Positions 1-35,234 of a stretch of 35,234 nt of DNA are shown here, one piece after another. The stretch covers positions 1 to 35,234 of the forward strand of contig CAIYMN010000246.1 in the NCBI GenBank assembly GCA_903927295.1, in the 5' to 3' direction. A program made the translations under genes and the position numbers. How positions within the stretch are numbered: position 1 is the stretch's first letter; each line of letters starts with the position of its first letter. This DNA comes from an uncultured beta proteobacterium (lineage in GTDB: Bacteria; Pseudomonadota; Gammaproteobacteria; Burkholderiales; Burkholderiaceae_C). The notes below the pieces were generated by a model. The model was not told the DNA's origin, searched no databases, and saw only the letters and a program-made list of their open reading frames with translations.

Positions 1-1
1 C

Positions 2-236
2 ATGGCCTTCTTTGCCTCGGACGAGTGCCCCTGGCCGGCCATGGGAACAGTGCGGCTTCTGCATGCCAGGCATGATCATGCAGGCCGACTACCTGGTCGA
101 AATCCATCCCGATCTGACCCGGGAAGAGGCACAACGGGGCCTCGAAGGCAATCTTTGCCGCTGCACCGGCTACACCAAGGTGCTGGACGCCGTGGACGCC
201 CTGGTCGAGTCAAGGAAGTGCTGCGGCCGCTGCTAG
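2..236 (+). CDS. [2Fe-2S] subunit of xanthine dehydrogenase-family hydroxylase, 3' part, probable frameshift
   Basis: This is the C-terminal part of the small iron-sulfur subunit of a molybdenum hydroxylase, which passes electrons from the Mo site to the FAD subunit. The window edge cuts off the N-terminus. The motifs QCGFCMPGM and GNLCRCTGY provide the four cysteines of the helical [2Fe-2S] domain. The frame carrying them does not look like the family upstream of position 46, whereas the frame starting at position 2 does. Removing one g from the ggg run at 43-45 joins them as PWPAMEQCGFC. This suggests a one-base indel, either real or an assembly error. The molybdopterin subunit starts 51 bp downstream; the FAD subunit is not visible and may lie upstream. 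Family assignment is secure, the substrate is unknown. Confidence 0.8.
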   Translation, partial: WPSLPRTSAPGRPWEQCGFCMPGMIMQADYLVEIHPDLTREEAQRGLEGNLCRCTGYTKVLDAVDALVESRKCCGRC

Positions 237-287
237 GCACACGGCGACTTCTACATCGGGCAGCAACCTCTTAAAGTTAGCCAATTC

Positions 288-2609
288 ATGGAACAGAACA
301 CCAGCATCTCACCCATCACCAAGACCACCCTGATCGGCCAGCGTGTCAAGAAACCCGACGCGCCCGACAAGGCAACCGGCAAGACGCGTTACATCAATGA
401 CATGGTGCTGCCGCAAATGCTGATCGGCAAGGTGCTTTTCGCCGGACGAGCTCATGCAAGAATCGTCCGCATCGACACCTCGGCGGCAGAAAGGCTGCCT
501 GGCGTCTATGCGGTGCTGACCGGCAAGGATGCCGCCGGACTCAAGTTCGGTTTCGTGCGGGACAACGTCGCACTCAAGGACAAAGTGCGCTGCGAGCACG
601 ATGAGATAGCAGCCGTCGCGGCCGAAACGCAGGAGATTGCCAGCCGTGCGCTCGAACTGATTGAAGTCGAGTACGAGGATCTGCCAGGTGTGTTCTCACC
701 CGAAGCGGGCGCCATGGAAGGCGCAGCGCTGGTCCACGAGAACTTTGCCGGCAACAAGAGCCTGCACTTCGAGTTCAAGCACGGTGACCTCGCCGCGGCA
801 GAAGCGGCTTCCGACTTTGTCGTGGACTCCGTGTTCCGACCGCACCACGTGACGCACTGCTGCATGGGCACTTCCTGCGCCATCGCCGACTTCGACCACA
901 ACGGCAAGCTGACGATCTGGACACAGACCCAGTATCCGTACAACTACAAGATGGATCTTGCCCCTGCACTGGGCATTGATCCCGGCGACATCAGGGTCAT
1001 GCAGCCGCCCGTCGGCGGCGCCTTCGGCTCCAAGCTCGACGTCTACCCCTACGAGCCCATTGCTGCGTTGCTGGCCAGGAAGACCGGTCGGCCGGTCAAG
1101 GTCATCTATTCGCGCGAGGAGGAGTTCAAGGCCTCGCCAACGCGCCAGGCAGCGATCATCCATATGCGCACCGGCTGCAACCGCGAAGGTGTGCTCACTT
1201 TCCGCAGCGCTGACGTGTTGCTGGACAACGGTGCCTACACCTCCTGGGGCCCTACCATTCCGGTCATCATGATGCGCACCACGTCGGGCCACAACCGGGT
1301 GCCGGTAGTGGACTTCAAGGCGCAGGCGATTTACACCAACAACCCTTACGCCGGCTCGTTCCGCGGTTACGGCAACGTCCAGACTACCTACGCTACGGCA
1401 CAGCAGATGGACATGCTGGCCGACATGGTGGACATGGATGCGCTCGATTTCCACATCAAGAATGCGCAGAAGTCCGGCGAAGTCACGCCGCAAAAATCCT
1501 TCCTGCGTGAATGTGCGCTGGTGGAATGTCTGGAGATAGCGGCGGCAGCCTGTGACTACAGCCGCAAGCGCAAGGCGTTCGCGGCAGAACGGGACAAGCC
1601 GGGCCGCTACAAAAAGGGTATCGGCCTGGCTTCATCGATCCACAACGCCGGCGGCGCCAAGATTCACAAGTCAGACGGTATCGGCACCATCCTCAAGATG
1701 GACGATTACGCCCGAGTTACGGTCATTACCGGTGCCTCCGAAATCGGTCAAGGCATCGACGCGGTCATCACGCTGATTGTTGCCGAGGAACTGGGTGTGC
1801 CGCTGGAGCATGTGACCATTGTCAACAACGATTCCGACATCGCTCCGTGGGATGTGGGCGTGCACGCCTCTCGCACCACCTTCATCGCGGGCAACGGCAC
1901 GCGCCGCGCCGCACAAAAGGCGAAGGCGCAGATCCTTCAAGCCGCGCAGACAATGCTCGGCGAACCTGCCAGGGACCTGGACCTGCGCGGCGGCTCCGTC
2001 GTCCGCGAGTACGACGGTACACCGATCATCAAGCTCGACCGACTGCTGCGGCAAATGCATTTCCAGGCCGTACCTGAATTGGTGATGGTTACGGACTATT
2101 ACGAGCCCAAGAGCGAGCCCGAGGGTGCCAAGCACATCTCCGACCACTCGGCTGCCTATTCCCACGCGGTCCATATCGCCGAAATCACGGTCGATACACT
2201 GACCGGCGAGATCAAGGTGGACAGGATCACGGTGGCGCAGGATGTAGGCCGCGTCATCAACCGGATGGGTCTCGAAGGTCAGGTTGAGGGCGGTATTGCC
2301 ATCGGCCTCGGTTACGCCCTGAGTGAAAACATGAGGCTCGAAAAGGGCATGTTGACGAACCCGTGCTTCAGAGATTACAAGCTCATCACGGCGCCGGAGA
2401 TGCCACCTCTTGACATGCACTTCATTGAAAGCAATTGCGCCGAAGGGCCTTATGGCGCCAAGGGTATCTCCGAGCTGCCGACGATCGTCATTGCGCCGGC
2501 CATCGCCAACGCCCTGTACAACGCAACGGGCGTGCGCATCTTCAATCCACCGATGTCGCCAGAGACCGTTGCCCGCGCCATTCATGAATTGAGGCAGTCC
2601 CGCAGCTAG
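288..2609 (+). CDS. Xanthine dehydrogenase-family molybdopterin-binding (large) subunit
   Basis: This is the catalytic subunit of a molybdenum hydroxylase, of the family of 4-hydroxybenzoyl-CoA reductase, CoxL and xanthine dehydrogenase. These enzymes usually hydroxylate aromatic or N-heterocyclic carbons with water, or run the reductive counterpart. The 773 residues are full length for the family. Visible motifs are the cofactor loop GGAFGSK (about 243-249), the AGSFRGYGN segment and GAKGISELP near the C-terminus, whose Glu (about 729) is the expected general base. The CoxL-type AYRCSFR active-site loop is absent, so this is not a form I CO dehydrogenase. A position often occupied by Glu-Pro in relatives reads MGTS here (near 193-196). 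It lies between the [2Fe-2S] subunit and a MoaD-like gene, consistent with a dedicated Mo-enzyme operon. Substrate cannot be deduced. Confidence 0.9.
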   Translation: MEQNTSISPITKTTLIGQRVKKPDAPDKATGKTRYINDMVLPQMLIGKVLFAGRAHARIVRIDTSAAERLPGVYAVLTGKDAAGLKFGFVRDNVALKDKVRCEHDEIAAVAAETQEIASRALELIEVEYEDLPGVFSPEAGAMEGAALVHENFAGNKSLHFEFKHGDLAAAEAASDFVVDSVFRPHHVTHCCMGTSCAIADFDHNGKLTIWTQTQYPYNYKMDLAPALGIDPGDIRVMQPPVGGAFGSKLDVYPYEPIAALLARKTGRPVKVIYSREEEFKASPTRQAAIIHMRTGCNREGVLTFRSADVLLDNGAYTSWGPTIPVIMMRTTSGHNRVPVVDFKAQAIYTNNPYAGSFRGYGNVQTTYATAQQMDMLADMVDMDALDFHIKNAQKSGEVTPQKSFLRECALVECLEIAAAACDYSRKRKAFAAERDKPGRYKKGIGLASSIHNAGGAKIHKSDGIGTILKMDDYARVTVITGASEIGQGIDAVITLIVAEELGVPLEHVTIVNNDSDIAPWDVGVHASRTTFIAGNGTRRAAQKAKAQILQAAQTMLGEPARDLDLRGGSVVREYDGTPIIKLDRLLRQMHFQAVPELVMVTDYYEPKSEPEGAKHISDHSAAYSHAVHIAEITVDTLTGEIKVDRITVAQDVGRVINRMGLEGQVEGGIAIGLGYALSENMRLEKGMLTNPCFRDYKLITAPEMPPLDMHFIESNCAEGPYGAKGISELPTIVIAPAIANALYNATGVRIFNPPMSPETVARAIHELRQSRS

Positions 2610-2625
2610 GGCGGATCGAGCACCC

Positions 2626-2877
2626 ATGAAGCTTCAGTACTTCGCCTGGCTAAGGGATAGCATGGGATGTGATTCCGAGCACATCGTTGTGCCCGCGAAG
2701 GTGAAGAATGTGGGCATGTTGCTCGACTGGCTATCGACCCGGGACGAGCGCTTCAAAAAGGCGTTTGAGTACATCGACGTTGTGCTGGTCTCGGTCAATC
2801 TCAGCTATGCAGATCGCGACTATCCGGTGCGTGATGAGGACGAGGTCATTTTGGCCCCGCCGATCGCGGGCGGCTGA
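2626..2877 (+). CDS. MoaD/ThiS-family sulfur carrier protein
   Basis: This 83-residue protein has the size and C-terminal APPIAGG of the MoaD/ThiS beta-grasp family. In that family the terminal Gly-Gly is activated to a thiocarboxylate, and MoaD donates the dithiolene sulfur of molybdopterin. It starts 16 bp after the molybdopterin-subunit gene and is followed by a CoA-transferase gene on the same strand. The position suggests it serves the neighbouring Mo enzyme. No MoaE partner or MoeB-type activator is present nearby, so it would have to use those encoded elsewhere. A ThiS-like or other sulfur-carrier role cannot be excluded from sequence alone, but the tandem with a Mo hydroxylase favours MoaD. 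Confidence 0.8.
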   Translation: MKLQYFAWLRDSMGCDSEHIVVPAKVKNVGMLLDWLSTRDERFKKAFEYIDVVLVSVNLSYADRDYPVRDEDEVILAPPIAGG

Positions 2878-2926
2878 GCGCCAGACCTTCCATGACTTCT
2901 GAAATGAACTACCTAGCGGAGACTGC

Positions 2927-4117
2927 ATGAAACGTCGCACCGTCCTCTCCATGGAGCAGGCGCTGTCGCTGCCTTACGCCACGCTGCGCTTTGCGCAACT
3001 GGGTTGGCGTGTCATCCGCATCGAGGCCACTCCCAGCGGCCAGGGCCTGCCAGGCGATCCGAACCGCTACATCGGCAGTCGCATCGCAGATGACGACAGG
3101 CGCAGCTATTTCGTTGCGCCCAACGTCGGCAAGGAGGCGATCGCGCTGAATTTGAAAGATGTGCGCGGCCAGCAGTTGCTCAAGCGCCTGATCCACGAAC
3201 TCGATGTGGACGTGTTCTGCTGCAATACGGTACCTGCCCGCTATCAAAGTCTGGGCATCGATCCCGCCACGTTGCGCGCCGCCAAGCCGGAACTGATCTG
3301 GGCCGGCATTTCGGCGATGGGCCCGCGCTACCCCGAGGCTCCCGGGTATGACCCGGTGATTCAGGCCATGAGCGGCTACATGGAAGTCACGGGGGACCCG
3401 AAGGGGCCACCCATGCTCACAGGTATTCCGGTGATTGACCTGAAGGCCGGCGACGAAGTCTATGCCGGCGTAATGCAGGGCTTGCTGGAGCGCTTCGAGA
3501 CCGGCGTCGGCAAGGAGATCCACGTCTCCATGCTGCAGGCTGCGGCGTCCTGGCTCATCACCGTGCTGCCACTGATCGACTACGGCTGCCAGCCGGGCGA
3601 GATCACACGCGCGGGCAACGAACACCGCAAGTTCATCCCGACCAACGTCTATCCTACCAGTGACGGCTTCCTCTTCATGGCCATTGGCAGTGACGTGCAG
3701 TGGCGCCGCTTTACCGCCATCCCGAAGTTCGCCTGCGTTGCGAACGACGTGCGCCACACCAACGAAGGTCGGCACTTGCAGCGCGAAGCCATTCATGCCG
3801 ACATCGCGCAGGTCAGCCGCCAGCACCTGTCCGCCGAAATCCTTGAGGACTTGCGGGCGGCAACGATTCCAGCGACGCGTATCAACGACATTCGCCATGT
3901 GCGCGAGCTTGAACCCTTAAGTGATCGGCTGACCCACACCACTCTCCCCGATGGCAGGGAAGTGAGCATGCAGCCGATGGCAGTCGATATCGACGGCGCG
4001 CAAGGCAATCTTGCCTTCGCACCGAAGTATGGCCAGCACACGCGCAGCGTGCTGGCACAGGCCGGGCTTGTGAACGACGAGGTGCAGGCGCTATATAGTG
4101 CCGGCGTGGTCGCATGA
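2927..4117 (+). CDS. CaiB/BaiF (family III) CoA-transferase
   Basis: Family III CoA-transferases move CoA between acyl donors and carboxylic acids through an aspartyl-CoA anhydride intermediate. The 396 residues match the usual length. The N-terminal segment ([19 protein letters not shown]) resembles the family's Rossmann-like start, and [11 protein letters not shown] places the expected catalytic Asp at about 171. Further family features are [13 protein letters not shown] (about 66-78) and [13 protein letters not shown] (about 140-152). It follows the MoaD-like gene by 49 bp and precedes the ABC-importer genes. This suggests activation or CoA exchange of the imported or hydroxylated acid. 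The N-terminus lacks the usual LEGIRVLDL-type strand sequence, so it is somewhat divergent there. The donor and acceptor acids are unknown. Confidence 0.88.
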
Positions 4118-4193
4118 GTTCGTTTGTTCCCCCGAGGGTCTGCGCGGTCGCCATCGGTGGCCACTTTCACATATCAAAACCAAAGGAGATTTT

Positions 4194-5333
4194 ATGAAGC
4201 AGCTACGCCATGCCATACTCGCGCTGATCAGCACTCTTGCTGTCGGTGCCAGCCAGGCCGAGATCACGATCGGGGTCTCGCTTGGTACGACCGGACCCGG
4301 TGCATCCCTCGGTGTGCCCTACAAGAATGCGTTCCAGTTGGTTCCCAAGACCCTGGGCGGCGAGACCGTGCGCTACATCATCCTGGACGACGAATCCAAA
4401 CCGGATGCCGCTGTCAAGAATGCGCGCAAGTTTGTCAGCGAGGACAAGGTTGACGCGCTGATGGGCTCCAATGGTGTGCCTTCAGCAGTGGCGATGGCAC
4501 AGGTTGCAGCCGAAACCAGGACGCCGATGATCGCGCTGACGCCTTTGCCGCCGCTAGCGCCAGATCGTGCGCTGTGGACTTTTATCGTGCCGCAACCTAC
4601 GGAACTGATGATGAGCGCCGTCGCCCAGCACATGAAGGCCCACGGGGTCAAGACGGTGGGTTACATCGGCTTCTCCGACACCTGGGGCGACATGGTCTAC
4701 AACGCCATGGGTACCTTGGTAGACAACGGCGGGTTCAAGATCCTCACGAACGAGCGCTATGGGCGGGCTGACACCAGCGTAGCGGGTCAGGTTTTGAAAG
4801 TGATGGCGGCGTCACCTGACGCCGTTGTTGTCGGCGGCTCCGGGTCCCCCGGGGCGACACCCCACATCGCGCTGGCCGAGCGCGGCTACAAGGGACCGAT
4901 CTATCACAACCACGGTACCGTTAATCTGCCCTTTATCCAGACCGGCAAGAAGGCTGTCGAGGGTGCCATCGCGCCCACCGGTGCGCTGATCGTCGCTGAG
5001 GAACTCAGCCCCAGTTTCCCAACGAAGACGGTGTCGCTGGACTTTGTCAAGCGCTATGAAGCTGCTTTTGGCGCAGGCAGTCGCAACGCGTTCGGCGGCT
5101 ACAGTTATGACGGCGTGCTCCTCCTCGATGCCGCTGCTGCTGTAGCGTTGAAAAAAGCGAAACCCGGTACCCCGGAGTTCCGCGCTGCATTGCGTGACGC
5201 CTTGGAGAATCTCAAGAATGTGGTCGGCACCCACGGCGTCTACAACATGAGTGCAGCCAACCATAACGGCCTCGATGAGCGGGCACGCGTGCTGGTTCAG
5301 GTCGTGAATGGTGAATGGCGACTGCTGAAGTGA
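4194..5333 (+). CDS. Periplasmic substrate-binding protein of branched-chain-amino-acid-type ABC transporter
   Basis: This is a LivJ-like periplasmic binding protein (type I fold) that would deliver substrate to the LivH/LivMG/LivF complex encoded next. The chosen ATG is preceded by an AAGGAG site and gives a signal peptide (charged MKQLRH, hydrophobic core, SQA|EI cleavage near residue 22). The mature N-terminus EITIGVSLGTTGPGASLG is typical, as is the VSEDKVDALMGSNGVPSAVAMAQ segment. An upstream in-frame ATG at 4098 would bury the signal peptide and overlap the previous gene, so it is rejected. Length is 379 residues. Burkholderiales proteins of this class often bind aromatic acids or other carboxylates rather than leucine, so substrate is open. 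A strong palindromic repeat lies just downstream. Confidence 0.9.
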   Translation: MKQLRHAILALISTLAVGASQAEITIGVSLGTTGPGASLGVPYKNAFQLVPKTLGGETVRYIILDDESKPDAAVKNARKFVSEDKVDALMGSNGVPSAVAMAQVAAETRTPMIALTPLPPLAPDRALWTFIVPQPTELMMSAVAQHMKAHGVKTVGYIGFSDTWGDMVYNAMGTLVDNGGFKILTNERYGRADTSVAGQVLKVMAASPDAVVVGGSGSPGATPHIALAERGYKGPIYHNHGTVNLPFIQTGKKAVEGAIAPTGALIVAEELSPSFPTKTVSLDFVKRYEAAFGAGSRNAFGGYSYDGVLLLDAAAAVALKKAKPGTPEFRAALRDALENLKNVVGTHGVYNMSAANHNGLDERARVLVQVVNGEWRLLK

Positions 5334-5360
5334 TTCGCGCCTGCGAGCCTGATTCCTGCT

Positions 5361-5440
5361 CGTCATTGCGAGGCCCGCAGGGCCGCGGCAATCCATGATC
5401 GATAGCCAACATGGATTGCTTCGCTACGCTCGCAATGACG
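5361..5440. repeat. 80-bp palindromic interspersed repeat
   Basis: The element is an imperfect palindrome. Its ends are CGTCATTGCGAG (5361-5372) and the exact reverse complement CTCGCAATGACG (5429-5440). An inner perfect pair is GCAATCCATG (5388-5397) and CATGGATTGC (5410-5419). From general knowledge, repeats with this CGTCATTGCGAG...CAATCCATG arrangement occur as dispersed copies in many bacterial genomes. Here it separates the binding-protein gene from livH inside an apparent operon. As RNA it would form a long hairpin, which could stabilise or attenuate the upstream message and so raise binding-protein yield over the membrane subunits; that role is inference. Confidence 0.85.
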
Positions 5441-5473
5441 GGGCAGACGCATGCAAAGTGAAGGAGTGAGCGG

Positions 5474-6520
5474 ATGAACAGCGACATCGCACTGTGGCTT
5501 ATTCAGGATGGTGTGACCAGCGGCGCCATCTACGCGCTGCTGGCGCTGGCACTGCTGCTGGTGTTCGCCGTCACACGCATCATCTTTGTGCCACAGGGCG
5601 ACTTCATTTCCTACGCCGGACTCACGCTTGGCACCCTGCAGCTGGGCCAGGTTCCGGGGACGATCTACCTGCTAGCGGGTGGCGCCGTCCTGGTCAGTGC
5701 GATGGAGGCCACGGCGGCGCTGCGTGCAAACACGCCGGGTCGCCTGCTGCGCATCGCCGTCCTGCAATTAGGTCTGCCGCTGGCCATTGCAGCGCTGGCC
5801 GCCTGGGCCGCGCCACGCAAGTTTGCTCCTGCCTTGCAGATGGCCATCACGCTGGCAATTGTGGTGCCCCTGGGCCCGATGCTTTACCGCATTGCCTACC
5901 GGCCACTGGCCAACGCGTCGGTGCTCGTGTTGTTCATTGTTTCGATGGCTGCGCACTACATGCTCACCGGCCTGGGTCTGGTGCTGTTCGGTGGCGAAGG
6001 CTTGCGCACCAACCCGATCTCGGATGTGAAGTTTGATTTGGGCGTGCTCAACATCAGCGCACAAAGCCTGTGGGTGATGGGTTCGAGCCTCGTCTGCATG
6101 ACGGCCCTGTGGTTGTTTTTCGAGCATACGCTGTACGGCACAGCCTTGCGCGCCACGGCCATCAACCGCATCGGTGCGCGCCTGGTAGGGATCCCCAGTG
6201 CGCTGGCCGGCAGCCTGGCGTTCTGGTTGGCGGCGGCGATTGGCGCCCTCTCCGGGATCCTGATTTCGCCTCTCACCACCATCTACTACGACACCGGTTT
6301 GATGATCGGCCTGAAGGGTTTCGTCGGCGCCATCCTGGGGGGCATGGCGAGCTATCCTCTGGCAGCTCTTGGCGCTCTGGCGGTGGGCCTGATCGAGGCC
6401 TTTGCATCGTTCTGGGCCAGCGCACTGAAGGAAAGCATTGTCTTTACCTTCATCATTCCGGTGCTTCTGTGGCGTTCCCTGGTATCGCGTCATGCGGTGG
6501 TCGAGGATGAGGAAGAATGA
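5474..6520 (+). CDS. LivH-type branched-chain amino acid ABC transporter permease
   Basis: This inner-membrane permease carries the LivH-like features [23 protein letters not shown] at the N-terminus and [32 protein letters not shown] near the C-terminus. It is 348 residues, longer than typical LivH (about 300), with extra hydrophobic sequence around residues 60-130. The start is supported by AAGGAG seven bases upstream. The protein ends in an acidic VVEDEEE tail. It is followed after 10 bp by the fused permease-ATPase gene, so translation is probably coupled. It would form the translocation pore with the LivM half of that protein. Confidence 0.9.
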
Positions 6521-6530
6521 GCGGCAAGCC

Positions 6531-8294
6531 ATGAATTCTTCTCAACGCCTCGTGCTTGTCTGCCTGCTCGCCCTGGGCGTGGCACCGCTGATATTGCCTG
6601 AGTTCTATGTAACGCTGCTGTGCTACATCGGCTTGGCAACGCTGGTGGTACTCGGGCTGGTCGTCATGACCGGCGTGGCCGGCATTGTTTCCTTCGGGCA
6701 GCAGGCCTTCGTCGGCGCTGCCGCCTACGCGACGGCGGGCTTGACCACACTGCTTGGCTGGTCGCCCTGGGGCTCGCTGGCAGTGACTATCGTCCTGGTC
6801 GCTGCGATGGCCTTGCTGATTGGCTTTGTCACCTTGAGGTTATCGGGGCACTACCTGTCCATCGCCACCATCGCCTGGGGTATTGCGATCTACTACCTGT
6901 TCGGCAATCTGCCGCAGCTGGGCCAGTACAGTGGCATCGACAACCTGCCTGCCGTCTCGATTGCAGGCTGGGCATTCAACACCGGTCGCCGCTCCTACTT
7001 CCTGATCTGGGCCTTGACTGCGGCGGCGCTGGTCGCAGCGCACAATCTGCTCGACTCACGAGCCGGTCGTGCCGTGCGCGCGCTTCGCTTTCGCAGCGTG
7101 ATGGCCGAGAGTTTTGGCGTCAATACGGCAGCGCTGAAACTGGTCATCTTCGTTCAGGCGGCTGTCCTGGCCGGCCTGGCGGGCTGGCTGCACGCTCACT
7201 ACCTGCGCTTCGTCAGTCCCCATGCTTTTGGCGTAAATGCCGGTATCGACTACCTGTTCATGGCGGTCATCGGCGGTGCCAGCCAGGTCTGGGGCGCTGT
7301 GGTGGGTGCCGCCATCCTGACCGTCCTGAAAGAGTCTCTGAAGGAAGTCGTGCCGCTGGTGCTTCACACGACAGCAAATTACGAGACCATCGTCTTTGGT
7401 GCGCTGATGCTTCTGCTGTTGCACCGCACGCGTGACGGTATTGCCCCGGCGGTCAGCCGTTGGCTGCCCAAGGGGGCAAGGCCTGCACGTCCGGCAGACG
7501 CGCCGGTACCGAGGCTTCGCCAACGCCCTGAGAGCGGAACGCCGCTGCTCGGTGTGGACGGCCTGAACAAGCGCTTCGGTGGCCTGATTGCTGTGAAGGA
7601 TATTTCGTTTTCCATCAACGCGGGTGAAATCCTGGGTCTGATCGGTCCCAACGGCGCCGGCAAGAGCACGGTCTTCAACCTGCTCAGTGGCACGCTAACA
7701 GCCGACAGTGGCTCGGTGAAATTGCTGGGGGCAGCTATCGATGGCCTGCCGGCACGTACGATTGCCCGAAGTGGTCTGGCGCGCACTTTCCAGCACGTCA
7801 ATCTGGTCTCCAACATGAGCGTGCTGGACAACGTTGCGCTCGGCGCGCACCTGCGTGGCGCCAAGGGCACCCTGGCCGCCATGCTGCGAGTGGACCGGTC
7901 TGAAGAGGCGCAACTGCTGGCCGAAGCAGCGCGGCAAATCGAGCGAGTTGGCCTGAGCGAACACATGCATGACGCAGCAGGCAGTTTGCCGCTCGGACAA
8001 CAGCGTATTGTCGAGATTGCGCGCGCCCTGGCGGCCGATCCCTTGTTGCTGCTGCTTGACGAACCTGCGGCGGGTCTGCGCTTCGCCGAAAAGCGTGCCT
8101 TGTCCGAATTGCTGAAGCGACTGCGCGCAGAAGGCCTGACGATCCTGCTGGTCGAGCATGACATGGAATTTGTGATGGGCCTGGTGGACCGTCTGGTGGT
8201 GATGGAATTTGGTGAAAAGCTGGCGACAGGTTTGCCGCAGGAGATCCAGCGCAACCCGGCCGTGATCGAAGCCTATCTGGGAGGCATTGAATGA
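6531..8294 (+). CDS. Fused LivM permease-LivG ATPase of branched-chain-type ABC transporter
   Basis: One polypeptide of about 587 residues joins a LivM-like permease (about 1-310) to a LivG-like ATPase (about 345-587). The permease half shows [20 protein letters not shown] and [18 protein letters not shown]. The ATPase half has Walker [10 protein letters not shown], Walker [13 protein letters not shown] and a switch histidine in LLVEHDME. Its signature loop reads LPLGQQ rather than LSGGQ; LivG proteins commonly diverge here. The two halves are linked by a Pro/Arg/Ala-rich stretch. The ATG at 6531 is chosen because it follows the livH stop by 10 bp; an in-frame ATG at 6507 is possible. Such fusions are familiar in Burkholderiales. 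The stop overlaps an ATG at 8291 that precedes an inserted repeat. Confidence 0.9.
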
Positions 8295-8387
8295 GCGCCG
8301 CGCCCGGCCGCCCCAAGCGGGCTCGCACGCCCTCGGGGGGCAGCGCAGTGCGCGCAGCTGCAAGCGTGGGGGCATCATCATGAGCGC
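8291..8387. repeat. Comamonadaceae-type intergenic repeat with flanking 8-bp direct duplication
   Basis: Between the livG-half stop and the likely livF start lies a GC-rich block containing GCCGCCCCAAG, CCCTCGGGGGGCAGCG and AAGCGTGGGGGC. I associate this arrangement with short intergenic repeats in Comamonadaceae genomes. The block is flanked by ATGAGCGC at 8291-8298 and again at 8380-8387, 89 bp apart. One reading is that livF originally began at the ATGA overlap with livG, and the repeat inserted there with target duplication, moving the start to 8380. The duplication could also be chance, because ATGAGCGC is a common gene start in GC-rich genomes. Confidence 0.6.
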
Positions 8388-9111
8388 TCCCTTGTTGCAG
8401 GTGCGCGATTTTGTAGTCGGCTACGGCAAGGTTCGGGCCTTGCATGGGGTGAGTCTGGACGTCGAGGCGGGCAGCATTGTTACCGTGATCGGCCCCAATG
8501 GTGCCGGCAAGACAACTCTGCTGGCGGCCATCATGGGACTGCTTCCCAGCAGCGGTACCCTGCGCTACGGCGACGCGGACGTGACCGGACAAGCCGTCGA
8601 GGCGCGTGTGGCGAACGGCATGTCGCTCGTACCCGAGCGACGGGAACTGTTTGGCGAACTCACGGTCGAAAACAACCTGCGTCTGGGTGCTTTCCACCGG
8701 GTACGTTCAGGTGAGCGGGGAGCAGATCGGGACCTTGAACCCATATACAAGCGCTTTCCGCGCCTGCGCGAGCGCAGCCAGCAACTCGCCGCCACCTTGT
8801 CGGGTGGTGAGCGCCAAATGCTGGCGATCGGGCGTGCCCTGATGGCCAAGCCGCGCCTGTTGATGCTGGACGAACCCAGCCTGGGCCTGGCACCGCGCAT
8901 CGTGCGCGACATCCTGCACATCGTCGCCGAACTGCGTGACACCGGTGTGGCCATTTTGTTGATTGAGCAAAACGCCCGTGCCGCCCTTCAGATCGCTGAC
9001 CGCGGTTATGTTCTGGAAACTGGCGAAGTGGCGCTGAGCGGTACGGCAGCGGAACTGTCCGAGAGCCCACGCATCGTCGAGACCTACCTCGGCTTTGGGG
9101 GCGCTGCATGA
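8380..9111 (+). CDS. LivF-type branched-chain amino acid ABC transporter ATPase
   Basis: This is the second ATPase of the LIV-type importer, 243 residues, matching LivF. Walker A is GPNGAGKTT, the signature loop is LSGGERQ, Walker B is [11 protein letters not shown] and the switch histidine position reads LLIEQN, as is usual in LivF. The [18 protein letters not shown] segment is also LivF-like. The start at 8380 is chosen because homology begins with the sequence [14 protein letters not shown]. The frame is open back to a TTG at 8287, but that stretch encodes an intergenic repeat. Cytoplasmic, paired with the LivG domain of the upstream fusion. Confidence 0.92.
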
Positions 9112-9153
9112 ACGCTGCGACTCGATCCTGACCTGATAACCGAGATGATCACC

Positions 9154-10119
9154 ATGAAACGTTGCTTTCTTTCCGTGTTCGGTGTGCTGGCACTGTGTCT
9201 GGCCGTTCCGGCGGGCGCGGCTGATTTTCCAAGCCAGCCGGTGCGCATTGTCGTGCCGTTCGCGCCCGGCGGCGGCACGGATGTGGTGGCGCGCGCCCTT
9301 GCTGAACGTCTGACGCCGGTACTCGGGGTGCCGGTCATGGTAGAAAACCGGCCAGGTGGAAATTCAGTCATCGCCACGCGTGCTGTGGCCTCGGCACCAG
9401 CCGATGGCCACACGCTGCTGCTGACCACCGACATCCATGCCATCAATGCCGCCTACGGTACGGCGTTGCCGTACAACTCGCTCAAGGACTTCGCCTTTGT
9501 TGCGCAGCTGACCACTTCGCCGCTGATGCTGGTGGCTCATCCGTCACTCAAGGCACGCAACTTGCCCGAGTTGGTTGCGCTGGCACGGGCGCAGCCGGGG
9601 CGTCTGTCATTCGCGTCACTCGGACCGAGCAGCCCACATTACCTCGGTTTCGAATGGTTCAAGCGCATGGCGGGTGTCGATATCCTGGACATTCCTTACA
9701 AGGGTGGTGGTCAGGCCCTGATCGATCTGGTCGGTGGTCAGGTCAGTCTGTCATTGATCGTCGCTGGCAACGGCATACGCCAGGCCAAGGCGGGCAAACT
9801 CGTCGCTCTGGCCGTCACCAGCCCGAGGCGCAACGCGGTTGCGCCCGACGTGCCCACCATAGCCGAAAGCGGCTACCCTGAGTTCGCGCTGGTTGACTGG
9901 TATGCCATTCTGGCCCCTGCGGGCACGCCCGAGGCCGTGGTGGCGCGGCTGAACCGGGAAATTCGCACCATCATGCACGACCCGGCGGTGGTCGAGCGCA
10001 TTGCCGCAGCCGGGCTTGACGCCACCACTGGCAGTCCGGCGGAACTCGAGGCGCTGGTGCGCCGCGACATAGAGCGCTACCAGCGCATGATCACAATCAC
10101 GGGCGCCAAGCCCGAGTAG
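9154..10119 (+). CDS. Bug-family tripartite tricarboxylate transporter substrate-binding protein
   Basis: Bug proteins are periplasmic receptors, many for carboxylates, which are hugely expanded in Burkholderiales. This one has a signal peptide ending in AGA|ADFPSQPVRIVVPFAPGGG, the hallmark N-terminus, and the family motifs VENRPGG, IPYKGGGQALIDLVGGQV and PDVPTIAESGYPEF. Length from the chosen ATG is 321 residues; an in-frame ATG at 9145 adds three residues and is equally possible. No tctA/tctB membrane genes are nearby, so it either docks with a transporter encoded elsewhere or has a sensing role. It sits 42 bp after livF and is followed by a MITE-like element. Ligand unknown. Confidence 0.92.
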   Translation: MKRCFLSVFGVLALCLAVPAGAADFPSQPVRIVVPFAPGGGTDVVARALAERLTPVLGVPVMVENRPGGNSVIATRAVASAPADGHTLLLTTDIHAINAAYGTALPYNSLKDFAFVAQLTTSPLMLVAHPSLKARNLPELVALARAQPGRLSFASLGPSSPHYLGFEWFKRMAGVDILDIPYKGGGQALIDLVGGQVSLSLIVAGNGIRQAKAGKLVALAVTSPRRNAVAPDVPTIAESGYPEFALVDWYAILAPAGTPEAVVARLNREIRTIMHDPAVVERIAAAGLDATTGSPAELEALVRRDIERYQRMITITGAKPE

Positions 10120-10121
10120 CT

Positions 10122-10391
10122 TAGGGCCTGTTCACACTATTTTTACGAGATGCGTTGCGAGTCCAAAAAAGTCATGCGCAAAGCGCAAAACGCAGCCGGG
10201 GTTGGCCCCCGGCAAGGCGCTGCAATGCCGCGCATGGCCTTTTTGGTCGCAACCCACAGGGAACGCGGTGAAAAAAGCGCCACTCGGCGTTGCATTCCTA
10301 GGCAAGGCACCAGCCTTGCCGTCGTCACGCGCCTTGATTCGCGCATTTTTCACCGCGTTCGCACTCGCAAAAACAGTGTGAACAGGCCCTA
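10122..10391. mobile_element. 270-bp MITE-like element with 28-bp terminal inverted repeats
   Basis: The ends are inverted repeats. The first 17 bases, TAGGGCCTGTTCACACT (10122-10138), match the reverse complement of 10375-10391 exactly. The match extends to 28 bp with two mismatches (10122-10149 against 10364-10391). An internal pair (10261-10280 and 10341-10360) is 19/20 complementary and contains CGCGGTGAAAAA. The outermost TA on both sides fits a TA target duplication as made by IS630/Tc1-type transposases; that is inference. No transposase is encoded; a short open frame inside has no recognisable features. The right end stops 4 bp before the ATG of the next gene, so the element supplies that gene's whole leader. 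Confidence 0.85.
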
Positions 10392-10395
10392 GCCC

Positions 10396-11469
10396 ATGAA
10401 GATTGCAATACTTGGCGGCGGCCACGGCGCTTACGCCGCCGCTGCCGATCTGTCCGAAGCAGGGCATGAAGTTCGTCTGTGGCGGCGTGACGCTGCCGCC
10501 CTGCAAGCGCTATTGCAGGCTGGCTCCATCACGCTGAAAGACGCCAACGGGCAGCGTGAGGTGCCGCTGGCACTTGCCACGGCCTCTATGGCAGAGGCAT
10601 TGCGGGACGCCGAACTGATCGTCATCCCCTCACCAGCGATTGCGCAGCAGGACATCGCCCGCGCCATGGCGTTGCACCTGGTCGATGGCCAGGTCATCTT
10701 TCTTCCGCCCGGTACCTTTGGCAGCTATGTGATGGCGCGGCAGGTGGCGGAAAGCGGCAATCGGGCCGATCTGGCCTGGGCTGAGACTGGCACGCTGCCC
10801 TATCTGGCGCGCAAGCACGGCGAGCGCGAAGTCAATGTCACGGTTCGCGCCATCCACCTGCCAACCGGTGTCTATCCGGCGCGCAAGTCGGACGCAGCGA
10901 TTGGTGTGATCCGCAAAGCTTATCCCAGTGTGCATGCCTGTGGCGACGCGCTGTCCGGGGCCCTGATGAACGCAGGCCCCATCATCCATCCACCACTGAT
11001 GGTGATGAATGCCGCTCCGCTGCAGCACTTCGAGCGGTGGGACATCCACAACGAAGGCACGCAGCGCGCCGTGCGTGACGTGACCGACCGGCTGGACCAG
11101 GAACGCATCGCTGTGCGCGAAGCCCTGGGCCACAGTGGCCCCCACTATCCACTGGCCGATCATTACAGGAACGATCAATGGATGTACGGCGATGCGCATA
11201 AAAAGCTCGTCAAGTCGGGAGACTGGCGCGAGACGATCGATCTTTACAGCCACCGCTACATCACCGAAGACACCGAGTTGGGGCTGGCTTTTCTGGCATC
11301 GGCGGCACGTTACGCGGGCGTGGATGCGCCGATCGCACATGGCCTGCTGGCCATCGTCGGCGGCTTCCTGGGCCGCGATCTGCGCACTGGGCCACGCACG
11401 TTCGAATCCCTCGGCCTCTCAAGCTTGACGCCGGCACAGCTCCAGCAGGTGTTGCACCATGGACAGTAG
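10396..11469 (+). CDS. NAD/NADP octopine/nopaline dehydrogenase-family protein
   Basis: The 357-residue protein begins with a nucleotide-binding strand and loop MKIAILGGGHGAYAAAADL. It shows the two-domain layout of opine dehydrogenases, which join or split N-(carboxyalkyl) amino acids with NAD(P)H. GPIIHPPLMVMN (about 195-206) carries the histidine position expected at the active site. The C-terminal helical domain includes the GPRTFESLGLSSLT segment often seen in bacterial members. It overlaps the next gene, a 3-hydroxyacyl-CoA dehydrogenase-like protein, by 11 bp, so they are translated together. No ribosome-binding site is visible because a MITE-like element ends 4 bp before the ATG. In a catabolic operon it may act as an oxidoreductase on an imino or hydroxy acid; the substrate is not known. 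Confidence 0.82.
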   Translation: MKIAILGGGHGAYAAAADLSEAGHEVRLWRRDAAALQALLQAGSITLKDANGQREVPLALATASMAEALRDAELIVIPSPAIAQQDIARAMALHLVDGQVIFLPPGTFGSYVMARQVAESGNRADLAWAETGTLPYLARKHGEREVNVTVRAIHLPTGVYPARKSDAAIGVIRKAYPSVHACGDALSGALMNAGPIIHPPLMVMNAAPLQHFERWDIHNEGTQRAVRDVTDRLDQERIAVREALGHSGPHYPLADHYRNDQWMYGDAHKKLVKSGDWRETIDLYSHRYITEDTELGLAFLASAARYAGVDAPIAHGLLAIVGGFLGRDLRTGPRTFESLGLSSLTPAQLQQVLHHGQ

Positions 11470-12460
11470 TCCGCGGCCCCGCTTCGCAGCTGTTGGCGCG
11501 GGGCGCATGGGTCGGGGCATCGCGATCGCATTTGCTTACGCCGGGTACCGCATCTCCCTGATCGATCTGCGACAGCGCAGCGCCGATGCCTGGGAAGAGC
11601 TGAAGGGCGAGGCGCGGGCCGAGATCGAGGCCAGTCTGTCGGGTCTGGCTCAGCTCGGCGTAATCGACACGGCCCAGATCAACACCATCGCAGCGCGCGT
11701 GAACTTCGTCAATGCGGCTGATGCACCTGCAGCACTGCAGGCGGCGGATCTGGTGTTTGAAGGTGTGCCTGAAACCCTCTCTGCCAAGCGCGACGCCTTC
11801 GAGCAGATGAACCGCTGCTGCCGTGACGATGCGATATTGACATCGACCACCAGCAGCATTCTTGTGACGCAGCTAGCCGCGCTGGTGCACCGGCCGGAGC
11901 GTTTCCTGAACATGCACTGGCTCAATCCAGCTTACGTGATCCCGGTGGTCGAGCTCAGCTGCCATCCCGCTACCGACCCCGAAGTGCTGGCGCGCGCCAA
12001 AATGCTGATGGAGACCATCGGCAAGCTCCCGGTGGTCTGCGGTGCGTCGCCCGGCTACATTGTGCCGCGCCTGCAGGCGCTGGTGATGAACGAAGCGGCC
12101 CGCATGATTGAAGAGGGCGTCGCCACGGCCGAGGAAATCGACAAGGCAACGCGTTACGGCATGGGCCTGCGCTTTGCGGCCGTCGGTGTGGTCGAGTTCA
12201 TCGACTTCGGCGGTTGCGACATCCTGCACCATGCCAGCCGGGAGATGTCGGCATCAATCAGTCCGCAGCGTTACACCGCACCGGCTATCGTAGACCGCAT
12301 GGTCGAAGAAGGGCGACTCGGTCTGAAAAGCGGCAGCGGTTTTTATGAATATGAGGGTCGCGATGTGGGCGCGTACCGGCGCGACGTACTGTCGCGCACG
12401 CTCGGCATGCTCAAGCATGCGGGGCTTTGGCAAGCGCCGGCCAGCGAGACACGCGAATGA
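11459..12460 (+). CDS. 3-hydroxyacyl-CoA dehydrogenase-family protein
   Basis: This 333-residue protein has the Rossmann motif AVGAGRMGRGIAIAFAYAGY at the N-terminus and an Asp ending the second strand (LIDLR). ILTSTTSSI and FLNMHWLNPAYVIPVVE carry the Ser and His positions typical of 3-hydroxyacyl-CoA dehydrogenases. The C-terminal helical domain ends in LKSGSGFYEYEG, a family hallmark. It therefore probably oxidises a 3-hydroxy acid or its CoA thioester with NAD+. It is a stand-alone dehydrogenase with no enoyl-CoA hydratase domain. The gene starts inside the end of the opine-dehydrogenase-like gene and its stop overlaps the next ATG (ATGA), so translation is coupled on both sides. Confidence 0.88.
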   Translation: MDSSPRPRFAAVGAGRMGRGIAIAFAYAGYRISLIDLRQRSADAWEELKGEARAEIEASLSGLAQLGVIDTAQINTIAARVNFVNAADAPAALQAADLVFEGVPETLSAKRDAFEQMNRCCRDDAILTSTTSSILVTQLAALVHRPERFLNMHWLNPAYVIPVVELSCHPATDPEVLARAKMLMETIGKLPVVCGASPGYIVPRLQALVMNEAARMIEEGVATAEEIDKATRYGMGLRFAAVGVVEFIDFGGCDILHHASREMSASISPQRYTAPAIVDRMVEEGRLGLKSGSGFYEYEGRDVGAYRRDVLSRTLGMLKHAGLWQAPASETRE

Positions 12461-13254
12461 AAATCCGGCGCGCCTTCGCTGATCTCCTTGCGGGGCAGAT
12501 TCACTACGCCGAGTGCGGCGAGCAGCACGCCAAGCCGGTGCTGCTGCTGCATCAGACGCCGCGTTCCTGGGATGAGTACCGCGACGTCTTGCCGCTGCTG
12601 GGGCAGCGTTTTCGCGCCATCGCGATGGACACCATTGGTTTTGGTGATTCATCGAAACCAGCACTCGGCCAGGACTCGATTGAGCATTGGGCACAGACCG
12701 CCATCAGTCTGGCCGACGCGCTGGGCATCGCGCGACTGTCAGTGGTCGGGCACCATACTGGCGCCGCGATCGCCATCGAGATGGCGGCCGCTTACTCCGA
12801 CCGCATTGAGGCTGCCGTGCTGTCCGCTGCACCGCTGGTGAATGCCGAATTTCGCGCCAGCCATGCAGGACCAGTGCGCATCGACAACGCCGTGCATTTG
12901 AGCGACGGCTCGCATCTGCTTGAGCTGTGGCGGCAGCGCCAACCCTGGTACCCGGCAGGTGACATCGTCTTGCTTGATCGCTTCATGGTCGATGCACTCA
13001 AGGCTGGCGCGCGTGCCGTCGAGGGCCACGGCGTGGTGGCACGCTATGTCATGGAAACACGCTTGCCGCTGATTCGCTGCCCGGTGCTGGTGATCGCGCC
13101 AAGCGCAGACCCGCATGCCTACCCCGGCGCGCGGCCGTTGGCCGAAGCCATCGCCGGCAGTCGTTACGTCGAAATCGAAGGCGGCATGGTGCCGCTGCCC
13201 GACCAGATGCCGCAGCGCTTCGCCGAGCTGGTGACGGACTTTCTGCTGACGTAA
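12457..13254 (+). CDS. Alpha/beta-fold hydrolase with atypical active site
   Basis: The 265-residue protein has an alpha/beta-hydrolase layout. The oxyanion-loop region is LLLHQTPRSWDEYRDVLPLL, the nucleophile elbow sits at SVVGHHTGAAIAIE, and the acid strand is VLVIAPSADPH with Asp about 218. The elbow reads GHHTG, so His100 occupies the place of the usual Ser, Asp or Cys. The region where the catalytic His is normally found reads EGGMVPLPDQ, with Met244 at the expected position. It may be a pseudoenzyme, or use other residues; a related family with this same elbow may exist. The start is the ATG overlapping the preceding stop. An in-frame start at 12427 would overlap the previous gene further and is less likely. 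Confidence 0.82.
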   Translation: MKIRRAFADLLAGQIHYAECGEQHAKPVLLLHQTPRSWDEYRDVLPLLGQRFRAIAMDTIGFGDSSKPALGQDSIEHWAQTAISLADALGIARLSVVGHHTGAAIAIEMAAAYSDRIEAAVLSAAPLVNAEFRASHAGPVRIDNAVHLSDGSHLLELWRQRQPWYPAGDIVLLDRFMVDALKAGARAVEGHGVVARYVMETRLPLIRCPVLVIAPSADPHAYPGARPLAEAIAGSRYVEIEGGMVPLPDQMPQRFAELVTDFLLT

Positions 13255-13284
13255 ACTTATTCTCATTCAGTCAATACGCCCCTC

Positions 13285-15414
13285 ATGAGCAAACCCATTG
13301 CGGAGAAATACAAGATCGGCATCGACGTCGGCGGCACGTTCACCGACTTCGCTCTGATGGGCGGCAAGGGCCGCTCGGTCGTGCACAAACAATTGTCGAC
13401 ACCGGCTGATCCGTCAGTCGCCGTGATGGCCGGCCTTGCAGCACTGGCGCAGGCTGAGGGTCTGAGCTTCGATGGCTTTCTGAGTCAGGTCGTGCTGATC
13501 GTGCACGGCACAACCGTGACAACCAACGCGGTCCTCACCGGCCGCACGGCACGCACTGCGCTGCTGACGACTCGCGGTTTTCGGGATACCTTGCAGATGC
13601 GCCGCGGTGTGCGCGAGATGATGTACGACAACCGCTGGCATGCGCCCGAGCCCATCGTACCGCGTCACCTGCGGTTACCAATCAGTGAACGCCTTGATGC
13701 TGCGGGCCGCGAGCTGGTGGCGCTTGATGCGACCGATGTTGAAATAGCGATCCAGACGATGCGCGAGCAGGGTATCGAGGCGGTGGCGATCTGCTTTCTG
13801 CACGCCCATGGCAGCGCCGCACACGAGGAGGAGGCAGCGCTTCTGGTGCAGCAGGGACTGCCGCAGGCCTACCTCTCGGTATCTTCGCGCGTCTTGCCGC
13901 AAGTGCGGTTTTATGAACGCACCAGCACCACCGTGCTCAACGCGGGCGTCGGACCCATCCTCGCGCATTACCTGGACCGGCTGAATGCTCGTCTGGCAGA
14001 GGCACAGTGGCGCGGCACGCTGCTCATCATGCAGTCCAACGGGGGCACTGCCGCGCCGGCCAGTGTGCGGCGCCTGGCCGCGTCAACGCTCTTGTCTGGT
14101 CCCGCCGCTGCGCCGGCGGCAGGACTGGCATGGATGGCGCCCACGCGCAAAAAGAACTTCATCACCGTCGACATGGGGGGCACCAGTTTTGACGCTGCAC
14201 TCGTGCAGGGTGGCCAACCCGCTGTCACCACTGCCGGCCACGTCAATCGCTATGCGATGGCACTGCCCAGCATGGAGATCAACACCATCGGCGCTGGCGG
14301 CGGATCGATCGCCTGGATCGACGATGGTGGCCTGCTGCACATGGGGCCGCAGAGCGCTGGCGCTGATCCCGGCCCGGCCTGCTACGGCAGAGGCGGCACC
14401 GAGCCCACCTGCACCGACGCCAACCTGGTTCTCGGCTACCTGTCAGCCAGTTACTTCGCCGGGGGCCGCCTGCAACTCGACGAGACGGCCGCGCGAAACG
14501 CCATCGAGCAACGCATCGCCACGCCATTGAAGCTGTCGCTGGTCGAAGCGGCGCAGGGAATGTTTCATGTCATCAATGTCGCGATGGCCGCGGCCATCCG
14601 CGAAATTTCAGTGCAAAAAGGTTTCGACCCGCGCGAGTTTCCGCTGGTGTGCGCCGGCGGAGCCGGGCCGCTGCACGGCGCAGCGATCGCCGATGAGCTC
14701 GGCATTGAGCGCGTCTTCGTGCCACGCGAGTCTTCGGTTTTTTGCGCCTCGGGCATGCTGCACAGCGACCTCAAGCACGACCACGTGCGCAGCTTTGCGC
14801 GTGTGCTGCATCCGCCCGGACCGGACCGTGCGCAGGTGCGCGCTGGTGTGCGCGCCCTTCTGCGCGAGATGCGCGCGCAAGGCCGCGCCGCCTTGAAAGC
14901 TGAAGGCATAGCAGTTGAGCGTCAGCAGTTGCGCCACGCGCTGGACCTGCGTTACACGGGGCAGTATCACGAGGTCACGGTCGATGTGCCGGCAGAACTG
15001 CTCGACCGCGGCGATTGGTCTGCGGTAGCCGAGCTCTTCCATAGCCAGCACGACCGCCTCTACGGCTACGCTCTGCGCAGTGAGGGCACAGCCGTCGAAC
15101 TGCTCAGCCTGCGCGTGGCTGCGGTCGGCGTTACCGACAAGCCTGCCCTCAGGCGCCAGCCGCGCACGACGTCCGCAGCGCGCGCTGCGCTCAAGGGGCG
15201 GCGCCCGATCTACCTGCCCGGACGCCTGTCCAGCACCCTGGTGCCGGTCTACGACGGCGAACAACTGTTGCATGGCCATCACTTCAACGGGCCGGCACTG
15301 ATTGAAAGCGCCAATACCAGCATCCTCGTGCCGCCACGCTGGGCCGCAGACATCGACGCGCTCGGCAGCTGTGTGCTGAGCCGGCGTCCAGGAGTCAAGA
15401 GGTCCTCCAGATGA
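13285..15414 (+). CDS. Hydantoinase/oxoprolinase family protein, HyuA-type subunit
   Basis: HyuA-type subunits bind and use ATP to activate an amide, lactam or ketone. The family includes N-methylhydantoinase, 5-oxoprolinase, caprolactamase and acetone/acetophenone carboxylases, all with a HyuB partner. The 709 residues show the ASKHA-fold phosphate loops KIGIDVGGTFTDFALMG (about 10-26) and FITVDMGGTSFDAAL (about 292-306), plus HGTTVTTNAVL and TLLSGPAAAPAAG. It starts 30 bp after the hydrolase gene with a weak ribosome-binding region. Its end overlaps the HyuB gene by 4 bp (ATGA), as expected for a two-subunit enzyme. Whether it is a lactamase/hydantoinase or a carboxylase cannot be told from sequence. 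A CoA ligase downstream suggests the product acid is turned into a CoA thioester. Confidence 0.92.
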   Translation: MSKPIAEKYKIGIDVGGTFTDFALMGGKGRSVVHKQLSTPADPSVAVMAGLAALAQAEGLSFDGFLSQVVLIVHGTTVTTNAVLTGRTARTALLTTRGFRDTLQMRRGVREMMYDNRWHAPEPIVPRHLRLPISERLDAAGRELVALDATDVEIAIQTMREQGIEAVAICFLHAHGSAAHEEEAALLVQQGLPQAYLSVSSRVLPQVRFYERTSTTVLNAGVGPILAHYLDRLNARLAEAQWRGTLLIMQSNGGTAAPASVRRLAASTLLSGPAAAPAAGLAWMAPTRKKNFITVDMGGTSFDAALVQGGQPAVTTAGHVNRYAMALPSMEINTIGAGGGSIAWIDDGGLLHMGPQSAGADPGPACYGRGGTEPTCTDANLVLGYLSASYFAGGRLQLDETAARNAIEQRIATPLKLSLVEAAQGMFHVINVAMAAAIREISVQKGFDPREFPLVCAGGAGPLHGAAIADELGIERVFVPRESSVFCASGMLHSDLKHDHVRSFARVLHPPGPDRAQVRAGVRALLREMRAQGRAALKAEGIAVERQQLRHALDLRYTGQYHEVTVDVPAELLDRGDWSAVAELFHSQHDRLYGYALRSEGTAVELLSLRVAAVGVTDKPALRRQPRTTSAARAALKGRRPIYLPGRLSSTLVPVYDGEQLLHGHHFNGPALIESANTSILVPPRWAADIDALGSCVLSRRPGVKRSSR

Positions 15415-17171
15415 AGCGCGATGCCATCCAGGTCTCGGTGCTGCAGCGGCGCCTGAAGTCGATCACCGAGGAGATGGGCCTGACATTGCTGCGCACCACG
15501 CGCTCGCCGATTCTCAATGAGGCGCGCGACTTTGTCACCGGTCTGTACGATGCCAGGGGCCGCATGCTCGAGCAGACCGAGTACATACCGGTGCTGGCCT
15601 TCGCGCTGCAGCCTGCCTGCGAAAACGTGGTGCGCTTTTTCGGCGATGACATTCACCCGGGCGACGTCATCCTGCACAACGACGTCTTCAGCGGCGGCAA
15701 CCAGAACAACGACGTCGCCGTCTTCAAGCCGATCTTCGACGGCAAAACACTTGTCGGCTGGGCTGCCTGCAAAGGCCACCAGGCTGATATCGGCGGTGCG
15801 GTGCCCGGCGGTTACAACCCGGAAGCACGCGAAGTCTGGCAGGAGGCGCTGCGCATCCCGGCGGTGAAAGTTTTTGAGCGCGGCAAGCTCAGGCGCGATG
15901 TGTGGAATCTGATTTTCGCCAACATCCGCCTGAAGATCGTCGAAGAAGACATCAGGGCGCAGATCGGTGGCTGCACGGTCGGTGAGCGGGGCTTTCACGA
16001 GTTATTGGCACGTTTCGGTCGGCCCACGCTACAGCGGCTACTCGAAGACCTTTTTGACAGCAGCGAGCAGATGGTGCGCGCCGAGATCGCCGCCATCCCC
16101 GACGGCCGCTACCGCGGGGAGTCCACCGTGTTTTACGACGGCGTCACCGACGGCAGCACGATGCAGATCGCACTCGCTGTGACGGTGCATGGCAATGGGA
16201 TCACGTTTGATTTCAGTGGCTCGTCGGCACAGACGCCGGGCTTCGTCAACGCCCCCCATGCCGCTACGGCATCGGCGCTGCTGCTGACCTTCCTGATGCT
16301 GATCAACCCGGAGATCCCGCACAACGCGGGCATCCTGCGGCCGATCAAAATCATCAACCCCGAGGGGTCCTTCCTTAACGCACGCTTCCCGGCAGCCACC
16401 ACTTTCGGCAATTCCATCACCGGCCCGACATCGGACGCCGTCTTTCGCGCCATGGCACAAGCCCTGCCAAAGGTGGTCACCGCGGGCTGGAACCGTTTTC
16501 TTGGCTTTGCCGTCTCGGGAGACGATCCCCGGCACGCGGATCACCGGCGCTACGCAGACATCCTGTTCCTGTCACTCAAGGGCGGATCGGGCGCAACTCA
16601 CGGCGCTGACGGCTACGACCACATCGGCCTGATCAACTGCGCTGGCGGTATCCTGGCGCAGGACTACGAGATGTTCGAGATCCATAACCCACATCTGCTG
16701 CGCAAGCACGAATACCTGAGCGACAGCGCTGGCGTCGGCCAGTGGCGCGGTGGCCTGGGTGTCGAGACCGAGTTCGAGATGCTGGGTGAAAACGTGACGG
16801 GCGTCGCTTTTGGTGATGGCATCGAGGAAGCTGCGCGCGCCTTTGGCTTCTTTGGTGGCGGAGCGGGTTCGCGCAATGCCATCGTGCTGATCTATCCAGA
16901 CGGCACGCAGCGGCGCGCGAAGTCCAAGGAGATCATTCGCGGCATTCCGCCCGGCACCGTTTTCCACCAACTCGCAGGTGGTGGCGGGGGCTATGGTGAT
17001 GCCTTTGATAGACCCGCCGAGTTGGTCGCCAGCGACGTTCTCGCGGGCGTGGTCAGCAGGCAGGCAGCGCGCAAGGACTACGGCGTTGTGGTCGACGCTT
17101 CCAGTGGCGCGGTCGACGCAGCGGGCACTGCCCGTCAGCGCGCGCGGCGCAAGCAAAGGAGCAGGGCATGA
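15411..17171 (+). CDS. Hydantoinase B/oxoprolinase family protein, HyuB-type subunit
   Basis: This 586-residue partner of the preceding HyuA carries the family blocks LLRTTRSPILNEARDF, DVILHNDVFSGGNQNNDVAV and GHQADIGGAVPGGY in the first third. HSD-like and glycine-rich blocks follow, including GGGGGYGDAFDRP near the C-terminus, which typically closes HyuB proteins. The C-terminal tail is basic (RQRARRKQRSRA). It is cytoplasmic and would form a heteromer with HyuA for ATP-dependent ring opening or carboxylation. It overlaps both hyuA and the following VOC gene by 4 bp, so the three are tightly coupled. No extra acetone-carboxylase gamma-type subunit is present, which slightly favours a hydantoinase/lactamase-like role. 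Confidence 0.92.
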   Translation: MKRDAIQVSVLQRRLKSITEEMGLTLLRTTRSPILNEARDFVTGLYDARGRMLEQTEYIPVLAFALQPACENVVRFFGDDIHPGDVILHNDVFSGGNQNNDVAVFKPIFDGKTLVGWAACKGHQADIGGAVPGGYNPEAREVWQEALRIPAVKVFERGKLRRDVWNLIFANIRLKIVEEDIRAQIGGCTVGERGFHELLARFGRPTLQRLLEDLFDSSEQMVRAEIAAIPDGRYRGESTVFYDGVTDGSTMQIALAVTVHGNGITFDFSGSSAQTPGFVNAPHAATASALLLTFLMLINPEIPHNAGILRPIKIINPEGSFLNARFPAATTFGNSITGPTSDAVFRAMAQALPKVVTAGWNRFLGFAVSGDDPRHADHRRYADILFLSLKGGSGATHGADGYDHIGLINCAGGILAQDYEMFEIHNPHLLRKHEYLSDSAGVGQWRGGLGVETEFEMLGENVTGVAFGDGIEEAARAFGFFGGGAGSRNAIVLIYPDGTQRRAKSKEIIRGIPPGTVFHQLAGGGGGYGDAFDRPAELVASDVLAGVVSRQAARKDYGVVVDASSGAVDAAGTARQRARRKQRSRA

Positions 17172-17602
17172 CGACGACGACGATGGCACCGCCCCCCTAC
17201 ATCGACCACATCGGCATCATCGTCGCCGATCTTGATCAGGCGATCGAGAGAGTGCGACCCTTGTTCGGGACACCGACAAGAATCAAGGAACTCACCGAGG
17301 TCGGCCTGCGCGTGGCCGAGTTTGACGCTGCCAATGTGGTGATCGAGCTGCTCCAATACACCGAAGGCGGAGACGGCTTCGCGCAGCAGGTGATGGGTCA
17401 GCGGCTTGGCCTGAATCACCTGTCGGCACGGGTGAGCGATGTGGAGCAGTCAATCACCGACTTGCGGCAGGCCGGCTTTACGCCGATGGCCGGTTTTCCA
17501 CGTCAGGGCGCGCATGGGCGGGTCGCGTTTTTCGAGCCTGACGCGGTGACGGGCCTGCTGTTTGAAGTTTGCCAGGTTGACGCGAAGGAGCACACCGCAT
17601 GA
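17168..17602 (+). CDS. VOC-superfamily protein, methylmalonyl-CoA-epimerase-like
   Basis: This 144-residue protein has two beta-alpha-beta-beta-beta modules of the vicinal oxygen chelate fold. The likely metal ligands are His in YIDHIGIIVADLDQA, Gln in VIELLQYTEG, His in GLNHLSARVSD and Glu in GLLFEVCQ, which matches the pattern of methylmalonyl-CoA epimerases. Related proteins act as epimerases, lactoylglutathione lyases or dioxygenases. In hydantoin-type operons a racemase or epimerase that equilibrates substrate or product stereochemistry would make sense, but that is inference. Its ATG overlaps the hyuB stop and its stop overlaps the CoA-ligase ATG. Confidence 0.85.
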   Translation: MTTTTMAPPPYIDHIGIIVADLDQAIERVRPLFGTPTRIKELTEVGLRVAEFDAANVVIELLQYTEGGDGFAQQVMGQRLGLNHLSARVSDVEQSITDLRQAGFTPMAGFPRQGAHGRVAFFEPDAVTGLLFEVCQVDAKEHTA

Positions 17603-18981
17603 TCGGCGCACAGGATCCGCATCGTCGACTCTGGAACGAGCGCGTTGAGATGATGTCATCCGACGAAATGCGTGCGCTGCAGCTTTTAAGGCTGCAGCGA
17701 CAGGTGGCCTACAACCACGCCAACTCGCCTTATTACCGCGAGCGGCTCGACGCGGCCGGCATTGCGCCGCGCGATATTGCAAGCTTCGACGATTTCACCA
17801 ACGTGCCGCTGATGGACAAGGTCGAGCACCGGCGCGTGCAGGAGGAGTCGCTCGAGCGCCACGGTACGCCCTTCGCCTTGCTGGCCTGTGCGCCTCGAGA
17901 AAAAATCGTGCGCGTCAGCGCCACTTCAGGCACCACCGGAATGCCTACGCTGTACACCCTCACCGCGCACGACGTCGCGGTGGTCAACGAGATGCATGCC
18001 CGCAAGTACTGGCGCGCTGGCATACGGCCCGGGCATGTGATGGTGCAGGCGCTGTCCCTGTCGATGTTCACCGGCGGACTGCCGCTTTCACAAGGCATAC
18101 AGCATCTGGGCGCCTGCGTGGTTCCTGTCGGCATCGAAGGGGGTACGCAGCGGGTTCTGGATTTTGCCCACCTGACACGGCCCGACGCGCTGATCGCCAC
18201 GCCATCGTTTGGGCAGTACCTGATCGAACAGTGCCCCACACTCACGGGCAAACCGGCCACTGAACTTGGATTTCGCTGGTTCTTCTGCGCTGGCGAACCC
18301 GGTGGCGGCAACCCGGGACTGCGCCGGCTCTTGGCCGACGGCTTCGATGCCAAGGTGTTTGACCACACAGGGGGCGGCCACGCCTTTCACGGCATCTCCT
18401 GCGACGAATCACCCGACGAATACAAGGGCATGCATTTCACTTCCGAAGACCATTGCCTGCTGGAACTGGTCGATCCGCATACGCACGCGCCGATCCCGCT
18501 GACGGAGGGTGCAGTTGGCGAGATGGTATTTACCTTTCTGGATTGGGAGGGGGGTCCCTTCATGCGCTACGCGCTGGGCGACCTGATCCAGGTCTGGACC
18601 AAGCCATGCGGCTGCGGCATGCCGGGTCTGCGCTTCAAGATCGTGGGGCGCACCGACGACATGCTGATCGTCAAGGGCGTGAACCTGTACCCCGAGGCGA
18701 TTCGCCAGGTACTGATGGGCTTCGCACCGCGGGTGACAGGCAGCTTTCGCATCCGCTTGCGTGAGCCCGGACCCAAGGTCGTGCCACCGCTGCACTTGCG
18801 CATCGAACATGGTCAGGACCTTGCCCGGGCCGATTTGCCAGAACTTGAAGCCCAACTGCAGGCGCGAATGCGCTCCGAACTTCGAGTGGCGCCGTTCATC
18901 GAATGGCTGGCGCCCGGCTCCCTGCCGCGCGAGGCACACAAGACAAAGTTCATCGAGATCGTCAGTGACACTTCCCACTGA
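17599..18981 (+). CDS. Phenylacetate-CoA ligase-like (PaaK-family) AMP-forming enzyme
   Basis: The 460-residue protein belongs to the adenylate-forming PaaK group, which activates aryl or other carboxylic acids to CoA thioesters with ATP. It has the N-terminal YNHANSPYYRERL block and the P-loop SATSGTTGMPT (about 107-117). Other motifs are YALGDLIQV, a CGCG cysteine cluster, FKIVGRTDDMLIVKGVNLYP, and LPREAHKTKFIEIV with a likely catalytic Lys near the C-terminus. It is translationally coupled to the VOC gene and followed by an SDR gene. With the CaiB-type transferase and hydroxyacyl-CoA dehydrogenase it makes CoA thioesters the likely pathway currency. The acid is unknown; the PaaK name describes the fold, not necessarily phenylacetate. 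Confidence 0.9.
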   Translation: MIGAQDPHRRLWNERVEMMSSDEMRALQLLRLQRQVAYNHANSPYYRERLDAAGIAPRDIASFDDFTNVPLMDKVEHRRVQEESLERHGTPFALLACAPREKIVRVSATSGTTGMPTLYTLTAHDVAVVNEMHARKYWRAGIRPGHVMVQALSLSMFTGGLPLSQGIQHLGACVVPVGIEGGTQRVLDFAHLTRPDALIATPSFGQYLIEQCPTLTGKPATELGFRWFFCAGEPGGGNPGLRRLLADGFDAKVFDHTGGGHAFHGISCDESPDEYKGMHFTSEDHCLLELVDPHTHAPIPLTEGAVGEMVFTFLDWEGGPFMRYALGDLIQVWTKPCGCGMPGLRFKIVGRTDDMLIVKGVNLYPEAIRQVLMGFAPRVTGSFRIRLREPGPKVVPPLHLRIEHGQDLARADLPELEAQLQARMRSELRVAPFIEWLAPGSLPREAHKTKFIEIVSDTSH

Positions 18982-18996
18982 ACAAGGAGTAAGCCC

Positions 18997-19779
18997 ATGG
19001 ATCTGAAGCTGAGCGGACGCCACGCCCTGATTACCGGCGGCTCCCAGGGAATCGGTCTGGCCATCGCCCGGCTTCTGGCAAGTGAAGGTTGCCACCTTGA
19101 TCTGGTTGCGCGATCGGTCGACGACCTTGCGCGCGCTGGCGACGAACTACGGCAGCGCCACGGCGTCGAGGTGCGGGTTCATGCCATGGACATGGCTGAA
19201 CGCGGCCGCGCCGACGAGTTGTCAGCGCTGTGCCCGCACATAGACATACTGGTCAACAACGCCGGGGCTACACCACGCGGCAGCCTGCTCGACGTCGATG
19301 AAGACCGCTGGCGTGCGGCTTTCGACCTGAAGGTGTTTGGCTACATCAATCTGTCGCGCGCTTTCTATCGACAGATGAAGCTGCGTCACAGCGGCGTCAT
19401 CATCAACATCATTGGCAACGGCGGCGAACGACTCGATGCAGGCTACATCGCCGGCGCCACTGGTAACGCTGCGCTGATGGCCTTCACGCGCGCGCTTGGC
19501 GGCGCCAGTGCGGCCGATGGTATCCGGGTGATTGGCGTCAATCCGGGCCCGGTGGCGACCGAGCGTCTGGTCGGTCTGATGAAGACCGAGGCCAGTACAC
19601 GTCATGGCGACCCCGGTCGCTGGCGCGAATTCGAAGGCGGATTCCCCTTCGGACGCGCTGCCACAGTCGAGGAGATTGCCGCTACGGTCGCGCTGCTGGC
19701 CTCGGATCTGTCGTCCTACACCACCGGCACCATTGTCACCATCGACGGCGGTATGGCGAACCGGGGTTCGCTGATCTGA
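18997..19779 (+). CDS. SDR-family oxidoreductase lacking the YxxxK motif
   Basis: This 260-residue short-chain dehydrogenase-like protein has the cofactor motif TGGSQGIG (about 13-20) and ILVNNAG (84-90). The C-terminal IGVNPGPVATE segment and YTTGTIVTIDGG end are also typical. The usual catalytic Ser-Tyr-Lys set is missing: INIIGNGG stands where the Ser is expected, and GATGNAAL places Gly153 and Asn157 at the Tyr and Lys positions. Tyr150 is nearby and could substitute. AAGGAG lies upstream of the ATG, 15 bp after the CoA-ligase stop. It ends the + strand block and faces a second SDR with the same deviation. Either it is a specialised subfamily with other chemistry or a non-enzymatic binder. 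Confidence 0.88.
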   Translation: MDLKLSGRHALITGGSQGIGLAIARLLASEGCHLDLVARSVDDLARAGDELRQRHGVEVRVHAMDMAERGRADELSALCPHIDILVNNAGATPRGSLLDVDEDRWRAAFDLKVFGYINLSRAFYRQMKLRHSGVIINIIGNGGERLDAGYIAGATGNAALMAFTRALGGASAADGIRVIGVNPGPVATERLVGLMKTEASTRHGDPGRWREFEGGFPFGRAATVEEIAATVALLASDLSSYTTGTIVTIDGGMANRGSLI

Positions 19780-19845
19780 CGCAGCCCAGCGTTCCGGCAC
19801 CGCCGCGGGGGAACGGCAAGCGACCGACGGCCCGGCGATCGTCGG

Positions 19846-20646
19846 CTAAACAACGATCGAAGTCGCGGCACCATCCATCGTTACGATGGCACCCGTGATA
19901 TAGCTTGCACAGGGAGATGCCAGGAACAGGACAGCATTCGCAATTTCTTCCGGTTGTGCCAACCTTCCGAGCGGTACCTTTCGTGTCATCTGCTCCAAGG
20001 CCTCCTGGACACTGATTTGACCAAGCTTGGCTGCGGCCTCCAACCCTGTCTGAAGTCGGTCAGTCACTGTTGCTCCCGGATTGACTGCATTGACACGAAC
20101 CCCCCGCGGCCCGTAAGCGCCAGCAAGACCAGCACTGACAAGCATCAGCGCCGCATTGGCCGCTCCCCCTGGTAAATGTATCGGGCTTGCCACTTTTCCC
20201 CCGGCCCCTATCACGTTGACAATGGAGCCAACACCACGATGTCCCATCTTCTTGATCACCAGATCCATCATGTGCACGTAGGTAAAGAACTTTGCATTCA
20301 TCGCGTCATGCCAAGCCTGAGCATTGAGTTCGTCAGGCGGAGTACGACGGGCCGCACCAGCACAATTCACGAGCACGTCAACCTCGCCATGAAACCGCTC
20401 AGCCTGTTCAAGCGCCGCACCGGCTTGCGCTGCCACTTCAAGGTCGGCAGCAAATAGTCCGACGCGCGCGTGGACACCCGGAAACTCCTGTACCAGTTGC
20501 TGCAAAGCGCTCTCCAATGAGACCTGGCTTCGCGAGACAAGGCTGATTCGCGCGCCCTCTCTCAGGAAGCCTTTGGCGCAGGCCAGGCCTATGCCTTTGC
20601 TTCCTCCAGTGATAAGGACATGTTGCTGAGCTAGTTGCAAGTCCAT
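19846..20646 (-). CDS. SDR-family oxidoreductase lacking the YxxxK motif (second copy)
   Basis: This 266-residue SDR has TGGSKGIG (13-20), VDVLVNCAGAA (about 89-99) and a typical C-terminal VNAVNPGATVTDRL and YITGAIVTMDG. Like the SDR on the opposite side of the 66-bp gap, it lacks the catalytic pair: GGAANAAL gives Gly160 and Asn164 in place of Tyr and Lys, and VNVIGAGG replaces the usual Ser strand. The two proteins are clearly related in this region but differ widely elsewhere, so a recent duplication is unlikely. It is the last gene of a - strand group (lrgA, lrgB, lyase, Bug protein, SDR), 26 bp after the Bug gene. Substrate unknown. Confidence 0.88.
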   Translation of the reverse strand: MDLQLAQQHVLITGGSKGIGLACAKGFLREGARISLVSRSQVSLESALQQLVQEFPGVHARVGLFAADLEVAAQAGAALEQAERFHGEVDVLVNCAGAARRTPPDELNAQAWHDAMNAKFFTYVHMMDLVIKKMGHRGVGSIVNVIGAGGKVASPIHLPGGAANAALMLVSAGLAGAYGPRGVRVNAVNPGATVTDRLQTGLEAAAKLGQISVQEALEQMTRKVPLGRLAQPEEIANAVLFLASPCASYITGAIVTMDGAATSIVV

Positions 20647-20672
20647 ATGCCGCCTTTTCTCTGTGCCATTGA

Positions 20673-21686
20673 TTACTCGACGCTGATGCCAGCGGATTTA
20701 ACGACTTGTCCGTACCGGGCCAGATCCCGTTTGATTTCGCTACTGAATTGATCGACCGTTCCAGGAGTCGCATCTATTCCCATCAAGCGCAATTTTTCGC
20801 GGACCACAGGATCATTGAGCACAGCATTGAGCTCGGTATTGAGGCGTGTCACTATCGCGGTTGGCGTTGCGATCGGTGCCAAAATGCCGACCCAGGAGTT
20901 GACAACAAAGTCGGGGACCCCGCTTTCGATGAAAGTGGGCACATCCGGTAATGCAGATGTGCGCTGGGCGCTAGATACGGCGATGGCATGAAGTTTGCCT
21001 GATTTGACATGACCATAGGCACCAGCAACAGCCGTGTAGACCAGGGGAATGGTGCCGCCAAGAACGTCTGTCATCGCTTGCCCGCCGCCCTTGTAGGGGA
21101 TGTGCATAAGGTTTGCATTGGTTCTCAGTTTCAGCAATTCCCCGGCAATATGCGGTGTGCCACCGGTCCCGGATGTCCCAAAGGAAAGTCCGCCTTGTTG
21201 CGTCTTCGACAAGGCGATGACCTCGGTCAGAGTCTTTGCTGGCAGGGCAGGGTTGGCCACCAGTATCAAGATCGCGTCCCCGATCTTCCCTACAGGCACA
21301 AAGTCTTTGACGGTGTCGAATGGCGTCTTTGCAAAGACGTGCGGGTTGATGACCATCGTGCCGTCGAAGCCTAGAACCAGCGTGTAGCCGTCGGCCGCTG
21401 CGGTCTTGACCAAAGCTGTCCCAATGTTGCCGGAGGCGCCGGGCTTGTTGTCAATAATGATCTGCTGACCCAGTCTTCTTCCAAGATACTCGGCTATCAA
21501 TCGGCCGCTGGTGTCCGTCACTCCGCCAGGCGTGAAGGGGACGACCAGGCGAATCGTCTTGTTGGGCCATGCGTCCTGAGCCTGTGCTATGCCAAAACTC
21601 CCTCCCAGCAAGACAGCGAGTCCCATTGTGGAGATGGAAAGCAGTACCCTGCGCCTTGGCGCACAAGCGTTGGTATTTCTGTTCAT
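20673..21686 (-). CDS. Bug-family tripartite tricarboxylate transporter substrate-binding protein
   Basis: This 337-residue periplasmic binding protein has a long basic N-region (MNRNTNACAPRRR), a hydrophobic core and a likely cleavage in AQA|QDAWPNKTIRLVVPFTPGG. Bug-family motifs follow: IDNKPGASGNIG, MHIPYKGGGQAMTDVLGGTI and LPDVPTFIESGVPDF. It is the second Bug protein in the window and differs clearly from the first, so they probably bind different ligands. Again no TctA/TctB genes are adjacent. Placed between a lyase of the isocitrate-lyase/PEP-mutase family and an SDR, it likely feeds a small carboxylate pathway. Confidence 0.92.
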   Translation of the reverse strand: MNRNTNACAPRRRVLLSISTMGLAVLLGGSFGIAQAQDAWPNKTIRLVVPFTPGGVTDTSGRLIAEYLGRRLGQQIIIDNKPGASGNIGTALVKTAAADGYTLVLGFDGTMVINPHVFAKTPFDTVKDFVPVGKIGDAILILVANPALPAKTLTEVIALSKTQQGGLSFGTSGTGGTPHIAGELLKLRTNANLMHIPYKGGGQAMTDVLGGTIPLVYTAVAGAYGHVKSGKLHAIAVSSAQRTSALPDVPTFIESGVPDFVVNSWVGILAPIATPTAIVTRLNTELNAVLNDPVVREKLRLMGIDATPGTVDQFSSEIKRDLARYGQVVKSAGISVE

Positions 21687-21720
21687 TGTTTTCTCTTTCA
21701 GGTAGTGGGCTGATGGTCGC

Positions 21721-22593
21721 TCAATCGGGATTGCTGTAACGCTTCTCGAATTCCCAGACCTCTTCGAAACCCAACAGCTTGGTGAGTTCCGTGAACGGCA
21801 TGAGAGGCGTGGCCTGACCGGCGGAAGATCCGGTTTGCTTGAAGGACTCGTACACGGACTTCATGGCCTGCGTCGCCGCAAGCATTGCCGTTACCGGAAA
21901 AATCGCGATCTTGTAGCCAAGGTTTTCCAGTTCCTGCTGACTCATGACGGGCGTGCGCCCACCCTCCACCATGTTGGCCAGCAACGGCAAATCAAAACTG
22001 CTCCCGATTTGCATCATCTCCTGTGCTGTCTCGGGAGATTCGATGAACAGAATATCTGCGCCTGCACGGGCATAAGCATCGGCACGTCGCATCGCCTCGT
22101 CCAGGCCCAATGCGCTGCGCGCATCGGTTCGGGCGATGATGAGGAAATCCCTGGAACTGCGTGCATCCGATGCCACCTGAACTTTGCGCACCATGTCAGC
22201 CATCGGTATAACCCGGCGTCCCGGCGTGTGCCCGCATTTTTTTGGAAACTCCTGATCTTCCAGTTGAATCGCACAAGCACCCGCACTCTCATAGCCGCGC
22301 ACGGTATGCGCCACATTGAGTAGACCGCCATAACCCGTGTCGCCATCCGCAATCAGCGGTGTTCGCGCCATGGCGGCCATCAACTTGACGCGCCCCACCA
22401 TATCCGAGTACGTAGCCAACCCGGCGTCCGGCAGACCGAGGTGGGAGGCAACGGTGCCAAAGCCGGTCATATATAGCGCGTCAAAGCCAAAGGTATCAGC
22501 CAGGCGTAGCGACACCATGTCAAATACCCCGGGAGCGCTGAGCAACCCGGGTTGGCTCAGTCTGTCGCGAAATTGCTTCCTTTTGTCATTCAT
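21721..22593 (-). CDS. Isocitrate lyase/PEP mutase-family enzyme
   Basis: The 290-residue TIM-barrel protein resembles methylisocitrate lyase, 2,3-dimethylmalate lyase and oxaloacetate decarboxylase. DGDTGYGG (about 83-90) supplies the Mg2+-binding Asp region, and KKCGHTPGR (about 118-126) carries the catalytic Cys120 found in lyases of this family. QLEDQEFPKKCGH and IIARTDAR are further hallmarks. The ATG at 22593 is preceded by AGGAA; the frame is open to a TTG at 22611, which is less likely. The Cys favours C-C lyase activity over a phosphonomutase. A neighbouring Bug receptor suggests an imported di- or tricarboxylate derivative, but the precise substrate is unclear. Confidence 0.9.
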   Translation of the reverse strand: MNDKRKQFRDRLSQPGLLSAPGVFDMVSLRLADTFGFDALYMTGFGTVASHLGLPDAGLATYSDMVGRVKLMAAMARTPLIADGDTGYGGLLNVAHTVRGYESAGACAIQLEDQEFPKKCGHTPGRRVIPMADMVRKVQVASDARSSRDFLIIARTDARSALGLDEAMRRADAYARAGADILFIESPETAQEMMQIGSSFDLPLLANMVEGGRTPVMSQQELENLGYKIAIFPVTAMLAATQAMKSVYESFKQTGSSAGQATPLMPFTELTKLLGFEEVWEFEKRYSNPD

Positions 22594-22646
22594 CGTCAAT
22601 TCCTGAATCAATCAACCTTGCCCACCCCTACTTGATGAGAAGCCGT

Positions 22647-23360
22647 TCACATAAAACGTGCTGCCAGAGGAATCAAGAGTGCGCTCAATACTACTTGAAT
22701 GCCAAGAGCAAGCCCGGCATAAGCACCGGCATCCACGTCAACCTGCATCGCTCGCGCAGCCCCGATGCCATGCGAGGCGGTGCCAAGTGCAAAACCTCTT
22801 CCCTGTGCTGAAAGTCCGCCCACCACATTGAACAGGTAGGGGGCGCTTATCGCGCCAATGAGGCCGGTCAACACGGAGAAGACGGCAGCCATCGCTGGAA
22901 TGCCATGTAACTGCTCCGCAATGCCCATCGCAACAGGTGCAGTGACTGATTTCGGAGCTAAAGAACGAATCAGGTCTGCGGGCAAATCCAGTGCCCATGC
23001 AATTGCCACCGCGCTGCCACCAGCTGCAACGCCACCGGCCAACGCTGCCAGCAACAGCGGCACAGCTCGCCTTCGCAGCTCGCTTCTTCGCTCCCACATC
23101 GGCCATGCAAGCGCCACGACAGCGGGTCCGAGAAGGAAATGAATGAACTGCGCCCCTGAGAAATAGGTTGGATACGGTGTCTCGCTCAATGTCAAGAGAC
23201 ATGCAAGTATCACTACGCTCCACAGGACCGGATTGGCAAGCGGCGCCTGTCCAAGCCTGTGGTAAATCGCCTGCGCACTGGCATAGATCATCAATGTTGC
23301 AGTCAAGCCAAACAATGGCGTGGCAGAAAGATAGACCCAAAGTTGAACGAAATCAGTCAC
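22647..23360 (-). CDS. LrgB/CidB-family membrane protein
   Basis: LrgB-family proteins are multi-pass inner-membrane proteins that work with LrgA. The pair is known from murein-hydrolase control in Staphylococcus and has been linked elsewhere to export or uptake of small metabolites such as glycolate (plastid PLGG1) and pyruvate. Visible hallmarks are FHFLLGPAVVALAWP-like (residues FIHFLLGPAVVALAWPMW), LAPKSVTAPVAMGIAEQLHGIP, and FALGTASHGIGAARAM. The GTG at 23360, 10 bp after the lrgA stop, is preferred because it begins at the family N-terminus; a GTG at 23396 would overlap lrgA by 26 bp. From 23360 the length is 237 residues. In this metabolic operon a carboxylate-transport role is more attractive than lysis control. 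Confidence 0.88.
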   Translation of the reverse strand: MTDFVQLWVYLSATPLFGLTATLMIYASAQAIYHRLGQAPLANPVLWSVVILACLLTLSETPYPTYFSGAQFIHFLLGPAVVALAWPMWERRSELRRRAVPLLLAALAGGVAAGGSAVAIAWALDLPADLIRSLAPKSVTAPVAMGIAEQLHGIPAMAAVFSVLTGLIGAISAPYLFNVVGGLSAQGRGFALGTASHGIGAARAMQVDVDAGAYAGLALGIQVVLSALLIPLAARFM

Positions 23361-23370
23361 GGGGCAGATC

Positions 23371-23772
23371 TCACGAAGTAGAGGCTTCTTCTGCACGACG
23401 CAACAAGGCGCGAAATGCGAAAGCAGTGACCAGTAACCCTATCCATGTCGAGAGTACGAGGGCGACAAGCAATTGCCATCCATATTGGGATACAAGCGCC
23501 AGATGGGTCATGACTCCCACACCAACGGGCACAAACAGCAATGACAGATGCATGAGCAATCCGTTGGCAACAGCACTGACCTGTGCGCGCACGGGCTCCC
23601 ACCCCAGCAAGCCCAGCATCAGCATCATGCCGATCACCGGGCCAGGCAAACCCACATGGCTCCATCGGGACAGCGCTTCCCCAATCGACTGGCAAATGAG
23701 CAGCCATGCGAGGCCAGGGAGGAACGAGGTAGATTTCACTGAATCAAATTTGCACTTGGGTCGAACGGGCAT
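23371..23772 (-). CDS. LrgA/CidA-family membrane protein
   Basis: This 133-residue protein has four hydrophobic segments and the LrgA/CidA hallmarks GLPGPVIGMMLMLGLLGW and LLMHLSLLFVPVGVGVMTH. It is the first gene of the - strand group and is followed closely by lrgB, the usual order. The start codon is uncertain: the ATG at 23772 has no obvious ribosome-binding site and adds a polar N-terminal stretch (MPVRPKCKFDSVKS) before the first membrane segment. A GTG within that stretch is an alternative. Function is inferred only from the family. Confidence 0.85.
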   Translation of the reverse strand: MPVRPKCKFDSVKSTSFLPGLAWLLICQSIGEALSRWSHVGLPGPVIGMMLMLGLLGWEPVRAQVSAVANGLLMHLSLLFVPVGVGVMTHLALVSQYGWQLLVALVLSTWIGLLVTAFAFRALLRRAEEASTS

Positions 23773-23895
23773 TACAGCACGATGCTATTGTGTGACTGAA
23801 CTGGAAGCGGCCAGGAACCCCATGCCAGACCCATCGTCCCCATGGTTTGATAAGCTGACCATGCTGTCTGCCACAAACCGAGAGGAGTTCCATCT

Positions 23896-24117
23896 ATGTA
23901 CCGTCGCCAATTCGTAGCGATGGCAAGGTGGTGCGGCTGAGTGATTTTCGGGGCAAGCATGTGGTGCTGGAGTGGAACAACCCTGGCTGCCCACCCTGAA
24001 GATATCAAGCTTGCAACCAACTATGTGCGTCAGAGTCTGGCAGAAGCGCTGGCTGGCAAACCCGCCAGCGCTCCCGTGACGAGGCCCTATGGCTGTTCCA
24101 TCAAGTACAAGACCTGA
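23896..24117 (+). pseudogene. Redoxin/thioredoxin-like protein remnant
   Basis: Fragments of a secreted AhpC/TSA-thioredoxin-like protein lie in this otherwise gene-free 383-bp gap between lrgA and the TRAP gene. GAGGAG precedes an ATG encoding MYRRQFVAM, which resembles the start of a signal peptide. From 23919, in another frame, comes DGKVVRLSDFRGKHVVLEWNNPGCP, the core beta strand and start of the active-site region (given here in two parts: DGKVVRLSDFRGK and HVVLEWNNPGCP). From 23998, in the frame of the ATG, comes EDIKLATNYVRQSL, then a stretch ending YGCSIKYKT and a stop at 24117. The middle of the fold is missing, so internal deletions removed most of the gene. It cannot make a functional protein. 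Confidence 0.8.
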
Positions 24118-24155
24118 TCGGTGAGGCGGCCTTTGGCGCCCTCTGCCGCTTTGCC

Positions 24156-25586
24156 TCAGGGTTCAGACATGGCGCGCATTTGTCGATCAACTTCCTCGTT
24201 CGAAAGTACGCTTTGATCCACCCTGCGCGTTGCCTCGTTGTCGAGCAGGTGTACCGTCCAAGGGGTTGTGAATACCGCCAGCGTGATGGCGGCCTGCGCG
24301 ACCAGATAGGGAAATAGCGAGCGAATCAAAATGGCATTGGAGACCTTCGCCAGACCAGACCGGGCGCGCGCCACCATGACTGCATAGCCCATTGGCGGGA
24401 CAAGAAAGCTCAGCTGCAACACCAGCAGCAACAGCACGGCTGTCTGCTGCGCATCGCCCATTCGCACGATCATCGCGGGTGCCACGATGGGGATGATCAC
24501 GAAGATCATTTCAAAGGCGTCAAGTACACAGGCACAAAGCGCCACCAACAGCAGCACCAGGGCCACGGTCAGCGTGCCCGACAGCGACGAGCTCAGAATG
24601 GCGTCCGCAATCCATTGTCCCGTTCCCCAAAGCCGGAATACCAGGCTGAAGGTTGTTGCTCCAACCAGCAGCGCGAACAAGGAACCGCTCAGGTTCATGG
24701 TCTCGTGCAAGGTTTCTTCCCAGTCGGCCCAGCTCAGTGCGCGACTGGCAAGTGCCGCAGCGATCAACATGACCGCCAGGGTTGCAGAGGCCTCCACCGC
24801 AAAAAAGCGACCCGCAAAGACACCCATCAGCAGCACAACGACGGTCACCGTGAATATCGCAGAAACAAACCATTGAAGTCGAGCGACGGGCTCACTGGAG
24901 GGGCGGACCTTCTGATTGCGGCCTTGCCACCAGGCCACCAAGAGCCATAGCAGGGTGATGGCGGTTGCCGGTAGCAGTGCGGATTGAAATACGTCGTGCG
25001 TGTTGATGATTCGTTGCCCCGTCAACCCGTAGCCCGGCAGGTTGCTCGCTTCCCGGTGGGCGCGCAACATGGTGTCTCCCAGCAAGATCAGGACCATCGA
25101 TGGTGGGACCACGACACCCACCGTACTTGCTGTACAGATCAGTGAGGTCGCGTTGGCTGCATGGAAGGGACCCAGACGGGGTCCGATCAGGCGGGCCAGC
25201 ATGGCGGTACTCGATGCCACGGATCCGTTATTGGTGGCCACCAGCGCCCCTATGCCAAAGGAGGCGATAGCATCTCCGGCGCCGGTGCGCCGGGTCATCC
25301 GCTCCAGCGTCACATACAAGGCGTCAGCAATCTGCAAGCGCTGCATCAGGCAGCCGACAAAGACATACAGCGGGAGGGCCTGCAGTAAGTCATGTTCAAG
25401 CAATCCGAGGGTGCGACTGCTTGCAGCGCTGAGTACACCTGGATCAAACAATCCGAGAAAACATCCGATCAGGGAAAAAATGCTTGCGGTGGCGATAAGG
25501 GAAAGCCAGATCGGTATGCCAGTCGTCACCACCAGCAGCGCCAGCGTCAGCAGCATCAGGAGGCCGGTTGACGGGTGAAGCGTCAT
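24156..25586 (-). CDS. TRAP transporter large permease (DctM-like)
   Basis: This 476-residue inner-membrane protein has the many hydrophobic segments of TRAP large subunits. Family features include LPLYVFVGCLMQRLQIAD near residues 90-110, SFGIGALVATNNGSVASSTAMLARL, and VVPPSMVLILLGDTM. Near the C-terminus QLSFLVPPMGYAVMVARA matches the DctM end region. The ATG at 25586 shares its first base with the preceding dctQ stop (TGATG); a GTG one codon earlier is possible. TRAP carriers need a periplasmic DctP or TAXI receptor, but none is encoded beside it. It is the last gene of the kinase-deoR-thioesterase-TRAP operon, and a decayed redoxin gene lies beyond. Confidence 0.9.
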   Translation of the reverse strand: MTLHPSTGLLMLLTLALLVVTTGIPIWLSLIATASIFSLIGCFLGLFDPGVLSAASSRTLGLLEHDLLQALPLYVFVGCLMQRLQIADALYVTLERMTRRTGAGDAIASFGIGALVATNNGSVASSTAMLARLIGPRLGPFHAANATSLICTASTVGVVVPPSMVLILLGDTMLRAHREASNLPGYGLTGQRIINTHDVFQSALLPATAITLLWLLVAWWQGRNQKVRPSSEPVARLQWFVSAIFTVTVVVLLMGVFAGRFFAVEASATLAVMLIAAALASRALSWADWEETLHETMNLSGSLFALLVGATTFSLVFRLWGTGQWIADAILSSSLSGTLTVALVLLLVALCACVLDAFEMIFVIIPIVAPAMIVRMGDAQQTAVLLLLVLQLSFLVPPMGYAVMVARARSGLAKVSNAILIRSLFPYLVAQAAITLAVFTTPWTVHLLDNEATRRVDQSVLSNEEVDRQMRAMSEP

Positions 25587-26053
25587 CACGGGGCCTGTCT
25601 CAAGTTCTTCACCAGGCGCAACAGGCCATCGCAGAGCGCCAGTGCGGCCAATAGCACCAGGGCCACCCGAATCAGAAAGTAGCCAGGCGTAAATGTTTCA
25701 CCAAAATGCTCCAGGGACTTCACCGAGTCCCACATTTGGGGTAGCGCCACCCAAAGTACCAGCAAGGCCCAGGGAGCCAGGCACAGAAAGTTGAGCACCA
25801 GGCGCCACCGGGGAGCCGGTCGTGTTGTGGTGAGCCTGGATCTCGCAATGGCCAGATGGCTATTTGAGCGTGTGGCCGTGGTAACAGCGACTGCCATGTA
25901 GAGGGCAAACAGGATTTGTGCCACATCGTTAGCCAGCAGTGAATAGCCTTGTAGCCAGTCGCGCAAGGGCCACTGTGCAAACAGCAGCACGGCCAACGGG
26001 ATGACCATGGCACCAAAGAAGACCCTGAAGAATCGGCTCAAGATGAATTCCAT
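25586..26053 (-). CDS. TRAP transporter small permease (DctQ-like)
   Basis: The 155-residue protein has four hydrophobic segments and the size of DctQ subunits. SLLANDVAQILFALYMAVAVTTA and the basic loop after it (RSNSHLAIARSRLTTTRPAPR) resemble the N-HLAI/V pattern of small TRAP permeases. It overlaps dctM by one base of stop and start, and its own ATG likewise shares a base with the thioesterase stop, so all three are coupled. It would pair with the large permease in the inner membrane. Confidence 0.85.
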   Translation of the reverse strand: MEFILSRFFRVFFGAMVIPLAVLLFAQWPLRDWLQGYSLLANDVAQILFALYMAVAVTTATRSNSHLAIARSRLTTTRPAPRWRLVLNFLCLAPWALLVLWVALPQMWDSVKSLEHFGETFTPGYFLIRVALVLLAALALCDGLLRLVKNLRQAP

Positions 26054-26868
26054 CAATCGCGGCGACTGACCAGCAGACTCTGCATGGCCCGGCCCACGAG
26101 GCCGCTGGCATCATAGAGCGCGGACTCGGCAAGCCCTGTGCCATTGGGCCCCAGGTACGTGCGTGCATCCAGGCAAATCCATTCACCCTGCGGCCTGCGC
26201 AGCAGATGGATGGTCAGGTCGGAATTGAGAAAACTGTGGGTCTCGAATTGGAGAATCGCACTGATACCGTTGCCGGAATCAGCAGCCACGGCAACGCGCT
26301 GGTAGTCACTGGGTGACTCCATGTCCAGCAGGGGGTGGCGCAAGCGGAACCAGACGGCACTCGGACCCTGGAACATATGACCCTGTGCAATTCGCGTCTC
26401 CACGAGGTCCGCGTAACCCACGTGCTTGCCGGCAAAAGGGAATGTGCACGTTGCTGATTCTTCGGGAGTTCTGGGCGCCATTGGCAAAGGATGGCCGGGC
26501 AGACCATCAGGCAGTGGCACTTCGTTCTCGCGCTGGGCCAGCGCCGTAAAGCGTGCCACTTCCTTTCCGCCGGCCCTGATCTGCGCCGAAAAATGGCCAA
26601 CGTTTCGTCCAACGTAGTCTGTGCTGACCTCAAGAGAGAGCTCTCCGATGGGAACGGGGCGCAGCAGGTTGGCAGTAAGCCGTGCGATGTGGGTCAATCC
26701 GTGCTGGCCAGCGGCCTGCTCGATGGCGCCGCATACCAGCGCGATCGGCGGGCCCGCATGCTGGTGTTGCGGGTGCCAGGGGCCGCGCGTCAACACGCTG
26801 GCGCGGTACGAGCCATTCCCTAGTGTTTCGTAGGCGCTGCCGGGAGTGGCTACTGTGTTTGTGGTCAC
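26053..26868 (-). CDS. Acyl-CoA thioesterase family protein (TesB-like double hotdog)
   Basis: The 271-residue protein fits the double-hotdog thioesterase group. The N-terminal half has WHPQHQHAGPPIALVCGAIEQ (split as WHPQHQHAGPP and IALVCGAIEQ) with LTANLLRPVPIGELSLEV. The C-terminal half has FLNSDLTIHLLRRPQGEWICLDAR and a closing GLAESALYDASGLVGRAMQ, which is typical. It would hydrolyse acyl-CoA thioesters in the cytoplasm. A GTG start at 26868 is chosen because GGAG lies six bases upstream; the frame is open to a TTG at 26886 that would overlap deoR. It sits between a DeoR-type regulator and TRAP permease genes, an unusual partner for a sugar-kinase operon. Confidence 0.85.
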   Translation of the reverse strand: MTTNTVATPGSAYETLGNGSYRASVLTRGPWHPQHQHAGPPIALVCGAIEQAAGQHGLTHIARLTANLLRPVPIGELSLEVSTDYVGRNVGHFSAQIRAGGKEVARFTALAQRENEVPLPDGLPGHPLPMAPRTPEESATCTFPFAGKHVGYADLVETRIAQGHMFQGPSAVWFRLRHPLLDMESPSDYQRVAVAADSGNGISAILQFETHSFLNSDLTIHLLRRPQGEWICLDARTYLGPNGTGLAESALYDASGLVGRAMQSLLVSRRD

Positions 26869-26882
26869 GATGAACTCCAGAA

Positions 26883-27683
26883 TCAAGGCTCGTCCGGCAC
26901 CCGGACCACCTGCACTCCGGTGGCCTCCAGTTCCTCGCAGAAGGCAGGGGGCGTCAACCAGTCAGTCACGATCATATCGATCCGGCTCAGCGGACTGGTG
27001 AGAAAGCTCGATACGCAGTTCATCTTGGTGTGGTCGGCCACAATGATCACCTTGCCGCTGGAGTTCTCGATCATGGCCTTGTTGACGCTGGTTTCCGTGC
27101 TGACGGCGCTGGTACAGCCCTTCTTGATGCTCACCCCATTGATGCCCAGCACGGTGACGCTGGAAAATATGCCGTGCAGTCCGGCCAGGGTCAGGTCACC
27201 GACCAGCGATTTGGAGTGGATGCGGTAGTCGCCACCGAGCAGGATCAGTTCCTGCTGCGGATCCAGGTCGAGTGCCAGGCAGGCCGTGTTGTTGGTGACG
27301 ATGCGGGTTCGTCTGCCGCGCAAATGATGGATCACTTCCAGCGTGGTGGAGCCGCCATTGGCGAAAACGGTTTCATTCTCTGATATCAGCGACGCGACAT
27401 AACGCCCGATCAGGCTCTTTTCGCGTTTGGCGGAATGGTCTTTTTCCTCGAAGAACTCTTCCATGCGCAGTCCCGAGACCGAGATGGCGCCGCCGCGCGT
27501 GCGCTCCAGCAGCTTGTGTGCAGCCAGCGCGTCGAGGTCGCGCCGGATCGTGATCTTGGAGACGCCGAACTCGGTCGAGAGTTCATCAGCCGAAACCGAC
27601 TGGCGCTGTGACAGCATCTCCAGAATCTTCTTGTGCCGGTAGTTCGATACCTTCATGGTTTCACTCTGTTTGGGTTTGCTCAT
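26883..27683 (-). CDS. DeoR/GlpR-family transcriptional regulator
   Basis: This 266-residue regulator has an N-terminal winged helix-turn-helix (YRHKKILEMLSQRQSVSADEL, then FGVSKITIRRDLDALAA) and a DeoR effector domain. The latter includes ISENETVFANGGSTTLEVIHHL, VVGD-like LVGDLTLAGL, and VIIVADHTKMN. DeoR-family repressors usually respond to phosphorylated sugars; UlaR and GlpR are examples. Its ATG overlaps the kinase stop (ATGA), so it is made with the kinase and is the natural candidate to control the divergent kinase/FG-GAP promoters and the ulaG promoter. The effector is probably the kinase product or a downstream sugar phosphate, which is inference. Confidence 0.92.
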   Translation of the reverse strand: MSKPKQSETMKVSNYRHKKILEMLSQRQSVSADELSTEFGVSKITIRRDLDALAAHKLLERTRGGAISVSGLRMEEFFEEKDHSAKREKSLIGRYVASLISENETVFANGGSTTLEVIHHLRGRRTRIVTNNTACLALDLDPQQELILLGGDYRIHSKSLVGDLTLAGLHGIFSSVTVLGINGVSIKKGCTSAVSTETSVNKAMIENSSGKVIIVADHTKMNCVSSFLTSPLSRIDMIVTDWLTPPAFCEELEATGVQVVRVPDEP

Positions 27684-29206
27684 GCTTTCAAGTCCGGTGT
27701 TTTCAGCAATTCGCGCAGTGCAGGCGTGGCCAGCGCCTGGTATAGCGCGTGCGACTGTGCTCGCCGCTGTGCATAGACGCTGGCGTTGGCCGGATCGGGT
27801 TCGTAGCGGACCGATCTGCTGTCGCGATGGGCCCGCTCAAACGCTGCCGGGTAGCTGGGCTCCAGCCCGAAGGCAACGGCAGCGGCAATCCAGGCACCCA
27901 GCGACGTGGCCTCGTTGTTGTCAAAGCGCACAACCGGGCGCTCGAACACGTCACTTTGAATCTGGTTGAACAGCTCGGACTTGCTCATGCCACCCGATAC
28001 GCTGACCGATTCCACTCTGCCGCAGAGTTGCTCCACCAGTTCCAGGCTGGCCTTCAGCTCGATAGCGATGCCCTCCAGAATGGCGCGCGCAATCTCGCCG
28101 CGTGAAGTGCTTAGCGTTAGATTGAAGAAGACGCCCCGAGCCTGTGCGTCCCAGTAGGGCGATCCGCTGCCCTTGAAGTGCGGTAGCGCAAGCAGTCCGT
28201 TGCAGCCGGCCACCGCATGGGCTGCCTCGGCATTGAGTTGCTCGAACGTCAGGTCGGCCCCGTTGTTGTTCTGGCAGAGAGATTCCTTGAACCAGCGGTA
28301 AATCGTGCCCGAAGTCAGCACGGCGGCTTCAACGATGTAGGCGCCGGGCACGGCAGAGACATTGCAGGCCAGGCGCATGGCGCTATCGAGCGCCGGCTTG
28401 CTGCTGTGCCCGATCAGATAGGAGCCGGTACCTGCGTTGGAGACGGCGCGCTCGCCGGAAAAAAGACCCAGCCCGAGCGCGGCGCACTGCTGGTCACCCG
28501 CAGCGGAAACCACCGGCAGCCCGGTTGGCAGTCCGGTGGCGCAGGCCATGGCGCTGCTCAGGTCTCCCACCACCGAACCCGGCGCCACCAGATCGCACAG
28601 CATGGCAGCAGGCACTTCGAACAGCTCCAGCAACTCCGCATCCCAGCAGCGCGTCTCCAGATTGAGCAGGTTGGTGCGGCTGGCGAAACTCTGGTCGGTG
28701 ACAAAGCGTCCGGTCAGCAGATACAGCACCCAGTCCTGTATGCCCAGCAGCTTGTGCGTTTTGCTCCAGGTGTCGGGGCTATGGTGGCGCAGCCAGCGCA
28801 TCTTGATGGCAGAAAAGACCGGTGAAATCTTCAGACCGGTCTTGCCATAGACCAGTGCGTTGGATTCGCTCATGGCCTGGGCCATATCGGCGCTGCGCCG
28901 GTCCTGCCACATGATGGCCGGATGCAGGGCTGCCCCCATTCTGTCCACCGGGATTACCGACGAGCGTGATGCGGTGACGGCGATGCCAAGCGGTTCCAGG
29001 CCAGCGCTACGGGCCGCCTCAGCACAGGATTTCAGGGTCGTCAGCAGCACTTCCTGCCACTGCACGGGATCCTGTTCGACCCTGCCATCGTCAAAGAAAA
29101 CCGGCAGGTTTCCTTGTTGGACCATGTGCAGCATACGGCCGCAGGCATCGTAAAGGCTGGCCCTGCTGCTGGTCGTGCCGATATCGACGGTGATGATTGC
29201 TTTCAT
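27680..29206 (-). CDS. FGGY-family carbohydrate kinase
   Basis: This 508-residue kinase of the FGGY group (xylulokinase, ribulokinase, LsrK and relatives) transfers ATP phosphate to a sugar or sugar-acid hydroxyl. It begins MKAIITVDIGTTSSRASLYD with the phosphate-binding loop. It contains ITASRSS-like VTASRSSVIPVD, MWQDRRSADMA, AAGDQQCAALGLGLF, SNAGTGSYLIG and the C-terminal SVSGGMSKSELFNQIQSDVF. The ATG at 29206 is preceded by AAGG; an open extension to 29251 has no family similarity. It is the first gene of the - strand operon and diverges from the FG-GAP/ulaG/ABC genes. In E. coli the PTS makes ascorbate 6-phosphate; a kinase could fill that step here. Confidence 0.92.
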   Translation of the reverse strand: MKAIITVDIGTTSSRASLYDACGRMLHMVQQGNLPVFFDDGRVEQDPVQWQEVLLTTLKSCAEAARSAGLEPLGIAVTASRSSVIPVDRMGAALHPAIMWQDRRSADMAQAMSESNALVYGKTGLKISPVFSAIKMRWLRHHSPDTWSKTHKLLGIQDWVLYLLTGRFVTDQSFASRTNLLNLETRCWDAELLELFEVPAAMLCDLVAPGSVVGDLSSAMACATGLPTGLPVVSAAGDQQCAALGLGLFSGERAVSNAGTGSYLIGHSSKPALDSAMRLACNVSAVPGAYIVEAAVLTSGTIYRWFKESLCQNNNGADLTFEQLNAEAAHAVAGCNGLLALPHFKGSGSPYWDAQARGVFFNLTLSTSRGEIARAILEGIAIELKASLELVEQLCGRVESVSVSGGMSKSELFNQIQSDVFERPVVRFDNNEATSLGAWIAAAVAFGLEPSYPAAFERAHRDSRSVRYEPDPANASVYAQRRAQSHALYQALATPALRELLKTPDLKA

Positions 29207-29252
29207 GCCCACCTTGTGTGCCCTTTTGTCGATTTGATTGTAGAACTGCAAG

Positions 29253-29333
29253 CGATCAATGTCTGTGCTTGGGTGCTTTTGCGATGGCTAAAATGAACAT
29301 ATTGACCGATTGATGAGTCAAATTGATCGTTTT
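29253..29333. promoter_or_regulatory. Divergent promoter/operator region between kinase and FG-GAP gene
   Basis: The 138-bp gap between the two divergent starts is AT-rich relative to its surroundings. It contains CGATCAAT (29253-29260) and its exact reverse complement ATTGATCG (29322-29329). The second copy lies in TGAGTCAAATTGATCGTTTT (29314-29333), which recurs with one mismatch over 19 bases upstream of ulaG. These are good candidates for binding sites of the DeoR-type regulator encoded in the same cluster. AAGGA at 29334-29338 is the ribosome-binding site of the + strand gene. Exact -35 and -10 boxes cannot be assigned with confidence. Confidence 0.55.
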
Positions 29334-29344
29334 AAAGGACGCCC

Positions 29345-30382
29345 ATGAAGATCGAAAAGCGTTTTCTGACCACCATGAACCGATGCTATTCAGCCAACTG
29401 CATCGAGGTCGATGGCGAGCCACGCATCCTGCTGGCCACGGAAGGAGAAGGCCCGTGTCTGGCCTGGACCGGGTCCGACTACACGGAGTCTCACACGGTC
29501 TGGGATGGGCCTGGCGGCACCATGTCCATGGTCCCGATCCCTGGCAGCAACGGTGAGTTTCTGGCGGTGCAAAAGTTCTTCAAGATGTTCCAGTGGGAAG
29601 AAGCCAAGATCGTCCACGTGCGGCCCTTGGCTGACCGGGGCTATGAGGTCACTGACGTATTGCATCTACCCTACATCCATCGCTTCGATTTGCTGACGGT
29701 GGGTGGGACACACTACTTCATTGGCTGCACGCTGGCGACGACCAAGGAATCCAAGGAAGACTGGTCAAATCCGGGAAAGATCTGGGTCGGCGAGTTCACT
29801 GGCAAGGGGGAACTCCAGGTCCGTGTCCTGAAGGACGGGTTGAGCAAGAACCATGGCTACAGTCGCCTGACGCGAAGCGGGCGCATGTCGGCTTTGGTGA
29901 CCTGCGAGCAGGGTGCCTTCGAGGTAACACCACCGCCGGGTCCGGATGCCGACTGGACAGTTCAGCAGTTCATGGACTGGCCGATCAGCGACATTTCCGC
30001 CATCGATATTGACGGCGACGGTGAACTTGAATTTGCCACGATAGAGCCTTTTCACGGTTCCTGGTTTCGCATTTACAAGAAGTTCGACGGCCAGTTCCGC
30101 AAGGTCTACGAGCATCCCGAGGTCTCCGAGTTCTACCACGTCGTGGTCGGTACGACGCTCGCAGGTGTGCCGGTGTTCATCGGCGGTTGCCGGCGCGGCA
30201 AGCAGCAGCTCTTTTACGTTCGCGCCTCGATCGCGAAGCCACTGCAGTTTGCGCTTGAGGTGATCGAGGAAGGCGTCGGTCCGAGCAATGTTTACGTCCG
30301 GCACGAAGTGGGGCGGGACATCATCGTGGCCGCGAACCGCGAGAAGGCCGAGGCCGCGCTGTATTTCGCCACCAGTTCTTGA
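29345..30382 (+). CDS. Uncharacterised FG-GAP/VCBS-like protein
   Basis: I do not recognise a characterised homologue. The 345-residue protein starts MKIEKRFLTTMNRCYSANC, has no signal peptide or membrane segment, and should be cytoplasmic. It is rich in beta-strand-like, aromatic and glycine-containing repeats. One segment, AIDIDGDGELEFATIEPFHG (about 219-238), fits an FG-GAP/VCBS repeat with an Asp-rich calcium-type loop, so a beta-propeller is likely. AAGGA precedes the ATG. It is the first + strand gene facing the kinase and precedes ulaG by 153 bp. Co-location suggests a role in the same sugar-acid pathway, possibly as a lactonase-like or epimerase-like propeller enzyme or a binding protein; that is speculative. 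Confidence 0.7.
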   Translation: MKIEKRFLTTMNRCYSANCIEVDGEPRILLATEGEGPCLAWTGSDYTESHTVWDGPGGTMSMVPIPGSNGEFLAVQKFFKMFQWEEAKIVHVRPLADRGYEVTDVLHLPYIHRFDLLTVGGTHYFIGCTLATTKESKEDWSNPGKIWVGEFTGKGELQVRVLKDGLSKNHGYSRLTRSGRMSALVTCEQGAFEVTPPPGPDADWTVQQFMDWPISDISAIDIDGDGELEFATIEPFHGSWFRIYKKFDGQFRKVYEHPEVSEFYHVVVGTTLAGVPVFIGGCRRGKQQLFYVRASIAKPLQFALEVIEEGVGPSNVYVRHEVGRDIIVAANREKAEAALYFATSS

Positions 30383-30407
30383 TCTTGCGCAACAAGTGGC
30401 GAAATAG

Positions 30408-30486
30408 GATCAAAATGATTGGAAAGATCAAAAAGATGATCATATTATGAAAAGTTGACGAGTTTAGTGAGTCGAATTGATCGTTT
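30408..30486. promoter_or_regulatory. Putative operator/promoter region upstream of ulaG
   Basis: The AT-rich gap before ulaG contains two direct repeats, GATCAAAATGAT (30408-30419) and GATCAAAAAGAT (30426-30437), spaced 18 bp apart, and then TGAGTCGAATTGATCGTTT (30468-30486). The last matches the sequence upstream of the FG-GAP gene at 18 of 19 positions. This suggests a second, separately regulated promoter inside the + strand cluster, under the same regulator as the divergent promoter. No terminator hairpin was seen after the FG-GAP gene, so readthrough is also possible. Confidence 0.55.
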
Positions 30487-30535
30487 ACTTTGGCAGTATG
30501 CGACGGCCGACCGGAGCAGCAACGAGGAAAAGAAA

Positions 30536-31600
30536 TTGGCAAAAGTAGATGAAATCACCAAGGAATCCTGGGTTCTGAGCACCTTTCCGCAATGGGGCAC
30601 CTGGCTTAACGAAGAGATCGAGCGCGAGCTTGTGAAGCCCGGCACTTTCGCCATGTGGTGGCTGGCTTGCACCGGTATCTGGCTGAAGTCTGAGGGCAAC
30701 ACCAACATCTGCGTTGACCTCTGGTGCGGCACGGGCAAGCGCTCCATGAAGAATCCGCTGATGGACCCGCATCACCAGATGGCGCGCATGACGGGCTGCG
30801 TCAAGTTGCAGCGCAATCTGCGCGTGTCTCCGTTCGTGATCGATCCCTTCGCCATCCGCAGCGTTGACGCAGTGCTGTCCACGCACACGCACAATGACCA
30901 CATCGACATCAACGTGGCCGCCGCCGTGCTGAAGAACTGCCCGGCCACGGTGCCCTTCATCGGCCCACAGTCCAGCACCGATGTCTGGCTCAAATGGGGC
31001 GTGCCGCGCGAGCGCATCACCACCGTTCGCCCGGGCGACGTGGTGAAGGTGGGTGACGTCGAGATCGTGGTGCTCGAAGCTTTTGATCGCACCATGGCAC
31101 TGACTATTCCCGCTGGCCAGACCGCCAAGGGCAAGATGCCACCGGACATGGACGATGTAGCGGTGAATTACCTGTTCAAGACTCCGGGCGGCAGCCTGTA
31201 CCACAGCGGCGATTCGCACTACGCCAACGGCTACGCCAAACACGGTAACGAGCACGTGGTGGATGTGGCGCTGGGCAGTTATGGCGAGAACCCGCGCGGT
31301 GTGACAGACAAGATGACGTCCTCGGACATTCTGCGCATGGCCGAGTGTCTGAACTGCAAGGTGGTCATCGCCTACCACCACGACATCTGGTCCAACTTCA
31401 TGGCCGACCCCGCCGAGATCACGATGCTGTGGAACATGAAGAAGGATCGACTCAAGTACAAGTTCAAGCCCTTCACCTGGCAGGTTGGCGGCAAGTTCAT
31501 CTACCCCGACAACAAGGACGATCTGGAGTACCACTACGAACGTGGCTTTGATGACGTCTTCACCAAGGATACGGACTTGCCGTTTCCGTCGTTCCTTTAG
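30536..31600 (+). CDS. ulaG: UlaG-like L-ascorbate-6-phosphate lactonase (metallo-beta-lactamase fold)
   Basis: UlaG hydrolyses L-ascorbate 6-phosphate to 3-keto-L-gulonate 6-phosphate using a metal centre in a metallo-beta-lactamase fold. The match is strong along the whole length, for example [56 protein letters not shown] and [17 protein letters not shown]. Metal ligands are expected in [15 protein letters not shown]. The TTG at 30536 with GAGGA seven bases upstream gives 354 residues, the length of E. coli UlaG as I recall it. An open extension to an ATG at 30455 would run through the putative operator and is rejected. No PTS genes (ulaABC) or ulaDEF genes are in the window, so the substrate could be ascorbate phosphate or a related phospho-lactone. 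Confidence 0.9.
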
Positions 31601-31619
31601 ACCCATCGAAGGCCACACC

Positions 31620-32708
31620 ATGACCTTACCCGTCCACGGTCTGCAGCTTCAGGGCGTGAGCAAGCGCTTTGGCAGCGTGAGCGTGGTGCAGGAACTCGAT
31701 CTGACGGTGGAACAGGGTGAATTCGTGGTGCTGCTCGGCGAGTCCGGTTGCGGCAAGTCCACCGTGCTGCGCATGATCGCCGGTCTGGAAGACGTGAGCG
31801 ATGGCCACATCTTCATCAATGGCAGGGAGGTGACGAATCTGGCACCCATGTCGCGCGACATTGCCATGGTGTTCCAGAACTATGCGCTCTATCCGCACAT
31901 GGACGTGGCGCAGAACATGAGTTTTGCGCTGGACCTGGCAGGCAAACCCAGGGCGGAAATTGAAAGGCGTGTCAATGAGGCGGCAGAAATCCTGAGCATC
32001 ACGCACCTGCTCAAGCGAAAGCCGAAGGAACTCTCCGGCGGACAGCGGCAAAGGGTGGCGATCGGGCGCTGCATCGTGCGCGAACCAGCGGTCTTCCTTT
32101 TTGATGAACCGCTGTCCAATCTGGACGCCAAACTGCGTGGCCACATGCGCACCGAACTGGCCATGCTGCATGAGCGCCTGGGCAAGACCACGATTTATGT
32201 CACACACGATCAGGTCGAAGCCATGACCCTGGCTTCGCGCATCGTGATCTTTCACAAGGGCCACATCCAGCAGGTGGGCACTCCCGCGGAAGTCTTTAAT
32301 CGACCGGCCAACCTGTTTGTGGCAGCCTTCATCGGCATGCCCAGCATGAATCTGCTGGAGGGCGCGCTGACGCCGCAAGGCGATCAGATGCTTCTGTGTG
32401 GTGCCGGTTTCTCCATCCCCTTGCCATTGGCCGGACCCTGGCCGGCGCAACTGGTGGCTGGCGTGCGACCGCAGGCGCTGCGTCTGGCGGCGGGGACAGG
32501 CCTGATGCAACTTCAGGTTGATGTGGTGGAGTATCTGGGAACCGAATCGGTGCTGGTGGGGAAATTGGCTGGCGGTGGCGAAGGCCGCATCACGGCGGTC
32601 GTCAGTGGGCACCGGATTGATTTGCTGCACCAGACCGTGGCGCTCGAATTTGACGCAGACGAGCTGCACACCTTCGACAAGAGCACCGGACTGAGAGTTC
32701 ACGTTTGA
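31620..32708 (+). CDS. Carbohydrate ABC transporter ATPase (MalK/UgpC type)
   Basis: The 362-residue ATPase has Walker A GESGCGKST, Q-loop FQNYALYPHM, signature LSGGQRQRVAIGRCIV, Walker B VFLFDEPLSNLDAKLR and the H-loop VTHDQVEAMTLA. A C-terminal MOP/TOBE-type domain (about 240-362) is typical of the MalK/UgpC group that energises sugar importers. It starts 19 bp after ulaG and is followed by a binding protein and two permeases, giving a complete carbohydrate importer. An upstream in-frame start at 31485 lies within ulaG and is rejected. Confidence 0.92.
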   Translation: MTLPVHGLQLQGVSKRFGSVSVVQELDLTVEQGEFVVLLGESGCGKSTVLRMIAGLEDVSDGHIFINGREVTNLAPMSRDIAMVFQNYALYPHMDVAQNMSFALDLAGKPRAEIERRVNEAAEILSITHLLKRKPKELSGGQRQRVAIGRCIVREPAVFLFDEPLSNLDAKLRGHMRTELAMLHERLGKTTIYVTHDQVEAMTLASRIVIFHKGHIQQVGTPAEVFNRPANLFVAAFIGMPSMNLLEGALTPQGDQMLLCGAGFSIPLPLAGPWPAQLVAGVRPQALRLAAGTGLMQLQVDVVEYLGTESVLVGKLAGGGEGRITAVVSGHRIDLLHQTVALEFDADELHTFDKSTGLRVHV

Positions 32709-32734
32709 TTTTCGACAACCTCTAGGAGATGAAG

Positions 32735-34075
32735 ATGAAGAGAAGAACACTGATTCAAACCGCTGGCGGTAGCGCGCTGGGCCTGCTCGGTGCCGGGCTG
32801 CCCCTGTTTGGCTACGCGCAGGATCGCTTCGCAAAATACAAAGGCCAGACCGTCGTGCTGAGCATCCCGGCGCACCCGCATTACGACGCCATGGTGAAAC
32901 TGCTGCCTGAATTCACGAAACAGACCGGTATCAAGGTCGAGGTGGACAAGCTGGCCATGGCGCGCATGAAGGACAAGCAATTGCTGGAGATGGCCAAGCC
33001 TTCGGGCGACTACGACCTGATCTGCTACGTCGTCATGTGGAAGGGTGAATACGTCAAGAAGAATCTGATCCGCGAACTTGAACCGTTCTTCAAGAATACG
33101 GCGCTGGCGGACCCCAACTACGACTTCAAGGACGTGGTGCCGCGCTATGTGGAAAACATGGGTTTGGTCGGTGGTCCCAAGGGTTATCTGGCAGGCCCCG
33201 GCGCCAAACTCTACGGCATGCCCTACGGTGCCGAGACCTCGGTACTGGCGTATCGGCGCGACATCTTTGCCAAGCACAACCTGAAGGCGCCAGAGAACTA
33301 CGCCGACTTCGAAAAACTGTTGCCGATCCTGAAAGACAAGGCCGGCATCGGCGCCTTGACCTCGCGCGGGCAGGCCGGTCACCAGTGCGTTCACGCCTGG
33401 TTGCTGCATTTGAATCCGCTCGGTGGCAAGGTGTTTGATGACAAGTGGAAGCCGATCTTCAACAACGAGACCGGTGTCAAGGCGCTCAATTTCCTGAAGC
33501 TGGTTTCCGACACCGGCCCGGTCGGTATTCCGGGTTACGGACAGGGCGAAATGATCACATCCTTCCTGCAGGGGCAGGCTGCGATGTACCTTGATTCATC
33601 CCTGATCTTCGGACAGGTCAACAACCCGTCCGTGTCCAAGATTGGCGGCCAGGTGAGCTATGTGGTTCATCCCAAGGGCGTGCGCCATTCTTCGCAATCG
33701 GGCGGTCTGGGTCTGGCGATTCCGAAGAACGCGAAGAACGCCGACGCCGCCTTTCTCTTGATGCAGTGGCTCACTTCCAAGGAGCAGGACAAGGCGGTTT
33801 GCCGTATCGGTGGTGTGCCGAGTCGCAACTCGACCATGATGGACCAGGACATGGTGCGCCAGTATCCCGAGTACATCACGCTGCGTCAGCAACTTGAGTA
33901 TTCCGATCCCGACTGGCGCCCCATCATCGCCGAGTGGGACGAGATCAACATCCAGGCGCTGGGTGTTGCAGTCTCCGAAGCACTTACCGGGAAAAAGAAG
34001 GCGCAGGAAGCTCTCGACGGCATTGTGCCCAAGGTGACCGACATCATGAAGCGTGGCGGTTACCTGAAGGCTTGA
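32735..34075 (+). CDS. Family 1 extracellular solute-binding protein, probable Tat substrate
   Basis: This periplasmic carbohydrate-binding protein (446 residues) begins MKRRTLIQTAGGSALGLLG, a twin-arginine-type signal (RRTLIQ), with likely cleavage after GYAQ. The mature part shows the two-lobed family 1 layout, e.g. TVVLSIPAHPHYDAMVKLLPEF, LYGMPYGAETSVLAYRRDIF and GLGLAIPKNAKNADAAFLLMQWL (a mid-to-late segment). The ATG at 32735 is preferred over 32729 because AGGAG then lies six bases upstream. It is placed between the ATPase and permease genes and would define the substrate of the UlaG-linked importer, probably a sugar acid, lactone or disaccharide. Confidence 0.9.
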   Translation: MKRRTLIQTAGGSALGLLGAGLPLFGYAQDRFAKYKGQTVVLSIPAHPHYDAMVKLLPEFTKQTGIKVEVDKLAMARMKDKQLLEMAKPSGDYDLICYVVMWKGEYVKKNLIRELEPFFKNTALADPNYDFKDVVPRYVENMGLVGGPKGYLAGPGAKLYGMPYGAETSVLAYRRDIFAKHNLKAPENYADFEKLLPILKDKAGIGALTSRGQAGHQCVHAWLLHLNPLGGKVFDDKWKPIFNNETGVKALNFLKLVSDTGPVGIPGYGQGEMITSFLQGQAAMYLDSSLIFGQVNNPSVSKIGGQVSYVVHPKGVRHSSQSGGLGLAIPKNAKNADAAFLLMQWLTSKEQDKAVCRIGGVPSRNSTMMDQDMVRQYPEYITLRQQLEYSDPDWRPIIAEWDEINIQALGVAVSEALTGKKKAQEALDGIVPKVTDIMKRGGYLKA

Positions 34076-34078
34076 TCG

Positions 34079-34960
34079 ATGCGCACCCCGGCGTGGGTTC
34101 CCTGGGTCTATCTGGGACCGGCCGCGGCCGTGATGGCTGCGGCCTGCCTGTACCCGCTGTTGTCTGCCTTGCAACTCGGCTTTTACGACTGGAGCATGGG
34201 GACGCCCTGGGGTGAGGCAAAGTGGGTCGGGCTGGATGCCTTCAGCCGGGCCGTTCAGGATCCGTCGGTGTGGCGCTCCCTGCGCACCACGCTGTTGTTC
34301 GCTTTTGTGTGCGTTACGGCCGAGATGGTGCTGGGCATTGCGCTGGCCCTGGCCCTGGAAGGCCAGGTGCGCGCCATGGCCTTCTTTCGCACGCTCTTCA
34401 TCCTTCCGATGATGATTGCGCCTATCGCCGTGGGCTTGACGTGGCGCTATCTGTTCGACGCGCAGTTCGGTCTGATCAACGCCATTCTGGCCGTCTTCGG
34501 ACACGCACCAGTGGGTTGGCTGGCGCAGGAGGACACAGCCTTTATGGCCATCATCATTGCCGACATCTGGCAGTGGACGCCTTTTGTCTTCATCATGATG
34601 ATTGCCGCGCTGGCCAATGTCGATGGTGCCGTGCTGGAAGCAGCGCGGGTCGATGGTGCCAACTGGTGGCAGACCACGTTCCGGGTCAAGCTGCCGATGG
34701 TGATGAACGTGATCGCGATTACTCTGCTGATGCGCTTGATCGATGCCTTCCGTGTGCTGGAAGTGATTTACATCCTGACCTTTGGCGGACCCGGTGATAG
34801 CACCGAGATCCTGTCGCTGCACATTTACAAGACCGCTTTCGTGGGCCAGCGTCTGGGCGGCGCGGCCGCCATTTCGGTGCTGCTGCTGATCGTCGTCGCC
34901 GGTCTGTCCTGGTTCGCGCTGCGCCTGTCCAATCCACTGAAGGATGAGGAGCGTTCATGA
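34079..34960 (+). CDS. Carbohydrate ABC transporter permease (MalF/UgpA type)
   Basis: This 293-residue inner-membrane permease has about six hydrophobic segments. The cytoplasmic EAA loop appears as DGAVLEAARVDGANWWQTTFRVKLP (the EAA-x3-G pattern EAARVDG). It starts 3 bp after the binding-protein stop, and its own stop overlaps the next ATG. The EAA loop should contact the MalK-like ATPase encoded upstream. N-terminal WVYLGPAAAVMAAACLYPLL is typical of sugar-importer permeases. Confidence 0.92.
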   Translation: MRTPAWVPWVYLGPAAAVMAAACLYPLLSALQLGFYDWSMGTPWGEAKWVGLDAFSRAVQDPSVWRSLRTTLLFAFVCVTAEMVLGIALALALEGQVRAMAFFRTLFILPMMIAPIAVGLTWRYLFDAQFGLINAILAVFGHAPVGWLAQEDTAFMAIIIADIWQWTPFVFIMMIAALANVDGAVLEAARVDGANWWQTTFRVKLPMVMNVIAITLLMRLIDAFRVLEVIYILTFGGPGDSTEILSLHIYKTAFVGQRLGGAAAISVLLLIVVAGLSWFALRLSNPLKDEERS

Positions 34961-35234
34961 GCGTCAAAAGGCATCCGGCCTTGGTTGTGGCGCACTACGG
35001 AATGCTGATTTTGCTGGCCGTGGTGTGCGTGGCACCCATCATCCTGATGTTCGCGACCTCGCTGAAACTGCAGACGCAGATTTTCAACACCGGCATCAAC
35101 TTCATTTTTGCGCCCACGCTGGAAAACTACCGCGACGTGCTGGGCGAAGACAGCTTCAAGCGTTACCTGGGCAACAGCCTGTTGGTGGGTGTGGTGTCCA
35201 CGGTCATCACCCTGGTGCTGGGCTGCATGGCGGC
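34957..35234 (+). CDS. Carbohydrate ABC transporter permease (MalG/UgpE type), 5' part
   Basis: The window ends about 92 codons into this gene. The N-terminus (MSVKRHPALVVAHYGMLILL, then VVCVAPIILMFATSLK) and the ENYRDVLGEDSFKRYLGNSLLVG segment match second permeases of carbohydrate importers, which normally run to about 270-300 residues. The ATG overlaps the stop of the first permease gene. The EAA loop lies beyond the window edge. Confidence 0.9.
   Translation, partial: MSVKRHPALVVAHYGMLILLAVVCVAPIILMFATSLKLQTQIFNTGINFIFAPTLENYRDVLGEDSFKRYLGNSLLVGVVSTVITLVLGCMA

What the first reader, a model, noticed from the sequence alone, without database searches (positions are those of the whole stretch)
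27680..35234. Candidate PTS-independent Ula-like pathway: ABC importer, FGGY kinase, UlaG lactonase, DeoR regulator
In E. coli the UlaABC phosphotransferase system both imports and phosphorylates ascorbate before UlaG opens the lactone. Here a strong UlaG homologue is linked instead to a carbohydrate ABC importer and a divergently encoded FGGY kinase, with a DeoR-family regulator like UlaR. The sequence thus suggests import without phosphorylation, phosphorylation by a soluble kinase and then lactone hydrolysis. Genes for the later UlaD/E/F steps are not in the window, so the real substrate may be another sugar lactone.
Basis: partly seen in the sequence, partly recalled or inferred. Interest (0 to 1): 0.72.

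Follow-up and report, generated by a model that had tools for sequence, protein, structure and literature searches.

The report
Vitamin C pathway with swapped enzymes
An uncultured bacterium appears to eat vitamin C with the standard lactone-opening enzyme but with two standard parts swapped: an ordinary importer plus a soluble kinase in place of the usual phosphorylating importer, and an unstudied propeller-shaped protein in place of the usual decarboxylase, a swap seen again in several other groups of bacteria.

The parts
26883..27683 (-). DeoR-family regulator (266 aa)
   Evidence: Pfam HTH_DeoR 62.5 bits and DeoRC 116.9 bits; the NCBIfam UlaR model scores 101 against a cut-off of 244
27680..29206 (-). 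FGGY kinase (508 aa), proposed soluble L-ascorbate 6-kinase
   Evidence: FGGY_N 190 bits, FGGY_C 124 bits; under the cut-off of all 12 NCBIfam FGGY families it matches; GDQQC, GTGSY and GGMSKS stretches present
29321..29332 (+). AATTGATCGTTT, candidate operator before the FG-GAP-like gene
   Evidence: exact repeat of the site at 30475; 0.23 matches expected at up to 1 mismatch, 2 of 100 shuffles reach 2; the pattern was chosen after it had been seen
29345..30382 (+). [quoted passage not shown]
30475..30486 (+). AATTGATCGTTT, candidate operator before ulaG
30536..31600 (+). UlaG, L-ascorbate-6-phosphate lactonase (354 aa, TTG start)
   Evidence: NF008688 626.9 bits against 306; 2wyl E 8e-187 and metal motif in the alignment; start
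31620..32708 (+). ABC importer ATPase, UgpC/MalK type (CUT1)
   Evidence: NF008653 460.5 bits against 432
32729..34075 (+). solute-binding protein of the ABC importer
   Evidence: Pfam SBP_bac_1 128.7 bits
34079..34960 (+). ABC permease 1
   Evidence: Pfam BPD_transp_1 52 bits; best NCBIfam match UgpA, under its cut-off
34957..35234 (+). ABC permease 2, cut by the contig end
   Evidence: 93% identical over 0.3 of the L044 permease 2; ATG overlaps the permease 1 stop

Best explanation
The cluster is a PTS-free L-ascorbate catabolic system. An ABC importer brings in ascorbate unmodified (inferred). The FGGY kinase makes L-ascorbate 6-phosphate (inferred). UlaG opens the lactone to 3-keto-L-gulonate 6-phosphate (by homology). 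The FG-GAP-like propeller protein, not UlaD, decarboxylates this to L-xylulose 5-phosphate (inferred from mutual exclusion, operon position and fold). UlaE and UlaF, encoded on another contig, convert that to D-xylulose 5-phosphate (by homology). A DeoR-family regulator acts on the divergent promoter (inferred). A likely chemistry for the propeller is a bound divalent metal that holds the C3 keto group and stabilises the enediolate left when CO2 departs, as metal does in UlaD and in the propeller site of aldos-2-ulose dehydratase (both mechanisms recalled, not read here).
For: UlaG over cut-off and E. coli UlaG E 8e-187. UlaE 405 bits and UlaF 76% identical to L047's, adjacent in the same genome; no UlaD there beyond a 20.7-bit fragment. 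In 64 UlaG loci: FG-GAP-like 40, UlaD 20 (L076 and L077 are two contigs of one genome), both 0, neither 4. UlaD genome-wide: 0 of 34 carrier genomes over cut-off, 0 of 5 further, 0 of 2 further, one of them with a remnant only; of 12 UlaD-type genomes 12 reach 225 bits and 10 pass the cut-off. In a draw of 398 genomes, 8 have UlaG over cut-off (7 new): 6 have the FG-GAP-like gene, 2 UlaD. In 40 further FG-GAP-like places: UlaD 0, UlaE 36, UlaF 35. The label changes 4 times on the UlaG tree, 3 forced by well supported branches. L157 and L192 carry it with another FGGY kinase, UlaE and UlaF, and no UlaG or PTS in the stretch read. Only L093 of 64 loci has hits to both FGGY and PTS. Propeller fold nearest AUDH in two models with a Z gap of 6 to 7. 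Y15, H112, R113, D139, N169, H170, H237, H265, R283 and N315 are invariant over 80 sequences; by my assignment of strands, Y15, H112, H170, D216, H265 and N315 lie at or next to the start of the innermost strand of six of the seven blades.
Against: No activity was measured. AUDH is matched by fold only: the family profile finds no AUDH chain in the PDB, Foldseek's own ranking puts LGI1 first and AUDH outside its best 50, and Pfam's AUDH model touches 1 of 26 members, below its cut-off. One carrier, Hungatella, holds a sub-cut-off UlaD-like protein (107 bits) and L054's genome one of 64 bits. Three of the 40 later places have no ula gene near: L196 and L197 at contig edges, L221 a true orphan. 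The label changes on the tree are few and their direction is unknown. The MAG is 87% complete, so absence of UlaD in this genome alone proves little. 3-Keto-L-gulonate 6-phosphate might decarboxylate unaided.
Confidence: 0.6

Rival explanations
1. The pathway is as described, but the FG-GAP-like protein does something auxiliary (for example an isomerase of the ring or hydrate form of the substrate), and decarboxylation is spontaneous or done by an unrecognised enzyme elsewhere.
For: Beta-keto acids can lose CO2 unaided (general knowledge); PMC8023676 says that beta-propellers act mostly as recognition sites but may be catalytic (passage seen); orphan copy in L221.
Against: Strict exclusion with UlaD in the 60 of 60 loci that hold either, and its presence with UlaE and UlaF but without UlaG in L157 and L192, tie it to the decarboxylation step; an auxiliary role would not predict absence of UlaD each time.
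Confidence: 0.25
2. The cluster handles another sugar lactone: UlaG and the kinase have shifted substrate, and the products enter by UlaE and UlaF after another route.
For: The FGGY protein scores under all named FGGY families that it matches, and the binding protein under all three binders that it matches; PMC3219644 (section 9 read) warns that the route of the homologous ulaDEF units becomes blurred with divergence.
Against: UlaG is twice over the equivalog cut-off. UlaG and the FG-GAP-like gene occur with PTS IIC genes of the ascorbate type in L054 (NF006919, 396.7 bits against 380) and of that kind in Clostridia and Pectinatus's order, and UlaE and UlaF are kept.
Confidence: 0.12
3. A divergent UlaD paralogue (as in Hungatella and L054's genome) supplies the activity in trans and the exclusion is a lineage effect.
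For: 107-bit and 64-bit UlaD-like proteins in 2 of 34 carrier genomes.
Against: The other 32 carrier genomes have nothing above 24 bits; paralogues of 75-133 bits also occur in genomes that hold a true UlaD; the label changes 4 times on the UlaG tree, 3 on well supported branches.
Confidence: 0.03

Closest known systems
E. coli Ula pathway (UlaABC-G-D-E-F)
   Same: UlaG, UlaE and UlaF homologues in the same genome; DeoR-family regulator
   Different: no PTS genes in the window; ABC importer and FGGY kinase instead; no UlaD found, with an FG-GAP-like propeller protein in its place
E. coli yia/sgb (diketogulonate) pathway (recalled)
   Same: FGGY kinase followed by a UlaD-type, UlaE-type and UlaF-type step; L157 and L192 resemble it, without UlaG
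   Different: the window has UlaG and a different FGGY protein (26% identical to L157's); the decarboxylase step is taken by the propeller protein
Aldos-2-ulose dehydratase (AUDH), propeller domain, Pfam PF22301
   Different: 10-12% identity, no room for AUDH's further domains in 345 residues, no signal peptide seen by eye; different predicted reaction
[quoted passage not shown]
   Same: same inferred place in the pathway and the same company in operons (UlaE, UlaF)
   Different: UlaD is a TIM barrel of the OMP decarboxylase suprafamily (recalled); this protein is modelled as a beta-propeller and does not match NF009832

Membership tests
UlaG (NF008688) | curated equivalog cut-off | tested here: met
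   626.9 bits against 306
UlaG (NF008688) | metallo-beta-lactamase metal motif aligned with E. coli UlaG | tested here: met
   [11 protein letters not shown] aligned to THDHNDHIDVN of 2wyl
UlaG (NF008688) | hydrolysis of L-ascorbate 6-phosphate | not testable with these tools
   needs an assay
E. coli type Ula pathway | UlaABC phosphotransferase genes with UlaG | tested here: not met
   no EIIC, EIIB or EIIA hit in the window; not searched genome-wide
E. coli type Ula pathway | UlaD (NF009832) in the genome | tested here: not met
   best 20.7 bits against 250 in G000, which is 87% complete
E. coli type Ula pathway | UlaE and UlaF in the genome | tested here: met
   C147:18852-19700 at 405 bits and C147:19705-20394 at 76% identity
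UlaR (NF010034) | curated equivalog cut-off | tested here: not met
   101.2 bits against 244; DeoR family by Pfam
FGGY kinases | both FGGY domains over the Pfam cut-off | tested here: met
   190.1 and 123.7 bits
FGGY kinases | membership in a named substrate family of NCBIfam | tested here: not met
   all 12 NCBIfam matches lie under their cut-offs
UlaD / OMP decarboxylase suprafamily (for the FG-GAP-like protein) | TIM-barrel fold and NF009832 match | tested here: not met
   no NCBIfam match; model has 28 strands and no long helix
AUDH family (PF22301) | Pfam cut-off in the window protein | tested here: not met
   no match for the window protein; 1 of 26 members at 17.9 bits against 27
AUDH family (PF22301) | seven-bladed propeller superposable on AUDH residues 20-435 | tested here: met
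AUDH family (PF22301) | same metal ligands in the propeller pocket | not tested
   no coordinates or residue pairing were available
CUT1 ABC importers | UgpC/MalK ATPase, SBP_bac_1 protein, two permeases | tested here: met
   second permease only as a 5' part

The most novel reading that the evidence does not exclude
[quoted passage not shown] in the kinase branch it works with a soluble L-ascorbate 6-kinase, an activity for which one search found no paper.
Probability: 0.5. Interest if true: 0.8.

Novelty: new variant of a known kind. Interest (0 to 1): 0.7.

Why it matters
It gives a directly testable function to a conserved family of propeller proteins that Pfam and NCBIfam do not name. It would fill the missing step of ascorbate use in anaerobes and beta-proteobacteria where gene-based annotation now sees an incomplete pathway, and it would add a beta-propeller to the folds known to decarboxylate sugar phosphates. 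It also shows the ascorbate pathway as a kit with exchangeable parts: PTS, FGGY or PfkB kinase for phosphorylation, UlaD or propeller for decarboxylation.

Tried and rejected
Rejected: that UlaE and UlaF are missing (they are on contig C147); that UlaD is hidden elsewhere in carrier genomes; that the c31 gene beside some clostridial loci is a hidden UlaD (it is a fructose-6-phosphate aldolase, TIGR00875); that the 342- and 799-aa ORFs after UlaG in L057 are a TRAP transporter (no Pfam or NCBIfam match), so the importer of the Propionivibrio/Accumulibacter loci that show no ABC genes stays unknown.

Rows dropped: four UlaG-like hits of 215-248 bits in the 398-genome draw (L138-L141; 32-36% identical, no ula genes near) before the count of 8; L009 (G297, the one other UlaG over cut-off in the 399 genomes), whose 4-kb stretch shows UlaG, DeoR and parts of UlaF and EIIC but reaches neither UlaD nor the FG-GAP-like gene, is not among the 64; L093, L094 and L077 were left out of the tree, where any stop in a UlaG row was masked with X; FG-GAP-like proteins matched over less than 90% were left out of the 80. 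Extra hits in the tally: PfkB beside PTS in L135 and beside FGGY in L060, FGGY (27% identical) beside PTS in the broken L093. The independent-pair test of FG-GAP against FGGY found 3 pairs and decides nothing. D115 and D223, invariant in the 26-row alignment, are kept in 67 and 48 of 80.

Led nowhere: sequence search of the family against the PDB, plasmid collection (no match), the profile in 349 Pseudomonadota genomes (only this genome) and in 61 genomes of G839's order (only G839). Papers: 'ascorbate kinase' 0 papers; the decarboxylase name plus VCBS 0 papers; listings (10 of 10; 20 of 6,210; 15 of 82; 16 of 16; 1 of 1; 15 of 627) show no paper on this swap by title or start of abstract; most rows of 30, 64 and 95 were not seen. 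Foldseek does not show AUDH in its best 50; VIA-align does.
Full report
What is there. The window is the whole of contig C246 of a fragmented genome (G000, 4.1 Mb in 400 contigs, 87% complete); its nearest UlaG relatives are MAGs labelled beta-proteobacteria. Between 26883 and 35234 lie a DeoR-family regulator and an FGGY kinase on the minus strand, and divergently an FG-GAP-like protein, UlaG, an ABC ATPase of the UgpC/MalK type, a solute-binding protein, one permease and the start of a second. UlaG scores 626.9 bits against a curated cut-off of 306 and matches the solved E. coli enzyme at E 8e-187, with the metal motif aligned. The FGGY kinase carries both Pfam domains but lies under the cut-off of all 12 NCBIfam families it matches.

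Later steps. UlaE (405 bits) and UlaF (76% identical to a relative's) lie adjacent on contig C147 of the same genome. In relatives they sit near the cluster, for example L041, L044, L047, L050 and L081. UlaD was not found: the best hit in G000 is a 20.7-bit fragment. UlaE is thought to act on L-xylulose 5-phosphate (established for E. coli; stated in PMC3219644, passage seen), so something should decarboxylate before it.

The swap. A scan of one genome per species gave 56 loci with a UlaG relative. With the window and seven loci from a second draw I tallied 64 loci: the FG-GAP-like protein in 40, UlaD in 20 (two of them, L076 and L077, contigs of one genome), both in 0, neither in 4. Of the four, L046, L052 and L053 lie on contigs that end before the place where sister loci (L045, L051, L055) carry it, and L093 has a broken UlaG. 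FG-GAP-like loci include FGGY loci of beta-proteobacteria, most with ABC genes in the stretch read; PTS loci of Clostridium, Eubacterium, Pectinatus and an Anaerolineales MAG; a PTS locus of a proteobacterial MAG (L054, whose IIC passes the ascorbate IIC cut-off); and an FGGY locus of Hungatella with sugar ABC genes of another type. UlaD loci include Enterobacterales, Vibrio, Endozoicomonas, spirochaetes, Uliginosibacterium and Telmatospirillum, and three genomes (an Acidobacteriaceae MAG, Phycicoccus, a Bifidobacteriaceae MAG) whose loci show no PTS but a PfkB-family kinase. So phosphorylation has three forms (PTS, FGGY, PfkB) and decarboxylation two. Hits to both FGGY and PTS occur only in L093.

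Whole genomes. UlaD (NF009832, cut-off 250 bits) was sought in G000 and the genomes behind 49 of the 56 loci; 48 genomes were held. Of 34 genomes with an FG-GAP-like locus, 0 are over the cut-off; Hungatella has 107 bits, L054's genome 64 bits, the other 32 nothing above 24 bits. Of 10 UlaD-type genomes, 10 reach 225 bits and 8 pass the cut-off; the 4 genomes of neither-type loci show no match. Five further carriers and two more (one, G1040, has only a remnant of the gene) also have none over cut-off (best 30.8 bits), while both UlaD-type genomes pass. Paralogues of 75-133 bits also occur beside a true UlaD, so the Hungatella protein need not be one.

Further draws. In 398 genomes of Hungatella's phylum, 8 have UlaG over cut-off, Hungatella itself and 7 new: 6 carry the FG-GAP-like gene and 2 UlaD. 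Searched for the FG-GAP-like family itself, the same phylum draw of 398 gives 8 carriers: those 6, plus G839 and G1040. G1040 holds a C-terminal remnant beside UlaF. G839 is telling: FG-GAP-like gene, UlaE, UlaF, GntR regulator, an FGGY kinase (26% identical to the nearest query), an epimerase-like protein and an MFS transporter, with no UlaG and no PTS in the 14 kb read; the contig begins 1.6 kb beyond the gene, but G839 is also not among the UlaG hits at E up to 1e-60. In the order of G797, which holds Pectinatus, 43 of 189 genomes carry the family at 44 places. Four places were already in hand; I read the other 40: UlaD 0, UlaE 36, UlaF 35, UlaG 26, EIIC 29. G1265 has two copies: one in a PTS-UlaG locus (L190), one (L192) in the same UlaG-free arrangement as G839 (MFS 74%, FGGY 55% identical to G839's). 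Three of 40 have no ula gene near: L196 and L197 at contig edges, and L221, an orphan beside a MATE transporter. Thus the protein is not tied to UlaG or to one transporter; it keeps company with UlaE and UlaF, in the slot of UlaD.

Tree. On a quick-method tree of 61 UlaG proteins the FG-GAP/UlaD label needs 4 changes; well supported branches force 3. Long rows exist and the direction of the changes is not told.

Regulation. AATTGATCGTTT occurs twice in the window, before the FG-GAP-like gene (29321) and before ulaG (30475); 2 of 100 shuffles reach two matches at up to one mismatch, and the pattern was chosen after it was seen. The kinase/FG-GAP spacer of several relatives holds CGATC-N5-GATCG palindromes. 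These are candidates only.

Literature. Fernandez et al. 2011 (PMC3219644; section 9 read, other passages seen; [quoted passage not shown] morbi; the section reports no replacement of ulaD, and the words kinase and ABC transporter do not occur in the text. Searches for 'ascorbate kinase' and for the decarboxylase with VCBS found no paper, and the listings show none on this, three of them cut short. The library lacks most subscription papers, so prior work may exist.

Verdict. Shown: genes, linkage, exclusion, modelled fold. Inferred: ascorbate as substrate (about 0.85), the FGGY protein as ascorbate 6-kinase (about 0.75), the propeller as decarboxylase (about 0.65).

Noticed in passing
L063:7808-8800, L076:13888-14859, L078:3-799: UlaG/UlaD loci without PTS genes, of an Acidobacteriaceae MAG, Phycicoccus and a Bifidobacteriaceae MAG, carry a PfkB-family kinase, a third way to phosphorylate.
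   Followed up: partly
L057:11145-14659, and L058, L060, L061, L091 after UlaG: Some FGGY loci (Propionivibrio, Accumulibacter and a proteobacterial MAG) show no homologue of the window's importer in the stretch read; the ORFs after UlaG in L057 match no Pfam or NCBIfam family, so their importer is unknown.
   Followed up: partly
L051:5526-6937, L046:1411-2852: Two consecutive related genes, one scanned in each locus and found to be a HAD-type hydrolase, lie upstream of ulaG in the Rhodoferax/Hydrogenophaga branch.
   Followed up: no
L221:9015-10082 (G1390): An orphan copy of the FG-GAP-like gene beside a MATE transporter, with no ula genes within about 9 kb.
   Followed up: partly
L158:9325-9717 (G1040): A C-terminal remnant of the FG-GAP-like gene beside an intact-looking UlaF frame, with flagellin-like and flagellar-hook-like frames around it (my reading of the sequences), apparently a decayed operon.
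   Followed up: no
window 24156-26886: A DctM-type TRAP permease gene, a small neighbour with a sub-threshold DctQ match, and an acyl-CoA thioesterase gene follow the DeoR gene; nothing found ties them to the pathway.
   Followed up: no
L066:3837-4484, L070:16366-17013, L075:18034: A fructose-6-phosphate aldolase gene (TIGR00875 for L066; 70-72% identical in the others) accompanies clostridial ula loci that carry the FG-GAP-like gene.
   Followed up: no
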